Below, piece by piece: positions 1 to 64,000 of a DNA stretch of 64,000 bases. Numbering within the stretch: position 1 is the stretch's first letter; every line of letters starts with the position of its first letter. Under the pieces are notes generated by a model, which had not been told where the DNA came from, searched no databases, and was given only the letters and a program-made list of their open reading frames with translations. Made by a program: the position numbers and the translations under genes. Source of the stretch: Arcobacter sp. EP1 (lineage in GTDB: Bacteria; Campylobacterota; Campylobacteria; Campylobacterales; Arcobacteraceae); the NCBI GenBank assembly GCA_001655195.1, contig LPNY01000132.1, forward strand, positions 48,933-112,932, written 5' to 3'.

Positions 1-310
1 CGATTTTTGTCAAGTTGCTGAGTACAATGTAGATGAACTTATTGGTCAACCACATAGTATGGTACGACACCAAGATATGCCAAAAGCAGCTTTTAAATCA
101 CTATGGGACACCGTACAAAAAGGTGAGATTTGGACAGGATATGTAAAAAATGCTACTAAATCGGGTGGATATTACTGGGTATTTGCAACAGTATATCCAT
201 TTACTTCGTGTGATGGTTCAAAAGGGTATCTCTCTTGTCGAAGAAAAGCGTCACGAGATGAAATTGATGCACACACTAAACTTTATAGAGAGTGGAAAGC
301 AAAAGAGTAG
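1..310 (+). CDS. PAS-domain signalling protein, C-terminal part (5' end outside window)
   Basis: The reading frame is open from base 2 and ends at 310, so the start lies before the window. The visible 102 residues are the second half of a PAS fold: a 'VDELIGQPHSMVRH' stretch, a 'GEIWTGYVKNATKSGG' segment, the beta strands around 'YYWVFATVYPF', then a short helical tail. PAS domains of this sort (Aer/CetB type) bind FAD or haem and report redox state to chemoreceptors or kinases; here only the sensory fold is seen, with no kinase or methyl-accepting domain after it. A stand-alone CetB-like energy-taxis PAS protein is my best reading, but the missing N-terminus could carry something else. A strong terminator follows at once. 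Confidence 0.75.
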   Translation, partial: DFCQVAEYNVDELIGQPHSMVRHQDMPKAAFKSLWDTVQKGEIWTGYVKNATKSGGYYWVFATVYPFTSCDGSKGYLSCRRKASRDEIDAHTKLYREWKAKE

Positions 311-318
311 CTTTCCTA

Positions 319-345
319 AATAAGAGAAGGACATCTTCTCTTATT
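319..345. terminator. Bidirectional intrinsic terminator
   Basis: Perfect 11-bp inverted repeat (319-329 and 335-345) with a 5-base loop, A-rich on one flank and T-rich on the other. It lies between the PAS gene ending at 310 on plus and the rhodanese gene ending at 357 on minus, so it can stop transcription from both sides. Confidence 0.85.
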
Positions 346-356
346 TTATATTTTAA

Positions 357-749
357 TTATTCCATTGGTAGCTTTGCTGCTTTCCATGCTGGAAAACCAT
401 CTCTATAATAATAGAGATTTGTATACCCATAACTTTTTAGTTTCTCTATTGCTTCTTGTGTTAATGGACAGTTTACTCCATTACAATAAACAATAATAGG
501 TTCATTCTTTCTGCCAATTAGAAAAACACTTTTTGGAGTCATAAGTCCTACATAGAACTCTGCTGCTCCATGTATTTTACCCATTTTTATAAACTTTTCC
601 GGACGCACATCTAAAAACTTTGTTTTCTTTTTATAGAGTTCATAAGCTTGTTGTGTATCCACATAGGTTGTCCCTGGAATTGTTTGCGGTGCAGTGTAAG
701 CAAATAGTGTTGTGATACTAAACAGCAGTACTAAAAGTAAGTTTCTCAT
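357..749 (-). CDS. Periplasmic rhodanese-domain protein
   Basis: A 130-residue single-domain rhodanese with an N-terminal signal peptide (hydrophobic residues 3-17, likely cut near FAYT). The fold markers are 'KFLDVRPEKF' (the DxR element), 'IHGAAEF' and the active-site loop 'IVYCNGVNCPLT', where the first Cys is the expected sulfur-carrying nucleophile; a second Cys lies five residues on. Such proteins transfer sulfane sulfur or sense thiols; the substrate here is unknown. It is the last gene of the minus-strand run with the Mla genes: its ATG overlaps the stop of the lipoprotein gene (TAATG) and is preceded by AAGGAGAGATA. Its presence in a lipid-transport operon is odd and may be simple co-transcription. 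Confidence 0.85.
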   Translation of the reverse strand: MRNLLLVLLFSITTLFAYTAPQTIPGTTYVDTQQAYELYKKKTKFLDVRPEKFIKMGKIHGAAEFYVGLMTPKSVFLIGRKNEPIIVYCNGVNCPLTQEAIEKLKSYGYTNLYYYRDGFPAWKAAKLPME

Positions 750-1336
750 TATCTCTCCTTTATTGTGTTGTAAATAAATTGGCTAACATCTTGCGCAAGA
801 TTTGTTGTCGCTTGATTAAATGACTCAACTGCTCCATAAGCAGTGGGCTTAGATAGCGTTTTATAGTTAAACTCTTTAGCGATAGTTTTATTGTTTAGCG
901 TTACAAAAAGACGTAGTTGTAAGAGAGTATAACTATTCTTTTTGTCAATAATTTGTTTAAAGTTAATAAGTTCACTATTAATAGTAACAGTCGCTTTTGT
1001 TTTTAGTTTTGAAGCAGTTACAAAAGTGTAGATATTTTCATTTGCGAGTACATTAGTCAGTGCATTTTGAATCATTTTTGAGGGAGTGTCGCTCCATTTG
1101 CTTAAGGCATAAGCTTCAAATTCATAAGCCTTTTGTGTATAGAAAATCTTAGTACTGTTTAAACTATTAAGTGTTTGAGGTTTTGCTACATAAATGCTTT
1201 GAGATGTGAGGGGTTTATCTTTAGCTAAATTAGTATTGGCAAATAGTGTATAGGTTTTTTGTTGTGGAAGCTCTTTGGTAAGACACCCTGTTAGTCCTAT
1301 TAAAATAACTATAGAAGTCAAAAATAGTTTAATCAT
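749..1336 (-). CDS. ABC-type transport auxiliary lipoprotein (PqiC/YmbA-like)
   Basis: About 195 residues with a lipoprotein signal: positive start, hydrophobic segment and a lipobox 'GLTGC', so it should be lipid-anchored in an envelope membrane. The remainder resembles the ABC_trans_aux / PqiC family, which accompanies MCE-type lipid transporters and is thought to bridge to the outer membrane. I place the start at the ATG at 1336 rather than six codons upstream because an AGGAGA ribosome site is spaced correctly for it and the signal peptide then begins properly. It overlaps the end of the mlaD-like gene by 8 bases and the rhodanese start by 1 base, which indicates translational coupling. 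Family assignment rests on length, lipobox and context more than on strong motifs. Confidence 0.75.
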   Translation of the reverse strand: MIKLFLTSIVILIGLTGCLTKELPQQKTYTLFANTNLAKDKPLTSQSIYVAKPQTLNSLNSTKIFYTQKAYEFEAYALSKWSDTPSKMIQNALTNVLANENIYTFVTASKLKTKATVTINSELINFKQIIDKKNSYTLLQLRLFVTLNNKTIAKEFNYKTLSKPTAYGAVESFNQATTNLAQDVSQFIYNTIKER

Positions 1337-2276
1337 GAGTCTCTCCTGGTCCATACTTTACTTCTCTTGTTTTAAAAATCATATCGCCTCCATTTTGGCT
1401 AAAGTTATCTATGGTATCGTTCATTTTTTCTAATGTTTGCTCGAATCCAATGAGTACTTCATCTACATTTTGTGCTGATTGTGCAGTTATTTTAAATTCA
1501 TTTAAAAGTAGTTTAATATCTTCTTGAATGAGTAGATTTACATTGTCTCCAAGTTGGTTCATATTTTTACTAACATCATCAAGATTTTTTAAGGTTTGTT
1601 CTAGCTGTGTGAGGGTTTGTGTTATCTTTGTTGTCATTAGTGTATCAAATTGGGCAAGAGAGTTTTTGATATTTTGATTCATCAATTGATTGGCATCCAT
1701 CACTAGTTTATCAAAGTTTTGTGTTGAGTTATTGGTATTGTTTAAAATAGATTCAAAGTTTTTAAGATTTTTTTCATCCAATACTTTAGAGATTTGTGAA
1801 AGTACGATGTCTACTTTTTGCCCTATATTTGAGGCTTGTGATGTTAGTTCATTTAAAAATGATTGTTTGATTGGTATGGTTGCATAACCTTCTTCATTGG
1901 GAAGTAGTTTGGCTGAATCTTGTGTACCACCTGATAATTCAATGGTTTTGTTTCCTGTAACCCCTTGGGATTCGATGGTAGCAACAGTATTGGTTTTAAT
2001 AAGTTCTGGTTGAGAAACTTTGAGTACAATCTCAATCTCTTCTAGGTTTTTAGGATTGATTCTTATATCTTCTACAATACCGATGTCTAAACCTTTATAA
2101 TAGACAATGGAGTTAATATTAAGTCCTGAAATAGATTGTTTAACATAGAGTCGATACTCTTTTAGTTTATCTTTATTGATATCATAACGTGCTAGCCATA
2201 GAACAAAAGCTATCATTGCTATTGAAAAAATAAGTATAAAAAACCCAACTAAGGTATACCGTGCTTTATTATCCAA
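1329..2276 (-). CDS. mlaD: MCE/MlaD-domain lipid transport protein
   Basis: A 315-residue protein with one N-terminal membrane helix (residues 8-29) followed by an MCE domain ('YRLYVKQSISGLNINSIVYY', 'GLDIGIVEDIRINPKN', 'TVATIESQGVTGNKTIELSGG'). After that comes a long Asn/Gln-rich helical region (about 140-300) with many coiled-coil-like heptads. MlaD-type proteins form hexameric rings that hold lipids between the inner-membrane permease and periplasmic partners. The start is a TTG with GAGGAA six bases upstream, and the gene begins 3 bases after mlaF. It is longer than E. coli MlaD (about 183 residues), so the helical tail may build a needle-like extension like that of PqiB/YebT types. This last point is inference. 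Confidence 0.9.
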   Translation of the reverse strand: MDNKARYTLVGFFILIFSIAMIAFVLWLARYDINKDKLKEYRLYVKQSISGLNINSIVYYKGLDIGIVEDIRINPKNLEEIEIVLKVSQPELIKTNTVATIESQGVTGNKTIELSGGTQDSAKLLPNEEGYATIPIKQSFLNELTSQASNIGQKVDIVLSQISKVLDEKNLKNFESILNNTNNSTQNFDKLVMDANQLMNQNIKNSLAQFDTLMTTKITQTLTQLEQTLKNLDDVSKNMNQLGDNVNLLIQEDIKLLLNEFKITAQSAQNVDEVLIGFEQTLEKMNDTIDNFSQNGGDMIFKTREVKYGPGETHD

Positions 2277-2279
2277 GTT

Positions 2280-3008
2280 TTATTCCTCTAGTTTTAAGAA
2301 TTTCTTTATTGTAGCATTATCTAAGTTTAGAGCATCTTCATATGTTCCTGTCAAGATAATTTTACCGTCGCCTAGAATAGAGAACCTATCTAAAACGTTT
2401 TGTATTGTATTTAAGTCATGAGTTATCACAACAACTGTTAAATCAAGCATATCACGAAGTTTAACAATTAAGCTATCAAACCCTTTTGCACTTGCAGGAT
2501 CTAACCCTGAAGTAGGTTCATCTAAAAATAGAATCTTTGGGTCAAGGGCAAGACTACGCGCTAGTGCCACACGTTTTTTCATACCACCACTTAACTCTTC
2601 AGGGTAGAGTGTTCCTACTTTTGGACTAAGCCCTACCATTTGCAGTTTTGTATATGCAATATCCTCAATAATTTCTTTTGGAAGATCACTACGCTCTTTT
2701 AACATGATTCCAATATTTTCAACCACATTTAGCGATGAAAATAGTGCTCCAAATTGGAAAAGAACACCCCAATTTTGTTTGATAAAATCTCGCTCTTTTC
2801 GTTTGAGATGTTTAATATCCAAATCAAAAATAGAGATATCACCTTTTTGTATGGCGTCTAACATAATGATTTGTCGAAGTAGGGTGGTTTTACCACTTCC
2901 ACTTCCTCCTAAAATACCATAGATTTCGCCTTTTTTTATAGATAAAGAGATGTTTTCATGTACAACATTGTGTCCAAATACCGTTGAGAGATTTTCTACT
3001 TCAATCAT
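2280..3008 (-). CDS. mlaF: ABC transporter ATP-binding protein, MlaF type
   Basis: A 242-residue ATPase subunit with Walker A 'GILGGSGSGKTTLLR', Q-loop 'GVLFQFGALFSS', signature 'EELSGGMKKRVALARSLA', Walker B 'ILFLDEPTSGLDP' and switch His 'VVVITHD'. The 'FGALFSSLNVVENI' stretch after the Q-loop is typical of MlaF-like phospholipid-transport ATPases. It would power the MlaE permease at the cytoplasmic face. It sits 1 base after mlaE and 3 bases before mlaD in the same direction, which supports one complex made from one transcript. The usual family length is 240-270, so it is complete. Confidence 0.95.
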   Translation of the reverse strand: MIEVENLSTVFGHNVVHENISLSIKKGEIYGILGGSGSGKTTLLRQIIMLDAIQKGDISIFDLDIKHLKRKERDFIKQNWGVLFQFGALFSSLNVVENIGIMLKERSDLPKEIIEDIAYTKLQMVGLSPKVGTLYPEELSGGMKKRVALARSLALDPKILFLDEPTSGLDPASAKGFDSLIVKLRDMLDLTVVVITHDLNTIQNVLDRFSILGDGKIILTGTYEDALNLDNATIKKFLKLEE

Positions 3009-3009
3009 C

Positions 3010-4092
3010 TTAGAATCCTAACTCTATTGATACAAGTGAAATAAGGGCATTAACAATAATCAACCAAAAAATTGCATCTACAACACTTTTTGTAGTGTAT
3101 TTTCCAATATCAGTACCACTTCGCACTTGTAGACCCCTGTAACAACCTACAATAGCAATCAATAATCCAAAAAGAGGTGCTTTTAATAGTCCTAACATAA
3201 TATGACGAATCTCCACATGTTCATAAATACGGTCTAAAAATTGTGTATATGAGACTCCCAGATGAAGTTTAACGATAACCATCTCTCCTAAAAGAGCTGC
3301 CATATCTGCAAAAAAGACGATAAGTGGCATGATAATAATCAGTGCAATAACACGTGGGAGCATTAAAAAGATATCAGGGTCTAATCCCATGGTTTTCATG
3401 GCACTAATCTCTTCGGTTATTTTCATGGTACCAATTTGTGCTGTAAAAGATGAGGCACTTCGACCTGCAACAATAACCGCTGCTAAAAAGGGAGCAATTT
3501 CTCGAAACATGGACATGGTTGACATCTCTATAACAATAATATTAGCGCCAAATCGTCCTAACTGTTCGGCTCCTTGGTAAGCAGTTACAAAACCAACTAA
3601 AAATAGGGCTAATCCCACAATTGGCAAAATATGAATAGCAGCAATTTCTATTTGGTTAATGGTTGCTTTAAAACGTATTTGAGAAGGGTGTAAAAATAGA
3701 TAAAAGAAATGAGAGGTTAATCGCCCTAAAAAATATAAGAAATTTGCAAAGTTTTCAAGAACACTTAAAAACTCTTTTCCTATTTTCTCAAGAAGACCAG
3801 GTTCTTGTATATCATCTTTATGTTCATGATGTTGGTAGTTATTAGTATATAATTTAAGCATATTTTCATGCTTTTGACTAATATTTACAATATTAACTTG
3901 ACAACTTTTACTCTCAAAAAGTTTGATATATCGAATAATAAGAATAATACCAGAAGAGTCAATCTTTTCTAGGTTTTTAAAGTCTAAGTCAATAGTTGAT
4001 TGTTGTGCAACGCTGTCAAAGGTTTTTAGATATTTGATTTTATCTTTTAAGCTATCAAATTTCCAGATACCTTCAAGTTTAATTGTTTGCAT
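3010..4092 (-). CDS. mlaE: MlaE permease with N-terminal STAS-like domain
   Basis: A 360-residue protein. Residues 1-100 look like a STAS/anti-sigma-antagonist-like domain ('LDFKNLEKIDSSGIILIIRYI'), which in E. coli is a separate protein (MlaB). Residues from about 130 on are the MlaE permease, with several membrane helices and the conserved 'RFGANIIVIEMSTMSMFREIAP' and 'IGTMKITEEISAMKTMGLDP' segments. So regulator and permease are fused here, a form also known in other proteobacteria. Together with MlaF and MlaD it moves phospholipids between inner membrane and periplasm to keep the outer membrane asymmetric. Start is ATG; the upstream pepD stop is 8 bases away. Confidence 0.92.
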   Translation of the reverse strand: MQTIKLEGIWKFDSLKDKIKYLKTFDSVAQQSTIDLDFKNLEKIDSSGIILIIRYIKLFESKSCQVNIVNISQKHENMLKLYTNNYQHHEHKDDIQEPGLLEKIGKEFLSVLENFANFLYFLGRLTSHFFYLFLHPSQIRFKATINQIEIAAIHILPIVGLALFLVGFVTAYQGAEQLGRFGANIIVIEMSTMSMFREIAPFLAAVIVAGRSASSFTAQIGTMKITEEISAMKTMGLDPDIFLMLPRVIALIIIMPLIVFFADMAALLGEMVIVKLHLGVSYTQFLDRIYEHVEIRHIMLGLLKAPLFGLLIAIVGCYRGLQVRSGTDIGKYTTKSVVDAIFWLIIVNALISLVSIELGF

Positions 4093-4100
4093 GCAATCCC

Positions 4101-5387
4101 TTACATTGAGTCTAATATATCTTTAACGATATCATAGAGTTTGTGAATAGAGGTAATCTCTACCCGTTCCGCTTTTGAGTGAGGACTAAAAATATTAGGT
4201 CCAATGGATGCAATCTTAAGGTGAGAAAACTTCTCTTTAAAGATGGCACACTCTAATCCTGCATGAATTGCTTCTAGTTTTGCATCTTTGTTATGTTGTT
4301 GATAGATTTTTAGAACTTGATTTGTAAATTCATTTACATCTGGTTTCCATGCAGGGTATTTTCCACTTGTTTGTACTGTAAATCCTAAGTTTTCTAGTTG
4401 TGATACGGTATCATTGGTTAGAGCATGAAGTTTTGTATTATCCATAGAACGCGCACTTAATTCTATCTTGATTTCATTAATCTGTGTATTAACTTTGGCT
4501 AAATTAATTGAACTCTCTACTACATTGAGTTCCTCATTGAATTCTCTAACACCTTGTTTGAAACTGTTGATAAACTCAATAATTGCATTAGGATATATAT
4601 TTAGATGTTCGCTGGGTTGGTGAATTTTTGTGATTTTCATATTGTCATGGATGAGTTTAGGTTGTTCTTTTGACGCGATAATTGCTTTAGCATTCACAGG
4701 AATTGAATTGATTCTTTCCCCTCCATTGATATCTAAGATAACACCATTACATTCATAAATACTTTGGGCAATAATCTTAAGGGCATTATCGATGTTTTTA
4801 TGGATTTCAACACCACTATGACCTCCTGGTAGTTTTGAAATAGAGAGTTCATAAAGTTCGAGATTATCGATGTTTTGAATAATACTATTTTCATTTAATG
4901 AAGCAAAGATATCAATACCACCGGCACATCCAATGCAAATTTCGCCTTCACTTTCGCTATCTAAGTTAAGCATATAAGGTGATGCTATTTCAAGCCCTAA
5001 ATCATTTGCTCCAATAAGACCAATCTCTTCGTCACTAGTAAATAAAAACTCACAATCGTATCCTTCACTCATGAGTGAAAGCATATAAGAACATCCTATA
5101 CCGTTATCAGCACCTAATGTTGAGTTTACTGCTTTGTAGAAACCATCTTCTTCGATTAGTTCTGGAATGGTATCATCAACTAAACAGACAATATCATAAT
5201 GGGATTGTAAACAGACCCTTGATAATGAGTTCTCTTTTTTACACAGAATATTATTGGATTGGTCAATTGAACAATCATATTCATATTTAAAAGCGAAATC
5301 TTTTACATATTCAATAAAAGGGTGATGATTAGTACTACAACGTGGAATTTGTGTTATTTCTTTGAAGATATCTGTTACATTACTCAA
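4101..5387 (-). CDS. pepD: Aminoacyl-histidine dipeptidase (PepD-like, M20)
   Basis: A 428-residue cytoplasmic metallopeptidase of the M20 PepD branch. Zinc-site motifs are visible: 'LQSHYDIVC' (His ligand), 'TLGADNGIGCSYML' (bridging Asp), 'LFTSDEEIGLIGAND' (catalytic and ligand Glu), 'LNLDSESEGEICIGCAGG', and 'AIHAGLECAIFKEKF' near the C-terminus with the last ligands. PepD (carnosinase-like) cleaves Xaa-His and other dipeptides. There is no signal peptide. The start is TTG with a weak AAGG upstream. It is the first gene of the minus-strand run leading into mlaE-F-D; the functional link with lipid transport is unclear and may be only shared transcription. Length fits the family (about 480, slightly short). 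Confidence 0.85.
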   Translation of the reverse strand: MSNVTDIFKEITQIPRCSTNHHPFIEYVKDFAFKYEYDCSIDQSNNILCKKENSLSRVCLQSHYDIVCLVDDTIPELIEEDGFYKAVNSTLGADNGIGCSYMLSLMSEGYDCEFLFTSDEEIGLIGANDLGLEIASPYMLNLDSESEGEICIGCAGGIDIFASLNENSIIQNIDNLELYELSISKLPGGHSGVEIHKNIDNALKIIAQSIYECNGVILDINGGERINSIPVNAKAIIASKEQPKLIHDNMKITKIHQPSEHLNIYPNAIIEFINSFKQGVREFNEELNVVESSINLAKVNTQINEIKIELSARSMDNTKLHALTNDTVSQLENLGFTVQTSGKYPAWKPDVNEFTNQVLKIYQQHNKDAKLEAIHAGLECAIFKEKFSHLKIASIGPNIFSPHSKAERVEITSIHKLYDIVKDILDSM

Positions 5388-5458
5388 AGTGATGCCTTAT
5401 ATATAGTTTGTTAAATAATCTAAATTATATCAAAATTATTTTAAGGTCACCTCTAATA

Positions 5459-5491
5459 AAAAAGGCTAGAACTAAATGTCCTAGCCTTTTT
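5459..5491 (-). terminator. Intrinsic terminator after the thioredoxin gene
   Basis: Perfect 11-bp stem (5459-5469 with 5481-5491, core GGCTAG/CTAGCC) with an 11-base loop, followed on the minus strand by a run of T. It terminates the minus-strand pair 6666-5513 and separates it from pepD. Confidence 0.85.
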
Positions 5492-5512
5492 CTATATTTT
5501 GATTAGTGATTT

Positions 5513-5989
5513 TTAGCCAACACCATTGTCATTTAAAAACTTTTTCCACTCACTTGGTTTATATTTTCCTTCATGAAGGCCTTTTACAAACTTCATTAAG
5601 GTAATCATCTGCCCAGGATGAGCGTAACCAGGAAGTTGAAAAATCTTATTCCAATGTTTATCAAAAATAACAATATTTGGAGTGTTTTTAGCCATAAATG
5701 CCATTTTTAAAGTGGTCGTAGTTTCTTGACGCTTTTTTTCACCCATGCTATATTCACGTTCAATCTCTTTATTAATAAAGTGAATATTAAATTCTTTAGC
5801 TAGAGCATTCATTTCTTTGTTTTGCTTAAAATCTTTTTTTAAAAGTTCACAATAGGGGCAAGTAGAACTTTCAAAAACCATGATGACACCTTTTCCTTTG
5901 GTAACAATTTCGTTACCTTCTTGAAAAAGTGTATCTGCAAACAGCGAACTTATTAATAGAATAAATGAAAGTAGTGTTTTTTTAATCAT
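5513..5989 (-). CDS. Periplasmic thioredoxin-fold protein (CPYC)
   Basis: A 158-residue exported protein: signal peptide about residues 1-18 (cut near LFADT), then a thioredoxin fold with redox motif C44-P-Y-C47 in 'VFESSTCPYCELLKKDF'. A 'KNTPNIVIFDKHWN' segment carries the expected cis-Pro. It resembles SoxW / thioredoxin-like proteins used to keep haem-binding Cys residues of apo-cytochromes reduced, or to handle periplasmic disulfides. Its ATG overlaps the stop of the upstream lipoprotein gene (TAATG), so the two are translated together. Neighbourhood with a 12-haem cytochrome suggests a role in its maturation; this is inference. Confidence 0.85.
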   Translation of the reverse strand: MIKKTLLSFILLISSLFADTLFQEGNEIVTKGKGVIMVFESSTCPYCELLKKDFKQNKEMNALAKEFNIHFINKEIEREYSMGEKKRQETTTTLKMAFMAKNTPNIVIFDKHWNKIFQLPGYAHPGQMITLMKFVKGLHEGKYKPSEWKKFLNDNGVG

Positions 5990-6666
5990 TATTGAGCCTT
6001 TGATTTTACATCAATTCCATTAGCAATATAGAAGGCTTTTAGCACCTCATATACTTCACCATTTTTTCTATCTTTACCTTTCCATTTTCCACTCTTCATA
6101 AAATCAAGGGTTGTTATGAATTGTTTTGTTGGCATATAACCAGGCACTAAGATAACAGCCTTTCCATTGGTATCTGTAAAAATAAGTGTTGGAGTTGCTT
6201 CAATCCCATAAATAGAAATCATCGTTTTTGTATCCACATCCATATACTCACCTTCATGGTAGAGTTTATGTCTTAAATTTTCATGTGCTTTTAAATAGTA
6301 AGATGAAAAATCATTTTTGATCTGTTTTTGTAATTCAGGTGAAGATTGGATGTCCGCTTTTAATCTATCGGAGTATGGGTCTGTATTTGTTCCAAAAACC
6401 ATAATCATCTGTTTATTATCTTGTGGACCAATTTTGGCAGAATCTTGAAATACATCATATACAACAGAGTCATATTTTGTATAAGTTACAGACTTCTCTT
6501 CTTTTTTTACTTCCACTTTAGGAGGCATATCTTTAACTGCTTGTTTTGCAACAGCTTTTGTTTCAATTACTTTGGCTTCTGTTGCTTTATCATTACATCC
6601 TGTTAAAATAATTGTTGATGCGATTATCGAAGCTACAAATACCTTGCTTGTAAAATTTATTTTCAT
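5989..6666 (-). CDS. Lipoprotein with thioredoxin-like fold lacking the CXXC
   Basis: A 225-residue protein with a lipoprotein signal; lipobox 'ILTGC' puts the acylated Cys at residue 24. A charged low-complexity linker (25-60, rich in Lys/Glu/Val) follows, then a thioredoxin-like domain. Its 'MIMVFGTNTDPYSDRLKADI' lines up with 'VIMVFESSTCPYCELLKKDF' of the next gene, so the redox Cys pair is replaced by Asp and Ser (D96-P-Y-S99). The cis-Pro region 'EATPTLIFTDTNGKAVILVPGY' is kept. It therefore looks like a sister of the downstream protein that lost redox chemistry. I take the ATG at 6666, nine bases after AAAAAAAGG, rather than the TTG three codons earlier. Confidence 0.8.
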   Translation of the reverse strand: MKINFTSKVFVASIIASTIILTGCNDKATEAKVIETKAVAKQAVKDMPPKVEVKKEEKSVTYTKYDSVVYDVFQDSAKIGPQDNKQMIMVFGTNTDPYSDRLKADIQSSPELQKQIKNDFSSYYLKAHENLRHKLYHEGEYMDVDTKTMISIYGIEATPTLIFTDTNGKAVILVPGYMPTKQFITTLDFMKSGKWKGKDRKNGEVYEVLKAFYIANGIDVKSKAQ

Positions 6667-6691
6667 ATAGTTCAACCTTTTTTTAGTCTCA

Positions 6692-6697
6692 ATTATA
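6692..6697 (-). promoter_or_regulatory. Probable -10 element for the lipoprotein/thioredoxin pair
   Basis: TATAAT on the minus strand, about 26 bases before the ATG at 6666. The expected leader is about 19 bases and includes the AAAAAAAGG ribosome site. No clear -35 is seen, as is usual for this phylum. Confidence 0.5.
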
Positions 6698-6749
6698 ATA
6701 ACAATAAACTTAAAAAAGCACTATTGTTACTATAAGTAAAACTAATAAA

Positions 6750-6777
6750 AGAGGAGGGAACTTTCGTTCCGTCCTCT
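6750..6777 (-). terminator. Intrinsic terminator after the 12-haem cytochrome gene
   Basis: A 12-bp stem with one G/G mismatch (6750-6761 with 6766-6777) and a 4-base loop, followed on the minus strand by TTTTATTAG. It sits 16 bases past the cytochrome stop codon and separates it from the lipoprotein promoter. Confidence 0.85.
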
Positions 6778-6792
6778 AAATAAAAGCACTAA

Positions 6793-9159
6793 TTATTTAG
6801 CGGCTTTATTTGCAAGTTCATGCATTTTTTGGATATGTTCTTTAACATCTAATTTTTTATCTGTGTTTAATTTATTCCACAGTTTATCATCAGTCATGTT
6901 TTGGTGACATCCCATACATAAACCAGTTTTTTCCATGACATCTCTTTGGTCTTGATCAAGAGGTCTTGATGCAGGCCAGTGAGAACCAACAGTTGTAAGT
7001 TGTTTTCCATCTCGAGTAACGATCTGCGACCAATCGAAATCCATACCTGGAATACCTTTCATCTGAACTGTTTTATTTGCAGGAACAAACTTACCAGTTT
7101 TTAGGTCTTGAAGATCCATGTATAAATCTTCACCTTGTTTTTGTAAGAATTGACCATCATTGATTCCGTAACCCATTGCTTTTGGGTTAGAGTGACAAGA
7201 TTCACAAGATCTTGCTTTTCTTCCAGAAGTATGTGGTTGAACAGGAGCCATGTCGATACCAGAAACAGTTTGACCATTATCTTGAACTTTAGCTTGTTTG
7301 TTAAGAATTAATGTTTTTCCATCAGGTCCAATAACAGTAAATGTTACTTGACAACCAGGAATTACAGGAGTAACTAATCCTTCCCCATTGATACCTAAAA
7401 TTGGATCTTCCCATCTTAAATAAGATCTAGTTTCACTAGGTTTACCGAACTGTTTAACACCTTTTGTACCTAATACAGACTCTGCAGTTTCACCATTTGA
7501 TAAGTTTGCAGAACCAGATGCAATCCAGTCAATTTTAGATTTACCAGGAGTGTAGTCTACTTTAACGTGACAACCATAACATTGTGGTGCCCAGTCAGAG
7601 TGACAAGCGTAACACTCAAGGTTTTCCATATGTGACTTAATTTTACCCATAGCTACTTCACCGGCTTTACTTTTCCAAGTATTAGTGTTTGCTGTAAATT
7701 TTAATAAAGGAACTTCTATATCTTTACCACTCGCTAAGTGAGCAATAACTTTATTTTGACCTTTAGCCTTAACAACATTTCCTAATGGGTTTCCTCTAGC
7801 AGATAATAAATATCCACCTTCAACATCGTAAACAGTACCTTGAGTCATAAAATATGGTAAGTCATTCGCCATACCTCTTGGACCTTCAGGAGTTTCAATA
7901 CCAAAGTTTTCACCAAAACCAATTTTTAATTCCCATGGATACTTATCGTTTGTACCATGACAATCTGAACACTCAATTTCAACTTGACCAAGTGTTGTAC
8001 CAAATAGTGTACCATCACCGTGCATATCAACTGATGTGTGACAATCTTGACATGTCATACCCGCTTCAAAGTGTAAGTCTTCTTTGATATGCTTATATCG
8101 TTTACCGTGGTGTTTCGATTGAGATTTACCACCAACATTAAGTGGTGAACCATAAGGTTGTTCCATTAGACCAACGTAAGAAACTCCAATTCTCTTACCT
8201 CTATTGTGACATGAGTTACAAGTTTCAGGATGGATTCCACTGAATTCCATTCCCGATGGAGTTTTAACTTTTGCTTCTCTTGAACCTTGTATCATATGTA
8301 CTAACATATGACCATGTTCTTTTTTGTCAATTGTAGGATCATTACCTTCGTAAATACCTTCGTTTCCATAAGGCATATGACATGCAGAACATCCCATACC
8401 TCGCCAGTCACCACGACCTTTTCTTCCTCTTACACCAATATGACATCTTTGACAGTCAGATCTTTGGTAAGTAACATTTGCCATGTAAGCAACTTCATCT
8501 TCAGTGGCACCTTTGAAATCTTCAGGTCCTACTGGAGGTAGTGGAAGTTGTTTAAGTTCAGTTGGAAATTGGTCAGGGTATTTATCGATCATCTTCACCA
8601 TATAATCTTTATATACCTTGGTTCCCCATGCCGGCTCTTTTCCATCGGAATCTTTTACATCATAGTTTGCAAACTTAACTTTCTTAGAAGGTTCAGTTCC
8701 CCATGTGTGCATGTTACCTTGGATCTTACCAGCTTCAGTCATCATAAGTGACTTCTTAGTATTTTCAACTGTATCTGCGTGACAAATACCACAGGTCTTA
8801 TCAGCAATCCAAATAGAACCTGGATCTCTAACAAAGTCAGCTAAACCACCTGCGTGAGCTTTTGGAGCACCTTTGTGAGCGCCTGCAACGGTACCATCTT
8901 CTGGATTACCCCCGTGACAAACAACACAACCTGCTGTATCTCCTAAGCCTTGTCCCATAGCGACGATTTGTTTCATCATGTCAGATTTCTCATCTCTAAT
9001 AGATTCGATACCTTTGTGACATTTGATACAAGAATCGCCACCTGAAACACTTGCCATTTCAGTTTTCCCTTTTGAGTGCTCAGCACCAAAAAGAGAAGTT
9101 AATGAAAGTAAGCATGTAAAAAGTGCAATTTTTACAATGCTTTGCATTGAGCTTTTCAT
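6793..9159 (-). CDS. Dodecahaem c-type cytochrome, periplasmic
   Basis: A 788-residue exported protein with 12 haem-binding CXXCH motifs, in order CIKCH, CVVCH, CGICH, CQRCH, CSACH, CNSCH, CQDCH, CSDCH, CYACH, CYGCH, CESCH and CMGCH. The first are at about residues 44, 78 and 123. I find no CX15CH or CXXCK motif, which argues against MccA sulfite reductase and NrfA. The signal peptide is residues 1-26 (cut after LFGA); there is no membrane anchor, so it should be soluble in the periplasm. I place the start at 9159, where GGAGAC precedes the ATG; a longer frame to 9228 lacks a ribosome site. The electron partner and substrate are not recognisable. Nearby thioredoxin-fold genes and the CcsBA haem ligase fit its maturation needs. 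It could be a terminal reductase or an electron conduit. Confidence 0.9.
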   Translation of the reverse strand: MKSSMQSIVKIALFTCLLSLTSLFGAEHSKGKTEMASVSGGDSCIKCHKGIESIRDEKSDMMKQIVAMGQGLGDTAGCVVCHGGNPEDGTVAGAHKGAPKAHAGGLADFVRDPGSIWIADKTCGICHADTVENTKKSLMMTEAGKIQGNMHTWGTEPSKKVKFANYDVKDSDGKEPAWGTKVYKDYMVKMIDKYPDQFPTELKQLPLPPVGPEDFKGATEDEVAYMANVTYQRSDCQRCHIGVRGRKGRGDWRGMGCSACHMPYGNEGIYEGNDPTIDKKEHGHMLVHMIQGSREAKVKTPSGMEFSGIHPETCNSCHNRGKRIGVSYVGLMEQPYGSPLNVGGKSQSKHHGKRYKHIKEDLHFEAGMTCQDCHTSVDMHGDGTLFGTTLGQVEIECSDCHGTNDKYPWELKIGFGENFGIETPEGPRGMANDLPYFMTQGTVYDVEGGYLLSARGNPLGNVVKAKGQNKVIAHLASGKDIEVPLLKFTANTNTWKSKAGEVAMGKIKSHMENLECYACHSDWAPQCYGCHVKVDYTPGKSKIDWIASGSANLSNGETAESVLGTKGVKQFGKPSETRSYLRWEDPILGINGEGLVTPVIPGCQVTFTVIGPDGKTLILNKQAKVQDNGQTVSGIDMAPVQPHTSGRKARSCESCHSNPKAMGYGINDGQFLQKQGEDLYMDLQDLKTGKFVPANKTVQMKGIPGMDFDWSQIVTRDGKQLTTVGSHWPASRPLDQDQRDVMEKTGLCMGCHQNMTDDKLWNKLNTDKKLDVKEHIQKMHELANKAAK

Positions 9160-9202
9160 CTTGTCTCCTTTAAAATTATTGGGCAAAACCCAATTGTTTA
9201 AA

Positions 9203-9213
9203 ATTTTATCAAA
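9203..9213 (-). promoter_or_regulatory. Putative -10 region of the cytochrome gene
   Basis: On the minus strand this reads TTTGATAAAAT, which gives a -10-like TAAAAT about 44 bases before the ATG at 9159. It matches at 10 of 11 bases the arm TTTGATACAAT found upstream of the response regulator at 10317. It could be a shared regulator half-site or simply the shared form of an extended -10. Confidence 0.4.
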
Positions 9214-9300
9214 CAAAAGTGCCTTCAAAGTGCCAAACTAAAACTATTAAATTTATTTTTGAAATTTATCTAAATTTAAGTTTTAAGTTGAGAACGGTTA

Positions 9301-9342
9301 TTGATTAAAATCAATTTTAATTTAATATTAAATGGTTAGAAT
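9301..9342 (+). promoter_or_regulatory. FNR-type box and -10 of the thioredoxin/cytochrome pair
   Basis: TTGATTAAAATCAA at 9301-9314 is an exact match to the classic FNR operator TTGAT-N4-ATCAA. A -10-like TAGAAT lies at 9337-9342. With transcription starting about 7 bases after it (9349), the box is centred at -41.5, the class II activator position. It lies between the divergent 12-haem cytochrome gene and the gene at 9373. The box itself is seen; the binding of a CRP/FNR-family regulator is inference. Confidence 0.65.
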
Positions 9343-9372
9343 AGAAAAAAGAGACAAAATGAGAGGTCGATA

Positions 9373-9855
9373 ATGTTAAAAAAAATTCTTCTAACAGTAC
9401 TTCTATTTTCTTCATCAGTTTTTGCTTTAAATGATTGGCAAGAAGGGCTAATCTGGCAAAATGAATTTAAAGATGGAATTGAAGTAGCTAAGTATAAAAA
9501 TAAACCAATCTTTCTATTTTTGGATTCTAGAACCTGTTTTTACTGTCCAAAATTAAAAGCAGAAGTTCTTTCTCATCCAAAATTTAAAGAGAAAATTAAA
9601 GAGCATTTTGTTCCTATGTATTTAGATAATTCAACGGATTATGATTCAGATGTTGCAAACACAGGACAAGTGCCAGCAAGACTAAGTGTATCAATGACTC
9701 CAGCCATTTATTTTATGGGTCCAAACGAGGAAAAATTAGCGCGTAAGGGTAAAAAACATATGGTTATTTACGGTATGTGGAATATTGATCAGATGCTTGA
9801 ATGGATGGATGATGCAATTTCTAAATATAACAAACTTTATGGAGAGAAAAAATGA
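9373..9855 (+). CDS. Periplasmic thioredoxin-like protein (CFYC)
   Basis: A 160-residue exported protein: signal peptide residues 1-18 (cut near VFALN), then a thioredoxin fold with redox pair C55-F-Y-C58 in 'FLDSRTCFYCPKLK' and the cis-Pro in 'SMTPAIYFMG'. It belongs to the thioredoxin_7/SoxW-like set of periplasmic reductants. It is preceded by GAGAGG and by the FNR-type box at 9301-9314, and its stop overlaps the start of the monohaem cytochrome gene by 4 bases. Together with the opposite cytochrome gene this suggests a role in keeping haem-attachment Cys residues reduced, or in redox sensing of periplasmic disulfides. A housekeeping thiol role cannot be excluded. Confidence 0.85.
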   Translation: MLKKILLTVLLFSSSVFALNDWQEGLIWQNEFKDGIEVAKYKNKPIFLFLDSRTCFYCPKLKAEVLSHPKFKEKIKEHFVPMYLDNSTDYDSDVANTGQVPARLSVSMTPAIYFMGPNEEKLARKGKKHMVIYGMWNIDQMLEWMDDAISKYNKLYGEKK

Positions 9856-10220
9856 GAAAAATGACATTTATAATAACAGCAGTTTTATTATCAACACTAT
9901 TTTCATCAACTCTATTTGCATCAAAAATACGTGGTGAATATGCTACAAAAAACCTAGTAGGGCAAGACTACTATTTAAAGCGCTGTTCTTCTTGTCATGG
10001 AGAGGGAAGTCGTGGTGGAAACATGGCATCAATTAGAGAGTGGAAAATGCTTTTTTCTGACAATGCATCCGAGCTAAAAGATTTACATTTAGATGATGAT
10101 TCAACGATTAAAATTGTAAAATATTTTGAAAGTAAAACCTTTAAAAAAGAGTCAAAACTGATGATGAAACTACTTCAAGAGTTTGCTTATGACTCTGAAC
10201 ATATCCCTACTTGTAATTAA
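9852..10220 (+). CDS. Monohaem c-type cytochrome, small periplasmic
   Basis: A 122-residue exported protein with signal peptide 1-23 and one haem motif C45-S-S-C-H49 in 'DYYLKRCSSCHGEGSRGG'. It has class I cytochrome c size, with a Met-rich C-terminal half ('KLMMKLLQEF') that could supply the sixth ligand. It is translationally coupled to the thioredoxin-like gene before it (ATGA overlap). A small electron carrier to or from the divergent 12-haem cytochrome is the natural guess, but the partner is not shown by the sequence. A perfect inverted repeat follows at 10242-10281. Confidence 0.85.
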   Translation: MRKMTFIITAVLLSTLFSSTLFASKIRGEYATKNLVGQDYYLKRCSSCHGEGSRGGNMASIREWKMLFSDNASELKDLHLDDDSTIKIVKYFESKTFKKESKLMMKLLQEFAYDSEHIPTCN

Positions 10221-10241
10221 TTATATATTTATTTATGGTTT

Positions 10242-10281
10242 ATTGTATCAAAGATAATCAAGAGAATTAATTTGATACAAT
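10242..10281. repeat. Perfect 11-bp inverted repeat upstream of the response regulator
   Basis: ATTGTATCAAA at 10242-10252 and its exact complement TTTGATACAAT at 10271-10281, separated by 18 bases. The right arm includes a -10-like TACAAT for the response regulator gene at 10317. It may be an operator for autoregulation, a weak terminator for the cytochrome gene, or two facing promoters. A near copy of one arm lies upstream of the 12-haem cytochrome gene. Confidence 0.6.
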
Positions 10282-10316
10282 GAAGCAAAACTAAGCTTTT
10301 CTTTAGGTGTTATATT

Positions 10317-10970
10317 ATGAAAATACTTCTACTAGAAGATGATGATTTTATTTGTGAACAAGTAAAAGAATACTTTGAACTTGACGGCAATCGTGTGGAT
10401 TTTTACAATGATGGCGAGTCTTTACTTGATAATGCTGTGTTAGAAAATTATGATATTTTTTTATTGGATATTAATACTCCAAAAAAGAATGGTTTAGAGA
10501 CACTTCATGAAATTCGTAAGCGTGAAATTTTTACCCCAGCTATCTATTTAACGGCACAAAGTGATATTGAACATGTAAAAAAAGGGTATGAAGTAGGGTG
10601 TAATGATTATGTTAGAAAACCCTTTAATTATGAAGAGTTAGAATTGCGTATTAATCAACTCATTTATAAAACAGGAACAACGCAAACAAAAATTACAGAT
10701 GACTATATGTTTGATTTGTCAAGCATGGAACTCTTTTGTAATGAACAAAGTGTAACATTGACAAATTATGAGCAAAATTTGTTATATGTACTGGTTAAAA
10801 ACATCGGTACAACCATTAGTCCAGTCATACTGAAAGATTATGTTTGGGAAGAAAAAGATGTATGTGATAATACACTACGAACACAAATTAAAAAGTTACG
10901 ATCTAAACTTAAAGATAATTTTATAGTTAACATTCGTAATGCTGGGTATAAAATAGAAAAATATGATTGA
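10317..10970 (+). CDS. OmpR-family response regulator
   Basis: A 217-residue DNA-binding regulator. The receiver domain (1-118) has the acidic pair in 'LLLEDDDFICEQ', the phospho-acceptor Asp in 'IFLLDINTPKKNG' and the conserved Lys in 'DYVRKPFNYEEL'. The C-terminal winged helix (130-217) shows 'TNYEQNLLYVLVKN' and 'LRTQIKKLRSKL', the recognition helix and wing. It overlaps the kinase gene that follows by 8 bases, so this is a cognate pair. Its place directly after the cytochrome/thioredoxin genes suggests that it controls them, perhaps through the TTTGATA-type arms noted upstream of both. The signal sensed is unknown. Confidence 0.92.
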   Translation: MKILLLEDDDFICEQVKEYFELDGNRVDFYNDGESLLDNAVLENYDIFLLDINTPKKNGLETLHEIRKREIFTPAIYLTAQSDIEHVKKGYEVGCNDYVRKPFNYEELELRINQLIYKTGTTQTKITDDYMFDLSSMELFCNEQSVTLTNYEQNLLYVLVKNIGTTISPVILKDYVWEEKDVCDNTLRTQIKKLRSKLKDNFIVNIRNAGYKIEKYD

Positions 10971-12750
10971 ACTTGATAAACTCTCTAAACAAAATATGCA
11001 TTTTGGATTTAAACTTTTCTTCTCATATATTGCTTTTACAACGCTGTTAATTTTAACCATTACGATTATTCATGTCTATTTTTCTGATGAATTAAAGGTT
11101 CATAAATTTGAACGAGAAGCCTCTCTTCAAGCCAATGAAAAGAAACATCTCTTTGACAGTTATTTTAAGAAAAGAAGTGATGCTTTAAAAGCCATTGTCC
11201 GAAATGACTATTTTATTGAACACCTTAAGGATGGGTCATACAAATACTACATTGACCTACTTTTTTTAACTATAATGGAGGCAAATAAAGAGTATATGCA
11301 AATACGATTTATTGGTAAAAATGGATTTGAGAAGTTGCGTTATGATAGGGAAAAACAATCTTTGGAACCATACAAGTCCAGTAGCTTGCAAGATAAATCC
11401 AATCGATACTATTTTAAAGCAGCATCTTATTTGAGTGAAAATGATGTTTGGTTCTCGGAAATTGATTTGAATATTGAACATGGGGTTTTTGAACGTCCTT
11501 TTAAACCTGTTGCTAGGGTTGCTACCCCTGTTTATATTAATAAAGAATTTCAAGGTATTTTGATTATTAATCTTTTTATGGAAGAGCTTCTTGAAAGTAT
11601 TACTCGTTCAGCTTTATATGATATCTATTTAGTGGATGAGGGTGGTTATTACATTCGTCACAAAGAGAGTAAATATAACTGGTCGCTCTATGATTCTAAA
11701 CACTCTATTGATCACGATTTTAAAGATGATATTGTTTATAAAATTCAAAGTAACTATAAACATGCCGCCATTTTTGATGATAATATTTATGTGCAACCTC
11801 TATTTTTAGATAATCAAAAAATTAATATGATTTTTGTTGAAAACGATAAGTCCGTTCAAGAGGTTAATGATAATAACAATAAGATGATTATTGTCATACT
11901 CTTTTTAGCAACACTTTTTTCTATTTTGTTTAGTTTTCTCCTATCTCGACCATTTAAACATATGTATGAGATTGTTGTTGACCAAGGGGATAGTTTACAT
12001 GAGTTAGCTACTAACTTGGACAGAAAAGTAGCCATTGAGAGTTTAAAAAATGCTAAAAAAGATCGACTTTTACAGCACCAAAGTAAGTTAGCAGAACTAG
12101 GTGATATGATAGGAAATATTGCCCATCAATGGCGTCACCCATTAACACGGTTATCCTTGACTTTGCAAAATCTTAAGGCCTTTAAAAATAAAGGTCGTAT
12201 GAGTGATAAAATGCTTGATGATGCTTTAGAAAATTCGTTGTATCAAATAGAGTTTATGTCAACAACTATTGATAACTTTAAAAACTTCTATAAAAAAGAT
12301 TTAAAGAAGAGCCATTTTAAAGCGAGTGAAGTTTTGGATAATGTACTTAATATTATTGGTTCAGTACTACAACATAGTAATATTAATTTAATCATTAATG
12401 ATGAAGAGCAGTTAGAAATATATGGGAATAAAAATGAATTTTCTCAAGTATTGATGAATATAATTATTAATGCAAAAGATGCTTTTGAAGAAAACAGTAC
12501 ACAAGAGCCAACAATTATTGTTGATATTACAAAAGATAATGAAAAGGTAAAAATAGGTGTTTTAGATAATGCTGGTGGAATACCTATATCAATTATTGAT
12601 GATATTTTTAATCCTTATTTTACTACAAAAGATGAAAAAGGTACTGGGATTGGTCTTTATTTATCTAAAGCAATCATTGAAGATAAAATGAAAGGAAGTC
12701 TCAGTGTTCAAAATGAAAAACAAGGAGCACATTTTATAATTATCGTCTGA
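10963..12750 (+). CDS. Sensor histidine kinase with large periplasmic domain
   Basis: A 595-residue membrane kinase. A first helix spans about residues 18-40, an extracytoplasmic domain of about 265 residues with dCache-like features ('WFSEIDLNIEHGVFERPFKP', 'YLVDEGGYYIRHKES') follows, then a second helix at about 306-326. The cytoplasmic part has an H-box 'GNIAHQWRHPLTRLSL' with phospho-acceptor His388, an N-box 'NIIINAKDAF', a G1 box 'DNAGGIP', and a G2 box 'GTGIGLYLSKAI'. It is complete. Partner: the OmpR-type regulator that it overlaps by 8 bases. dCache domains bind small ligands in the periplasm, so a respiratory substrate is a plausible signal; this is inference from the neighbouring cytochromes. 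Confidence 0.92.
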   Translation: MIELDKLSKQNMHFGFKLFFSYIAFTTLLILTITIIHVYFSDELKVHKFEREASLQANEKKHLFDSYFKKRSDALKAIVRNDYFIEHLKDGSYKYYIDLLFLTIMEANKEYMQIRFIGKNGFEKLRYDREKQSLEPYKSSSLQDKSNRYYFKAASYLSENDVWFSEIDLNIEHGVFERPFKPVARVATPVYINKEFQGILIINLFMEELLESITRSALYDIYLVDEGGYYIRHKESKYNWSLYDSKHSIDHDFKDDIVYKIQSNYKHAAIFDDNIYVQPLFLDNQKINMIFVENDKSVQEVNDNNNKMIIVILFLATLFSILFSFLLSRPFKHMYEIVVDQGDSLHELATNLDRKVAIESLKNAKKDRLLQHQSKLAELGDMIGNIAHQWRHPLTRLSLTLQNLKAFKNKGRMSDKMLDDALENSLYQIEFMSTTIDNFKNFYKKDLKKSHFKASEVLDNVLNIIGSVLQHSNINLIINDEEQLEIYGNKNEFSQVLMNIIINAKDAFEENSTQEPTIIVDITKDNEKVKIGVLDNAGGIPISIIDDIFNPYFTTKDEKGTGIGLYLSKAIIEDKMKGSLSVQNEKQGAHFIIIV

Positions 12751-12806
12751 AAATATTAAAAATAAATTTTAAGATTACTTTATAGTTACTTTATTATGAA
12801 TTAGGT

Positions 12807-12848
12807 TATAATGAATTTATCAGCTTACTATTCGACGAATTGGGAGGT
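12807..12848 (+). promoter_or_regulatory. -10 element and ribosome site of the HD-GYP gene
   Basis: TATAAT at 12807-12812 and GGGAGG at 12842-12847, four bases before the ATG at 12852. The ribosome site decides for this ATG over the TTG at 12840, which would lie inside it. Confidence 0.6.
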
Positions 12849-12851
12849 CAT

Positions 12852-14663
12852 ATGAAGTTCTCTTTAAAAAGTGTATTGATTGTCAGCTTTTCGGCTATTA
12901 TAGCAATTTGTGTCTCTATGATTGCCCTGTCTTCGTACTACTCTAGTAAAACTATTATGTCTCAACACTCGTTACAAATTATGGAAAACATCTCTGATTT
13001 TGCCTTAGATAAATCAAAAACTTACATGATAATTGCAAGAGATGCTGCTGAGTTAACACGCCAACTAGAATCTCGTGATGTGGTAAATAGTGAAAATATT
13101 CGTGGAATGTTGCACTATTTTTATGAACAATTAAAAATCAATAAACAGTTTTCAGGTATCTACTATGGCAATGATGCGGGTGATTTTTTAATGCTTCTTA
13201 AAAATGAAGATGGTTATATGGCAAAACAGATAAGCTATGATGCAGAACTCAATAAAAAGATATTTAAAACTCAATATGATTTTAGTATGAATGAAGTATC
13301 AAAAGAAAAGATAGAATTTGATTCTTACGACCCACGGGTTCGACCATGGTTTGTTTCTGCAAAAGCCGCTAGAAAACTTGTATGGACTGAACCTTATGTC
13401 TTTTATACTTCCCAAAAACCTGGTATTACTACTGCTGCTCCCATTTACGATAAAGATACAAATTTAAAGGGTGTTGTTGGTGTTGATATAGAAATAGATA
13501 GTCTCTCTTCTTTTATTAGTAATTTAAAAATTAGTGAAAATGGAAAAGTATTTATTATGGCAAAGTCACTAAAAATGATCTCTTTTCCCATTACAACTAA
13601 AAATGGACACAATATTAATAATAAACCTCGTCTGTTAAAAATAGATGAAATCGAAGATAATGTGGCTAAACAAGCCTACCAAGAATTGCTAAAAAAAACG
13701 AGTTTAAATGATTTAAATAAGAAGGTGTTTTTAGAGTTTAATAAAGATAGTAAAAATTATACTGCCATGTTTTTGCCTTTTAATATGAATGATATACAAT
13801 GGGTGATTGGTATGTATGCTCCAGAAGATGACTATTTAGGTCTACTAAAAGAGAATCAAATATTTAATATCGTTTTAACCATACTTATTGGACTTTTTGC
13901 TATTTATGTGGCGTATATTATCTCTGAAATGATTGCTAAACCAATTTCGCGTTTAGAGAATATGGCCCATGATTTAAAAGATTTAAAACTTAATACACCA
14001 TGCGTTGAGTCTTCGAGTCTAAAAGAGATTGATGAAGCTATTAACTCTTTTAATAGCATGAAAAATTCACTACGTAGTGCTTATGTGGATACTTTACATC
14101 GCTTGGCCTTAGCTTCAGAGTATAAAGATATGGATACTGCTGAACATATTAAACGTATTGGTCTTGCATCAGAAGTTATTGGTAAAAAACTTAATTTAGA
14201 TTCTCATATGGTCTATGTATTAAAACATGCTAGTACCATGCACGATGTCGGAAAGTTAGGTATTGCTGATGATATACTATTAAAACCTTCAAAACTAACT
14301 CCTGAAGAGAGAGTTATCATGCAAGTACACTCAGAAATTGGAGCTTCGATTTTATCCAATCCAACTTCTGAAATTATGGCACAAGCTCAAGAGATTAGTC
14401 TCTATCACCATGAGAAATGGGATGGTAGTGGTTATCCTAAGGGATTACAAGGTGACGAAATTCCTCTATGTGCTAGAATTGTTGCCGTTGTGGATGTTTT
14501 TGATGCTTTATGTTCAAAACGTTGTTATAAAAATGCCTTACCTTTTGAGAAAGCGAAAAGCGTTATTTTAAAAGGGAGTGGAAAACATTTTGACCCAGGA
14601 TGTGTGGAGGCATTTAATTTAGCATTTGATGAAATTTTAAGTATTTATAAAGAGAATAGTTAA
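12852..14663 (+). CDS. HD-GYP phosphodiesterase with dCache sensor and HAMP
   Basis: A 603-residue membrane protein. Helix 1 is at about residues 8-29; a periplasmic dCache domain follows, with the typical 'DPRVRPWFVSAKAARKLVWTEPY' and 'GVVGVDIEIDSLSSFI'. Helix 2 ('IFNIVLTILIGLFAIYVAYI') and a HAMP-like segment come next. The C-terminal HD-GYP domain shows 'MHDVGKLGIADDILLKPSKL' (HD metal site), 'YHHEKWDGSGYPKGLQGDEI' (GYP motif) and 'ARIVAVVDVFDAL'. HD-GYP enzymes hydrolyse cyclic-di-GMP; all the key residues are visible. It would lower c-di-GMP in response to an external ligand. It is a single gene between the kinase and the convergent ccsBA gene. Confidence 0.93.
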   Translation: MKFSLKSVLIVSFSAIIAICVSMIALSSYYSSKTIMSQHSLQIMENISDFALDKSKTYMIIARDAAELTRQLESRDVVNSENIRGMLHYFYEQLKINKQFSGIYYGNDAGDFLMLLKNEDGYMAKQISYDAELNKKIFKTQYDFSMNEVSKEKIEFDSYDPRVRPWFVSAKAARKLVWTEPYVFYTSQKPGITTAAPIYDKDTNLKGVVGVDIEIDSLSSFISNLKISENGKVFIMAKSLKMISFPITTKNGHNINNKPRLLKIDEIEDNVAKQAYQELLKKTSLNDLNKKVFLEFNKDSKNYTAMFLPFNMNDIQWVIGMYAPEDDYLGLLKENQIFNIVLTILIGLFAIYVAYIISEMIAKPISRLENMAHDLKDLKLNTPCVESSSLKEIDEAINSFNSMKNSLRSAYVDTLHRLALASEYKDMDTAEHIKRIGLASEVIGKKLNLDSHMVYVLKHASTMHDVGKLGIADDILLKPSKLTPEERVIMQVHSEIGASILSNPTSEIMAQAQEISLYHHEKWDGSGYPKGLQGDEIPLCARIVAVVDVFDALCSKRCYKNALPFEKAKSVILKGSGKHFDPGCVEAFNLAFDEILSIYKENS

Positions 14664-14691
14664 TAAAAAGTTTGAGGCAAAAGCCTAAGAA

Positions 14692-17448
14692 TTACTTCTT
14701 AGACTTTTGATTTTCAGCATGGCAGACGTCATCTTTTAAGTTTCGTTTTCTGTATGCTAATGCAATTGTAATAAATACAATTGCTACTGTATAGTATACC
14801 CATGTTGGTACTGGAACTGGGTCACCTGTTGCATATGAGTGCATTCCCGAAAGGTAAAAGTTTACTCCAAAGTAGGTCATTAAAATTGAACTAAATGATA
14901 ATACAGAAGCAACAGAATGTGCAAATGGATTATTAAGAGGTTTTACAAAACGCATATGAACAACAAAAGCATAAACTACAATTGATACATAAGCCCACGT
15001 TTCTTTCGGATCCCATCCCCAATATCGTCCCCACGACTCATTAGCCCAAACTCCACCAAGAAAGTTACCAATAGTAATGGCACTAAGTCCAATAATCAGT
15101 GCAATCTCTGAGATTGCAGCGATATGTTTAATGGTTTCATCTAAGTGTGCTCGGTTTTTACTTCTAAAGATAAAAATAATTAATGAAAGGTATCCAATAA
15201 TAGCAGACAATCCAAAGAAACCGTAAGAGGCTGTTAAAATTGATACATGTATAGTTAACCAGTACGATTTTAAAACAGGAACTAGATTTGTAATTTGTGG
15301 ATCAATATTAGTTAAGTGTGCAGTAAACATAAAAATAGCTGCAACAATAACCGCTGAACTTAATGCTAGTAGTGATTTTCTAAAGAATATAACTCCTGCA
15401 AAGACTGCTGACCATGAAATATAAAGAAGTGATTCATAGGTATCTGACCACGGTGCGTGTCCTGAAACCATCCATCTAAATCCCATTCCAAAAGTGTGTG
15501 CTGCAAAAAGTGTTAATAGTACAACAAAGAAGAACAGGGTTGTTTTAACGGGTTTGATTTTAGGGTTAAATACAACAATAAAGGCAGCAATTAACATGAT
15601 AAATCCAACAAAAAGATACGCAAGGGTGAGTTTTGGGAATATATCTAGGTTGTTAAAAGCAATTTCTCTATCCATTTGTGCGTCATCTGGAATAACAGCG
15701 GCACCTGCTTTATGTTGGTATTGAGAAATAATATCAATATACTTATTTGCCTCAGTAAAGTTTTCTTTGATTACGGCATTAATAAAGCCACGAATCATCG
15801 TTTCAACGGCTTTTTGAGCTTCACCTTGGAACTCTTTAATAGCATCTAAAGGATTTACCCATTTATTTGCAGGATCTTTGATTTTAGGGAAGATTTTAAA
15901 TAGATTTCCATTATAAGTCATAAAGGCAACGTTTAGACGCTCATCAACGCGTAAAATGTCTTTTTCAAACGTTCCTCTTTCTGCTGGTTTTTTACGGTAT
16001 GCTTTGTTTGTCTCTTCTGTTAAAACATATTTTCCATCTTTAAAAACTTCAGAAAAAGCGATGAATTTTCGACTGGCTTCAACACCTAGAAGTTTTTTAA
16101 GTTTTGGTGTTTTAACCTTGATCATCTTAACATGTCGCCAAATCTCTGGTCGACTTAACATTCCTAAAACAATTTGGTCTGAATTCATTCCAAAGAGAGA
16201 TGTCTTACCGGATAGTTTTAGCACAATCTCACGGTTAAGTGAGTTTAGTGGTTTCATTCGACCCATATTACTTTGTGTTGCTAAAAGCGAAAATTTCTCA
16301 GCAGTATCTGTTGATACCTCTTTAAAGTTATTTAAATAGTTAACAACTGAGTTTGCACCATCTTTTAATTGTACCGATGAATCAGAAGCATTCATATCTG
16401 TTGCCGCCAAACTTAAAGCAAGTGCAAATGCAATAGAGGCTATATTTTTTTCTTTAACATATTTTGTCAGTTTCCAGAAACGACTCTTTTTGTCAAATAA
16501 GTTTAGTATAAACCCTAAAGTTAGTAGGAAATATCCTAAATATGTTGGCCATTTTCCTGGGTCATTATTAACTGAAAGAATTGTACCCTTTTCATCTTGG
16601 TCATATGAACTTTGGAAAAATAAGAAGTTACCTTCATGTAGTGTTCTATTCATAAAAATCCTATAGTCATATTTTTTACCATCTTGTTTGTTAACGGTAA
16701 CTTCTGAAGCATATGATGATGGTGACATACTTCCTGGGTATCTATCTAACTGAAAGTCTTTAAGTGTAATTGAAAATGGTAATTGTAAGGTTTTTGAACC
16801 ATACTCAAGTCGTACTACAGTATCTCCAAAATCTTCCATTTTTGACATACCCTTTTGTCCTCGTTTTCCAGGAAGTTTGACGGTTTTGGTTTGGCCATTG
16901 AGTGTGATATCAACAGATAATATCCCCATATCATTTCGGCCTTTTTTACTGTACATGTAATTGTTATATTTAATATTCAACACTTTATTGTTAAATTTAA
17001 TATCATAATTAAAGTCATTACCCAAAGCAGAAAACTCTAAAGGATACTCTTGATAATAAGATCCTGTTGCTTGTTTGATTTTAACTTGTAAGTATGGCTC
17101 TAATGAAATCATTCGATTTTCAGTTTGACCTTCACGAATATGAATAATACCTTCATATCCCATATATCTTGTAACACCAGCACCAATTAAGATAATAATA
17201 AACGATAAATGGATTAAAAATCGAGGAGGATGTTTCCACATTTTGTATTTCCGGATAACTCCAGCCATATTTACTGTCGTTAAAACTAATATTGCTTCAT
17301 ACCAGATGTGGTTATAGACTAAAACTCTTGCTGTAGATGTACCATAATCATTTTCGATAAATGTCGCAACACCAGCACCAATCCCCAAAATCGCTAATAA
17401 AACTAGAGTAGTTTTAAAGGAGAATAGTATGTCAGATAATTTCTTCAA
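14692..17448 (-). CDS. ccsBA: Fused CcsB/CcsA (ResB-ResC) cytochrome c haem ligase
   Basis: A 918-residue fusion typical of Campylobacterota. The N-terminal ResB/Ccs1 part (about 1-330) has 'FSFKTTLVLLAILGIGAGVATF', three early membrane helices and a large periplasmic domain. The C-terminal CcsA/ResC part (about 620-900) has multiple helices and the haem-handling WWD motif 'WGRYWGWDPKETWAYVSIVV'. It exports haem and ligates it to CXXCH motifs of periplasmic apo-cytochromes. The start is TTG with AAAGGATC upstream. Its position near a 12-haem cytochrome suggests at least shared use. With no CX15CH protein in view there is no sign of a specialised variant like CcsA1 for MccA. No sign of truncation. 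Confidence 0.95.
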   Translation of the reverse strand: MKKLSDILFSFKTTLVLLAILGIGAGVATFIENDYGTSTARVLVYNHIWYEAILVLTTVNMAGVIRKYKMWKHPPRFLIHLSFIIILIGAGVTRYMGYEGIIHIREGQTENRMISLEPYLQVKIKQATGSYYQEYPLEFSALGNDFNYDIKFNNKVLNIKYNNYMYSKKGRNDMGILSVDITLNGQTKTVKLPGKRGQKGMSKMEDFGDTVVRLEYGSKTLQLPFSITLKDFQLDRYPGSMSPSSYASEVTVNKQDGKKYDYRIFMNRTLHEGNFLFFQSSYDQDEKGTILSVNNDPGKWPTYLGYFLLTLGFILNLFDKKSRFWKLTKYVKEKNIASIAFALALSLAATDMNASDSSVQLKDGANSVVNYLNNFKEVSTDTAEKFSLLATQSNMGRMKPLNSLNREIVLKLSGKTSLFGMNSDQIVLGMLSRPEIWRHVKMIKVKTPKLKKLLGVEASRKFIAFSEVFKDGKYVLTEETNKAYRKKPAERGTFEKDILRVDERLNVAFMTYNGNLFKIFPKIKDPANKWVNPLDAIKEFQGEAQKAVETMIRGFINAVIKENFTEANKYIDIISQYQHKAGAAVIPDDAQMDREIAFNNLDIFPKLTLAYLFVGFIMLIAAFIVVFNPKIKPVKTTLFFFVVLLTLFAAHTFGMGFRWMVSGHAPWSDTYESLLYISWSAVFAGVIFFRKSLLALSSAVIVAAIFMFTAHLTNIDPQITNLVPVLKSYWLTIHVSILTASYGFFGLSAIIGYLSLIIFIFRSKNRAHLDETIKHIAAISEIALIIGLSAITIGNFLGGVWANESWGRYWGWDPKETWAYVSIVVYAFVVHMRFVKPLNNPFAHSVASVLSFSSILMTYFGVNFYLSGMHSYATGDPVPVPTWVYYTVAIVFITIALAYRKRNLKDDVCHAENQKSKK

Positions 17449-17719
17449 AGAAGATCCTTTAAAATAGTACTAAATTAAAAAGAAAACAATTTAGTATAAG
17501 TAATTAATGTATTTTAGTTTATCAATATTAATGAATTGTTAATATTTTCTTTGAACATACATAAGAGTTTTTTTTAATCTCTTTTGTAAGATGTTTTTAA
17601 ACATAAAATACCAAATAATGGCGATGATTATAGCGTATTTACCTTTGCAAAATCATTGATTTGAAATAATATTGTTTAATTTAAGTTAAGAATTATTACT
17701 TGATTTGTATAATCCCTCC

Positions 17720-18661
17720 ATGACAAAAGAAGAAATAAAAAAATTACGAACAGATTGTTTAAACTGGAAAAATATTAAACCCCTAAATGAACAGTTGTTA
17801 AAAGCGCAAGCAATTAAAAAAGAGCATATTGATATCAAATTAGAAGATTGGTTAACAATTGGAAATAAAGACGATCTCTCAATAGAAGAGCAAGAGATAA
17901 TTTTAGCTACAGCTAAAACTTTGATTCCATGGAGAAAGGGACCTTTTAAACTTTTTGATTTACCTATTGATAGTGAGTGGCAAAGTAGTATTAAATACAA
18001 TCTCATACGACCTCACTTTAATCTCAAAGATAAAGTGGTTGCTGATATTGGATGTAATAACGGTTATTATATGTTCCGTATGCTTGAAGATGCACCAAAA
18101 CGTCTTATTGGTTTTGACCCAAGTCCCTTAACAATGTTACAGTTTGATTTTATTAATCATTTTATGCAAAGTGACATTGTTTATGAACGTTTAGGTGTTG
18201 AACATTTAGAGAGTTATCATCATACCTTTGATTTTATTTTTATGTTAGGGGTTCTCTATCATAGACCAGATCCTGTAGGTACGTTGAAATCCCTTGCACG
18301 AGGATTAAATCCCGATGGTGAAATACTCATTGATACCTTTATGATTGATGGTGAAGATGAGATTGCCTTAACACCAAATGGAACTTACTCTAAGATTCCA
18401 AATATCTATTTTATTCCTACGATTTCTGCATTAGAAAATTGGTTAAGCAGAGCAGGTTTTGGTGATATTGAAGTGATTGCAACAACTGTAACAACCCTAG
18501 AAGAACAACGAAAAACACAATGGTCTTTTGATCAGAGTTTAGAAGACTTTTTAGATAAAAATGATAGTAGTAAAACAATTGAGGGGTATCCTGCTCCAAA
18601 AAGAGTCTACATGAAAGCTAAGAAGTTACCTAAGATTGTCCGGCCTGGGAAAACAGGCTAA
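17720..18661 (+). CDS. cmoB: tRNA U34 carboxymethyltransferase CmoB
   Basis: About 313 residues, with a Rossmann methyltransferase fold. Motif I is 'VADIGCNNGYYMFRML', followed by 'LIGFDPSPLTMLQFDFI', 'FDFIFMLGVLYHRPDPVGTL' and 'LNPDGEILIDTFMIDG', all close to the CmoB family. 'WRKGPFKLF' and 'IDSEWQSSIKY' upstream are also typical. CmoB uses carboxy-S-adenosylmethionine to convert 5-hydroxyuridine at the tRNA wobble position to cmo5U; its partner CmoA is not in the window. I use the ATG at 17720; a TTG five codons earlier is possible and neither has a clear ribosome site. The 271 bases upstream show only AT-rich promoter-like sequence shared with ccsBA. Confidence 0.93.
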   Translation: MTKEEIKKLRTDCLNWKNIKPLNEQLLKAQAIKKEHIDIKLEDWLTIGNKDDLSIEEQEIILATAKTLIPWRKGPFKLFDLPIDSEWQSSIKYNLIRPHFNLKDKVVADIGCNNGYYMFRMLEDAPKRLIGFDPSPLTMLQFDFINHFMQSDIVYERLGVEHLESYHHTFDFIFMLGVLYHRPDPVGTLKSLARGLNPDGEILIDTFMIDGEDEIALTPNGTYSKIPNIYFIPTISALENWLSRAGFGDIEVIATTVTTLEEQRKTQWSFDQSLEDFLDKNDSSKTIEGYPAPKRVYMKAKKLPKIVRPGKTG

Positions 18662-18671
18662 AAGAGTATAG

Positions 18672-19646
18672 TTAAAATAACTCGATGGTCTCTTCATCAG
18701 CAATTTGTCGATAGTTTTTAAATTTACTACGACCAAGGTTTTTGGCTTCATACAGAGCAATGTCGGCATTTTTAATGGTGTCATCAAGTGATTGCTCACC
18801 ATTTGTTAGAAAACAGTCTGTTCCAATACAGATTGTTTTTTGTAATGTTTGACCCGTTTCATCGTTGACAACAATTTTTGCTTGGGCAAAACGTTCAATA
18901 ATCTTTTGAGCAATAGCTTCAATTCCATGATCATCATTAGTGCTTACAATTGAGACTAAAAATTCATCCCCTGTTAATCGTGCAACCACGTCATTATCTT
19001 TGATGTTTGAGTGAATAACTCGTGCTAATTCAACAAGTACTTTATCTCCTGCATCATAATCAAACTCATCAATTACTGCTTTAAACCTATCAATACTTAT
19101 CATTAGAAAGTGTATTTTACTGTAAGTTTTACCTGATAATGACATGAGTTTATTAACATGTTTTGTCAAATATTGTCGGTTATAAACGTTTGTTACAGAA
19201 TCAATAGATTGAGTTTGAATAAAGTTTTTCTTTAATATACGGCTCTGCACAATAGGTGAAATCAGGAAAAATGCTGATTCTATCGTTGAGTAATTTGTTT
19301 GCAAAATCTCATAATGGGTTTTTGATGTAGCATTAAATGAGACAATAGCATTTTGGTCTGTATGGGTATTGATGATAAAAAAGAGTGCTTTTGAATCATC
19401 TAAATAGAACTCTTCTCCTTTAACAAAGATATTCTCTTTATGTTGTGTTTGAATATCAAATAAGGAGATGGTTACATTATCTACATGAAAGGATTTATTT
19501 AACCATGTGTAAATATCCTCTGACATTTGTTGTAAATCAGTAGAGTATTGCAATTGTTCATAGAGTGTAAAGATATTTTCTAATGATTTTTTATTATGTT
19601 CATTTTCGTGTGATGACTCTATTAAATCTAAAATTGCATGTCTCAT
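18672..19646 (-). CDS. GGDEF diguanylate cyclase, TGDEF variant
   Basis: A 324-residue cytoplasmic protein. Residues 1-150 form a helical/alpha-beta N-terminal domain not recognised, and 160-324 a GGDEF domain ('DSVTNVYNRQYLTKHVNKLM', 'FDYDAGDKVLVELARVI', 'NADIALYEAKNLGRSKFKNY'). The active-site loop reads 'VARLTGDEFLVS', with Thr in place of the first Gly. Some enzymes with a changed first position (SGDEF, AGDEF) stay active, so activity is likely but not certain. It is a sister of the next gene upstream, with clear identity along the whole length; a 8-base gap puts both on one transcript. It would make c-di-GMP. No receiver or membrane domain is seen, so the input is unknown. Confidence 0.85.
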   Translation of the reverse strand: MRHAILDLIESSHENEHNKKSLENIFTLYEQLQYSTDLQQMSEDIYTWLNKSFHVDNVTISLFDIQTQHKENIFVKGEEFYLDDSKALFFIINTHTDQNAIVSFNATSKTHYEILQTNYSTIESAFFLISPIVQSRILKKNFIQTQSIDSVTNVYNRQYLTKHVNKLMSLSGKTYSKIHFLMISIDRFKAVIDEFDYDAGDKVLVELARVIHSNIKDNDVVARLTGDEFLVSIVSTNDDHGIEAIAQKIIERFAQAKIVVNDETGQTLQKTICIGTDCFLTNGEQSLDDTIKNADIALYEAKNLGRSKFKNYRQIADEETIELF

Positions 19647-19654
19647 TCAGTACC

Positions 19655-20611
19655 TTAAAATAATTCTACAACGTCTGCTTGTGTGTTACTGTATAAAAGC
19701 GCTTGGTTTCTACCCTTGTTACGTGCTTCATAAAGTGAAATATCTGCATTTTTTAAAACTTGGTCAATAGTTGCTGAATCATCAGGAAAAATTGAAATTC
19801 CAACACAAATTGTTTTTTTAAGACGTTGATTGGTTGCTTCATTAACAACAACTTCAATAACTTTAAATGTATCAATTAGTTTTTGCGCTACCATGAACGC
19901 ATTTTCTTCAGAGATTACATTGTGTAGAACAATTAAAAACTCATCGCCTTCTAAACGAACAACAATATCAGAAGTACGAATGGTATCTTTAAGAATTTTT
20001 GCCAATTCTTGAAGAACCTTATCTCCAATTTCATAATCAAATTCATCTATAACTGCTTTAAAGTGATCAATTCCAACCATCAAAAAGGCAACTTTTTTAT
20101 TCTCTCTACGAGCTAGTGGAATCATCTTTTCCAAATGTTGGTTAAGATAAACGCGATTATATAAAAGTGTTACATTATCGGTTACTTTTAACTCTTCAAT
20201 AATCTCTTTTAAATAAGTGAAATACAAAATAGGGGAGATAAGATTAAAGATGTTATTTAAATCCTCATATCTTACCTGTACTAAGTCAAAATGTTCTTTA
20301 TCTGTTGCTACAAAAGAGTAAATTATTTCCAGTTGATTGTTAACTTCCACTTTAAACTCAGATAGAAATTCCATCTTGTCATCAATTTTGTCTAAACTGT
20401 ATTCGTAAATGAGTTCATTTTCTAAGTTTGAATCATCATTTAGTACCATTCTTAAATTATTTGTTTCAAAAAGTAATTCCAAATAAACCCGAATGTCTTT
20501 AAAAGAATCTTTAACGTAAAGATTATTTTTAAGCTTATCATAGAACGACACGGTATTTTCGATGTTCGATTTAGTACTTTGCGTAATCTTACTAATAATA
20601 TTATTATTCAT
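19655..20611 (-). CDS. GGDEF diguanylate cyclase, EGDEF variant
   Basis: A 318-residue protein with the same plan as its downstream neighbour: an unknown N-terminal domain (1-150), then a GGDEF domain ('DNVTLLYNRVYLNQHLEKMI', 'FDYEIGDKVLQELAKIL', 'NADISLYEARNKGRNQALLY'). The catalytic loop is 'VVRLEGDEFLIVL': Glu replaces the first Gly. Shared stretches such as 'DHFKAVIDEFDYE' and 'KKTICVG' show a tandem duplication. An EGDEF form is less usual and may weaken or abolish catalysis, in which case it could act as a receptor. It begins after GGGGAG and is 60 bases downstream of the metallo-beta-lactamase gene on the same strand. Confidence 0.85.
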   Translation of the reverse strand: MNNNIISKITQSTKSNIENTVSFYDKLKNNLYVKDSFKDIRVYLELLFETNNLRMVLNDDSNLENELIYEYSLDKIDDKMEFLSEFKVEVNNQLEIIYSFVATDKEHFDLVQVRYEDLNNIFNLISPILYFTYLKEIIEELKVTDNVTLLYNRVYLNQHLEKMIPLARRENKKVAFLMVGIDHFKAVIDEFDYEIGDKVLQELAKILKDTIRTSDIVVRLEGDEFLIVLHNVISEENAFMVAQKLIDTFKVIEVVVNEATNQRLKKTICVGISIFPDDSATIDQVLKNADISLYEARNKGRNQALLYSNTQADVVELF

Positions 20612-20671
20612 TAAACTCCCCGTAATTGTAACAAAAAAATAACTATTTTATTGATTATATATTAATTATAC

Positions 20672-21265
20672 TTATAAGTAATTTATCCAGTTTCTCAAAG
20701 AGTTATTTTCTGCCTTTAAAGATGTTGCTGGCCCATGACCTGGATAGATTTTTATATCCTTTTCCCATGCTAAAATTTTGTTGATACTATTGATCATATC
20801 TTGCGGATTTGAGTAAGGAAAGTCTGTTCTACCAATGGAACCATTAAAAATAAAGTCACCGGAAAAAAGATGGTTTTCTATCTCAATGGCACTACATCCT
20901 TGAGTATGCCCAGGAAAGAAGTGAAATTTAACTTTGATACCGTCAAAATCAATAGTTTCATCTGGTTCAACAAGCACGTCAGGTGTTGAAGAAGGCATTC
21001 CCATTCCGTAAGGATCTTTTAATAACATAAAAGCATCCTCTTTTGGCGTATATATTTTTAAGTTTAAATCTTTTGAAACTTCACTGTTTGACCACACATG
21101 GTCAAAATGTCCATGGGTGTTTAATATTGCGATTGGATTAGTAACATTTTGTTTTACCCATTCAGTAGCATTCACTCCTGGGTCAATAATAAAATCTTTT
21201 TCGTTGATTGTAACGATGTAACAATTTGTTTGATAATCGCCCATCGGTTGTACTTTTATATTCAT
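20672..21265 (-). CDS. Metallo-beta-lactamase-fold hydrolase (glyoxalase II-like)
   Basis: A 197-residue cytoplasmic hydrolase with the metal motif 'ILNTHGHFDHVWSN' (HXHXDH), 'FFPGHTQGCSAIEI' (third His), 'LFSGDFIFNGSIGRTDF' (bridging Asp) and 'KIYPGHGPATSL' (last His). It has the short YcbL/GloB-like form, lacking the C-terminal substrate-binding helices of classical glyoxalase II. Thioester hydrolysis (for example S-lactoylglutathione analogues) is the family activity; the true substrate is unknown. It lies upstream of two diguanylate cyclases on the same strand, probably with no functional link. Confidence 0.88.
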   Translation of the reverse strand: MNIKVQPMGDYQTNCYIVTINEKDFIIDPGVNATEWVKQNVTNPIAILNTHGHFDHVWSNSEVSKDLNLKIYTPKEDAFMLLKDPYGMGMPSSTPDVLVEPDETIDFDGIKVKFHFFPGHTQGCSAIEIENHLFSGDFIFNGSIGRTDFPYSNPQDMINSINKILAWEKDIKIYPGHGPATSLKAENNSLRNWINYL

Positions 21266-21316
21266 TTTAAACCTTATTTGATAAGATACGCGATTATAAC
21301 AGTAAAAAGGTAAGAT

Positions 21317-22138
21317 GTGGTTTATTTTAAACGTTTAGAATCAATTTTGTTAGCCAATAACCCCCAAGAAAAGTTTGATGCTTTTGATTTATTTTATGAA
21401 GATTTTAAGTCAAATAAATTACAAATAGAAGATAACTATACTCCAGTAGAATTAGAAGAACCCTCTTATAGTAGTTTCATGAATATCGTGCTTCCAAAGC
21501 AGATCCAAAAACGAAAATACTTTGATACTTTAGAAGGAAAAGCCATACTGCTTCACACTATTGCTCATATTGAGTACAGTGCTATTGATTTGGCGTTGGA
21601 TGCTGCATTACGTTTTAAAGATTTACCAAAAGCCTATTACGAAGACTGGTTAGAAGTAGCAGAGGATGAGATACGTCACTTTAAGATGATTGAGAAACTC
21701 TTAACTGAAATAGGTTATAAATATGGTGATTTTGAAGTACACACAAACCTTTTTGAAGCCATGAAAAAAACAACAACCTTTCTAGAAAGAATGGCCGTAG
21801 TTCCGCGTTTTTTAGAGGCTAATGGCTTGGATCAAAACCCCAAAATTATGGAAAAACTTCACTCAAGCCCTGATGCATTAAACCAAAAGATTTTGCAAGC
21901 TCTAGAGACGATTTTAGAAGAAGAGATTGACCATGTAACAAAAGGTGACCGTTGGTTTAAGTATGCTTGTAAATTAGAAAACCTTGAACCTGAAACAACT
22001 TATTTAGAAATCCTTGAAAAGTATTATCCTGGAGTAACAAAGGGTAATAAAAATGATATGAATTTTGAAGCCCGAAAACTAGCAGGCTTTTCTTGTGATG
22101 AATTGAAAAGGCTTTCTAATAAACAGGATTGTAATTAA
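21317..22138 (+). CDS. DUF455 ferritin-like protein
   Basis: A 273-residue protein of the DUF455 family. The helical core has carboxylate/His pairs fit for a di-iron site: 'LHTIAHIEYSAIDLALDAAL', 'EVAEDEIRHFKMIEKLL' and 'LEEEIDHVTKGDRWF', i.e. several ExxH motifs as in ferritin-like and MiaE-like enzymes. The biochemical role of the family is not settled. The start is GTG, with AAAAGG eight bases before. It is transcribed divergently from the metallo-beta-lactamase gene, with a gap of 51 bases. The C-terminus 'FSCDELKRLSNKQDCN' carries two Cys. Length fits the family. Confidence 0.88.
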   Translation: MVYFKRLESILLANNPQEKFDAFDLFYEDFKSNKLQIEDNYTPVELEEPSYSSFMNIVLPKQIQKRKYFDTLEGKAILLHTIAHIEYSAIDLALDAALRFKDLPKAYYEDWLEVAEDEIRHFKMIEKLLTEIGYKYGDFEVHTNLFEAMKKTTTFLERMAVVPRFLEANGLDQNPKIMEKLHSSPDALNQKILQALETILEEEIDHVTKGDRWFKYACKLENLEPETTYLEILEKYYPGVTKGNKNDMNFEARKLAGFSCDELKRLSNKQDCN

Positions 22139-22193
22139 CTTGTAGACGTTAGATAATAATAAGTTTTTTTATTATATTCTAAATAAAAGGTTT

Positions 22194-22847
22194 ATGATGG
22201 AAATGCAAAATATTATCAACCAGTCAGTTTATAAACAACTCCTTCATGAAAATATGTCAAAGAGTAAAGAAGAACTCTTCAAAGAGTTGGTTCTTGAAAA
22301 AAATGATGCCGCAGTTTCTACGCAACGAACTACTGATTTAACCTATGAAAATATACATGGTATATCAACAGAAGAGATTGATACTCTTTTTAAAAATGAT
22401 GAAGATAAACAAGTAGCAAAAAATCTACAATTGGCAACACAATTTACCCAAGATGAAAAATTAGGACGTGCTTTATTTAATACAGTATTAGGAAAAACCT
22501 TCCATTTGGGACAAACCTATCTGTTTGATCGTTACCAAGATAAAAGTAGTTTTTTAAGTCCACGTAACTCTTTAGCTGACCTATTAGAAAAAACGGTGCA
22601 AAATAAGCTTAATCCTAATAGCATAAATCAAGTAAGTGATGCACAACTTAATGAAATACTCACTGCTGTTAACTCTTTTAATTTTGTAAATGTTCTGACT
22701 AATACCACCCGTGATTTAAATAATCGTTATAAAGAAGACAATAAATACTCGTTTTTATATAATGATTATGCGTTACAGTACGAACAATTGATGCAAAAAT
22801 ATGAGGATGAAAAATATAAAGAGATGATGTTATTAAAGCAGTTTTAA
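22194..22847 (+). CDS. Protein of unknown function, 217 residues
   Basis: I do not recognise this protein. It is a 217-residue acidic, helical-looking protein without signal peptide or membrane segment; there is no Cys. It has Asn/Gln/Lys-rich stretches, 'YENIHGISTEEIDTLFKNDE' and a C-terminal 'YDYEQLMQKYEDEK'-like helical tail. AAAGG precedes two successive ATGs (22194 and 22197); either may be used. It stands alone, 55 bases after the DUF455 gene in the same direction, and ends in a strong terminator. It could be a phylum-specific cytoplasmic or cell-surface-assembly protein, but nothing in the sequence says which. Codon use resembles its neighbours, so recent transfer is not indicated. Confidence 0.75.
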   Translation: MMEMQNIINQSVYKQLLHENMSKSKEELFKELVLEKNDAAVSTQRTTDLTYENIHGISTEEIDTLFKNDEDKQVAKNLQLATQFTQDEKLGRALFNTVLGKTFHLGQTYLFDRYQDKSSFLSPRNSLADLLEKTVQNKLNPNSINQVSDAQLNEILTAVNSFNFVNVLTNTTRDLNNRYKEDNKYSFLYNDYALQYEQLMQKYEDEKYKEMMLLKQF

Positions 22848-22870
22848 AAAGAGAGAAAAACTCTCTTTTT
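22846..22870. terminator. Bidirectional terminator between convergent genes
   Basis: Perfect 10-bp stem (22846-22855 with 22861-22870, core GAGAG/CTCTC) with an A5 loop and T-rich flanks on both strands. It serves the unknown gene on plus and trpB on minus. Confidence 0.9.
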
Positions 22871-22906
22871 AATTAGTTTAATACTTTGTAGTAAAACTAT
22901 TAGTAT

Positions 22907-24124
22907 TTAGAATTTTGCATTTGGAATAGGATGATTTTCAACTACAAAATCGATATCTTTATCCCCTCGACCACTTAAATTTACTAAAATTGTTTGATCT
23001 TCTGGAAGTGTGCGTGCAAGTTTCATAGCAAATCCAACAGCATGTGCTGATTCAAGCGCTGGAATGATACCTTCAAGTTGTGAAAGTTTATAAAAAGCAT
23101 CCACTGCTTCTTCATCATTACAAAGACCCACTTGTGTTCTTCCAATATCTTTTAGATGTGCTTGTTCTGGACCAACTGATGGGTAATCAATTCCTGAACC
23201 AATAGAGTATACAGGAGCTGGTTCCCCTTGGCTATCTTTTAACATGATAGAGTTAAATCCATGCATAACCCCTTCTTCACCATAGGTTAGTGTTGCAGCA
23301 TGTTCACCAAGGTTTTCACCTTTACCCATAGGTTCAACACCATAAAGATTAACCTCTTTGTCATCAATAAATCCTGCAAAAATACCCATAGCATTTGAAC
23401 CTCCACCAATACAGGCAACAACGTTATTTGGTAGGTTTTCTTCATGGTCAAAGAATTGTTCTTTTGATTCAAAACCAATAACACTTTGAAAATCTCTTAC
23501 CATCATAGGAAATGGGTGAGGACCTACAACAGAACCAATACAATAAATCGCTGTATCTGCTTGTGATACATAACTTTCAAAAGCTGAATCAACGGCTTCT
23601 TTAAGTGTTTTAAGGCCATGGGTTGCTGGGATTACATTTGCTCCTAGAATTTTCATTCTTACTACATTTGGGTGCTCTTTTGCAATATCAACTTCACCCA
23701 TATGGATTTCACACTCTAATCCAAAATAAGCAGCAGCAGTTGCCAGTGCAACACCGTGTTGTCCAGCTCCAGTTTCAGCAATTACTTTTTTATATCCCAT
23801 ATGCTTAGCTAAGATAACTTCAGCCATACAGTGGTTTAGTTTATGTGCACCAGAGTGATTTAAGTCTTCTCTTTTTAGATAAATTTTAGCTCCACCACAA
23901 TGCTGTGTTAAATTTTTTGCAAATGAGATTGGAGTTGGTCTTCCTTGATAGTGTTTTCTAACGTACTTTAACTCTTCAAGAAATTTTGGAGAGTTTTTAA
24001 TCTCTTCATATGCTTTAGTAATATTTGCAAATGGCTCTTCTAACATCGGAGGAATAAATGAACCTCCAAACTTTCCAAAATAACCATTTTCATCAGGTGT
24101 TGTTTCTAAATATGGTTGTGTCAT
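22907..24124 (-). CDS. trpB: Tryptophan synthase beta-like enzyme (PLP)
   Basis: A 405-residue fold-type II PLP enzyme. The PLP-lysine motif is '[16 protein letters not shown]', followed by '[19 protein letters not shown]' and the glycine loop '[17 protein letters not shown]', then 'LESAHAVGF' and the C-terminal '[14 protein letters not shown]'. These fit TrpB, which joins indole and serine to make tryptophan. It is not next to trpA here; instead its only partner is a small HTH gene 3 bases upstream. The 'HKLNHCMAE' and '[12 protein letters not shown]' regions differ from the usual HK(T/I)N-type TrpB stretches I know. It may therefore be a second, stand-alone TrpB working on free indole. trpD lies elsewhere in the window (48498). 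Confidence 0.85.
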
Positions 24125-24127
24125 CGT

Positions 24128-24577
24128 CTATTTTCCTTCTTCAATAAATTCTTCAAAAAACTTAGATATGTTGATACCTTCTTTTGTCTGTCTAACTTTA
24201 TAAATTTTTTTATATAAAATGTACTTTTCAATAATGTTCAGCTCATTGATTTTGTCATAAATGTTTAAAATCTTATCAGATAGAGTATTCATCTCTTTAT
24301 AATTTGATTTGATAAACTCTTTATGAAAATCATTAACTTCTTCTATGGAGGTTAATTCATAGTTTGCATCAATTAAAAATCTAATTTCATCTTTTGTAAA
24401 TGCTTTAGAGAAACTCTTTGAGTAAAAATCAAGTAAGATATTGATTTCATTGTTGATTTTAGAGTTATAATCAGCATTTTGCAAATATGAATAAAGTTTA
24501 GGTTTAGTCTTTCTCCAGTTGTAAAGAGTATTGATTTGAACCTCAAAAAGGGTACTAATATCTTTGGGAGCTAACAT
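24128..24577 (-). CDS. Small HTH protein coupled to trpB
   Basis: A 149-residue protein whose first 30 residues look like a helix-turn-helix ('MLAPKDISTLFEVQINTLYNWRKTKPK'), followed by Lys/Asn/Glu-rich helices with no recognised domain. There is no Cys and no membrane segment. Its stop is 3 bases before the ATG of trpB, so the two genes are co-transcribed, and a good ribosome site (GGAGAGGC) precedes its own ATG. It may be a transcription factor for the divergent promoter region (24578-24751) that serves trpB and the paaK gene at 24752; this is inference. The C-terminal part could be an effector or dimerisation domain. Confidence 0.7.
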   Translation of the reverse strand: MLAPKDISTLFEVQINTLYNWRKTKPKLYSYLQNADYNSKINNEINILLDFYSKSFSKAFTKDEIRFLIDANYELTSIEEVNDFHKEFIKSNYKEMNTLSDKILNIYDKINELNIIEKYILYKKIYKVRQTKEGINISKFFEEFIEEGK

Positions 24578-24713
24578 TGCCTCTCCTAATAATTAAAAAT
24601 TCACATATTATAATTGAATTGTTTTTAAGAAAACTTTATATTTTAAACTTTTCTCTTATATTTTTAAAATAATAATAAAACTTAAGCTATAAGTTAAATT
24701 TCGATACAATAAT

Positions 24714-24740
24714 TATAATTTTTATTCATTATTTGGGGAG
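24714..24740 (+). promoter_or_regulatory. -10 element and ribosome site of the paaK gene at 24752
   Basis: TATAAT at 24714-24719 and GGGGAG at 24735-24740, eleven bases before the ATG. The region 24578-24751 is also the promoter area for the opposite HTH/trpB pair, so it is a probable place for control by the HTH protein. Confidence 0.5.
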
Positions 24741-24751
24741 ATTTTGAAGAA

Positions 24752-26047
24752 ATGATATTTAGTAAAGCAGAAACATTTATACGTAAAAAGATGCAGCGTC
24801 ATCAATTAGAAAATTTAAAAGCGACAGCAGAACGTGTTTATCACTTAGTTCCGTTTTATAAGAGAAAATTTGAAGAGTGCGGGGTTAATCCTGATTCAAT
24901 TCAAACCTTGTGTGATATTAGAAAGCTGCCATTTACAAAGAAGCAAGACTTAAGAGATAACTACCCTTATGGACTTTTTTCTGTTTGTATGGATCAGATT
25001 GTACGAATCCATTCATCATCAGGAACAACAGGGAAACCAACAGTTGTTGGGTACACTGAAAAAGATATGGATATTTGGTCTGAGGTGATGGGAAGAATCC
25101 TACGAATGGGTGGTGTAGTATCTTCTGATATTTTACATAATGCTATTGGCTATGGGCTGTTTACCGGAGGACTTGGTTTTCACGAGGCGGCACAACGCAT
25201 GAAGGTTACTGTAATTCCAAGTTCTACTGGGTTTACATCACGCCAATTATTACTTATGAAAGATTTTAAACCGACCATTATTAATACCACACCCTCATTT
25301 GCTTTGCATATGGCAGAGACGGCTATAAAAGAGGGGTATGATTTACATAAAGATTTTAACTTAAGAGTTGGCTTTTTTGGTGCAGAACCTGCAAGTCAAG
25401 GATTAAAAGATGAGATCAAAGATATTTGGGGAATTCCTTTTCATGAGGTGTACGGTTTATCTGAGATCATAGGTCCTGGAGTTGCTGGAAGTTGTAATCA
25501 CAGTAATAAACTGCACATTAACGAAGATCATTTTTATGCAGAAATTATTGACCCAGAGACATTAGAACCAGTAGAAGAGGGTGAACGAGGTGAATTGGTT
25601 TTAACAACCATCACTAAACAAGGTTTACCAATCATACGATATCGTACAGGAGATATTACTTCCCTTGATTATACACCGTGTCGTTGTGGACGAACAACCG
25701 TTAAGATGGAGAGTGTTGTGGGGCGTTGTGATGATATGTTAATTGTTAGTGGGGTTAATATTTTTCCCTCTCAAATAGAGCATATCTTAGCAAATATCGA
25801 AGGAATCACACTAAATTATCAAATTGTTGTTGAAAAGAAAGGACACTTAGATAGATTGGAACTGGATGTTGAAATTAATGATGACATTATGAGTGATTCT
25901 ATCAAAGATTTAAATCATCTTAAAAAAGAGATACAAAAAGAGCTATTAAATCATCTCTATTTAAACGCGCAAGTTAAACTTGTACAAGCTAACTCTATTG
26001 AACGAAGTCAAGGAAAAGCAGTAAGAATTATTGATAAAAGGAAATAG
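24752..26047 (+). CDS. paaK: Phenylacetate-CoA ligase, copy 1
   Basis: A 431-residue adenylate-forming enzyme of the PaaK family. The ATP loop is 'RIHSSSGTTGKPTVVGYT', and later motifs are 'HEVYGLSEIIGPGVAGSC', 'IRYRTGDITSLDY' and 'CRCGRTTVKMESVVGRCDDM', with 'GVNIFPSQIE' and a C-terminal lysine 'GKAVRIIDKRK'. It makes phenylacetyl-CoA (or indole-/hydroxyphenylacetyl-CoA) from the acid, CoA and ATP. A second full-length copy lies at 26496 on the opposite strand. The last codons fall inside a perfect 12-bp hairpin (26031-26060). Copy 1 stands alone on plus, next to the divergent HTH gene, so it may be induced by aryl acids. The substrate of either copy cannot be told from sequence alone. Confidence 0.92.
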   Translation: MIFSKAETFIRKKMQRHQLENLKATAERVYHLVPFYKRKFEECGVNPDSIQTLCDIRKLPFTKKQDLRDNYPYGLFSVCMDQIVRIHSSSGTTGKPTVVGYTEKDMDIWSEVMGRILRMGGVVSSDILHNAIGYGLFTGGLGFHEAAQRMKVTVIPSSTGFTSRQLLLMKDFKPTIINTTPSFALHMAETAIKEGYDLHKDFNLRVGFFGAEPASQGLKDEIKDIWGIPFHEVYGLSEIIGPGVAGSCNHSNKLHINEDHFYAEIIDPETLEPVEEGERGELVLTTITKQGLPIIRYRTGDITSLDYTPCRCGRTTVKMESVVGRCDDMLIVSGVNIFPSQIEHILANIEGITLNYQIVVEKKGHLDRLELDVEINDDIMSDSIKDLNHLKKEIQKELLNHLYLNAQVKLVQANSIERSQGKAVRIIDKRK

Positions 26048-26060
26048 CTCCTTTTATCAA
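26031..26060. terminator. Hairpin spanning the stop codon of paaK copy 1
   Basis: A perfect 12-bp inverted repeat (26031-26042 with 26049-26060) whose 6-base loop holds the TAG stop of the plus-strand gene. The complementary strand ends immediately at the ACT-gene stop. It can work as a terminator for both converging genes, although the T-run is inside the stem. Confidence 0.7.
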
Positions 26061-26486
26061 TTAAATTGCAGTTATGAGTTCTACTTTACTCTCATGTAGA
26101 ATTTGTGTTGCATTATCAAACTCTTCTGGATTTACTTTAAAAATAAATGCGCCATTTTGATTGTTTGAAATTGTATATGTATATTCGATATTGATTCCAT
26201 GTTGTGACAGTGTTGAAACCACTTCGTTAAACGAACCAATATGATCATCAATTAAGGCTGCAAAAACCTCTGTGATGGTTAATGAAAAACCATTCTTATC
26301 TAGTATCTCTTTTGCTTTTAGTGTATCATCAACAATAATTCTTAAAATACCAAAATCACTTGAATCTACTAAGTTAATAGACTTTAGTGAAATGCCATTT
26401 TGTGATAATAGTGTTGTAATATCTGTTAATTCACCTTTTTTATTCTCTACAAAAACAGAGAGCTGTTTAATACCATAAGTACTCAT
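26061..26486 (-). CDS. Tandem ACT-domain amino-acid-binding protein
   Basis: A 141-residue protein made of two ACT domains: residues 1-70 ('YGIKQLSVFVENKKGELTDI', 'ILRIIVDDTLKAKEIL') and 71-141 ('VFAALIDDHIGSFNEVVSTL', 'GAFIFKVNPEEF'). ACT domains bind amino acids and act as allosteric sensors. No catalytic domain is fused. It is the last gene of the minus-strand operon iorA-iorB-paaK2-ACT and starts 9 bases after paaK copy 2, so it probably senses an aromatic amino acid or an aryl compound for this pathway. Similar stand-alone ACT proteins often accompany PaaK/IorAB clusters in other bacteria. Confidence 0.88.
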   Translation of the reverse strand: MSTYGIKQLSVFVENKKGELTDITTLLSQNGISLKSINLVDSSDFGILRIIVDDTLKAKEILDKNGFSLTITEVFAALIDDHIGSFNEVVSTLSQHGINIEYTYTISNNQNGAFIFKVNPEEFDNATQILHESKVELITAI

Positions 26487-26495
26487 AGGTTTCCT

Positions 26496-27791
26496 TTATT
26501 TTCGTTTGTCAACAATTCGAACTGCTTTACCAATACTTCTTTCGATAGAACGTGGTTCAACCAGTTTTACTTTTGCTTTAATGTATAGATTGTTTTGAAT
26601 ACTATGTTCAAACGAGCGTCGTAATTTTTCCATAGCACCAATAGAATCCATCATGACATTATCGCTAACTTCTATTAAAATATCAAGTTGATCTAAATGA
26701 CCTTTTTTCTCAATAATAATTTGATAATTTAGTGTTAAACCATCGGTTTGTGAAATAACATGCTCCACTTGTGAAGGATAAACATTAACGCCATTGATAA
26801 TCATCATATCATCTGCTCTACCAACAACACTCTCCATTCGTACCATTGTTCTTCCACATTCACAAGGTGTTCGAGTAAGAGAAGTAATATCTCCTGTTCT
26901 ATAACGTAAAATTGGTAAAGCTTGTTTAGTAAGTGAGGTAATAACTAATTCACCACGTTCACCATCAGGTAATCTTTTGCCAGATTTTGGGTCAATAATT
27001 TCTGGGTAAAAATGGTCTTCAAAAATATGAAGTAAATCTGAGTGTTTACAACTACAACTCACTCCTGGTCCTATAATTTCTGAAAGTCCATAAATCTCAT
27101 GATAATCAATTCCCCAAGCTTGGGCTACCTCTTTTTTAAGGCCCTTGGATGTTGGTTCTGCACCAAAAATACCAGCACGAAGTTTAAAGTCATCTTTAAA
27201 ATTAGCACCTGTTTTTGAAGCACTCTCTGCCATATGTAAAGCAAATGATGGTGTTGAAGCTAAAACAGTTGCTCCAAAATCTTTCATGAGCATCACTTGT
27301 CTATCAGTAAATCCTCCTGAACTTGGAATTACTGTTGCGCCTACTTTTGCTGCACCATTGTGTAAACCAAGACCTCCCGTAAATAGACCGTACCCATAGG
27401 CATTGTGAACCACATCATTTTGAGTAGTTCCAGCCATTGCATAAACACGTGCCATGACTTCATCCCAGATATCCATATCTGCTTGGGTATAACCAACAAC
27501 TGTCGGTTTTCCCGTTGTTCCTGATGAGGAGTGAACTCTAACAACTTGACTCATTGGTACTGTAAAGAGGCCAAAAGGGTAGTGATCTCTTAAGTCTTGT
27601 TTTTTAGTAAAAGGTAACTTTGTAATATCATCAATTGTATTAATATCTTTTGGTTTAATTGCTAATGCATTTAACTTATCTTTATAAAACGGTGTGAGCG
27701 TGTAAACACGTTCAACCGTCTCTTTAAGTCTGATTGCTTGAAGATTTCGTAAATCTTCTTTAGAACTACTTTCAACCTTGTTCCAAATCAT
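26496..27791 (-). CDS. paaK: Phenylacetate-CoA ligase, copy 2
   Basis: A 431-residue paralogue of copy 1, same length, with 'RVHSSSGTTGKPTVVGYTQA', 'HEIYGLSEIIGPGVSCSC', 'LRYRTGDITSLTRTPCECGR' and C-terminal 'GKAVRIVDKRK'. All the motifs of the adenylate-forming fold are kept. It lies in an operon with the indolepyruvate oxidoreductase genes iorB (gap 3 bases) and iorA, and an ACT gene follows. The two copies differ in many surface residues, so they may prefer different aryl acids (phenylacetate versus indoleacetate or 4-hydroxyphenylacetate). In this operon the enzyme would feed aryl-CoA into IorAB or take the product of IorAB; direction is not shown by sequence. Confidence 0.92.
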   Translation of the reverse strand: MIWNKVESSSKEDLRNLQAIRLKETVERVYTLTPFYKDKLNALAIKPKDINTIDDITKLPFTKKQDLRDHYPFGLFTVPMSQVVRVHSSSGTTGKPTVVGYTQADMDIWDEVMARVYAMAGTTQNDVVHNAYGYGLFTGGLGLHNGAAKVGATVIPSSGGFTDRQVMLMKDFGATVLASTPSFALHMAESASKTGANFKDDFKLRAGIFGAEPTSKGLKKEVAQAWGIDYHEIYGLSEIIGPGVSCSCKHSDLLHIFEDHFYPEIIDPKSGKRLPDGERGELVITSLTKQALPILRYRTGDITSLTRTPCECGRTMVRMESVVGRADDMMIINGVNVYPSQVEHVISQTDGLTLNYQIIIEKKGHLDQLDILIEVSDNVMMDSIGAMEKLRRSFEHSIQNNLYIKAKVKLVEPRSIERSIGKAVRIVDKRK

Positions 27792-27794
27792 TTT

Positions 27795-28328
27795 TTATGC
27801 CTTTGTATCAGCTATCGCTTTTTCTAAAACTTGAATATTTTGTTCTGCAACTTTTGGGTTAAAGTCTCTTAATGCTTGTTTTACATCTTCTGCACTAAAT
27901 GGGAAGTCTGGACATTTTTCAAGAACGACTCCTAACATATATACATTTAATCCCTGAATAGGGAACTCTTTTTTCTTTGCTTTATCAAAAGCATCAGTAT
28001 GAAATACTAAAGCATTGATATCATCTGCTGGAAAATCATCTTCAGCATTAACAGCAAGTGTCCCAGTAGGTTTTAGAAACTGAACATTTCTTAATGCTTC
28101 ATTCTTTTCTAAACCAATTAATAAATCAGCTTGGTTGGCATCAATAACAGGGTTCGTATAGTTACCTAATTTAATTGTACATGATACTGCACCACCTCTT
28201 TGAGACATCCCGTGATTCTCTGTTCCTAAACAAGCAACATCTTTGTTCCCTGCACATAAAGCTAAAATCTTAACTAAAAAAACTGAACCTTGACCACCAA
28301 AACCGGCTATAACTACTTGATATCTCAT
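27795..28328 (-). CDS. iorB: Indolepyruvate ferredoxin oxidoreductase, beta subunit
   Basis: A 177-residue subunit of the 2-oxoacid:acceptor oxidoreductase gamma/beta fold, with 'VIAGFGGQGSVFLVKILA' (N-terminal glycine-rich motif), 'LGTENHGMSQRGGAVSCTIK' and 'DLLIGLEKNEALR'. This matches IorB. It pairs with IorA (stop/start overlap of 4 bases) to interconvert aryl pyruvates and aryl-acetyl-CoA with ferredoxin as electron carrier. It is complete for the family (about 180-200). Co-transcribed with paaK copy 2. Confidence 0.93.
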   Translation of the reverse strand: MRYQVVIAGFGGQGSVFLVKILALCAGNKDVACLGTENHGMSQRGGAVSCTIKLGNYTNPVIDANQADLLIGLEKNEALRNVQFLKPTGTLAVNAEDDFPADDINALVFHTDAFDKAKKKEFPIQGLNVYMLGVVLEKCPDFPFSAEDVKQALRDFNPKVAEQNIQVLEKAIADTKA

Positions 28329-30148
28329 AGACTAAATCCTTTATTTTCTTCATCTAATACAAATGCATCTGTAGGACATACAACATTTAAACATGCTCCA
28401 CAACCAATACACAAGAATGGGTCAATTTCAACTTTACCATCAGCATTATATGCCATCGGAGGACATTTGTATACTGTTGTACACTGGTCACAGGCTGTAC
28501 AGTCTTCAGGAATAACTGTAGCAAACTCACCTGGAATATGATCATCTACAACCTCTTTATCAAGAACACAGAACTCTCGAACAACAACAACAATCGGTCC
28601 ATCTGCTTCATCATATTTTTTCTTCATATCTTTAAAGAAGTCAATTGATTTTTGAATATCATTTGAATAAATGTGTTCATAAGCGTCTGCTCCACACCCT
28701 TCTACAATTTTCATAATATCGATTTCTTTATTTTGTCGTTGTGGAGGAAGCTGTCGTCCTGTCATTGCAACAACTGAGTTATCAAGAACAACTAACATAA
28801 ATTTATGTCGTTGGTAAACTGCATTAACTAATGGAGGGATTCCCCCATGAAAAAATGTACTATCTCCAATGGTTGCAACAGTATATTTATCTGGATCGGC
28901 AATAGAAAAACCACTTGCCATTGAAACAGAAGCACCCATACAAAGTACTGTATCAATTGCATCTTGGTTAATTGCTAGGGTATAACACCCAATATCTGAT
29001 GGGTAAATAGATTTTTTCTTTCTAAATACTTTTGTAATAGAGTAATAAATATCTCTGTGTGGACATCCTGGACAAAGATTTGGTGGACGTGCAGCCACCT
29101 CTTCTTTAAATGGAACTACTGGATAAAGGTCTGCTCCTTGGTAAATTCCCATTTTAATTAAAGCATTTTGAATATATACTTTTTGCATTTCATCAATAAC
29201 GTGCATTGTACCATCAAGTTTACCACTTACTTTGTCTGTTAAGATTTGTTCTTCAACACATGGCATTGGCTCTTCTACTACTAATACTTTGTCGTAGTTT
29301 TCAAATTGTGCTCGGATCTCTTTTTCTGGAAGAGGGTAAGGCATTTTTAGTTTTACAACATCAGCTTCAATACCAATATCTTCTAAGGTTTCTCGTGCAA
29401 AACCATCACCCGTACCAGAAGTAAGAATAAGTAGCTTCCCACCCTTGCATTTATCAAACTCTGGTTTAATTAGGTTTTCCCAGTTATATTGTTTAATAGC
29501 TTCAAGTCTTTCAATTTGTTCATAACCTTGAACAATTCTTCCAGCTCTTGGAACCGCTGCCCATCTTCTAATATCTCTTTTAAATTCACCTTTTGGAGGA
29601 TTAAAAGTTGGGTTCTCTTCTACATCAACAATTTGACGTGCATGACATACTCGCATAACCGGTCGTAACATTGTAGGTGTTTGGAATTTTTCAGAAACTT
29701 CTGCTGCCATTGAAACCATGTCATAAGCATCTTGTGGTGTTGCTGGGTCAAATACTGGAATCTTTGCAAATTTAGCAAATGTTCGTGAATCTTGTTCTGT
29801 TTGAGATGAGTGAAAACCTGGATCATCAGCAACAATTAGTACAAATGCTCCTAAATTTCCTATATATGATGCTGACATTAAAGCATCACTTGCGACATTT
29901 AATCCAACTTGTTTCATAGTTGCTGCTGCTCTTCGGCCTGCCATAGCACCTGCATATGCAACCTCAAATCCAACTTTTTCGTTAGTTCCCCATTCTGCGT
30001 ATAAATCTAAATTCATTTGATATTTTAGTTTATTAACATTACCTAAAATTTCACTCGAAGGTGTTCCTGGGTAACCAGAAACCATATCAATACTTGAGTG
30101 AACAATCCCTAATGCAATTGCATCATTTCCCATAAGTGTTTGTTTCAT
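28325..30148 (-). CDS. iorA: Indolepyruvate ferredoxin oxidoreductase, alpha subunit
   Basis: A 607-residue TPP-dependent subunit. It contains the pyrimidine-binding/transketolase region ('GYPGTPSSEILGNVNKL', 'ATMKQVGLNVASDALMSASY'), the TPP site 'CYTLAINQDAIDTVLCMGASVSMASGFS' with 'IGDSTFFHGG', and a C-terminal ferredoxin-type part with Cys clusters 'CTACDQCTTVYKCP' and 'CIGCGACLNVVCP' for two [4Fe-4S] centres. 'RPPNLCPGCPHRDIYYS' matches IorA. The enzyme oxidises indole-, phenyl- or 4-hydroxyphenylpyruvate to the aryl-acetyl-CoA, or works backwards as a reductive carboxylase. It is the first gene of the operon iorA-iorB-paaK-ACT; AGGA precedes the ATG. The large AT-rich upstream gap (30149-30561) should hold its promoter. 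Confidence 0.95.
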   Translation of the reverse strand: MKQTLMGNDAIALGIVHSSIDMVSGYPGTPSSEILGNVNKLKYQMNLDLYAEWGTNEKVGFEVAYAGAMAGRRAAATMKQVGLNVASDALMSASYIGNLGAFVLIVADDPGFHSSQTEQDSRTFAKFAKIPVFDPATPQDAYDMVSMAAEVSEKFQTPTMLRPVMRVCHARQIVDVEENPTFNPPKGEFKRDIRRWAAVPRAGRIVQGYEQIERLEAIKQYNWENLIKPEFDKCKGGKLLILTSGTGDGFARETLEDIGIEADVVKLKMPYPLPEKEIRAQFENYDKVLVVEEPMPCVEEQILTDKVSGKLDGTMHVIDEMQKVYIQNALIKMGIYQGADLYPVVPFKEEVAARPPNLCPGCPHRDIYYSITKVFRKKKSIYPSDIGCYTLAINQDAIDTVLCMGASVSMASGFSIADPDKYTVATIGDSTFFHGGIPPLVNAVYQRHKFMLVVLDNSVVAMTGRQLPPQRQNKEIDIMKIVEGCGADAYEHIYSNDIQKSIDFFKDMKKKYDEADGPIVVVVREFCVLDKEVVDDHIPGEFATVIPEDCTACDQCTTVYKCPPMAYNADGKVEIDPFLCIGCGACLNVVCPTDAFVLDEENKGFSL

Positions 30149-30561
30149 ATTAATCCTAATTATTAAAAAATATTTTAAATATTATACATAAGTTTATATT
30201 TATTTTACTTAAAAATGATATTTATTTAGAATCGTCCATTTATTTTACAATTATTGGTAAAAATTGAATTAAAATAGACAAAAATAGTCAAATATTGTAA
30301 TAGAATATTAGAAAAAATAAAACTATTTAGACATAAGTTTTACATTTTTTTAAAAATTGACTTAATTTTTATAAATATCTTAAATAATATAAAAAAATAT
30401 AAAATATTCAAAATAATTAGAATAACGATATAGTGGTTTTTAATAGTTATTATAAAATTAACATTAGTAAATAGAACTAATTTTATATTTTATGTTGATT
30501 TACTTTTGTGTAATAAATTTTTATATAAAATAGTTTCACTTTGCAAAAAAGAGGGGAAAAT
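30149..30561. other. AT-rich divergent promoter region, 413 bases without a gene
   Basis: No open frame of note. The stretch is almost entirely A and T and separates iorA (minus) from the symporter pair (plus), so both promoters must lie here. Several TATAAT-like words are present but none stands out. I looked for a sigma-54 promoter (GG-N10-GC) near the symporter start and did not find one. A strong ribosome site (GAGGGG) ends the region before the ATG at 30562. Confidence 0.5.
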
Positions 30562-30732
30562 ATGGCTAATGCAGATTTTGGAGTTAGTTTAGCCTTTTGG
30601 TTGACGATTGGCTCTACTTTACTATGTGTTTGGTATGGAGCAGTGAATTGGAACAAAGGTGCAGAAGAGAAAGTAGACAAGGATGCCAAGAAGTGGGCAA
30701 AAACTGAAGATAAAATTGATGAGGATCTATAA
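30562..30732 (+). CDS. Small accessory subunit of the sodium/solute symporter
   Basis: A 56-residue protein with one membrane helix ('FGVSLAFWLTIGSTLLCVWYGAVNW') and a charged Lys/Glu/Asp C-terminal tail. Such small single-helix proteins sit directly before sodium/solute symporters and are thought to be needed for stable assembly. Its stop overlaps the ATG of the symporter gene (TAATG). I place the start at 30562, seven codons inside a longer TTG frame, because GAGGGG stands at the right distance. The family is recognised from context and shape; no motif proves it. Confidence 0.8.
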   Translation: MANADFGVSLAFWLTIGSTLLCVWYGAVNWNKGAEEKVDKDAKKWAKTEDKIDEDL

Positions 30733-32366
30733 TGGGTGCTTTAGAAAATATCATTATCATTATTTATTTAGCAGTTGTTGGTTACTTGGGGTTTCTAGGG
30801 TATAAGCAGACAAAAAACACAACTGACTACCTAATTGCTGGACGAGATACACATCCATTTATTATGGCATTAAGTTATGGAGCAACATTTATTTCAACGG
30901 CTGCGATTGTTGGATTTGGTGGGGTTGCTGCATGGTTAGGAAATTCACTGTTATGGTTAACATTCTTTAATATCATTGTTGGTATTTTTGTTGCCTTTGT
31001 ATTTTTGGGAAATCCTACACGTAAAATGGGATATCGTTTAAATGCACATACTTTTCCTGAATTTTTAGGAAAACGTTATGATTCACGATTTATTCAAATG
31101 TTTGGTGGGATTATTATTCTACTATTCATGCCATTATATGCAACGGCTGTATTAATTGGGGGAACACAATTTATATCTTTATATTTTGAAGTTGATTATC
31201 ATGCAGCACTATTAGTATTTTCAATCATTATTACAGCGTACGTAATTGCTGGAGGGCTAAAAGGAGTTATGCTTACCGATGCCTTGCAAGGCTCTATTAT
31301 GTTTGTGGCTATGGTTATTTTACTTATAGTAACTTTTGATTCATTAGGGGGAGTTGAGCAATCTTTTGCAAAACTTGGTCATGTTTGGGATCAAACGGTT
31401 GGTACTTTAGGTAATACATCACTTAAAGAGTTAAAACCTGGTGGGCCAGATTTTATGATGAAACTCTCAACTATGTGGGGATTTAGTGGTTGGAATTCAA
31501 TGCCAGCATTTATGTCTCACGGTTGGTTATTTGTTATTACAACTATTACATTAGGTGTTGGTATTGGAGTTTTAGCACAACCACAACTAATTGTTAGATT
31601 TATGACTGTTAAATCAAAACAAGAGTTAAACAGAGCTGTTTTAATTGGTGGACTATTTATTGTATCAATGACAGGTATTATTTTTATTGTTGGAAGTTTA
31701 ACGAATGCTTGGTATTTTGAGTTTAATGAAGGTAAAAATGCATTACAAAGTGCAGGAAGTATTGGAAAAGTAATTCCACACTTTATTAATACTGCAATGC
31801 CTCAATGGTTTTCATTTATTTTCCTTTTTGCTCTTATTTCTGCGGCAATGAGTACACTCTCATCTCAATTTCACACAATGGGAACAGCGGTTGGTAGAGA
31901 TTTAATTGAACAGTTTAAAAAGGGTGGAAACTCAGTAATGATTACACGATTAGGAATTATTATTATGATTTCATTTTCTGTAGCATTAGCTTATGCATTT
32001 GATAAGCAACCAGCAATTATTGCACGAAGTACAGCAATCTTCTTTGCTTTATGTGCAGCAATTTTCTTGCCATCATTTATTGCAGGACTGTTTTGGAAAC
32101 GTATGACAAAAGCAGGTGCAATCGCATCAATGTTAGTAGGACTTGTTACGTCATCATTTTGGCTTGTTTTTGTACACTTTAAAGAGGCAAAATCATTAGG
32201 AATTGCAAAAGCTTTAACAGGATCACACTCAATTTTAAGTGGAAAAATTATCTTTGTTGATGCCCTTATTATTGCTTTACCTCTATCTATTCTTACAGCT
32301 ATTATTGTATCACTCATGACAAAACCAATGGAAGAAAAACATTTAGATAAATGTTTCCATGATTAA
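30732..32366 (+). CDS. Sodium/solute symporter (SSS family)
   Basis: A 544-residue membrane protein with about 13 helices. Family signatures are 'TDYLIAGRDTHPFIMALSYG', 'TFISTAAIVGFGGVAAWLG', 'AYVIAGGLKGVMLTDALQG' and 'LISAAMSTLSSQFHTMGTAV'. It belongs to the branch that has a small partner protein, here the gene upstream with which it overlaps by one base. Substrates of this branch include acetate-like and other small carboxylates. Next to IorAB and two phenylacetate-CoA ligases, uptake of an aryl acid or of acetate is a reasonable inference. Two hairpins follow it. Confidence 0.93.
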   Translation: MGALENIIIIIYLAVVGYLGFLGYKQTKNTTDYLIAGRDTHPFIMALSYGATFISTAAIVGFGGVAAWLGNSLLWLTFFNIIVGIFVAFVFLGNPTRKMGYRLNAHTFPEFLGKRYDSRFIQMFGGIIILLFMPLYATAVLIGGTQFISLYFEVDYHAALLVFSIIITAYVIAGGLKGVMLTDALQGSIMFVAMVILLIVTFDSLGGVEQSFAKLGHVWDQTVGTLGNTSLKELKPGGPDFMMKLSTMWGFSGWNSMPAFMSHGWLFVITTITLGVGIGVLAQPQLIVRFMTVKSKQELNRAVLIGGLFIVSMTGIIFIVGSLTNAWYFEFNEGKNALQSAGSIGKVIPHFINTAMPQWFSFIFLFALISAAMSTLSSQFHTMGTAVGRDLIEQFKKGGNSVMITRLGIIIMISFSVALAYAFDKQPAIIARSTAIFFALCAAIFLPSFIAGLFWKRMTKAGAIASMLVGLVTSSFWLVFVHFKEAKSLGIAKALTGSHSILSGKIIFVDALIIALPLSILTAIIVSLMTKPMEEKHLDKCFHD

Positions 32367-32396
32367 TACTTGAAGGAGTTATCTCCTTACAAGTAT
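32366..32396 (+). terminator. Terminator after the symporter gene
   Basis: A 13-bp stem with a one-base bulge (32366-32378 with 32383-32396) and a 4-base TTAT loop, starting on the stop codon's last base. The T-run after it is weak. Confidence 0.65.
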
Positions 32397-32470
32397 ATAA
32401 ACTCTCTATTTATAAAAATTTAATTGTTTAAAATTGATGTTTCTTTTAATATGTATAGTTTAGAGGTTTA

Positions 32471-32496
32471 ACAAAAGTGGAGAGTTCCACTTTTGT
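32471..32496 (-). terminator. Terminator after dnaJ
   Basis: A perfect 11-bp stem (32471-32481 with 32486-32496) with a GAGT loop, directly after the dnaJ stop, with T-rich sequence on the minus strand. Confidence 0.85.
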
Positions 32497-33621
32497 TTAT
32501 TTAAACCAGTTTTTAACTTTATCAAACATACCTTCGAAGTTTGATTCGTGAGGTTTACTCTCAATTCCAAAACTCTCTTGAAGTTTTTCTAAGAGCTCTT
32601 TTTGTTCGTCATTAAGTTTTTTAGGATATTTAATTTTAACTTGAACGATTAAATCACCTTGTCCATAACCTTGTACAGATTTAACACCATGACCTTCAAA
32701 TTTAAACTGCTCTTTGTCTTTTGTTCCTGCAGGAATTTTTAACTCTAACTCGCCACGTAGTCCTGGAATAGTTATATTTCCACCTAATGCAACTTGGGTA
32801 AAGAAAAGTGGCACTTCGTAGTAAATATCATCATCATGTCGAATAAAGTGAGGATCCTCTTTTACTAAAATTTGAATATACAAATCTCCTCGTGTACCAT
32901 CTGGAGCAATATTTCCCTTATTTGAGATTCGAATTCGATTTCCATTGTTAACACCTTCAGGAATGTTTACCTCAAATCTATCTTCAATCTCTTCATAACC
33001 TGTACCTGTACATTTTGTACATTTTTTAGCAACACTTTGTCCTGAACCTTGACATGTTGGACACGTTTGTGCAAAAGTCATAAAACCTTGACGTGCGTGA
33101 ACTTGACCTTGTCCTGCACACGTTTTACAAGTACCTAATTTACCGTCTTTTGCCCCTGTACCTTTACATGGTTTACACGCATTTTTGTATTTGAATTTAA
33201 CTTCTTTTTTACAACCAAATACTGCTTCATTGAATTCAACAGCCTCTTCTAAACCAATATCTAGATTGTAGTTGTAGGTTTTTCGTTGTTGTTGTCTACC
33301 GCTTCCACCAAAGGCAGAACCAAACATCTCTTCAAAAATTGAACCAAGATCATCAAATCCAGCACCACCACCAAAGCCTCTGCCTTGACCGTGACCTTCT
33401 AACCCTGCTTTTCCGTATCTGTCATAAATAGAACGTTTTTCTTCATCGCTTAGTACTTGATAAGCTTCATTAACCGCTTTAAATTTTTCCTCAGCTTCAT
33501 GATCATCAGGATTTTTATCCGGGTGAAATTTCATTGCCAATTTTCGATAGGCTTTTTTAATAGTGCTTTTATCAGCATCTTTACTAATCTCTAATAATTC
33601 GTAGTAATCAAGTTCAGTCAA
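32497..33621 (-). CDS. dnaJ: Chaperone DnaJ
   Basis: A 374-residue co-chaperone. The J domain (1-70) has the HPD motif in '[19 protein letters not shown]'; a Gly-rich stretch follows (about 75-105, '[12 protein letters not shown]'). The zinc region has four CXXCXGXG repeats ('CKPCKGTG', 'CKTCAGQG', 'CPTCQGSG', 'CTKCTGTG'); then come the two C-terminal beta domains. It stimulates DnaK ATPase and delivers unfolded clients. The start is TTG, eight bases after GAGGAG. Full length for the family. It is divergent from recR, with 60 bases between. Confidence 0.96.
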
Positions 33622-33681
33622 TTAGTAACTCCTCGTATAAATTTATCGCGATTTTATCTAAAAAAATATATAATCCGCCTT

Positions 33682-34254
33682 ATGAAAAAAGGACTTGAAA
33701 AATTTTATGATTTAGTGGATGCATTTGAATCTTTACCAACAATTGGCAAGAAATCTGCACAGCGATTAGCGTACCATATTGTGATGCAAGATAATTATTG
33801 TGGAATAAAGATTGCCCATAGTATTGAGAATGCTATTAAATCTATTAATAAGTGTGTTCAATGTGGTTGTATGAGTGAACATGAGATTTGTGAAATCTGT
33901 CTTGATGATATGCGGGATAAATCTACAGTTTGTATTGTTCAAACTGCTAAAGATATATTTATTATAGAAGAGTCTAAACAGTTCAATGGCGTCTATTTTG
34001 TTATTGAAGAACTTGAAGCAGAAGTGTTAGAAAAACTTTTAAGTTTTGTTAAAACAAATAGTGTGAGTGATATTCTTTTTGCTATTACCCCTTCTTTATC
34101 TAACGATGCTTTTATCCTCTTCATTGAAGATCAACTAAAAAATTATAATCTAAACTTTACTAAAATTGCCCAAGGTGTTCCAACAGGGGTTAGTTTAGAG
34201 AATGTAGATATTTTATCCCTTGCAAAAGCAATCGAAAGTAAGGTTACCGTTTAA
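33682..34254 (+). CDS. recR: Recombination mediator RecR
   Basis: A 190-residue protein with the helix-hairpin-helix start ('LPTIGKKSAQRLAYHIV'), a four-Cys zinc finger ('CVQCGCMSEHEICEIC') and a Toprim domain ('VCIVQTAKDIFIIEESKQ'). The C-terminal 'GVPTGVSLENVDILSLAKAIESK' is typical of RecR. It helps RecO/RecF load RecA onto SSB-coated DNA. Length is near the usual 198-200. A small Cys-protein gene and a histidine kinase follow on the same strand. Confidence 0.95.
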   Translation: MKKGLEKFYDLVDAFESLPTIGKKSAQRLAYHIVMQDNYCGIKIAHSIENAIKSINKCVQCGCMSEHEICEICLDDMRDKSTVCIVQTAKDIFIIEESKQFNGVYFVIEELEAEVLEKLLSFVKTNSVSDILFAITPSLSNDAFILFIEDQLKNYNLNFTKIAQGVPTGVSLENVDILSLAKAIESKVTV

Positions 34255-34302
34255 ACGCTCACTTTTAATTTCTATTATATTTTTATTTGATAAAATAACT
34301 TT

Positions 34303-34479
34303 ATGATTAGAATAGTTTGTCAAAAATGTAAATTTTATTTTGTTACATGGGAAAAGAACAAACCCCATGGTTGTAAAGCGTATGGTTTTAAATCACAACA
34401 AATACCAAGTGTTGTTGTTAAAAATTCAAGTGGGGCTGACTGCTCATTTTTTGATCCAAAAAATAATAACTCAGGCTAA
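34303..34479 (+). CDS. Small Cys-containing protein, 58 residues
   Basis: An open frame of 58 residues beginning 'MIRIVCQKCKFYFVTWEKNK', with Cys at 6, 9, 24 and 47. The CxxC followed by two spaced Cys suggests a small zinc-binding fold. 'PHGCKAYGFKSQQIPS' looks like a conserved core of a small uncharacterised family that I recall in Campylobacterota and others, but I cannot name it with certainty. It lies 48 bases after recR and 2 bases before the histidine kinase gene, on the same strand. No signal peptide. Function is unknown; a role in nucleic-acid handling next to recR is only a guess. Confidence 0.7.
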   Translation: MIRIVCQKCKFYFVTWEKNKPHGCKAYGFKSQQIPSVVVKNSSGADCSFFDPKNNNSG

Positions 34480-34481
34480 AT

Positions 34482-35969
34482 ATGACACTTCCTGAAATTG
34501 CAAATGATTTTCAAAAAAATAAAATACTAATAGTTAAATATTGGCTTCAAAATAAACAGATATTAGACTTATTTAAAAAGTATAAGATTGAAGTTGAGTA
34601 TTTTATTAAACATTTTGCAATTGAAGTTTTAGAGTATTATATAAAGGTACTAGAAAATAAACAGAGTGTAGGAAACTGTCCTGCAATGAATGATTTGGTT
34701 TATTATTTAAAAGAGAAAAAAGTGACTTCTTCAGATCTCTTTGTTTTATGTGCAGGGTTTAAAAGAGCTCTATTTTTTAGAACAGATGAAATAGGTTCGT
34801 TTTCTTATTCAACCTATGACTTACTGAATCAAATTTATGAAGAGAATTTTTTTGGAGTCTTACAAGAATACTCTAAATTTATTAGTAGTGTTCATCATAA
34901 GTTAGAACAATCTTTATTCATGGTGGATAAATATATCATTATGTCGCGCATTGATTTAAAAGGGAATATTCTTGATGTATCAAGACCTTTTATTGAGTTA
35001 ACTGGTTATACAAAAGAAGAATTATTAGGACAAAATTACAACAGTTTAAAAGACTCTGATACTCCTATTGAATTTTATGAAAACTTATGGAAAACCGTAA
35101 ATGAGGGTAATGTCTGGCAAGGAGAAATCAAAAATAGAACAAAAACAGGGGATATCTTTTGGTTATATACAACCATTCAACCTCAAATAGATCATAAGAG
35201 TAAGATTGTTTATTTTGATGCTATTTATCAAAACATTACTACAAAAAAACTTCTTGAAGATCAACACCATATGCTTGTAGAACAATCTAAATCAGCAGCA
35301 ATGGGTGAGATGATTTCTATGATTGCCCATCAGTGGCGACAACCGTTACAAGCAATCTCAATTTTAGTACAAAAACTTCCTCTAACTAAAATGATAGAGG
35401 GAAAATTAACTGATGAAGTTTTAGAAGAGACAGTGCAAGAGATTAATAACCAGTTAGCTTATATGTCTACAACCATTGATGATTTTAGAGAGTTTTTTAA
35501 ACCCTCTAAACGTAAACAAAAAGTTCTATTAAGTCAAGTCATTGATCAAGCGGTATCTTTTATTTCATATATGTTTAAAATGGAAACTATCTCTATTTCT
35601 ATAGAAAAGAGTGAAGATATTGAATTGGAGCTTCATGATAAAGACCTCGTACAAGTACTAATAAATATTATGAAAAATGCGAAAGATGCTTTAGTAGAAA
35701 AAAAAGTAGAAAAGAAAGCGTTAGTATTACGATATTGGCATGATAAATATTGTGCTTATATTGAGATTGAAGATAATGCAGGGGGAATACCTCAAAATCT
35801 TATGAATAAAATTTTTGAACCTTACTTTACCACTAAAGAGAATAAAAATGGTACAGGTTTAGGGCTTTATATGAGTAAAATGATTATTGAACAGCATAGC
35901 CATGGAAAATTAATGGTACGTAACAGTACACAGGGTGCACTTTTTACAATAGAACTCTCTATTTTATAG
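34482..35969 (+). CDS. PAS-domain sensor histidine kinase (cytoplasmic)
   Basis: A 495-residue protein with no membrane helix. Residues 1-145 are a helical domain not recognised (many aromatic and Lys residues, globin-sized); 150-265 is a PAS domain ('RIDLKGNILDVSRPFIELTG', 'GNVWQGEIKNRTKTGDIFWL'). The kinase core follows: H-box 'SMIAHQWRQPLQAISI' with His283, N-box 'NIMKNAKDALV', G1 'DNAGGIPQNL', G2 'GTGLGLYMSKMII'. No response regulator is adjacent, although regulators lie at 38147 and 39000. The signal may be redox or gas-related if the PAS binds a cofactor, but no ligand residue is evident. The N-terminal domain could be a distant globin-like sensor; this is a guess. Confidence 0.88.
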   Translation: MTLPEIANDFQKNKILIVKYWLQNKQILDLFKKYKIEVEYFIKHFAIEVLEYYIKVLENKQSVGNCPAMNDLVYYLKEKKVTSSDLFVLCAGFKRALFFRTDEIGSFSYSTYDLLNQIYEENFFGVLQEYSKFISSVHHKLEQSLFMVDKYIIMSRIDLKGNILDVSRPFIELTGYTKEELLGQNYNSLKDSDTPIEFYENLWKTVNEGNVWQGEIKNRTKTGDIFWLYTTIQPQIDHKSKIVYFDAIYQNITTKKLLEDQHHMLVEQSKSAAMGEMISMIAHQWRQPLQAISILVQKLPLTKMIEGKLTDEVLEETVQEINNQLAYMSTTIDDFREFFKPSKRKQKVLLSQVIDQAVSFISYMFKMETISISIEKSEDIELELHDKDLVQVLINIMKNAKDALVEKKVEKKALVLRYWHDKYCAYIEIEDNAGGIPQNLMNKIFEPYFTTKENKNGTGLGLYMSKMIIEQHSHGKLMVRNSTQGALFTIELSIL

Positions 35970-36093
35970 TTTTTGAGCAGAAATAAAGTAACAAAAAACA
36001 ATACCTCTTTAATACTGATTTAAAATAAAGTTAATTTTATGTACAATATTTGTTTATATTTATCAATAATATATTGATTTTAGGAGATACAAT

Positions 36094-37023
36094 TTGTTAT
36101 ACGAAGAGTTAAAAGTTACCACTAAATCATTAGGTTTTTTAACCATTGAAGATTTCGCAAAATATGTAGGTATGACACCTTCAGATGTTCTACAATGGGA
36201 AGAAAAAGATGAAGTTCCTTATACAATATCATTAATTATTCATCTATTAAAAGGGGATACAAATCTACCTAATAGCTCTGCCTTAGACACGTTAGTTGAA
36301 GAGTGTCTACCTCTTGCATCTTTATTAGAAGAGGCATCAAGTTTTCCTTCAAAATTAGAAGAGATGTTTTTATTACAAAAAGAGTTAAATGACTCTACCA
36401 ATGGAAAAAATTGGGAGTTAGGAATTAATAAGTTTGGAAAAGAGATAAACTGGTTACGATGTATTCATATGGAAGTGGCTGAATTGATTGATTCAACCCC
36501 ATGGAAACATTGGAAAAATATTAATGCTCAACCTGATATGAATAATATTCACGTGGAACTTGTTGATATTTGGCACTTTTTAATGTCTTATGTCCTACAA
36601 GAAACAAATGTCCCTAAAGCGGTATCATTAGTAAATACCCACTGTATCTATGAAGCAGCAACTGATATTGATGTAAAAGCTATGGTAAAAGAGGCTGAAA
36701 AGCTCTCTTATATTTCTTTGGCAATTGAGACAGGAAACATGCCATCATTTAGTGGAATTGAACGTTTTATTGATCAATTTTTTAGGTGTTGTAAGATTTC
36801 TGGACTCTCATTTACTTGGTTACAAAAACTCTATATTGGTAAAAACTGCCTGAATAAATTTAGACAAGATAACGGCTATAAAGAGGGTACTTATATCAAA
36901 GATTGGGATGGTAATGAAGATAACGTTATTATGGTCTCTTTATTAGAATCAATGGAAGATGTAAGTTTTGAAATTCTTTACAGCCAACTTGATGAGAGCT
37001 ACAAAAAACTCAATAATCTTTAA
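36094..37023 (+). CDS. dut: dUTPase, dimeric all-alpha type, with N-terminal HTH-like extension
   Basis: A 309-residue protein. Residues about 85-300 match the dimeric dUTPase/all-alpha NTP pyrophosphatase fold: 'FLLQKELNDSTNGKNWELGI', 'CIHMEVAELIDSTPWKHWK' (Glu ligands), 'NIHVELVDIWHFLMSYVL' (ExxD metal site) and 'LYIGKNCLNKFRQDNGYKEG'. The enzyme hydrolyses dUTP to dUMP to keep uracil out of DNA. Residues 1-55 ('LTIEDFAKYVGMTPSDVLQWEEKDEVPYT') look like an XRE-like helix-turn-helix not found in the shorter dUTPase (about 230 residues) I know from Campylobacter. Start is TTG after AGGAG with proper spacing. A fusion of DNA-binding and dUTPase would allow self-regulation; this is inference. 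Confidence 0.85.
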   Translation: MLYEELKVTTKSLGFLTIEDFAKYVGMTPSDVLQWEEKDEVPYTISLIIHLLKGDTNLPNSSALDTLVEECLPLASLLEEASSFPSKLEEMFLLQKELNDSTNGKNWELGINKFGKEINWLRCIHMEVAELIDSTPWKHWKNINAQPDMNNIHVELVDIWHFLMSYVLQETNVPKAVSLVNTHCIYEAATDIDVKAMVKEAEKLSYISLAIETGNMPSFSGIERFIDQFFRCCKISGLSFTWLQKLYIGKNCLNKFRQDNGYKEGTYIKDWDGNEDNVIMVSLLESMEDVSFEILYSQLDESYKKLNNL

Positions 37024-37025
37024 TC

Positions 37026-38081
37026 TTAATTATTAAGAATGATAGTAAAACAGCATCCTTCTTGGGTGTTGTTAACTAAAATCTGACCATTACAATGTTT
37101 TTCAATAATAATCTTACACATATAAAGTCCTAACCCTGTACCATTTTTGTTCTCTTTCGTTGAAAAGTAAGGTTCAAAAATATGATTAATAATATGATCA
37201 GGTATTCCCCCTGCATTATCACTAATAGTGACAATTTGACATTGTTCTTTTTCTTCAAATTGGATATCAATATAAGGTTTTGAAATTTTATTATCCACAA
37301 GAGCATCTTTTGCGTTGTTTAAAATATTTAAAATAACTTGTACTAATTCATTTTCGTAAAGGAATATTTTGCTGAGTTCTTTTTTTTGAATGGTTACATC
37401 TATCCCATGGGTTTGTAAAGCGGGAAGTATCATTTTGATACTTAGATCAACAAGTTCATTGAGATAGAAGTGACACTTTCTTTTATCATTTTTAAAGAAG
37501 TCTCTAAAATCATCAATGGTCTTGGACATATATTGTAAATAGGTACCCACTTCATCAATTTTTTTATCAAAGAGTTTTAAATCGGCTTTATTCATAGCAA
37601 TTTTAAGTTTCATACTTGCAGTTGCCGAACTAATCGCCGCTAATGGCTGTCGCCATTGATGGGCAATCATAGAAATCATCTCCCCCATTGCAGCCATTCT
37701 TGATTGTTTTAAAAGAAGCGTCTCTTTCTCTTTAAGTTCAGTTAAGTCTAAAACAGAAACCATCTTAAAAAGTTTTGATTTAAGAGTAATGTCAGTTATT
37801 TTAATAATAGCTGGTATGAGTTCTCCATCTTTAGATAAAAGGATTACTTCTTGAAATTTTGTTTTATTAAATTCAATATATTTCTCTGCCGAAGAGGGCA
37901 TTAAACAACCAGTAGCTAAATTGCCAATGAGATCATCTTTTGATTTATACCCTAAACTTTTTATAAAAGGATCATTAACATTCGCAATAAAACCATTGTC
38001 AATTAAAAGTACCCCTTCAATCGTTGCATTTAGTACCGTATTTATTTCTTCAAAAAACATTTCATCGTAAATCATTATCAA
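37026..38081 (-). CDS. PAS-domain histidine kinase (cytoplasmic)
   Basis: A 351-residue kinase. The PAS domain (8-115) has 'IEGVLLIDNGFIANVNDPFI' and 'VILLSKDGELIPAIIKITDI'. The H-box is 'ISMIAHQWRQPLAAISSATA', N-box 'NILNNAKDALVDN', G1 'DNAGGIPDHIIN' and G2 'GTGLGLYMCKIII'. No membrane segment, so it senses a cytoplasmic cue. It is divergent from the response regulator gene at 38147 (65 bases between starts), a common arrangement for a cognate pair. Its end is 2 bases from the convergent dUTPase gene. Confidence 0.9.
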   Translation of the reverse strand: MIMIYDEMFFEEINTVLNATIEGVLLIDNGFIANVNDPFIKSLGYKSKDDLIGNLATGCLMPSSAEKYIEFNKTKFQEVILLSKDGELIPAIIKITDITLKSKLFKMVSVLDLTELKEKETLLLKQSRMAAMGEMISMIAHQWRQPLAAISSATASMKLKIAMNKADLKLFDKKIDEVGTYLQYMSKTIDDFRDFFKNDKRKCHFYLNELVDLSIKMILPALQTHGIDVTIQKKELSKIFLYENELVQVILNILNNAKDALVDNKISKPYIDIQFEEKEQCQIVTISDNAGGIPDHIINHIFEPYFSTKENKNGTGLGLYMCKIIIEKHCNGQILVNNTQEGCCFTIILNN

Positions 38082-38110
38082 CCCTTCTATTACTGTAAAA
38101 TAATAACGAA

Positions 38111-38130
38111 TAGTGTATAATTATTCACTA
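38111..38130 (+). promoter_or_regulatory. -10 element framed by an inverted repeat, response regulator promoter
   Basis: TATAAT at 38116-38121 lies inside arms TAGTG and CACTA (38111-38115 and 38126-38130). An operator overlapping the -10 would suit autorepression. The 5-bp arms are short, so chance cannot be excluded. Confidence 0.4.
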
Positions 38131-38146
38131 AATGAAGGTGGAAGAA

Positions 38147-38893
38147 ATGGTTGATTACGTTTTATTGGAAAAATATGCGGAGAATATGCGTGTTTTATTT
38201 GTAGAGGATGATGAGTTTATTCGAAAAGAGACCCATGAACTTCTTTGCGATATCTTTAATCATGTTGATATTGCAGTTAATGGTGAAGAAGGTCTGAAAC
38301 AATATATAGGCTTTTATAATGATACAAAATCCTATTATGATTTAGTTATTACTGATATTAAAATGCCAAAAATGGATGGTATCGATCTTACTAAAGAGAT
38401 CTATAAAGTTTACAAAGAGCAGCCTGTTATTGTTTTGTCTGCACATAGTGAGTCTGAGTATTTAATGGAACTTGTAAATATTGGAATCTCGCAATTCATT
38501 ACAAAACCCATTGAAATCAATAGTTTTGTGCACACTATTTTTAATATTTCAAAAGATATTTATATTAAAAACAATGAAAATAGTGAGACCCAAAGCACCT
38601 TAGTTAATTTAACACCTGCTCTTATATGGAATAAAGAGAGCAAAAAACTCAACCGTGGTAAAGAGGATATAAAATTAACAAAAAAAGAGCTTCTTTTAAT
38701 TGATTTACTTCTAAAAGTTACAGAGAAAACCTATACAGTTGATGAAATCATTATCCATCTGTGGAAAGATAATGATGAGACTTCACCTGATGTAAAAAAC
38801 CTAAAAAATATCATCTCACGGCTACGTAAAAAAATACCAGAACTGGATATTGAAAACGTCTATGGATTTGGTTACAAAATTAATATCCACTAA
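38147..38893 (+). CDS. OmpR-type response regulator
   Basis: A 248-residue regulator. The receiver domain has 'VLFVEDDEFIRKET' (acidic pair), phospho-acceptor Asp in 'LVITDIKMPKMDG', Ser/Thr in 'VIVLSAHSES' and Lys in 'QFITKPIEI'. The C-terminal winged helix (165-248) shows 'LTKKELLLIDLLLK', 'LKNIISRLRKKI' and 'VYGFGYKI'. I chose the ATG at 38147 because AAGGTGG precedes it; the ATG at 38132 has no ribosome site. Partner is probably the divergent PAS kinase at 37026. A strong terminator follows. Confidence 0.92.
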   Translation: MVDYVLLEKYAENMRVLFVEDDEFIRKETHELLCDIFNHVDIAVNGEEGLKQYIGFYNDTKSYYDLVITDIKMPKMDGIDLTKEIYKVYKEQPVIVLSAHSESEYLMELVNIGISQFITKPIEINSFVHTIFNISKDIYIKNNENSETQSTLVNLTPALIWNKESKKLNRGKEDIKLTKKELLLIDLLLKVTEKTYTVDEIIIHLWKDNDETSPDVKNLKNIISRLRKKIPELDIENVYGFGYKINIH

Positions 38894-38895
38894 TA

Positions 38896-38929
38896 AACAT
38901 ACTCTTTTTTAAGAGTATGTTCCTTTTTT
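38896..38929 (+). terminator. Intrinsic terminator after the response regulator
   Basis: Perfect 11-bp stem (38896-38906 with 38911-38921), TTTT loop, then a T6 run at 38924-38929: a textbook Rho-independent terminator. Confidence 0.9.
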
Positions 38930-38999
38930 CTTACTTCTTTACATAAATAATACTTTTACAGTACTCTTTTAACTTATACTTACAGTAGAGGAGTTTATC

Positions 39000-39593
39000 A
39001 TGAAAAATATAGTTCTCGAAAAAAATAAGAAAGTAATCAAAATGATTGATATTACAATTTTATATGTAGAAGATAAAGAGGACCTTCGTCAAAATGTAAG
39101 AAAGTCACTTTCACTTAAATATAAAAATGTTTTAACAGCCACAAATGCCACGGAAGCTAGTGAAATCTTTTTAAATAATAATATTGATTTAGTTATTGTT
39201 GATTTACATATGACAGATACTGATGGTATGGAGCTTATAAAGTCTTTTAAACATATTTCTCCTAACTTGCCATGTATTGTTACATTAACAGATAGAAGAG
39301 CTCATACTTTACTTGATTTAATAACGTATGGCATCAACTATATTGTTTTAAAACCTTTTACCATTGAAAAACTCTTTGTAGAAATTGAGAAAGCCTATAA
39401 AAGTACCTACTACTATAAAGAGCTAATAAAAAAAGAACAAGAGATTGATATGTTAAGTGATTTGCTAAAAGAACAAGTTAACGAGTTAAAAGATATGTCA
39501 TATCAAATAAAAGAAGATAATTATAACTTGGAGTCTCAATACTCTAAAAGCAGAAAAAATATTCTTGTTGAGTTAAAAACTTTGTTTGATTGA
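39000..39593 (+). CDS. Stand-alone receiver protein with coiled-coil tail
   Basis: A 197-residue protein with a receiver domain at about 15-135: 'ITILYVEDKEDLRQNV' (acidic site), phospho-acceptor Asp in 'LVIVDLHMTDTDG', Thr in 'CIVTLTDRR' and Lys in 'YIVLKPFTIE'. Residues 140-190 are a predicted coiled coil rich in Glu/Lys/Leu ('EQEIDMLSDLLKEQVNELKD'). There is no output domain, so it may act by protein contact, like CheY- or FrzZ-type regulators. An in-frame ATG at codon 14 could be the true start; the first ATG has GAGG upstream. It follows the OmpR-type regulator after a terminator and has its own promoter region. Confidence 0.85.
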   Translation: MKNIVLEKNKKVIKMIDITILYVEDKEDLRQNVRKSLSLKYKNVLTATNATEASEIFLNNNIDLVIVDLHMTDTDGMELIKSFKHISPNLPCIVTLTDRRAHTLLDLITYGINYIVLKPFTIEKLFVEIEKAYKSTYYYKELIKKEQEIDMLSDLLKEQVNELKDMSYQIKEDNYNLESQYSKSRKNILVELKTLFD

Positions 39594-39670
39594 TAATAAA
39601 ATAATCAACTAAATGATACTTTTGAAGTACCATTGATAATTATAATATAACTACATAAAAGGAGTTTGTT

Positions 39671-39853
39671 ATGAAAATTTCACTGAGTATCTTAACCCTT
39701 ATTTGTATTTTTACAGGATGTAGTAATGATATTTCAAAACTATCTAAAAAAGAGTGTATACAAGAGGGGTATATCTATAAAGTTCAAACACGATTAAATT
39801 ATCGAATGGGTGAGTATGAAACTCGTTCTGTGTGCCTAAAAAAAACATCATAG
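39671..39853 (+). CDS. Small lipoprotein, 60 residues
   Basis: A short lipoprotein with signal sequence 'MKISLSILTLICIFTGC'; lipobox FTGC puts the acylated Cys at residue 17. The mature part of about 44 residues has two more Cys ('KECIQEGYIYK', 'RSVCLKKTS') that could form a disulfide. AGGAG lies before the ATG. Function is unknown. It lies alone and ends in a hairpin that includes its stop codon. Confidence 0.8.
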   Translation: MKISLSILTLICIFTGCSNDISKLSKKECIQEGYIYKVQTRLNYRMGEYETRSVCLKKTS

Positions 39854-39872
39854 ATAGACATAAGTCTATCTA
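39851..39872. terminator. Hairpin between convergent genes
   Basis: Perfect 9-bp stem (39851-39859 with 39864-39872) with an ATAA loop, beginning on the TAG stop of the small lipoprotein gene and ending next to the stop of the gene on minus. No long T-run on either side. Confidence 0.6.
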
Positions 39873-40373
39873 CTACGAGTAATCATTTTTATACTCAACA
39901 TAATGACCTGCGTGGCGAATAAGTCCTTCAACATCCTCTTTTTCTAATGCTTTAACAACTTTAGCAGGACTTCCCATGATTAAACTACGTGGTGGGAATT
40001 TTTTTCCTTGTGTTACAAGTGAATTTGCACCTACAATACTACCTTCTCCAATAACAACATCATCTAAAATTGTTGCACTCATTCCTATTAAACACCCATT
40101 TTCAACCGTACATCCATGTAACATAACTTTATGCCCAATAGTAACATCATCACCAATGATTGTTTGAGTATGAACATCTGTATGAATCATTGAGAGGTCT
40201 TGAATGTTTGTTCGATCACCTATTCGTATGGCATTAACATCTGCTCTTAAAACGCACCCAAACCATACAGAAGAGTCTTTTCCTATCTCAATATTCCCTA
40301 TAACATCTGCACTAGGAGCTATCCACGCAGTAGAGTCAACAATTGGGTAAAATTCTTTAAATTTCATTAACAT
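39873..40373 (-). CDS. Gamma-carbonic-anhydrase-like hexapeptide protein (YrdA type)
   Basis: A 166-residue left-handed beta-helix protein: hexapeptide repeats in 'ADVIGNIEIGKDSSVWFGCV', 'IRIGDRTNIQDLSMIHTD', 'TIIGDDVTIGHKVMLHGC' and 'ATILDDVVIGEGSIVGANSL'. The metal-binding His residues are visible in 'SMIHTDV', 'TIGHKVM' and 'MLHGCTV'. It belongs to the YrdA/PaaY/gamma-CA set, whose true substrates often remain unknown. AAAGGA is six bases before the ATG. Some members (PaaY) are thioesterases that work with phenylacetate pathways; with two paaK genes in this window that is worth noting but unproved. Confidence 0.9.
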   Translation of the reverse strand: MLMKFKEFYPIVDSTAWIAPSADVIGNIEIGKDSSVWFGCVLRADVNAIRIGDRTNIQDLSMIHTDVHTQTIIGDDVTIGHKVMLHGCTVENGCLIGMSATILDDVVIGEGSIVGANSLVTQGKKFPPRSLIMGSPAKVVKALEKEDVEGLIRHAGHYVEYKNDYS

Positions 40374-40473
40374 ATATAATCCTTTAATCTCTTAAAGTGA
40401 TTATTATATCAAAGCTTGAATAAGAGAAAATAAGTTTTAAAAGGTATTAAAAGATTTTATAGTGAAGTAAGCA

Positions 40474-40502
40474 GAGCCAAATAGAAAATTCTATTTAGGC
40501 TC
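40474..40502 (-). terminator. Hairpin over the stop of the M14 gene
   Basis: An 11-bp stem with a one-base bulge (40474-40484 with 40491-40502) that includes the end of the minus-strand M14 gene. There is no clear T-run after it, so termination is possible but not certain. Confidence 0.5.
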
Positions 40503-43076
40503 ATACTTTAAAATAATTGGTTCAGAGTAATTAGGTACATCGTCATAAGTGAAAATTGCAAAGTACTTAGGTATATCTTTTGCCCCAAAGTCATCAAACG
40601 TATAGCTATCCATTCCTGCAAATATTTTTTGACCATCTATGTGTGATAGTGGTGCACGATATGCATTTTTGATAACTTTTATACCCTTAAGAGCTTTATC
40701 CTTTGGGTTATTCCAAACAAGTTTTATTTTCCCATTCTCACGTACAAGTTTTTCGTCACTTACCTGTTCAACGGGGAATCGTCTTTTGGGAATATGTTCA
40801 ATAATTAGCTTAGGAGCTAAGTCTTGGTTATTGACTTCCCATGAAATTGTTTTATTTTTAAGGGATGCTTTCGACGAAGTTGGTTTTAAAACAAAAGCAA
40901 CATCACTTTTATCTTTGAACTTTTTATTAAGTTCAATTTCTGAGAACGTATCAAACATGAAATATTGTGTTTGGTTGTTTTGAAGTTCATTTGCACTCAC
41001 ATCGTAACCAATATTTTGAATAACTTCTCTATTGGAGATGCCCTCATAGTCTTTATCAATGTTTTCATCAACAAACTCTAAATGGAAACGAATATCATCT
41101 TTTAAATAGACTTTTGTTGAATTTAACTCAAAATAGGCTTTCGTAATAATCGTATCATCATAAGGAGGAAGTGATGATAGATTGAATTCAAAGGTCGAAT
41201 AAACCTTTGAACCACTTTTATCAAATCCAGAAGTAAGTTCATGTTTTTTAATTTCATCTTTTGATACTGTATAAACTTCTTTTGGATACAACGTGGTAAT
41301 GGTTGGTTCTAATTGATAAGTAATCTCTACTCGTGGTCGATAGGGTAATCCAAAACCAAACTTACCATATCCAATATCCCATTGCATCATTTGTCTATCA
41401 CGACCAATTCGAAGCTCTTTAGGACCTTCTACTCGTAATACTACTTGATCATTTTTAATTTGAGAAGATAGAATATCACACTCCATCCCTGAGAGTTCCC
41501 ATGTTCTCCAAATACCTTGAGTAAGTTGATGTGACTCTGTAGCTCTACCAACATAAGAGATAATATCCATTGAATCAACATCATCAAAGTTCGTCATATC
41601 TCCCATTGTCTCTTGGTTAACAATTCCCACATTCCATTCACCATATTTTTCAATTGTAGTTGATACTCGATTGATTGGATAAAGATTAATTGAGGCAGAT
41701 TTAATAATAGCATTAATAGGCATTGATTTTAAACTAATGGTTACAATAGCATAAGAGACACCTTTATTTGTATCAACTCCTACAAACAGGGAATTAACAC
41801 CAAAATGCTTTTCATTGTTAGCAAGTTTCTCTGCTACATATCCAGTTTTTGAAGCCAAAGAGTAATAAGTTCGTGAAAACTCGTCAAATTCAGGATTAGT
41901 TCGTACCTTTACTTGTGGAAAGTAGGGTGATTTTGTACCTGTTTTTTTATTGACTGCTCGTATGTTGTAAAAATAGTCTTTATTAGAACTAAGATTAATA
42001 TCACTAAACTCCAAACTTTGTGTTCGTGTTATTAAATTTGATGGTAGACAAAAGTTTTTATCTTTATTACTTCTGTAAATTTCAAAAAATATATCCTCAT
42101 TAAGTGCGTATTCCCACTTTAAATCAACATGATGAGAGCCAATTTCTGATACTTCAAAGGAATCAACTCTTTTTACAGCAGAATCTTTGGAGTAGTTATC
42201 CACCTCTTTAAGAGCGGCTAACAGAGCAGGGATATGCTCTCGTAAGTGTTCATTCATATCATCCATATAGTCAGATATATTTCGAGTTCCTACTTCAACA
42301 ACTGTTGATATAATTCCTTTTGAGTAGTAGAACTCTCGCCCACTACCTGAAATTAATTTTGCAGGTGGTTTTCCTTGATGGATTCCATACTCTCGTCCTG
42401 AAATTTTACGAATCTCTTCTGCCATATTCGCACATAAAGTATTCATATCCGTTGTATCAATGGTATCTTCGTGTCTAAAATCGTGTGCAGGAAAGAAAAC
42501 ATTCCCTTGAGAGTGATAATCTAAGGCAATAGTAATATTATTGTGTGCTTCAACAAAATTTTTTAGGGCTCTTGTTTCTGGTTCACTAAAGGGTTCAGGT
42601 CCACCATAAACATTTGAAGAGGTATTAGTACTATTAATAAACCCAATAGGAAAGTTACGGTTTAAATCAACTCCATAACTTCCATCTGCATTTACACGTC
42701 TGTTTTTTCGCCAAAAAGAGAAGTGGTTTCGTGAGTACTCGTATCCATCAGGATTTGCACATGGTACCATATATATAGTAGCATTTTCTAAGTAATGCTG
42801 TAGTGTTAAGTCTTGCTCTAGGTTTTCTAAAATATACTTAGCAAACTCAATTCCTAATTCATGTCCTACCCATTCTCTAGCGTGAATGGTACCTGTAAAG
42901 AACAGGGCAGGTTTTTTATCAGCTTCTTTGATATCTTTTGAGATTGTAATTAAGTTAATCTCTCGTTTTTCCCATGTCTGACCAATAGATTCAAGTTTGA
43001 AATAGTGTGGATACTTTTTCTCATACTCCTTGAATATATCAGTAGACTCACCATATGATCTATAAAGCTGTTTCAA
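40491..43076 (-). CDS. M14 zinc carboxypeptidase with Fn3 and beta-sandwich domains
   Basis: An 861-residue protein. Residues 1-305 are the M14 carboxypeptidase fold: zinc ligands H65 and E68 in 'TGTIHAREWVGHE', third ligand H188 in 'IALDYHSQGN', 'VDLNRNFPIGF' for substrate binding, and the catalytic Glu (E261) in 'STVVEVGTRN'. After it come an Fn3-like domain (about 310-395), two DNRLRE-like beta-sandwich regions (about 400-750) and a final Fn3-like region. Such appended domains usually occur in secreted enzymes, yet I see no signal peptide: the protein starts 'MKQLYRSYGESTDIFKEYEK'. It would trim amino acids from the C-terminus of peptides or side-chain tags. It is the last gene of the four-gene operon, 3 bases after the ATP-grasp/HhH gene. 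Confidence 0.88.
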   Translation of the reverse strand: MKQLYRSYGESTDIFKEYEKKYPHYFKLESIGQTWEKREINLITISKDIKEADKKPALFFTGTIHAREWVGHELGIEFAKYILENLEQDLTLQHYLENATIYMVPCANPDGYEYSRNHFSFWRKNRRVNADGSYGVDLNRNFPIGFINSTNTSSNVYGGPEPFSEPETRALKNFVEAHNNITIALDYHSQGNVFFPAHDFRHEDTIDTTDMNTLCANMAEEIRKISGREYGIHQGKPPAKLISGSGREFYYSKGIISTVVEVGTRNISDYMDDMNEHLREHIPALLAALKEVDNYSKDSAVKRVDSFEVSEIGSHHVDLKWEYALNEDIFFEIYRSNKDKNFCLPSNLITRTQSLEFSDINLSSNKDYFYNIRAVNKKTGTKSPYFPQVKVRTNPEFDEFSRTYYSLASKTGYVAEKLANNEKHFGVNSLFVGVDTNKGVSYAIVTISLKSMPINAIIKSASINLYPINRVSTTIEKYGEWNVGIVNQETMGDMTNFDDVDSMDIISYVGRATESHQLTQGIWRTWELSGMECDILSSQIKNDQVVLRVEGPKELRIGRDRQMMQWDIGYGKFGFGLPYRPRVEITYQLEPTITTLYPKEVYTVSKDEIKKHELTSGFDKSGSKVYSTFEFNLSSLPPYDDTIITKAYFELNSTKVYLKDDIRFHLEFVDENIDKDYEGISNREVIQNIGYDVSANELQNNQTQYFMFDTFSEIELNKKFKDKSDVAFVLKPTSSKASLKNKTISWEVNNQDLAPKLIIEHIPKRRFPVEQVSDEKLVRENGKIKLVWNNPKDKALKGIKVIKNAYRAPLSHIDGQKIFAGMDSYTFDDFGAKDIPKYFAIFTYDDVPNYSEPIILKYEPK

Positions 43077-43079
43077 TAA

Positions 43080-44594
43080 CTATTCTCCAATTTTAAATCT
43101 AGATTTAAGCTCTGAAAATTTATTTTTTCCAATTCCTTCAATATCTTTTAGTTGATTAATTGAAGTGAATTCTCCTAATTTTTCTTTGGCATCTAGAATA
43201 ATTTTTGAAAGTTTAGCACCAATTCCTTTGATTTTCTTTAAAGATTTAGCGTCACATTCATTTATATCATAACGCATATCTTCTAAGTCATCATTCCATG
43301 TTGCAATCATTGTCTCATCAATAGATTCTAAATCTAAAAGGTCTGATGAGTCAGTAATAATATTATCTTCTAAATGTTCATGAATTTCAATAGCTAAGTC
43401 TTCTTCCATTCCATGAAGTGTCATGATATCAGTCAATGAAGCATTGTTTAAATTGATTTTAGTTACATCAATTTTAGATTTTTTCTCTTTTTTTAGTAAC
43501 TCTTTTTTAATTGGTAACTCTTTAGGAGCAATTGAATCAGGAACATCACTTGGGAAACTCTCTTCCGTCTTTTCCATATCAAATGAATCTGTTTTATCGT
43601 TAATAAACCATGTTCCATCACATGATGGTTTATATTTACTAAAGGCAATATGACGCATTGTTCGAAGCAGAGATGAGTCAATTTTTCCTAACTCTTCCCA
43701 TGAGAATAGTGGAATATGTGGTTTAGGGAACTTTCCATTTGAGAAATCCCACATTAAGTATTGACAAATCCAATCTCGAATATAAGGGAATGCTGCAAAA
43801 GCAGTTGCACACTCTAATATATATGCTTTATCATCTTTTGCATCAATAGCAATATCACACGCCCAGTACTCAGCTTTTGCTGCTTTTGAAGCTTCTACTG
43901 CTAATTCTAATGCATTCATTGGTACATTTTCATATGACATTGAACCACCCTGAGAAGTGTTTGTAATCCACTCACCTTCACCAGAGAATCGCCAGAAAGC
44001 ACAAATAGGTTTATGTCCAATTAACATAACACGTAAGTCACCAGAGTATTTTAAATCAATTGCATCTTGTGTATAAATAGGGTTGTATTGTTTCTCTTCT
44101 AGTAATTCAAAAGCCTCTTCAAAGTTATCTGCTTTATGTACAAAGTAACCACCATAGTTTGATGCTCCGTAACTTCGTTTAATAATTTGAGGATATGTCG
44201 CTTTTTTCTTTAAATATTTATAACCCTTTTCTTTGTCGTAAAAGATTTTTGTTTTAGGGTCTGCAATACTATGTTTTTCACAAAATAGTGTAACATTCTC
44301 TTTTGATTTGTTTGGAAATTGTGTCTCTAATGATGGTACAAATCGTACATTTGGTAACTCTCTTGAGATCTCAACAAAGGTATCATAAGCAGTTGCAGGA
44401 ATATTTCCAATTAATACTTCAATTTTCTTTTTCTTAACTTCTTTAATAAATCTTTTTTTATCATTTTTCCAGTGGTAAGTTACAGTCTCTATCTTATCTG
44501 GCCATCCTTTAAAATTTGAATGGTCAAAAAAACGTAATACGTAATCTAAATATAAAAATCCTAACTTTGGTAACTTGTTCTTCTTTTTGCTCAT
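43080..44594 (-). CDS. ATP-grasp ligase fused to tandem helix-hairpin-helix domains
   Basis: A 504-residue fusion. Residues 85-290 are a RimK-like ATP-grasp ligase core: 'PQIIKRSYGASNYGGYFVH' (ATP-binding Lys and Gly loop), 'YSGDLRVMLIG', 'ITNTSQGGSM', 'ACDIAIDAKDDKAYILECAT'. The usual metal motif ExN is changed to E261-C-A263. Residues 379-503 are two ComEA-like helix-hairpin-helix units: a degenerate first ('INLNNASLTDIMTLHGMEED') and a canonical second ('CDAKSLKKIKGIGAKL', 'INQLKDIEGIGKNKF'), folds that bind DNA without sequence preference. A charged linker lies between (about 340-378). It resembles the second ATP-grasp protein 14 bases upstream. I know no described protein with this combination. 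Confidence 0.88.
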   Translation of the reverse strand: MSKKKNKLPKLGFLYLDYVLRFFDHSNFKGWPDKIETVTYHWKNDKKRFIKEVKKKKIEVLIGNIPATAYDTFVEISRELPNVRFVPSLETQFPNKSKENVTLFCEKHSIADPKTKIFYDKEKGYKYLKKKATYPQIIKRSYGASNYGGYFVHKADNFEEAFELLEEKQYNPIYTQDAIDLKYSGDLRVMLIGHKPICAFWRFSGEGEWITNTSQGGSMSYENVPMNALELAVEASKAAKAEYWACDIAIDAKDDKAYILECATAFAAFPYIRDWICQYLMWDFSNGKFPKPHIPLFSWEELGKIDSSLLRTMRHIAFSKYKPSCDGTWFINDKTDSFDMEKTEESFPSDVPDSIAPKELPIKKELLKKEKKSKIDVTKINLNNASLTDIMTLHGMEEDLAIEIHEHLEDNIITDSSDLLDLESIDETMIATWNDDLEDMRYDINECDAKSLKKIKGIGAKLSKIILDAKEKLGEFTSINQLKDIEGIGKNKFSELKSRFKIGE

Positions 44595-44608
44595 CTTCTT
44601 CCCTTTTA

Positions 44609-45550
44609 TTATTTTTTTCTTCGTTCTTCTTTTCGTCGTTCACTTTTTTGTTTTTTTGTTTTTCTATCAATTAAATCAACAATTAACTCAATTTTTTTGT
44701 CGTTAAAGTTTAATCCCATTTTCTCTTGTTCTGGTGTTGCAAACGCTGGAATACCGTTAACTTCTAATACAACATACTCTTCTTTTTTTCTATCATAAAT
44801 AATATCAACTCCCGCAATATCAAGGCCCGTTACTTTAGCCGCTTTTAGTGCCAATTCGATTACAGTATCTTCTGGTTCTCGAATAAATACACTTCCACCG
44901 CTTGTAACATTTGTTCGCCAATCATTACTGCTTGCTTTTCTTCCATAACATCCAACATATTGTCCATCTACGATGTCCACACGATAGTCTGTATTATCAT
45001 AATCAATAAATTTTTCAACATAGAAGTATCGTAAATCCATTTGATTTAAAAATGGCATTAACATATCAAGAGTCTCTTTGTTTTCAATTTTTGTTAGACC
45101 AACTCCACCCCAACCATCAGTCGGCTTATAAACCATTTTTGACCACTTTTCCATGATCGATTGCAAGTGGTGAGAATCGTCCCTGTGACAAAGTTTATAA
45201 TCAGCTGTTTGGATTTTATGATGTCGTAGTAAAAATGCTGTTTGAAACTTATCCTCTGTTAATTCAAAGGCTTCATAAGAGTTAATCATTGGAACAACAT
45301 GATTCAGCGCTTTATACAAATACATTTGATACTGAGTCTGTTCCCCTGCATTATAAGATAAGAAGAGATCCAGTTTATCCAGTTTAATTCCATTATAAAG
45401 AATATGACCATTTTTAGCGATTGCTTGACGTAAATTGATACCAGTAATAGATTCAATTCCACGTTCTTTTAGTTTAGTAACAATTTTTTGTTCAATCTTA
45501 TCACCGCCACCATTTTGATATAACCACATACCAACTTTTCGTTTACTCAT
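44609..45550 (-). CDS. RimK-like ATP-grasp ligase with basic tail
   Basis: A 313-residue cytoplasmic ligase of the RimK/glutathione-synthase-like ATP-grasp group. 'NSYEAFELTEDKFQTAFLLR' precedes the grasp domain; 'MVYKPTDGWGGVGL' (K142) and 'YVEKFIDYDNTDYRVDIV' bind ATP, 'WRTNVTSGGSVF' and the intact metal motif 'YVVLEVNGIPAF' (E263, N265) complete the site. The enzyme should join a carboxylate to an amine with ATP use, typically adding amino acids to peptides or proteins. The last 20 residues are almost all Lys, Arg and Glu ('KKQKSERRKEERRKK'), a likely contact for nucleic acid or an acidic partner. It lies 20 bases after the M20 gene and 14 before the HhH-fused sister. Confidence 0.9.
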   Translation of the reverse strand: MSKRKVGMWLYQNGGGDKIEQKIVTKLKERGIESITGINLRQAIAKNGHILYNGIKLDKLDLFLSYNAGEQTQYQMYLYKALNHVVPMINSYEAFELTEDKFQTAFLLRHHKIQTADYKLCHRDDSHHLQSIMEKWSKMVYKPTDGWGGVGLTKIENKETLDMLMPFLNQMDLRYFYVEKFIDYDNTDYRVDIVDGQYVGCYGRKASSNDWRTNVTSGGSVFIREPEDTVIELALKAAKVTGLDIAGVDIIYDRKKEEYVVLEVNGIPAFATPEQEKMGLNFNDKKIELIVDLIDRKTKKQKSERRKEERRKK

Positions 45551-45570
45551 TATCTCCCCTTATTCTATAT

Positions 45571-46671
45571 TTATTTTTGAAAATGTTTTAAAATTGTTGT
45601 CATCATATCAATACGTTGTTCAAAAGAGCTTTTTAGAGCTCTTTCATGTACTGTATGATCTCCATCACCAAATGGTCCAAATCCATCTAATGTTGTAGTC
45701 CCTTGACTCGCTACTATATTTGCATCACTTACACCACCTCTACGTTCATTAGGAATTTTTTCACCAATGAGTGATTCAAAAAGTTTAATCAATTTGAACT
45801 GCTTATCATTCTCTTCCATGACTCCTCGTTGAATTATTCCATCAGCATGAGCCGTTGTTCCTTCAACATAGGAGTGTTTTGTAATACGATCAACCCCTTG
45901 CATAACACGAAGCTGTTCACTCTTTTTATCAAATCGAAACTCCATCTTCATTTCACAATGAGGTGAGACAGTATTGATACCAATACCACCCTCTATTTGC
46001 CCAATATTTACAATAGTTCCCTCATCCAAGTTGATTAAGTTTGAATACTCAATAAATTTATGTGCCGCTTCTAAATTGGCATTGATTCCTTTGGTGTAAG
46101 AAGTTCCTGCATGACTAGCTTTCCCATCAATTTTGATGATATACCGACCTACACCTTTTCTGGCGGTCACTAATTCTAAGTTCTCACCTGCTGCTTCAAA
46201 AACAAAACAGTAATCGTAATCTTTTGCAAGTTTTGAACTAACGGCAGATGAATCATCACTTCCCGTCTCTTCGTCACTTACTAAAAGAAAATCTATATTT
46301 GTAATGCTATTATTTGTTTCATATAAATTACGCAAAGCTTCTAAGGCAACTATATTTCCACCTTTCATGTCACAAACACCTGGGCCATAAACCCAAGTCT
46401 CATCTTGTTTGAAAGTTTCAAAGTAACCTTGTGGAAAAACAGTGTCATTATGACCTAATAATAAAATATTAGGTAACCCCTCTTTCCTGGGTGTTTTAAA
46501 AAGAAGATGATCTCCTATGAATTCACGCTTAAAAACTTTTGTTGTAAAACCTAATTCTTCTAACCAAGTTGTCATTACCTGACCAACTTTATCAACTCCT
46601 GCTTTATTAGCGGTAAAAGAGTTGATATTCACTATCTTTTCTAAATCTTTTAAATACTGCAAAAAGGTCAT
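45571..46671 (-). CDS. M20 carboxypeptidase (CPG2-like)
   Basis: A 366-residue cytoplasmic M20 metallopeptidase of the glutamate carboxypeptidase type: 'ILLLGHNDTVFPQG' (first His, Asp), 'YGPGVCDMKGGNIVAL' (bridging Asp), 'LLVSDEETGSDDSS' (catalytic Glu and ligand), 'RRGGVSDANIVAS' and 'FGDGDHTVHERALKSSFEQR' (last His). CPG2 relatives remove C-terminal Glu from folate-like and peptide substrates, and some act on gamma-glutamyl tails. It is the first gene of the operon M20 - ATP-grasp - ATP-grasp/HhH - M14, with its own promoter at 46690-46710. The pairing of removal and addition enzymes suggests control of a peptide tag or a scavenging cycle. Confidence 0.9.
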   Translation of the reverse strand: MTFLQYLKDLEKIVNINSFTANKAGVDKVGQVMTTWLEELGFTTKVFKREFIGDHLLFKTPRKEGLPNILLLGHNDTVFPQGYFETFKQDETWVYGPGVCDMKGGNIVALEALRNLYETNNSITNIDFLLVSDEETGSDDSSAVSSKLAKDYDYCFVFEAAGENLELVTARKGVGRYIIKIDGKASHAGTSYTKGINANLEAAHKFIEYSNLINLDEGTIVNIGQIEGGIGINTVSPHCEMKMEFRFDKKSEQLRVMQGVDRITKHSYVEGTTAHADGIIQRGVMEENDKQFKLIKLFESLIGEKIPNERRGGVSDANIVASQGTTTLDGFGPFGDGDHTVHERALKSSFEQRIDMMTTILKHFQK

Positions 46672-46689
46672 CCTAAATTTATTTTTATG

Positions 46690-46710
46690 ATTATATCAGT
46701 GAATAGTCAC
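46690..46710 (-). promoter_or_regulatory. -10 element and palindrome upstream of the ligase/peptidase operon
   Basis: On the minus strand TATAAT occupies 46695-46690, about 19 bases before the ATG at 46671. Directly upstream lies GTGAATAGTCAC (46699-46710), with arms GTGA and TCAC around four bases. This is a possible CRP/FNR-family-like operator adjoining the -10 and would suit repression. The ribosome site is weak (AGG next to the ATG). Confidence 0.45.
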
Positions 46711-46820
46711 ATAAAAATAGCAATTTATAATTTTGTAGTTTATTATACTCTATATGATATTATTTTTTCGAGGGAAAGTGACTAAAAAGTGTCCATTTTG
46801 AGATTTTTATGAATAATTAT

Positions 46821-46855
46821 GAAGCCAAAAGAGGGAAGACCCTCTTTTAAGCTTC
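46821..46855 (-). terminator. Intrinsic terminator after argG
   Basis: A 9-bp stem (46827-46835 with 46840-46848, AAAAGAGGG core) with an AAGA loop, extended by an outer 5-bp stem (46821-46825 with 46851-46855). It follows the argG stop by 20 bases. Confidence 0.85.
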
Positions 46856-46874
46856 TAAAAGTTTAAATAAACTC

Positions 46875-48122
46875 TTATAAGTGGTAGTATTTTTTATTTT
46901 GACCTGCGATGATAAATCGTAGTGCGTTAAGTCGAATAAACCCTTCTGCATCTTTTTGATTGTATACTTCATCCTCTTCAAATGTCGAGTGTGCTTCAGA
47001 GAAAAGCGATTTTTCAGACTCTCGTCCTATAACGATAACATTTCCTTTGTAAAGCTTTAAGTTAACTCTTCCTTCAACATTTTTTTGTGTTGAATCAATA
47101 GCTGCTTGCATCATTTCTCGCTCAGGGGAGAACCAGTATCCTTGATAGATAAGTTTTGCATATTTTGGCATCATCTCATCTTTTAAATGAGCTGCTTCTC
47201 TATCTAATGTAATTGATTCAATGGCTCTGTGCGCTTTTAACATGATAGTTCCACCTGGTGTTTCATAACAACCACGTGCTTTCATCCCAACATATCTATT
47301 TTCAACAATATCAATACGTCCAATACCGTGTTTGTTTCCATAGTTGTTTAAGGTCTCTAAAATTGTTGCAGGAGACATTGCTTCACCATTAATTGCAATT
47401 GGGTCACCATTTTTATAATCAATAGAGATATATTCTGCTTTATCAGGAGCAGCTTCAGGAGAATTTGTCCATAACCACATTGCTTCTTCAGGTTCAGCAT
47501 TTGGATCTTCTAATGATAACCCTTCGTATGAGATATGTAAAAGGTTAGCATCCATAGAGTAAGGACTCACTGCTGGTACGCCATTTTCATCAATATGTTT
47601 TTTATCAATTTCAATACCATGCTCTTTTGCATAAGATAATAGTTTCTCTCGTGAATTTAAATCCCACTCTCTCCATGGTGCAATAACAGTAATATCTGGA
47701 TTAAGTCCTAAATAACCTAATTCAAATCTAACTTGGTCATTTCCTTTTCCAGTTGCTCCATGAGAAACAGCATCCGCACCCATTTTTTCCGCAATTTCAA
47801 TCTGTTTTTTAGCAATTAAAGGACGCGCAATAGAAGTACCTAACAGATATTCACCTTCGTAAATTGCATTGGCTCTAAACATAGGGAATACGTAATCTTT
47901 TACAAACTCTTCTTTAATATCTAAAATAAAAATATTCTCTGGTTTAATCCCACAATCAAGTGCTTTTTGTCGTGCTGGTTCAACTTCTTCACCTTGCCCT
48001 AAGTCAGCAGTAAATGTAATAACTTCAGCATTATATTCATCTTGAAGCCATTTTAATATAGTAGAAGTATCTAACCCACCACTATAAGCTAATACAACTT
48101 TTTTAACGTCTTTTTTGTTCAT
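46875..48122 (-). CDS. argG: Argininosuccinate synthase
   Basis: A 415-residue enzyme of arginine biosynthesis that joins citrulline and aspartate with ATP. The ATP-pyrophosphatase P-loop is '[17 protein letters not shown]'; later motifs include '[17 protein letters not shown]', '[16 protein letters not shown]' and '[20 protein letters not shown]'. Length (400-415) and order fit the family. It stands alone on minus, closing with a strong terminator, and is divergent from the S4-domain gene at 48205. Confidence 0.97.
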
Positions 48123-48191
48123 TGTATCTCCATAAAAGTTTTTTTATTATTTCTTGTTATTTTTAAGACAGATATTTTATCTAAACTTAGC

Positions 48192-48197
48192 TATAAT
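48192..48197 (+). promoter_or_regulatory. -10 element very close to the start of the S4-domain gene
   Basis: TATAAT ends 7 bases before the ATG at 48205. With transcription starting about 7 bases past it, the mRNA would have almost no leader; no ribosome site is seen. A leaderless message is suggested. Confidence 0.45.
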
Positions 48198-48204
48198 CTT
48201 AATT

Positions 48205-48453
48205 ATGAGAATAGATAAATTTTTAAATGCAGTGAATATTACAAAACGAAGAGCAGTTGCTGAAGATATGCTTGAACATAAAGTTGTTTTCATCAACGGG
48301 CAAGCGGTTAAAAAGGCAAAAGAGGTGAAAGTAGGGGATGTTATTGAGATTAAATATCTTGAACGAACAGATACTTTTAAAGTACTGCAAATACCCGCTA
48401 CAAAATCAACACCTAAATCAAAAATGGATGAGTACGTAAAAAAGAGTGCGTAG
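48205..48453 (+). CDS. S4-domain RNA-binding protein (HslR-like)
   Basis: An 82-residue protein that is essentially one S4 domain ('MRIDKFLNAVNITKRRAVAE', 'VVFINGQAVKKAKEVKVGDV') plus a short Lys-rich tail. S4 proteins of this type (HslR/RqcP-like) bind 23S rRNA or stalled large ribosomal subunits and rescue nascent chains after stress. The start is set at 48205, 17 codons inside a longer frame, because that is where the S4 domain begins. A TATAAT is directly upstream. trpD, tsaE and lptB follow on the same strand. Confidence 0.9.
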   Translation: MRIDKFLNAVNITKRRAVAEDMLEHKVVFINGQAVKKAKEVKVGDVIEIKYLERTDTFKVLQIPATKSTPKSKMDEYVKKSA

Positions 48454-48497
48454 TTCACGCTTTTACGGCTATCGAATAAATAATAAAAGGATTAACG

Positions 48498-49481
48498 ATG
48501 TTTAATAAAGCTAAACTAAAATTTGATGACATATTTGAAAATCGACTTCCTGAAGAAGAAGTAAGAGAGTACTTAATTGAGCTTTATGAGAGAGGTGAAA
48601 CGGCTGCTGAAATTGCTGCAGCTGCAAGTGCGATGCGAGATCACTTAATTCCTTTACAAATACCTTATGAACTTAAAACAAAACTTATTGATAACTGTGG
48701 TACTGGAGGAGATAAATCTAACTCTTTTAACATCTCAACAACAGTATCCATTTTATTAGCTTCATGTGGATGTTATGTGGCAAAACATGGTAACCGAAGT
48801 ATTACAAGTAACTCAGGTAGTGCTGATATGCTTGAAGCTTTAGGTATCAACTTGAGTTTAACAATGCCTAAGTTATCAACCATGCTTGAAGAGACAGGTT
48901 TTTGTTTTATGTTTGCTATTAATCACCATCCAGCGATGAAGTATATTATGCCGATTCGAAAGAGTATTCCAAATAGAACTATTTTTAATATCTTAGGTCC
49001 TTTATCAAATCCTGCAACGGTTTCAAAACAACTTATAGGTGTATTTGACAAAAGTTTTATTGGTAAAATTACAGAAGCTCTTAATATGCTTGATACTCAA
49101 AAGGCAATGGTTGTATCCTCAAATGATGGTATGGATGAGATTTCAATTTCAGATATTACTTATGCAAACTCATTAGATAATGGAAAAATTGAGGAGTTTA
49201 TTATTGACCCTCGAGATTATGGTCTACAACTAGCTCCAAAAGAGGCTGTTGTAGGAGGGAATGCACAAGAAAATGCTGTAATTACACGTAATATTTTAGA
49301 GGGTAAAGAAAATGGTGCTAAACTTGATATTGTTTTAATCAATGCTGCAGCTGCACTCATTGTTGATGGTAAAGCCAGAGATTTTAAAGATGGTATTGAA
49401 ATGGCACGTGAAGCAATCGTAAGCGGTAAAGCAAAAGATAAACTTGATGAACTTATTAAAGTCTCTAATACATTGATGTAG
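48498..49481 (+). CDS. trpD: Anthranilate phosphoribosyltransferase
   Basis: A 327-residue enzyme that transfers phosphoribose to anthranilate in tryptophan synthesis. The PRPP-binding glycine loop 'NCGTGGDKSNSFNISTTV', 'AKHGNRSITSNSGSADMLEAL' and 'FNILGPLSNPATVSKQLIGV' are diagnostic. AAAGGA precedes the ATG. It is separated from the other trp genes; only a stand-alone trpB-like gene at 22907 is in view. It runs with tsaE and lptB on one strand, a general housekeeping group. Confidence 0.95.
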   Translation: MFNKAKLKFDDIFENRLPEEEVREYLIELYERGETAAEIAAAASAMRDHLIPLQIPYELKTKLIDNCGTGGDKSNSFNISTTVSILLASCGCYVAKHGNRSITSNSGSADMLEALGINLSLTMPKLSTMLEETGFCFMFAINHHPAMKYIMPIRKSIPNRTIFNILGPLSNPATVSKQLIGVFDKSFIGKITEALNMLDTQKAMVVSSNDGMDEISISDITYANSLDNGKIEEFIIDPRDYGLQLAPKEAVVGGNAQENAVITRNILEGKENGAKLDIVLINAAAALIVDGKARDFKDGIEMAREAIVSGKAKDKLDELIKVSNTLM

Positions 49482-49491
49482 GAAACCCTAT

Positions 49492-49905
49492 TTGAATTAT
49501 ACATTAGCGTTAAATGAGATTGAGACTATTATCAATGAAGTACAAAAACAAATTGATGAAAAGAATATAACAATTGTTCTTTTACAAGGTGATTTAGCAA
49601 GTGGTAAAACAACCTTTGTTAAAAACTATGTAAAAAGTGTTGGATTAGATGATTTAGTTACTTCTCCAACTTTTTCCATACAGACTCTGTATGGAGAGGC
49701 TATTTTTCATTATGATGTTTATAATAAAACCTTAGAAGAGTTTATCTCTTTGGGTTTATTAGAAGAGTTCGAAAAAGAGGGGACTCACTTTGTAGAGTGG
49801 GGTGATAACCGATTAAAAGAGCTTTTAATGTCATATGGATTTAATACCATGACCTTAGAAATAGAAAAGTTAGAAACTAAAAGGCGATATACAATAGATG
49901 CATAA
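49492..49905 (+). CDS. tsaE: tRNA t6A modification ATPase TsaE
   Basis: A 137-residue P-loop protein: Walker A 'LLQGDLASGKTTFVKNYV', 'TSPTFSIQTLYGEAIFHYDV' and 'FVEWGDNRLKELL', typical of TsaE (YjeE). With TsaB, TsaC and TsaD it makes N6-threonylcarbamoyladenosine in tRNAs reading ANN codons. The start is TTG, seven bases after AGGAAA. It overlaps lptB by 8 bases and follows trpD by 10. Confidence 0.93.
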   Translation: MNYTLALNEIETIINEVQKQIDEKNITIVLLQGDLASGKTTFVKNYVKSVGLDDLVTSPTFSIQTLYGEAIFHYDVYNKTLEEFISLGLLEEFEKEGTHFVEWGDNRLKELLMSYGFNTMTLEIEKLETKRRYTIDA

Positions 49906-50620
49906 ATTACGAATTGAAGATATTAAAAAAAGTATTAAAAAAACAGAAATTTTACATGGAATAAGTTTAGAAGTTGCTAGTGGTGAAATTGTAGGTCTAT
50001 TAGGACCTAATGGAGCAGGAAAAACAACAACATTCTATACTGTGTGTGGTTTAGTGCAACCTAGTGCTGGAAATGTCTATTTTGATGATTTAGATATTAC
50101 GCACTTACCCTTACATCAACGTGCTTTAAAAGGAATAGGGTATTTACCACAAGAGTCTTCTATCTTTAAGGACTTAAGTGTTGAAGATAATCTGATGCTT
50201 GCTGCTCAAATTGTGATAAAAGACAAAGCAGAACAACATAAACGTGTGGAAGAACTTCTTGAAATATTTAATATTGAACCAATCAGACAACGAAAAGGGG
50301 TCTCTTTATCAGGTGGGGAGCGACGACGGACTGAAATTGCGCGTGCACTTGTTTCTCGACCAAAGTTTTTACTTCTAGATGAACCTTTTGCAGGGGTTGA
50401 CCCAATTGCAGTTAAAGATATCCAAGAAATTATTAATCAACTCATTCACAGAGGAATTGGTGTATTAATTACTGACCATAATGTAAGAGAAACTTTAGAA
50501 ATTTGTCATAGAGCTTACGTAATGAAAAGTGGATCATTATTAGCAAGTGGAAAAAGTGAAGATATTAAAAATGATGTTAACGTAAGAGAACACTACTTAG
50601 GGGAAGATTTTAGTTTCTAA
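49898..50620 (+). CDS. lptB: LPS export ABC transporter ATPase LptB
   Basis: A 240-residue ATP-binding subunit with Walker A 'GLLGPNGAGKTTTFYTV', Q-loop 'GYLPQESSIFKDLSVEDNL', signature 'GVSLSGGERRRTEIARALV', Walker B 'FLLLDEPFAGVDPIAVKDIQ' and 'VLITDHNVRETLEICHRAYV'. The 'PQESSIF' and 'DEPFAGVDP' words are characteristic of LptB. It energises extraction of lipopolysaccharide from the inner membrane by LptFG. It overlaps tsaE at its start and meets the convergent GGDEF gene at its end with a 4-base overlap. Confidence 0.96.
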   Translation: MHKLRIEDIKKSIKKTEILHGISLEVASGEIVGLLGPNGAGKTTTFYTVCGLVQPSAGNVYFDDLDITHLPLHQRALKGIGYLPQESSIFKDLSVEDNLMLAAQIVIKDKAEQHKRVEELLEIFNIEPIRQRKGVSLSGGERRRTEIARALVSRPKFLLLDEPFAGVDPIAVKDIQEIINQLIHRGIGVLITDHNVRETLEICHRAYVMKSGSLLASGKSEDIKNDVNVREHYLGEDFSF

Positions 50621-51939
50621 AGAGAAACTATTCTATCTCTTCCTTTCTCTTTTGCTTGATAAAGTGCCTCATCAGCTCTCTTTATAATACTCTCTTCGGT
50701 ATCATCACTTTTTAGTACGGTAATCCCAAAACTTAGCGTTATGGGTTCATTGAGAGTAGGATTTTTGTAGGATGCAATAACTTCTTGAAGCTTTTTACCC
50801 GCTTTAATTGCTCCATCAAGGTCAGTTTGAGGTAAAAGTACAATAAACTCTTCACCACCCCAACGTACAACAGTATCATGTTCTCTAATTGTTGAAGCAA
50901 CAAGTTTTGAAATATCTCTTAAAATCTCATCACCTACAAGATGTCCATGGGTATCATTAACTTTCTTAAAATGATCAATATCATAAATAATCATAGAAAG
51001 AGAGTTGTTGTAACGTTTATCTCTACGTACCTCTTTACTAAAGATATCATGGAATTTTTGACGATTGAATAGACCGGTTAACGTATCATGTGTTGCTTGA
51101 TATTCTAAAAGATTAGATTTCTCTTTTAGTTCAGTAATATCAGTAAAAGAGATAACATAGTATTCATCTTTCTCTTCAAAATTGTCAATATTAACAGTAA
51201 AAATTCGTTGTTCACCATCCTTAATACGTTTCATTTTAACAATACGATCAATTTCATTGAGGTGTAACATCATATGTTGAAACCAAAACTCTCCCTCATC
51301 TAAAACATCTGAACTATAAAAGCCCTCATCTTTTAAGAAAAAATCATCCATACATTTTCGACTACTTTGGAAATCTTCTAAGTCTTTATAGTTAAAAAAC
51401 TCCAAAAAACGTTTATTGACATTATGTACTTTTTCTCCGTCAGTGACAAGGACAATGTTATCTTGAGCATCTAAGATAGATTTGATTTGTTTAATTCCCT
51501 CTTCAACTTTTATCTGTAAAGACATATTTACTTCTTCAAGTTTCTTTTTTAAATAAAAGGGTTCAACTGCCATGACCATATTATCTATGAGTTGGTATAA
51601 ATCTATTGGTTTCATTGCATATGCATTAACACCAATATCAATAGCTTCTTTTAAAAAGTCAGGATCATTATGTGCACTAGTAACAACAATAGGAATAGCA
51701 TTATTGATTTTTTTGATTTCACGACACATTTCAAAACCATTCATTTTAGGCATATTAATATCTGTGATAATCAAATCAATGTCTTGGTTTTCTTTATATG
51801 TATCAAGTCCTATTTGACCATTTTCAGCTAAAAGTGCCTCTTTTACAACAGTTTGTAGGATTTTACCGGTGAATTCTCTAACATCATTTTCATCTTCTAC
51901 ATAAAGAATTTTGAGATCTTTTAAAATTTCTTTATTCAT
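50617..51939 (-). CDS. Response regulator with PAS and GGDEF output
   Basis: A 440-residue protein. The receiver (1-120) has 'ILYVEDENDVREFTGKIL', Asp in 'LIITDINMPKMNGF' and Lys in 'AYAMKPIDLYQ'. A PAS-like middle (150-270) contains 'VLVTDGEKVHNVNKRFLEFF'. The C-terminal GGDEF domain has an intact active site 'VVRWGGEEFIVLLPQ' (GGEEF is an active form) with 'YDIDHFKKVNDTHGHLVGDE'. It should make c-di-GMP when phosphorylated. It overlaps the preceding GGDEF-EAL gene by 8 bases, so it may work with it as an opposing or sensing partner. Confidence 0.92.
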   Translation of the reverse strand: MNKEILKDLKILYVEDENDVREFTGKILQTVVKEALLAENGQIGLDTYKENQDIDLIITDINMPKMNGFEMCREIKKINNAIPIVVTSAHNDPDFLKEAIDIGVNAYAMKPIDLYQLIDNMVMAVEPFYLKKKLEEVNMSLQIKVEEGIKQIKSILDAQDNIVLVTDGEKVHNVNKRFLEFFNYKDLEDFQSSRKCMDDFFLKDEGFYSSDVLDEGEFWFQHMMLHLNEIDRIVKMKRIKDGEQRIFTVNIDNFEEKDEYYVISFTDITELKEKSNLLEYQATHDTLTGLFNRQKFHDIFSKEVRRDKRYNNSLSMIIYDIDHFKKVNDTHGHLVGDEILRDISKLVASTIREHDTVVRWGGEEFIVLLPQTDLDGAIKAGKKLQEVIASYKNPTLNEPITLSFGITVLKSDDTEESIIKRADEALYQAKEKGRDRIVSL

Positions 51940-53557
51940 CTAAATCCTTTCTGTTATAGTTAGGATCATCTAGCGGAGGTGCAAAGTAGTATCCTTGAGA
52001 GAAATCACAATCTAATTCTCTAACAATATTAAAAATCTCTTTGTTTTCAACAAACTCTGCAATGGTCTTAAGATTTAAACTCTTTGCAAATTCAACAATT
52101 GTTTTGGTGATTTTATAAGAACTCTCATCCGTTGCAATATTTTTAATTAGTGAAGCATCAATTTTTAAATAATCGATTTTCATTTTTAAAAGGTGCTCAA
52201 AGTTGGAGTATCCACTACCAAAATCATCAATAGCTACCTTACAACCAAGTTTTTTAATTTTATCAGTAAACTCAATGAGCACATCGTAGTTTTTAACATT
52301 TTCATCTTCCAGGATTTCAAAAACAATTTTATTTTGAACGCCATATTTTAAAATAGTCTCTTCAATAAAAAAGTAAAAACTTGGATCATCAATATCTTCA
52401 TAAGAGATATTTACTGAGAATTCATAGGGTAAACCAGAGAACTTCCGACATGCTTTTTCGATAACTATTTTTGTAATATGCACATATTGATTTGACTTTT
52501 TAGAAACATCTAAAAAGAAGAAAGGGGAAACAATTTTTTCACCATCTTTTAACCGGACTAAACATTCATATTTATCAGCGTTTAGTGTTTCGTTGTTAAT
52601 TAAAGGCTGGAAATAGACAATAATATTATCGTCTTTTAATGCATTTTTGACTTTTTTTGTCCACTTCATATTATTTTCGTACTCTTGAAGGTTGTCAAGT
52701 TCTTCATAGAAAATCAAATAGTCTTTATTGTCTTTTTTAGCAGCTTGTAGAGCTAAATCAGCAGTAATGAGTTTATTATTCTTTTCAGAAAAAGAGATAC
52801 CTGCTGTTACGCGCCCGTTAATTTCATGTTGATCAAAGTGGAAAACTTCTTTATCGATTAAATCAACCACATGCGTAATTGTTGCCTCAAAAAGTTCTTT
52901 ATCATAACCTGTGTTGGTGACACAATAAATATCTGAAGGGAACTTATAGAGTTTTAACTCAGGAAATCTACTAATCTCTTTGTTAATAATTTTACCTATT
53001 TCATTAAGTACTTTATCCCCGATGCGGTGACCATAAAAGTCATTAATCTCTTTAAAAGATTTTACATCAATAAGTGAAATAGAGGTTATTTCTAATTCAC
53101 CTTTTTGTAGCTCATCAATAAGTTTAGCTCTATTAGGTAAATTGGTATTTGCATCACTATAAAGAAGTTTCAGTAAATTTGTCTCATACTCAATACGTTT
53201 TGTAATATTTTGTAAGTAAATAAGATAAGCACTATTTTGTGGTAAAAACACACCTTTTAAAATAAAAGTCTGCTCTTTTTCATCTTGATTACAAATTGAT
53301 ATTCTAGTTTCAGCCTCAGAATCAATTTTTAACCAATTGAAAAACTTAAAATCTTCTGGCTTACTTATGAAAATTTCATCAATAAGTAGTGCGTTAGAGT
53401 TGATTTTATCAATAGTTGATAAACCAACTAAGTCACAAAAATTTTCATTGTAGTTAATAATTTTTTTGTCAACCATTATAAATACAGGGTGAACGGAAGT
53501 TCTCATTAATGAATCAAATAACTCTTGTTGTTTCAATAATTCGCTACCCATATGCAT
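51932..53557 (-). CDS. PAS-GGDEF-EAL protein with degenerate GGDEF
   Basis: A 541-residue protein. It has an N-terminal PAS-like part (10-115); a GGDEF domain (125-285) whose active loop is changed to 'LKLYKFPSDIYCVTN', so it is very likely not catalytic; and an EAL domain (295-535). EAL motifs: 'ADKYECLVRLKDGE' (ECL in place of EAL), 'VFEILEDENV', 'VAIDDFGSGYSNFEHLLKMK', 'DYLKIDASL', 'TIAEFVEN', and 'CDFSQGYYFAPPL'. Most metal ligands are kept, so c-di-GMP hydrolysis is likely, with the dead GGDEF serving as a regulator. It overlaps by 8 bases with the GGDEF response regulator. kdsB is 74 bases upstream. Confidence 0.9.
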   Translation of the reverse strand: MHMGSELLKQQELFDSLMRTSVHPVFIMVDKKIINYNENFCDLVGLSTIDKINSNALLIDEIFISKPEDFKFFNWLKIDSEAETRISICNQDEKEQTFILKGVFLPQNSAYLIYLQNITKRIEYETNLLKLLYSDANTNLPNRAKLIDELQKGELEITSISLIDVKSFKEINDFYGHRIGDKVLNEIGKIINKEISRFPELKLYKFPSDIYCVTNTGYDKELFEATITHVVDLIDKEVFHFDQHEINGRVTAGISFSEKNNKLITADLALQAAKKDNKDYLIFYEELDNLQEYENNMKWTKKVKNALKDDNIIVYFQPLINNETLNADKYECLVRLKDGEKIVSPFFFLDVSKKSNQYVHITKIVIEKACRKFSGLPYEFSVNISYEDIDDPSFYFFIEETILKYGVQNKIVFEILEDENVKNYDVLIEFTDKIKKLGCKVAIDDFGSGYSNFEHLLKMKIDYLKIDASLIKNIATDESSYKITKTIVEFAKSLNLKTIAEFVENKEIFNIVRELDCDFSQGYYFAPPLDDPNYNRKDLDE

Positions 53558-53631
53558 AAACCCCTTTAGTATCAGTAGTAATTATTTTATCAGAACTATC
53601 TAAATAAATAATTAAATCTTTAGCTTTTATA

Positions 53632-54354
53632 CTAACTAAATATTCTAAGTGCATTGGCAAGGTCTTCTTCTGTATCTATACCAAAAGACTTCGACTCTAC
53701 TTCAACCATAGCAATTTTTTTCTCATGGTAAATAGCACGAAGTTGCTCTAACTTCTCAATGTGTTCTATTGGTGCATATTCAAGTGAACAAAAATCAGAT
53801 AAACTTTTTACAGTAAAACCATAAATTCCTAAATGTCCATTATAAGAAGAAGCTTCATAATGGTCTCGATGATAGGGGATTTTACTTCGTGAAAAATAGG
53901 TTGCATTTCCCTTTGCATTAAGCAGAACTTTTACGTGATTTGAATCATCAGCAAGTTCAGAAGAAATTTTTTTATGACACGATACCATCATAATATCATC
54001 ATTTTCTTCTTTTGCCTTTTTTACTCTATCAATAACCGCTTGAACTACTTCCGGTTCAATAAAAGGCTCATCTCCTTGAACATTAACAACAATATCGTCA
54101 TCTTTAAGCTTTAGTATTTGTGCAGCTTCGTTAATTCTATCTGTTCCACTTTGGTGTTCCGTTGATGTTAACACAGCCTTTAGACCGTGCTTTTTAGCTA
54201 AATCAACAACTTCTTGTGCATCTGTAGCAATACAGACCTCATCAAGGCTACTCACTTGAAGAGCTGTTTTAATTACCATTGGTAAACCTAAAATATCGAC
54301 TAAAATTTTATTAGCAAATCGACTTGAATTTAAACGTGCGGGTATAATAATCAT
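53632..54354 (-). CDS. kdsB: CMP-KDO synthetase
   Basis: A 240-residue enzyme that activates KDO with CTP for lipopolysaccharide assembly. Motifs: 'IIIPARLNSSRFANKILVDI' (nucleotide-binding start), 'CIATDAQEVVDLAKKHG', 'VLTSTEHQSGTDRINEA' and 'DDIVVNVQGDEPFIEPEVVQ'. 'KIPYHRDH' and 'HLGIYGFTVKSL' are also typical. It has the usual length. It lies 9 bases after the PAS kinase gene, so the two may share a transcript. Confidence 0.96.
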   Translation of the reverse strand: MIIIPARLNSSRFANKILVDILGLPMVIKTALQVSSLDEVCIATDAQEVVDLAKKHGLKAVLTSTEHQSGTDRINEAAQILKLKDDDIVVNVQGDEPFIEPEVVQAVIDRVKKAKEENDDIMMVSCHKKISSELADDSNHVKVLLNAKGNATYFSRSKIPYHRDHYEASSYNGHLGIYGFTVKSLSDFCSLEYAPIEHIEKLEQLRAIYHEKKIAMVEVESKSFGIDTEEDLANALRIFS

Positions 54355-54363
54355 TGTTTTTCC

Positions 54364-55773
54364 TTAATCTAGAGGTAGGGCAATATCAAAGCTAACCCCA
54401 TTTTCATAATTTTTTGTATCTATGGTTCCGCCTAAATGCATCTGTATAAGCATTTTACACATATATAAACCTAATCCAACTCCATGACATTTCTCTTTTG
54501 TTGAAAAATAAGGGGTATATATATTAGGAAGAATATCTTCTTTAATTCCTCCGGCATTATCTTTGATAATAAAGTGTATTGTATTGTTTTTCAAATAAGT
54601 TTTTAATTGTATTTGACGGTTTTCAATAAAGTTTTTTATAAAGGCATCATTACTATTGATAAATAGAGCATTAAATATATTTAAAAGCTCTTTTTTATTC
54701 AGTTCAATTTCTTGAATTAAACTATTCTCTATTTTAAAATCAATACTATTCTCTTTTTGTTTATTAAACATCTCAATGGATTCTTTGAGTATGTCATCTA
54801 CAAAACAAGCTCTTTTTTCACTTCGAAGTTTCATGATATTTTGAAAATCCTCAATAGTCTCTGAAAGCTCCTTAGAGGTCATTTTTATATCTTCTAGTAC
54901 ATGAATTGAATCAGTATCTTCTGTTAACGTAAACTGCAAGGCTTGTGCTTTTAAGGAGATGATATTTAAAGGTTGACGCCATTCATGTGAAATAGTTTTA
55001 ATAGTTTCAGACATAATTTCAAGTTTACTATTCTCAATTGAGAGTTGCTTATCTAAACTTAACTCCGTAGTCACATCAAACATGAGTGCTGTGTACCCGG
55101 TAACATCACCATATTTGTTATAAATTGATTTCATTGTCATATCAACATAAAAAGAATCACCACTATTTTTACTAAAATGAACACGTTGATTGACCTCATT
55201 TTTTTTCTGCAAATTCTTTAAAATATTATCAAATACTACTTGCTTTTCATCTTTATGTTTAAAAGTGGAAAAGGAGTTATCTATGAGTTCTTCAATGCTA
55301 TAACCACTTAATTTACAAAAGGCATAAGAGGTTTTTGTAATAATACCCTCTTTATTAGTATGAAAAGAGAGTACGTAGTTATTTAAAATCTCATCATCAG
55401 AAATCTCTTTGGTAATATCTTTTGCATTTAAGACAAAGTACTTTTTGTTTCGCATAAGAGAGATAGTGATTTTTAAGTAGATTGGTTTCTTGTCTTTTCG
55501 CATACACACTAAGTTCATGTCCGTATTATAGGAGTTTTGGATATTATCTTTTAGTAGTTTTAAAAAGTCACCTTTATACTCTTTTTTTACATAGTTTAAA
55601 AATGGATTTGTTTTTAACTCTTCTTTTTTAAATCCAAGCATAGGTGAGAAAGCATCATTAACGTAAACGAACTTGGTTTGTTTATCGATAATTCCTATAC
55701 CATCCCAAGAGTTATTAATAATCTCTTTTAATTCAAAATTTGCACTTTCAAAAGCAGGGGTATCAGATGCCAT
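54364..55773 (-). CDS. Multi-PAS histidine kinase (cytoplasmic)
   Basis: A 469-residue kinase without a membrane helix. Two PAS domains lie at about 12-125 ('DGIGIIDKQTKFVYVNDAFS') and 130-245 ('TSYAFCKLSGYSIEELIDNS', 'DVTGYTALMFDVTTEL'). The H-box is 'KTISHEWRQPLNIISLKAQA' (Glu instead of the usual Gln after His), N-box 'NALFINSNDAFI', G1 'KDNAGGIKEDI' and G2 'GVGLGLYMCKML'. No regulator is adjacent, so it is an orphan kinase. It lies upstream of kdsB on the same strand with a 9-base gap. Signals may be redox or small molecules; no cofactor residue is obvious. Confidence 0.88.
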   Translation of the reverse strand: MASDTPAFESANFELKEIINNSWDGIGIIDKQTKFVYVNDAFSPMLGFKKEELKTNPFLNYVKKEYKGDFLKLLKDNIQNSYNTDMNLVCMRKDKKPIYLKITISLMRNKKYFVLNAKDITKEISDDEILNNYVLSFHTNKEGIITKTSYAFCKLSGYSIEELIDNSFSTFKHKDEKQVVFDNILKNLQKKNEVNQRVHFSKNSGDSFYVDMTMKSIYNKYGDVTGYTALMFDVTTELSLDKQLSIENSKLEIMSETIKTISHEWRQPLNIISLKAQALQFTLTEDTDSIHVLEDIKMTSKELSETIEDFQNIMKLRSEKRACFVDDILKESIEMFNKQKENSIDFKIENSLIQEIELNKKELLNIFNALFINSNDAFIKNFIENRQIQLKTYLKNNTIHFIIKDNAGGIKEDILPNIYTPYFSTKEKCHGVGLGLYMCKMLIQMHLGGTIDTKNYENGVSFDIALPLD

Positions 55774-55923
55774 AAAATAACCTTATTTTTATCTCTTTTT
55801 ATTATAATATGTCTAACATAAAGACTAGCAAATAATTACAGTTGTCTAAACTACAAACTGGACTATTATTAATAAAATTTTTACAATTTAACGTCTCTTT
55901 ATTATTTGCAACAAGGATATTTC

Positions 55924-58653
55924 ATGACTGAAGAAAAGACTATAACCGTTATTGATACTTTTGGATTTTTATTTAGAAGCTTTTATGCACTACCACCATT
56001 AAAAGCAAAAATGGGTGAAAAAGCAGGTTTCCCAACAGGGTTATTAACTGGGTTTATGAATTTTATATCAAACATTGGTAAAGATTTTCAAACTGACTAT
56101 ATTGTATTTGCCTTAGATTCAAAGGGTAATACCTTTAGAAATGATATTTATGCTGAATACAAAGCGCATCGACCAGATGTACCAGAAGATTTATTAGCAC
56201 AACTTCCTATTGCTATTGATTGGATAGAAAAAATGGGCTTTAAAACTGCAGCACTGCCTGGTTTTGAAGCTGATGATATAATTGCTTCTATTGCCCATGA
56301 TGCAAAAGAAAAGGGCTTAAAGGTTCGAGTAGTGAGTCACGATAAAGATTTATATCAACTCATTGAAGATAATCATATCTATATGTTTGACCCCATCAAG
56401 AAAAAAGTGATTCAAGAAAATGATTGTTTTGAAAAGTATGGAGTAACTCCAAAACAGTTTACTGATTATCAATCATTATTAGGGGATAGTGCAGATAACG
56501 TTCCTGGAGTAAAAGGAGTAGGGGCTAAAACAGCCCAAGCACTTATTGAACAGTTTGATAATCTTGATAATATTTATGCTAATTTAGACAATATTGAAAA
56601 GCCGCGATGGATTAAACTGCTCACTGAAAGCAAAGAGATGGCATTTATCTCTAAAGAGTTAGTAACCTTAAAAAAAGATGCTCATGCTATTGATAACCTA
56701 GAGGAGTTTCATTTACCAAAAGAGAATCCTATCTTAAAAATTGAAGATACTCTTTTAGAGTATGAGTTAAATCGTATTGTTGATAGAGTACACCAAAATG
56801 GATTAAACTATAAAACAAATGTGCCAACACAACAAGCAAAAACATTAAACCCAAGCCCAGTTTCTGGGGTAATTACGTTTAAATCAACACTTATTGATGA
56901 TGAAAAAACACTCTTTGAGACGATTCAAAAGATTCCTAATGATACCTTAGTTGCTTTTGATACAGAGACAACCCATATTGATACCAAACAAGCAAAAATA
57001 GTTGGTTTTTCTTTCTCTTTTGATGAAAAGGAGGCTTTTTATGTACCCATTGCACACTTTTATTTAGGAGTACCAGAACAAATTTCAATTCAAAGTGCAA
57101 AAAAAGCAATTGAATTACTCAACACTAAAAAACTGATTATCCAGAACTACAAATATGATTACGATATTGTGAAATACAATTTTGATTTAGAACTGAAACT
57201 TTATGCTGATACGATGATTTTAGCGTGGTTACTTGATCCAAGTAGTAAAGTAGGACTTGATTTCTTAAGTGATAAATATTTTAACCACAAAATGATTGCC
57301 TTTAAAGATGTCGTTAAAAAAGGTGAAGACTTTTCAAATATTGATATCTCTAAAGCGTGTGAATACGCGGCAGAAGATGCTTATATTACACGAAAAGTCT
57401 ATTTTAAACTTCTTGAAGATTTTAAAGCAAACGATTGTGAGCATATTGTAAAAGAAGCACATGAACATGAATTTGATTTTATTAAAGTTCTCTCCTCTAT
57501 GCAAGAAGTTGGAATCAAAGTAGATACTGATTTTCTAGAAGGGTTAAAAGTTAAAAGTGCTAACCACTTAACTGAGTTAAGTTCTAAAATATATACTTTA
57601 GCGGGTTGTGAGTTTAATATTAACTCCCCTAAACAGTTGGGTGTTGTTTTATTTGAGACGTTAGGTTTACCAACCTCAAAAAAGACTAAAACAGGATACA
57701 GTACAAACGAAGCAGTGTTACAAAAACTTTATGATAAACATGAAGTAGTTCCTGCACTTTTGGAGTATCGAGAGGCCCATAAACTGCACTCTACATATAT
57801 TGAACCACTTTTGGAGTTAGGATTAAAAGATGAAAAACATCGTATTTATACTTCATTTTTACAAACAGGTACAGCAACAGGACGATTGAGTTCTAAAAAT
57901 CCGAATCTGCAAAATATCCCAGTACGTACACAAGCAGGAAGAGAGATACGAAAAGCTTTTGTAGCGAGGGACGGGTATAAACTGATTAGTATTGACTACT
58001 CTCAAATAGAATTACGATTACTTGCTCACTTTTCACAAGACAAAGCACTTTTAGATGCCTTTAATAATGGTCTTGATATTCACACTCAAACAGCTGTTAA
58101 AATTTTTGGAGAAGAACAAGCAGTCGAGAAAAGAAATGTTGCAAAATCAATTAACTTTGGATTACTTTATGGAATGGGAAGCCGTAAGTTAGGTGAAACA
58201 CTAGGAATTCCTGCAAAAGAGGCAAAGGTTTATATTGAAGCTTATTTTGAAGCTTTTTCCAGTGTAAAAGAGTATTTAAAATCTATTGAAGATGCAGCCC
58301 TAGAAGAGGGATATGTTCAAACACTTCTACAAAGACGACGAATTTTTGATTTTGATAATGCTCCTGCAATGTTACGAGCTTCATTTTTACGTGAGGCAGT
58401 TAATACTAAATTTCAAGGAAGTGCAGCAGATTTAATAAAGATGTCAATGAATAAAATCTATGAAAAATATAATAAAAGTGATGAACTTATTATGCTTTTA
58501 CAGATACATGATGAGCTAATTTTTGAGGTAAAAGAAAAAAGTTTAGAAAAAATAACTTCAGATATAAAAAATATAATGGAAACAATATTTTCCCTAAAAG
58601 TCCCACTGTTAACGTCTGTTTCTGTTGGTGATAATTGGGCTGAATTGAAGTAG
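55924..58653 (+). CDS. polA: DNA polymerase I
   Basis: A 909-residue complete polymerase I. The N-terminal 5'-3' exonuclease is at about 1-290 ('DTFGFLFRSFYALPPLK', 'LPGFEADDIIASIAHDAKEK', 'LLGDSADNVPGVKGVGAKTA'). The 3'-5' proofreading domain is at about 310-500, with its Asp-Glu in 'LVAFDTETTHIDTKQAK' still present. The polymerase domain is at about 520-909, with 'ISIDYSQIELRLLAHFSQD' (motif A), 'RNVAKSINFGLLYGMGSRKLG' (O-helix) and 'LLQIHDELIFEVK' (motif C). It repairs gaps and removes RNA primers. The ATG at 55924 follows AAGGATATTTC; an upstream TTG frame is not needed. Confidence 0.96.
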   Translation: MTEEKTITVIDTFGFLFRSFYALPPLKAKMGEKAGFPTGLLTGFMNFISNIGKDFQTDYIVFALDSKGNTFRNDIYAEYKAHRPDVPEDLLAQLPIAIDWIEKMGFKTAALPGFEADDIIASIAHDAKEKGLKVRVVSHDKDLYQLIEDNHIYMFDPIKKKVIQENDCFEKYGVTPKQFTDYQSLLGDSADNVPGVKGVGAKTAQALIEQFDNLDNIYANLDNIEKPRWIKLLTESKEMAFISKELVTLKKDAHAIDNLEEFHLPKENPILKIEDTLLEYELNRIVDRVHQNGLNYKTNVPTQQAKTLNPSPVSGVITFKSTLIDDEKTLFETIQKIPNDTLVAFDTETTHIDTKQAKIVGFSFSFDEKEAFYVPIAHFYLGVPEQISIQSAKKAIELLNTKKLIIQNYKYDYDIVKYNFDLELKLYADTMILAWLLDPSSKVGLDFLSDKYFNHKMIAFKDVVKKGEDFSNIDISKACEYAAEDAYITRKVYFKLLEDFKANDCEHIVKEAHEHEFDFIKVLSSMQEVGIKVDTDFLEGLKVKSANHLTELSSKIYTLAGCEFNINSPKQLGVVLFETLGLPTSKKTKTGYSTNEAVLQKLYDKHEVVPALLEYREAHKLHSTYIEPLLELGLKDEKHRIYTSFLQTGTATGRLSSKNPNLQNIPVRTQAGREIRKAFVARDGYKLISIDYSQIELRLLAHFSQDKALLDAFNNGLDIHTQTAVKIFGEEQAVEKRNVAKSINFGLLYGMGSRKLGETLGIPAKEAKVYIEAYFEAFSSVKEYLKSIEDAALEEGYVQTLLQRRRIFDFDNAPAMLRASFLREAVNTKFQGSAADLIKMSMNKIYEKYNKSDELIMLLQIHDELIFEVKEKSLEKITSDIKNIMETIFSLKVPLLTSVSVGDNWAELK

Positions 58654-58688
58654 TAATTTTAAATTTGTTATTTTTAAATAATTTTATT

Positions 58689-58717
58689 TTGACAAAGTCA
58701 TATTTTTATGTTAGAAT
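58689..58717 (+). promoter_or_regulatory. Sigma-70 promoter with full -35 and -10
   Basis: TTGACA at 58689-58694, a 17-base spacer and TAGAAT at 58712-58717: near-consensus and unusual for this AT-rich, -35-poor genome. Transcription would start near 58724, 24 bases before the ATG of the atypical response regulator. Confidence 0.7.
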
Positions 58718-58747
58718 TACATAAAAATAAATAATAAAGAGTTTACC

Positions 58748-59452
58748 ATGTTAAAAACAGTTAAAAATATTAGAAAACTTTACAATGCCAAACTACTTTT
58801 TATTAGTAGTGATTTAAAAGCAAAAGAGGCATTAGAACAAGAGTTTGATGAATACTTTAAAGAGTTAAAATTTGTAACAAATAACTATGATGCAGTAAAA
58901 TTAGCAAGCCAAAATAGTTATGATTTGGTTATTATTGATACTCAAACAGAAGGGTTTTCATTCTCTGAACTCTGTACAGAGTTAACTGAAGTTGTGCCAA
59001 CTTTACCAAAAATCATTATTTCTGATTCTGATGATAGTGATCATATTGTAACTGCTATTAACAATAGTGCTTATACATTCATTTCAAAGCCTTTACGATT
59101 AAAAGACATTAAGCTTGCCGTTATTATGTGTCTAAACCAAACCAAACGTGGTGATAAAATTGATTTCCAACATGGGATCTATTTTGATGAGTACCGAGAC
59201 CAATTCTTTAAATCAGGTGGTGTTCTTATCGATTTTACACGTTTAGAGAAAGCTTTTCTAAAACTTCTTATTACTAAGAAAGGTGATATTATTGATTATG
59301 ATACAATTAAAGAAGTTGTTTGGAAAGGTAAAAACATGTCGATTTATACAATGCGAAATATTGTAAATAAAATTCGGCAAAAAACCTATTATGAAATTAT
59401 TAGAAACCACTCTAACCGTGGTTATGTAATTGATGATACAAAAAGCAAATAA
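58748..59452 (+). CDS. Atypical OmpR-like response regulator
   Basis: A 234-residue protein with a receiver-like N-terminal half and a winged-helix C-terminal half ('FTRLEKAFLKLLITKKGDII', 'TMRNIVNKIRQKTYYEI', 'NRGYVIDD'). The presumed phospho-acceptor is Asp in 'LVIIDTQTEGFS' and Lys is present in 'FISKPLRLKD', but the acidic pair near the N-terminus is reduced to 'LLFISSDLKAKE', with one Asp only. Phosphorylation would therefore be weak or absent, as in HP1043/Cj0355-like orphan regulators of this phylum, which are essential and act without a kinase. That parallel is inference. No kinase gene is adjacent. A strong promoter precedes it. Confidence 0.85.
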   Translation: MLKTVKNIRKLYNAKLLFISSDLKAKEALEQEFDEYFKELKFVTNNYDAVKLASQNSYDLVIIDTQTEGFSFSELCTELTEVVPTLPKIIISDSDDSDHIVTAINNSAYTFISKPLRLKDIKLAVIMCLNQTKRGDKIDFQHGIYFDEYRDQFFKSGGVLIDFTRLEKAFLKLLITKKGDIIDYDTIKEVVWKGKNMSIYTMRNIVNKIRQKTYYEIIRNHSNRGYVIDDTKSK

Positions 59453-59479
59453 AAATACCACTATAAACAGGTTTTGTTA

Positions 59480-59668
59480 ATGGAAGAAATCATAGTCTCA
59501 AAAGAAGAATTAATTCAGATGTTTGAAAATGAAAAAATTGTTGATACAGGACATGGGTGGCATATAGATGGCAATGAAGTATTTATTATTGCTCTACATG
59601 ATGTTGATCCTAAGTTTCTTCAAGATGTAACAAACGCAAAATTTTATAAAATAACACCAAAAAGGTAA
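59480..59668 (+). CDS. Small protein of unknown function, 62 residues
   Basis: A 62-residue acidic protein beginning 'MEEIIVSKEELIQMFENEKI' and containing 'TGHGWHIDGNEVFIIALHDV', with three His residues that could bind a metal. No signal peptide and no Cys. I use the ATG at 59480 rather than a TTG two codons before. It lies 27 bases after the response regulator and 6 bases before the next small gene, so it may be co-transcribed with both. I do not recognise its family. Confidence 0.65.
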   Translation: MEEIIVSKEELIQMFENEKIVDTGHGWHIDGNEVFIIALHDVDPKFLQDVTNAKFYKITPKR

Positions 59669-59674
59669 AAAGAT

Positions 59675-59935
59675 ATGTCACACTGTCCATTTTGTAAAAA
59701 GAAGATAGCAATGAGTAAAGCCTTCTGTTCAAGGCAATGTAAAGAGAACTATTTTCAACTCATAGCAATACAAGTTCCCAAACCTTTTCTAAAAAGGATT
59801 TTTGTCTTCTGTACACCAGAACAACGTGAGGTTGAAATTGAAAACTTTGCAAATAGACATGGATGGCGACTTGATTTGTTAAAAAACAAAATTGATGAAC
59901 TTGCTATTGAGTATGGTTATACTGAAAAAGAATAA
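59675..59935 (+). CDS. Small zinc-ribbon-like protein, 86 residues
   Basis: An 86-residue protein starting 'MSHCPFCKKKIAMSKAFCSR' with Cys at 4, 7, 18 and 22, a CxxC-CxxxC treble-clef-like arrangement fit for one zinc. The rest is helical and basic ('FANRHGWRLDLLKNKIDELA'), which could contact nucleic acid or protein. It resembles small zinc-finger proteins such as YacG in its CPxC start, though no family is certain. It follows the 62-residue gene by 6 bases. A perfect 12-bp hairpin follows. Confidence 0.75.
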   Translation: MSHCPFCKKKIAMSKAFCSRQCKENYFQLIAIQVPKPFLKRIFVFCTPEQREVEIENFANRHGWRLDLLKNKIDELAIEYGYTEKE

Positions 59936-59942
59936 CTTATAA

Positions 59943-59971
59943 AATGTTCTTGTAGTTTTTACAAGAACATT
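59943..59971. terminator. Terminator between convergent genes
   Basis: A perfect 12-bp stem (59943-59954 with 59960-59971) with a GTTTT loop. The T-rich flank lies on the minus-strand side, so it mainly ends the chemoreceptor transcript, and it may also end the small zinc-protein gene. Confidence 0.8.
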
Positions 59972-59987
59972 CCAGCCTACACACTTT

Positions 59988-62093
59988 TTATTTTGCTTCT
60001 ATTGAAACTTCTTCTTTACCTATAAAATTTTTCTTGTTAGCGTCATTTACAATCTCTTTTGCTATTTTATCTGTTTGTATTGCAATATCATTTGTTTTTG
60101 ATGCAATTGAAGCATTTTGTTGGCTTTGTTTATCAAGTTGATTAATAGACTCGTTGATTTGGCGAATCCCTTTTTCTTGCTCTTTACTTGCATTTGCAAT
60201 TTCATCAATTTTTTGTGTTGCATTTTGAATATTATTTAATAAAGACCCATAACCTTCAATCATTTTAGAACTTATCTCTTTTCCTGATGCAGTTTTATTA
60301 GTAGCACTTTCTACTAAATCTTTTATCTCTTTTGCAGCTTGGGCACTTCTTGATGCAAGATTTCGTACCTCTTGTGCAACGACAGCAAATCCTTTACCCT
60401 CTTCTCCAGCTGTTGCAGCTTCGACAGCTGCATTTAGTGATAAAATATTTGTTTGAAAGGCAATTTGGTCAATAATACTAATGGCATCATTAATAAGTGT
60501 GACTTGTTCTGTGATTTCATCCATTGCAATATTGGTATCTTTTGCAAAACTTTGTCCCTTTTTTGCTGACATGTTAAGACTTACAGTATATTGATTCATT
60601 TGTTCAACATTATTAGAATTTGATACAATTGTACCTGTTATCTCTTCTAATGCACCAGCAGTCTCTTCTAAAGAGGTAGCAGCACTGTTTGCCGATTGAT
60701 TTAAAGTATTAACATTTATGATTAATTCATCAGAAGATTTATCTAAAGAAAAACCAATTTGTAGGGACTGTTTTAATAAATCTGATATATTCTCTCCTAA
60801 ATCATTTACTCCAATAGCCAGTTTTTCTAAATGACCATTAATGGCAGTTGTTGATACTTGATGTGTATAATCAGAGTTTTTATATTGAGAAAAAACATTA
60901 AGTATACTGTCAATATTATTCTCAAGATTTGAACTCATTTTATTAATAACTAATATAAGTTCGTTAAGAGTAGGATTTGATGATTGTTGATAAATTTTAC
61001 CATTAAAATCTCCCTTTTCATACTGTGCTAAAATCAATATACTTTCATTAATAACTTGTTTATCTTGTTCAATATCTATTTTAATTGTTTGAATGTTCTC
61101 ATTAATGATACGGGACATGGAACTAATTTCATCCTTACCTGTTATTTCAAGCTCTTCAACACTATTTTGTTCTCGATTTAAATATTTAAAAAAGCATAAT
61201 AATCCATTTTGAAAGAGATTAATTGATTTAAATATATTGGTTGAAATTAAATAAGTTATTACAATTATTAATGACATAATTGAAAGTGCTATTAAAAGGT
61301 TTTTAATCATCAAATAGTTCTCTTTTTCATCAATAAATGATTCAAGTTCTTTTTTCATTTTTTCAGTAATTTTTTCAGTCTTTAAAATATTGTTTCTCAT
61401 ATGACCTTTTAATCCTTTATTAAAAGTCAAACCAATATTAATCTCTTCTTTTACTAAAGATAAAAAATGTTTTTTATAAGCTTCTAGAATCTCTTTTGTA
61501 GGCGATTGGACATCATAAAGTAGATTATCAATTAAAAAAAGAAACTCTTCTGAATATTTAGTATCTCGATGAATCATGAAATCTTTTTCTTGCTTTCGTA
61601 CGGTTAGAACATCTGCTAAAAAGTAAAAATCATTGGTTTCATCTGCATTTATCTCTAATTCTTTCACGGCTACACCTAATTTTTTATAAAGTCCATCTTC
61701 ACTGTGTAAACCAATTTTTTGTTGTAAATTAACCATCTTATTAAAGCTTTTTTTATACATACTTAAAAGCTTGCTAAATTCATTAATATGTTTTTTATCA
61801 AGTTTTTCTTGTTGAATAAATTGTTGTATAGAGTTTATATCATTTAAAAGTGATTCATATGTTTTTTGAAATTTAACTTGGTACTTTAAATCTTTTCTAC
61901 TTAAAAAATCTTTCTCATATTTTCTTAGCTCAAAGATTTGCATTTGCATTTTTTCTATAGTTGTCTTAGTACTATTTAATGCTTGCAGATAATCATTGTT
62001 TAACTCATTTAAAGCAATATTGATTAAAAAACCAAATGCTATTAACAGCATTAATATAATCAACTTCATTTTGATGGTTAAGTTATTTAACAT
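59988..62093 (-). CDS. Methyl-accepting chemotaxis protein
   Basis: A 701-residue chemoreceptor. Helix 1 is at about residues 8-27; the periplasmic part (30-255) is purely helical (HBM/four-helix-bundle type, '[22 protein letters not shown]'-like); helix 2 is '[18 protein letters not shown]'. A HAMP-like and a long coiled coil follow, then the signalling tip '[20 protein letters not shown]' with '[20 protein letters not shown]'. The 'EAATAGE' word has Thr where many receptors have Arg. It detects a periplasmic ligand and controls CheA. I place the start at 62093, where AGAAGG precedes the ATG; a longer frame to 62207 would add an unneeded hydrophobic stretch. Confidence 0.9.
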
Positions 62094-62221
62094 TTTATTC
62101 CTTCTTCTAACTTTTGATGAGGATAATAATAATGAAAACTTATGTATCAATGATGTAGTAGAAAAGAAAATTAAAAAAATAATAAATATTTTATCTAGAA
62201 AGTACATAAAAATAGACTTCT

Positions 62222-62258
62222 GAATAGATATTCAATTTAAATAATAAAATATCTATTC
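62222..62258 (-). terminator. Terminator-like inverted repeat after lgt
   Basis: Perfect 11-bp arms (62222-62232 with 62248-62258) separated by 15 AT-only bases, just past the lgt stop on the minus strand. The loop is long and the T-run weak. Confidence 0.5.
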
Positions 62259-62269
62259 GTTTAGTGTTA

Positions 62270-63094
62270 TTATGAAGTTATTTTTGTTCGATTTCTTTGA
62301 ATATAAAAAGTTACACACAATAGTGCAAAAGATGCTGATATTAATATACCCATAGTAAGCCAAGATGTTCCATATAAAAATCCTAATTGTGCATCAGGTT
62401 GTCTAAAGAGTTCAGCAATGATTCTTGCTATTGAATAGAGTATTCCATATAGAATTGCTAGTTGTCCTATAAAGGTTGTTCGTTTTCTAATAACAAAAAG
62501 TATTAAGAAAATAAGAAGACCTTCTAAAACTGCTTCATAGAGTTGAGAAGGGTGTACAAGAATTTCATTAACGTAAATTCCCCACGGCATATCTGTTTGT
62601 CGTCCAATTAACTCTTGATTTAAAAAGTTTCCAATACGTCCAAAGATATATCCAAAAGAGATACCAATAACAGATAAGTCAGCTAAAAACCAAAAAGAGA
62701 CTTTATGTTTCTTACAAAATAGAAAAGAGGCTAAAACAAATCCAATAAATGCTCCATGGTAACTCATTCCTGAAATTCCAACAAATTCACCATTAATAAA
62801 GGGATTGAAAATCTCCCAGGGACGAGTTAAGTAGTATATTGCATTTGGATCATAGAATAGTATATAACCTATTCTTGCACCCAAAATAACGCCAATCTCA
62901 GCCCACCAGATATAAGAATCAAACTTATCTTGTGAAATATTAATATGATCGTGAGTTATTAACCACTTTGCCACAAAAATAGCAGAAAGTAGGGCAAGGG
63001 CGTACATAAGCCCATACCAATGTACTGCAACAGGTCCTAGATTAAATGCTACAGGATCAAAGTTTGAGTAAATATTTTGCCAAAATTCCAACAC
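62270..63094 (-). CDS. lgt: Prolipoprotein diacylglyceryl transferase
   Basis: A 274-residue inner-membrane enzyme with seven helices that adds the diacylglyceryl group to lipobox Cys of pre-lipoproteins. Signatures: 'WYGLMYALALLSAIFVAKWL', 'GARIGYILFYDP', 'GMSYHGAFIGFVLASF', 'GRIGNFLNQELIGRQTDMPW' and 'LVHPSQLYEAVLEGLLIFLI'. It serves the lipoproteins seen in this window. The start is GTG with AGGAAAATATTA before it. It follows the Fe-S protein gene by 10 bases and is probably in one transcript with it. Confidence 0.96.
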   Translation of the reverse strand: MLEFWQNIYSNFDPVAFNLGPVAVHWYGLMYALALLSAIFVAKWLITHDHINISQDKFDSYIWWAEIGVILGARIGYILFYDPNAIYYLTRPWEIFNPFINGEFVGISGMSYHGAFIGFVLASFLFCKKHKVSFWFLADLSVIGISFGYIFGRIGNFLNQELIGRQTDMPWGIYVNEILVHPSQLYEAVLEGLLIFLILFVIRKRTTFIGQLAILYGILYSIARIIAELFRQPDAQLGFLYGTSWLTMGILISASFALLCVTFYIQRNRTKITS

Positions 63095-63104
63095 TAATAT
63101 TTTC

Positions 63105-64000
63105 CTAGTCTAATGCGTCAGCAATTAATTCAATTGGATTTTTAAAAGTAGCATTAACTTTTGCTTGATGCAATGAATTAGTAATTTGCATACGACATGC
63201 ACTACATTCTGCACTTACAATTTCAGCTTTTGTCTCTTTAATCATGGCAGCTTTTGGCATACCTGCAGCTTTTGCTAAGTGGTATTTTTCACTTTGCATT
63301 GTTACACCACCAAATCCACAACATCGATTTGGATCGCTCATCTCTTCAATTTTATAGTTTGCAGAAAGAAGTGCTCGAGGTTCTTTATGAATACCTTGCA
63401 TCTTTTTAGCATGACAAGGGTCATGATAAGTCACAATTTGGTCAAACGTATTATTAGTAGCTTCTAGCATTGATTTTAGTTTTGTGTTATTCTCTAACCA
63501 TTTTGTTGCCATATGAACTTTAGGAGCAATTTTAGCTGCTCTTTCTTTCCATTGGGGCTGGTCATGTAAGAAATGCACCCAATCAATGTTTATCATAGCA
63601 CTACAGGTTGCTTCTGGAATAATAATTGCATCCACATCATCAATAAATGTTTCAAAATACTCAATATTTTTTTTGACTAAATAATCAACCGTATCAAAAT
63701 CACCTGTAAAATATGCAGGTGCTCCACAACAGAGTTGCTTTTTAGGAATAACTGTATCAAGTTCTAGTTTTTTAAGAATCTTAATTAAGGAATCACCAAT
63801 ATTAGTATATGCATAGTTTCCCATACATCCAATAAATATAGCAACTTTGTTTTTAGATGCCTCTTGAACACTAAACTTTAAATTTTCTGGATACTTATTT
63901 AAAAATGAAATGGCATCAGCATACGGTAATGCCCTGTCTTTTTTAACAATTGGCAAAGAAAACTTTGGCAGAGCAGACTGCTGTTCTTTGTTTATTTTTA
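63105..64000 (-). CDS. Cys-rich (CCG) Fe-S oxidoreductase subunit, C-terminal part
   Basis: The frame is open to the window edge, so the N-terminus is missing. The visible part of nearly 300 residues holds two CCG domains: 'VAIFIGCMGNYAYTNIGDSL' with 'KKQLCCGAPAYFTGD', and 'YHDPCHAKKMQGIHKEP' with 'SDPNRCCGFGGVTMQ'. These are the signatures of GlcF/GlpC/LldE/HdrD-type subunits that pass electrons from a flavin dehydrogenase to quinones or heterodisulfides. 'ECSACRMQITNSLHQ' adds a third Cys-rich segment. Ferredoxin-type clusters are expected upstream but not seen. A glycolate or lactate oxidase subunit is the likeliest role. lgt follows on the same strand. Confidence 0.85.
   Translation of the reverse strand, partial: KINKEQQSALPKFSLPIVKKDRALPYADAISFLNKYPENLKFSVQEASKNKVAIFIGCMGNYAYTNIGDSLIKILKKLELDTVIPKKQLCCGAPAYFTGDFDTVDYLVKKNIEYFETFIDDVDAIIIPEATCSAMINIDWVHFLHDQPQWKERAAKIAPKVHMATKWLENNTKLKSMLEATNNTFDQIVTYHDPCHAKKMQGIHKEPRALLSANYKIEEMSDPNRCCGFGGVTMQSEKYHLAKAAGMPKAAMIKETKAEIVSAECSACRMQITNSLHQAKVNATFKNPIELIADALD

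Follow-up and report, generated by a model that had tools for sequence, protein, structure and literature searches.

A conserved bacterial operon of two ATP-grasp proteins and two metallocarboxypeptidases with a possible role in adding and removing C-terminal amino acids

Reversible addition of amino acids to C termini is known in bacteria mainly through RimK/RimB. The locus described here recalls the RimABK system of Pseudomonas, in which the glutamate ligase RimK and the protease RimB act on ribosomal protein S6: a RimK-class ligase shares an operon with a peptidase that erases the added residues, and the system is cytosolic. It also resembles tubulin glutamylation, where ATP-grasp-fold TTLL ligases are opposed by M14 peptidases (CCP/AGBL), and the LysX/ArgX-LysW-LysK system, which combines a RimK-like ligase with an M20 hydrolase. 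The NAAG/beta-citrylglutamate synthases (RimKL) provide a further parallel, a RimK-like ligase alongside a glutamate carboxypeptidase. For a ligase and its eraser within one operon, RimK/RimB is the precedent (PMC11957791), and in Pseudomonas RimK the Asn of the E-x-N motif touches glutamate (PMC10092738). The acidic specificity of CPO goes with Arg at position 255, a residue shared by the M14 enzyme of this locus, and the CPO paralogues are the experimental precedent that Arg255 confers this specificity (PMC9925722). The rlo operon of Pseudomonas aeruginosa, encoding the retropepsin RloA, the inactive transglutaminase RloB and the ATP-grasp protein RloC, is similar in joining an unassigned ATP-grasp protein to peptidases active on glutamate-rich sequences (PMC12239564).

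In the window, a 64,000-nucleotide stretch of Arcobacter sp. EP1 DNA, four ORFs occupy positions 40491-46671 of the minus strand. In the direction of transcription they encode M20, GRASP1, GRASP2 and M14, with intergenic gaps of 20, 14 and 3 bases (Table 1). All coordinates given for these genes in a previous sequence-only reading were borne out. Its family assignments, two RimK-like ATP-grasp proteins with a CPG2-like M20 and an M14 peptidase, agree with Pfam and with the nearest solved structures, namely CPA4 for M14, RimK/LysX for the ATP-grasp proteins and CPG2 for M20. No description of the four-gene set was found in the literature searched, though the amidoligase survey of Iyer et al. 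2009 may mention it. The set has the look of a system, not described before, for attaching amino acid tails, probably acidic ones, and taking them off again inside the cell.

Table 1. Features of the four-gene locus (window coordinates)
Feature	Position	Strand	Description and support
M14	40491..43076	-	CPA/B-like catalytic domain with C-terminal beta domains; Pfam Peptidase_M14 E 2e-59
M14 DNRLRE-like domain	40800..41291	-	Residues 596-759; NF033679 36.4 bits (cut-off 34)
M14 Arg247	42336..42338	-	Aligns with CPA residue 255, the specificity position
GRASP2	43080..44594	-	Divergent RimK-like ATP-grasp with C-terminal HhH; RimK E 5e-15, HHH_3 E 2e-20
GRASP2 double HhH tail	43095..43466	-	Residues 377-500; HHH_3 in two stretches; confident helices in model
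GRASP2 E261-C262-A263	43806..43814	-	E-x-N metal/substrate motif altered to E-C-A
GRASP1	44609..45550	-	RimK/MptN-like ATP-grasp ligase; Pfam RimK E 2e-21
M20	45571..46671	-	CPG2-like carboxypeptidase; Pfam Peptidase_M20 E 5e-19; CPG2 (1cg2) 2.7e-28
Hairpin	46827..46848	-	argG/M20 interval; read from the sequence itself

The operon had also been credited with its own promoter at 46690-46710. This receives no statistical support (38 promoter-like sites versus 31.3 +/- 5.6 expected), and the top minus-strand candidate upstream of the operon ends at 46742. The hairpin AAAAGAGGG-TCTT-CCCTCTTTT, which the terminator scan did not detect, is likely the argG terminator, setting the operon apart from argG. 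The argG and carbonic anhydrase neighbors reflect Arcobacteraceae synteny and lie outside the four-gene set. Translation of M20 more likely starts at the TTG at 46662 than at the annotated ATG, because an AGGA sequence overlaps the ATG but sits approximately 8 bases ahead of the TTG and because homologue alignments start at residues 3-6. M14 starts with TTG, two codons downstream of an in-frame TAG that belongs to GRASP2.

The complete four-gene set was found at 66 loci, 56 of them on a single strand and 10 with M20 divergent. Of 298 Campylobacterota genomes, 34 have at least one of GRASP1, GRASP2 and M14, and 30 of these have all three (naive hypergeometric P of 1e-37 for GRASP1/M14, kinship ignored). 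Gene order and co-occurrence are kept across 16 genera, and two genomes retain all four genes with GRASP2 approximately 0.8 Mb from the other three. In addition, the divergence of all four proteins is correlated (r, 0.51 to 0.83; null maximum, 0.20). The four-gene arrangement is far beyond chance. The search for family co-occurrence in Campylobacterota and beyond, put forward in the sequence-only reading as a check, supports a conserved functional unit. Full sets extend to Photobacterium, Thiomicrorhabdus and genomes of the Desulfuromonadales type. A survey of 321 other Gammaproteobacteria gave a single positive, the very Thiomicrorhabdus used as a center. As named in the records, the carriers are mostly marine, vent or saline. 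Distant Desulfobacterota relatives of GRASP2 (31-35%) were set aside as not belonging to this system: they are RimK-like, have E-x-N and show no partners within approximately 1.5 kb.

Beyond the four genes, neighbors are shared through lineage synteny only, and no conserved precursor peptide, carrier or transporter accompanies the set. In the 66 loci, the 500 bases flanking each end contain no conserved precursor ORF; the small ORFs common to them are fragments of rplS, argG and the carbonic anhydrase gene. Relatives are encoded by none of 129 viral candidates, and the RimK-like proteins of phages share only about 25-30% identity with GRASP1. The PADLOC anti-phage defense models gave no matches among the four proteins.

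GRASP1 carries a complete active site (K142, D249, E263 and N265), with key sites kept in 67-68 of 68 sequences and the E-x-N metal/substrate motif present as L-E-V/I-N in all 68. The protein passes the PF08443 cut-off (76.7 bits versus 21) and falls under every equivalog cut-off, including that of RimK (56.5 bits versus 331). Its top NCBIfam match is MptN, a tetrahydromethanopterin:alpha-L-glutamate ligase (2e-41; 142 versus a cut-off of 350), and LysX models also match. These nearest relatives, RimK, MptN and LysX, are ligases that either attach Glu or have a C-terminal Glu as substrate, and family membership suggests that the amino acid donor is most likely glutamate.

GRASP2 has its best structural matches (Foldseek) in LysX/ArgX/RimK, and members of its family are 56-82% identical. 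It likewise passes the PF08443 cut-off (56.1 bits), as do all 35 members scanned, and scores 16.7 bits against the RimK equivalog cut-off of 331. However, the Asn of the E-x-N motif is replaced by Ala in every member (E-C-A-T-A-F in 76/76), while E-x-N is retained in GRASP1 and in distant GRASP2 homologues (L127-L134). GRASP2 may be a pseudo-ligase partner. Both ATP-grasp proteins had been read as ligases; this fits the complete site of GRASP1, whereas an ordinary ligase role for GRASP2 is weakened by the loss of the metal/substrate-site Asn. The C-terminal tail varies by lineage. HhH models match about half of the members (HHH_3, 18/35; HHH_5, 19/35), and in the Sulfurimonas-type tail the GIG hairpin is gone. 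DNA binding is therefore no general feature of GRASP2, and the suggestion of a nucleic-acid-associated target finds no support.

On the eraser side, a correction concerns M14: it also has approximately 560 residues of C-terminal beta domains, a DNRLRE match among them. Its closest structural matches are CPA4 and CPO (Foldseek). Residues H65, E68, R126, N139, R140, H188 and E261 are invariant, and with them the A/B-subfamily features (HxxE...H zinc site, Arg127, Asn144/Arg145 and Glu270). Alignment to CPA4 and CPA1 places Arg247 opposite the I of CPA4 'SGSSIDW', and this position is R in 65 and K in 1 of 66 sequences. Because Arg occupies the CPA-255 position, M14 is predicted to trim acidic C-terminal residues. 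Since M14 has no signal peptide, the four-gene system looks cytosolic. DNRLRE and other beta domains are commoner in secreted proteins, which counts against a cytosolic cycle.

In M20, the catalytic and zinc residues (H74, D101, E134/E135, E159 and H339), as well as R246 and R282, the equivalents of CPG2 R288/R324, are invariant or nearly so across 68 sequences. The nearest models are CPG2 and glutamate carboxypeptidase, the latter (NCBIfam PRK06133) with 185.5 bits, under its cut-off of 349. The match to the LysK hydrolase model is weak (3.6e-9), CPG2 being much nearer.

The conservation of the unit, the state of its active sites and its likely cytosolic location are the observed basis for a reading that we hold tentatively, at a little under even confidence: a cytosolic cycle that puts amino acids on and takes them off at a carboxyl end, as RimK/RimB does, with different parts. 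GRASP1 would use ATP to couple an amino acid, glutamate if its relatives are a guide, onto an acceptor, peptide or protein, at the carboxylate of its C terminus. GRASP2, with its ATP-grasp fold kept, would hold, prime or select the acceptor or catalyze a second, unusual ligation. M14 would clip acidic residues off the C terminus, and the CPG2-like M20 would take off the remaining or released glutamyl residue. Glutamate and acidic specificity are suggested by the protein families; the acceptor, the part given to GRASP2 and the physiological purpose are conjectural. This cycle draws support from the co-occurrence of GRASP1, GRASP2 and M14, which holds when the genes are split and also in the Gammaproteobacteria and Desulfuromonadales-type bacteria to which they were transferred, and from the correlated divergence of all four proteins. 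The Arg255 equivalent of M14, the nearness of M20 to CPG2, the E-x-N-bearing RimK/MptN/LysX relationship of GRASP1 and the RimK/RimB precedent point the same way. The proposal of a peptide tag that is written and erased, made in the sequence-only reading, gains from the same M14, M20 and GRASP1 features, without its nucleic-acid element. Against the acidic cycle, CPA Tyr248 is not conserved in M14, and one genome (G256) has M14 without the others, so M14 may have another role.

A narrower version of this cycle, in which an active ligase, a pair of dedicated erasers and GRASP2 as a conserved pseudo-ligase adaptor reversibly tag the C terminus of a protein with acidic residues, appears unlikely. 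If true, it would be an independently assembled bacterial counterpart of tubulin glutamylation/deglutamylation. S6 C termini were compared in 15 operon-positive and 15 other genomes; within Arcobacteraceae, those of positive and negative genomes are alike (...AAKKAN or similar). EF-P, considered because efp adjoins GRASP2 in some Sulfurimonas-like genomes, and in that group only, was rejected, its C termini not differing between positive and negative genomes. The acidic cycle is weakened because neither C terminus tracks the operon and because the amino acid that GRASP1 uses is deduced from family membership alone.

The two-to-two match of ligases and carboxypeptidases would suit a small acidic product, either a peptide or an acyl-amino acid, like NAAG, beta-citrylglutamate or NAGGN, that two ligases build stepwise and two carboxypeptidases recycle as a compatible solute, a nitrogen/glutamate store or a signal. 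Mammalian RimK-like enzymes synthesize NAAG, and the mostly marine, vent or saline carriers and the leaderless M14 fit such a product. However, the set has no accompanying acyltransferase, amidotransferase or transporter, an 860-residue multidomain M14 is heavy for a dipeptide, and the HhH tail and altered active site of GRASP2 are left over; we regard this explanation as somewhat unlikely. Editing of a folate-type or pterin-like glutamate tail, extended by the ligases and shortened by the CPG2-like M20 and an acid-specific M14, is improbable. It draws on the MptN match of GRASP1 and on CPG2, a folate hydrolase, as the top structural match of M20, but GRASP1 stays under the MptN cut-off, no conserved cofactor gene lies near the operon and the nearest cofactor systems are archaeal.

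Carrier-protein amino acid biosynthesis, with GRASP1 charging a LysW-like carrier and M20 freeing the product, is highly improbable: neither a LysW-like small ORF nor reductase, kinase or aminotransferase genes occur in or beside the operon, M14 is left unexplained and M20 is nearer CPG2, despite its weak LysK match, the LysX matches of GRASP1 and the LysX/ArgX-like structure of GRASP2. Still less credible is a graspetide-like ribosomal peptide or antibiotic pathway. Such clusters do contain ATP-grasp ligases and peptidases, but the 66 loci lack a conserved precursor ORF, no transporter or leader peptidase comes with the set, and it is absent from the viral contigs searched. Every family is common singly, as would be expected of four unrelated housekeeping genes of peptide metabolism that are neighbors by chance; but the four co-occur, keep their order across genera, are retained even when split and are transferred together, which contradicts this and leaves it barely conceivable.

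That the set is coherent across genera, survives splitting and crosses phyla strongly suggests a dedicated biochemical cycle. Because culturable marine bacteria carry it, its target could come to light in deletion strains through proteomics or metabolomics.

Set against the described systems, the locus differs from RimABK in its erasers, which are M14 and M20 enzymes rather than the retropepsin-like aspartic protease RimB, in having two ATP-grasp proteins rather than one ligase, in lacking a RimA-like gene, and in that the RimABK target, S6, has a C terminus that does not follow the operon in Arcobacteraceae. Compared with LysX/ArgX-LysW-LysK, it lacks LysW and the pathway enzymes and has M14 and GRASP2. 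In the NAAG/beta-citrylglutamate system, which is animal, the peptidases are M28 and the acyl donor enzyme has no counterpart here. The rlo operon has another peptidase class, secreted erasers and a membrane protein (PMC12239564). In contrast to the tubulin system, the set is bacterial, its M14 is CPA/B-like with extra C-terminal beta domains and not evidently a CCP, and an M20 peptidase and a second ATP-grasp protein are added.

The four minus-strand genes encode a CPG2-like carboxypeptidase (M20), a RimK-like ATP-grasp ligase (GRASP1), a second RimK-like ATP-grasp protein with a C-terminal helix-hairpin-helix (HhH) tail (GRASP2), and a CPA/B-like carboxypeptidase (M14). Their positions, strand, and gaps of 20, 14, and 3 bases agree with the layout described in the sequence-only reading. 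Searches against Pfam, NCBIfam, and PDB placed M20 close to CPG2 and identified GRASP1 as a RimK-like ATP-grasp ligase whose top-scoring models are those of MptN and the RimK family. GRASP2 gave a weaker RimK-like ATP-grasp match and two HhH stretches, and M14 combines a CPA/B-type carboxypeptidase with a DNRLRE-like C-terminal domain. The TTG start is more likely for M20, because an AGGA then lies approximately 8 bases upstream and homologues begin there. The in-frame stop of GRASP2 closes the M14 frame two codons upstream of the TTG start, and the peptidase domain begins at the very N-terminus; M14 therefore lacks a signal peptide. Since the GRASP2-M14 gap is 2 to 4 bases in other genomes, this junction is read as coupling rather than a read-through fusion. 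The promoter proposed for the operon is indistinguishable from chance. A hairpin following argG, together with a 203-base gap, suggests that argG does not belong to the operon.

Coordinates of the window features and of the loci compared (Lnnn; genome labels Gnnn in parentheses)
Locus	Coordinates	Feature
Window	40491-46671	M20, GRASP1, GRASP2, M14 (minus strand)
Window	43074-43082	M14 and GRASP2 share a frame; only TAG TTA between them before the TTG start
Window	46662	More likely M20 start (TTG)
Window	46827-46848	Hairpin downstream of argG (read by eye)
L139	6729-13109	Photobacterium sp. DA100, 2.1-Mb replicon: full set, divergent M20
L135 (G256)	7720-12236	M14 alone between argG and a carbonic anhydrase gene; M20, GRASP1, and GRASP2 missing; congeners have the set
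L098	3219-11931	M20, GRASP1, and M14 broken by frame breaks or insertions (decay or assembly error)
L055	9975-12560	M14 broken by a frame break or insertion (decay or assembly error)
L076	6576-8480	Two GRASP1 paralogues in one operon
L047	4806-7985	Two GRASP1 paralogues in one operon
L049	12769-14135	3' of a complete operon: second, divergent GRASP1, then a 145-aa HhH-tail-only protein lacking the ATP-grasp part
L116	9500-10918	Solitary GRASP2 directly 3' of efp
L113, L114	8001-9422	Solitary GRASP2 directly 3' of efp
L119 (G037)		Solitary GRASP2 directly 3' of efp, decayed
L127-L134		Desulfobacterota RimK-like ATP-grasp proteins of ~260 aa, nearest GRASP2 outgroup seen; E-x-N motif kept

A GRASP2 query against species genomes returned 80 loci out of 138 candidates, nearly all from Campylobacterota (Arcobacteraceae, Sulfurospirillum arcachonense, Sulfurimonas, Hydrogenimonas, and Nitratifractor and Nitratiruptor types). 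Beyond this phylum, the scan found GRASP2 in Desulfuromusa, a Desulfuromonadales bacterium, and Thiomicrorhabdus heinhorstiae. When the window and the Photobacterium replicon, another non-Campylobacterota case, are counted with these loci, 66 contain all four genes, on one strand in 56 and with M20 reversed and adjoining GRASP1 in 10. Of 298 Campylobacterota genomes, 32 carry GRASP2 (including a decayed copy with four stops in G037), 31 GRASP1, and 32 M14, and 30 carry all three; M20 presence was taken from locus context. The exceptions are G218, G037, G105, and G256, and G037 also lacks GRASP1 and M14. Matches fall in 16 of 59 genera, so there has been repeated loss or transfer of the set.

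The set is also kept in genomes where it is split; its genes are therefore tied by function and not by position alone. In G009 and G129, M20, GRASP1, and M14 are clustered, and GRASP2, whose tail is of another type, is found at a distance of about 0.84 and 0.76 Mb, respectively. The G009 cluster adjoins rplS-trmD-rimM-rpsP, and its distant GRASP2 sits between efp and dnaE; in G249, M14 is on a separate contig from the other three genes. Pairwise distances of the four proteins correlate across 55 loci (r of 0.51 to 0.83; shuffled maximum, 0.20), with host relatedness contributing. Several Sulfurimonas-like genomes carry the solitary, efp-adjoining GRASP2, in some just upstream of dnaE.

GRASP1 retains K142, D249, E263, and N265, plus a Y-G-R...W-R/K-T-N-x-T-x-G-G stretch. 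In Pseudomonas RimK, the Asn equivalent to N265 makes contact with the terminal glutamate (PMC10092738). In GRASP2, the same residue is Ala in 76/76 members, inside an invariant ECATAF, and more distant relatives retain the Asn; GRASP2 is thus either a ligase with unusual chemistry or a pseudo-ligase partner. It has probably retained nucleotide binding, given that both the lysine that binds ATP and the glycine loop are invariant. The GRASP1 pair of L076 comes from two clades (sharing ~75% and ~57% identity with GRASP1 of the window) and possibly differs in amino-acid specificity.

All zinc and catalytic residues of M14 are invariant. By alignment, its Arg247 occupies the CPA position-255 specificity site (Arg in 65 of 66 members, Lys in one). 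In CPO, Arg255 defines the specificity for acidic C-terminal residues; of three substrates tried, an Arg255 paralogue cleaved Glu-Glu alone (PMC9925722). Human CPO is among the top Foldseek matches of the M14 model (rank 6; TM of 0.75 on target), whose active-site loops are of low confidence. M20 retains the zinc ligands, the catalytic Glu, and the equivalents of Arg288 and Arg324 of CPG2.

The simplest reading of these parts is a cytosolic cycle that adds and trims acidic residues. GRASP1 would join acidic residues to a carboxylate, GRASP2 would help or do the selecting, M14 would trim the residues, and M20 would complete the trimming. The gene set is conserved and the active-site states are observed; glutamate as the amino acid and the acidic specificity would follow from the families, and the acceptor and purpose we infer. 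The set includes no precursor peptide, carrier protein, acyltransferase, or transporter, which disfavors both a graspetide pathway (no precursor peptide or transporter) and a LysW-type pathway (no carrier protein). The two main candidates left are a protein or peptide tail and a small acidic metabolite. Ribosomal protein S6 is the best-known RimK target; its C-terminal tails, compared in 30 genomes, showed no association with the set within Arcobacteraceae. The C-terminal tails of EF-P, examined because efp neighbors GRASP2 in split operons, show no difference either.

A nucleic-acid-associated target, as previously suggested, is without support. The HhH tail is the least conserved region of GRASP2, comprising two HhH units in Arcobacteraceae, one degenerate unit in the Sulfurimonas type, and a different unit in the Nitratiruptor type; of 35 members scanned, about half gave a match to Pfam HhH models. 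It may be a separable partner module, since the HhH-only protein of L049 adjoins a second GRASP1.

The four-gene unit of the sequence-only reading is real and conserved, and it most likely works like a reversible acidic-tail ligase/carboxypeptidase cycle. The unit is apparently undescribed so far: the literature searched, to which a 2009 survey of amidoligase operons did not belong, contained no description of it. Its nearest working analogue is RimK/RimB (PMC11957791). The erasers of the four-gene set belong to other families than the Rim erasers, and the set is therefore not a Rim system.
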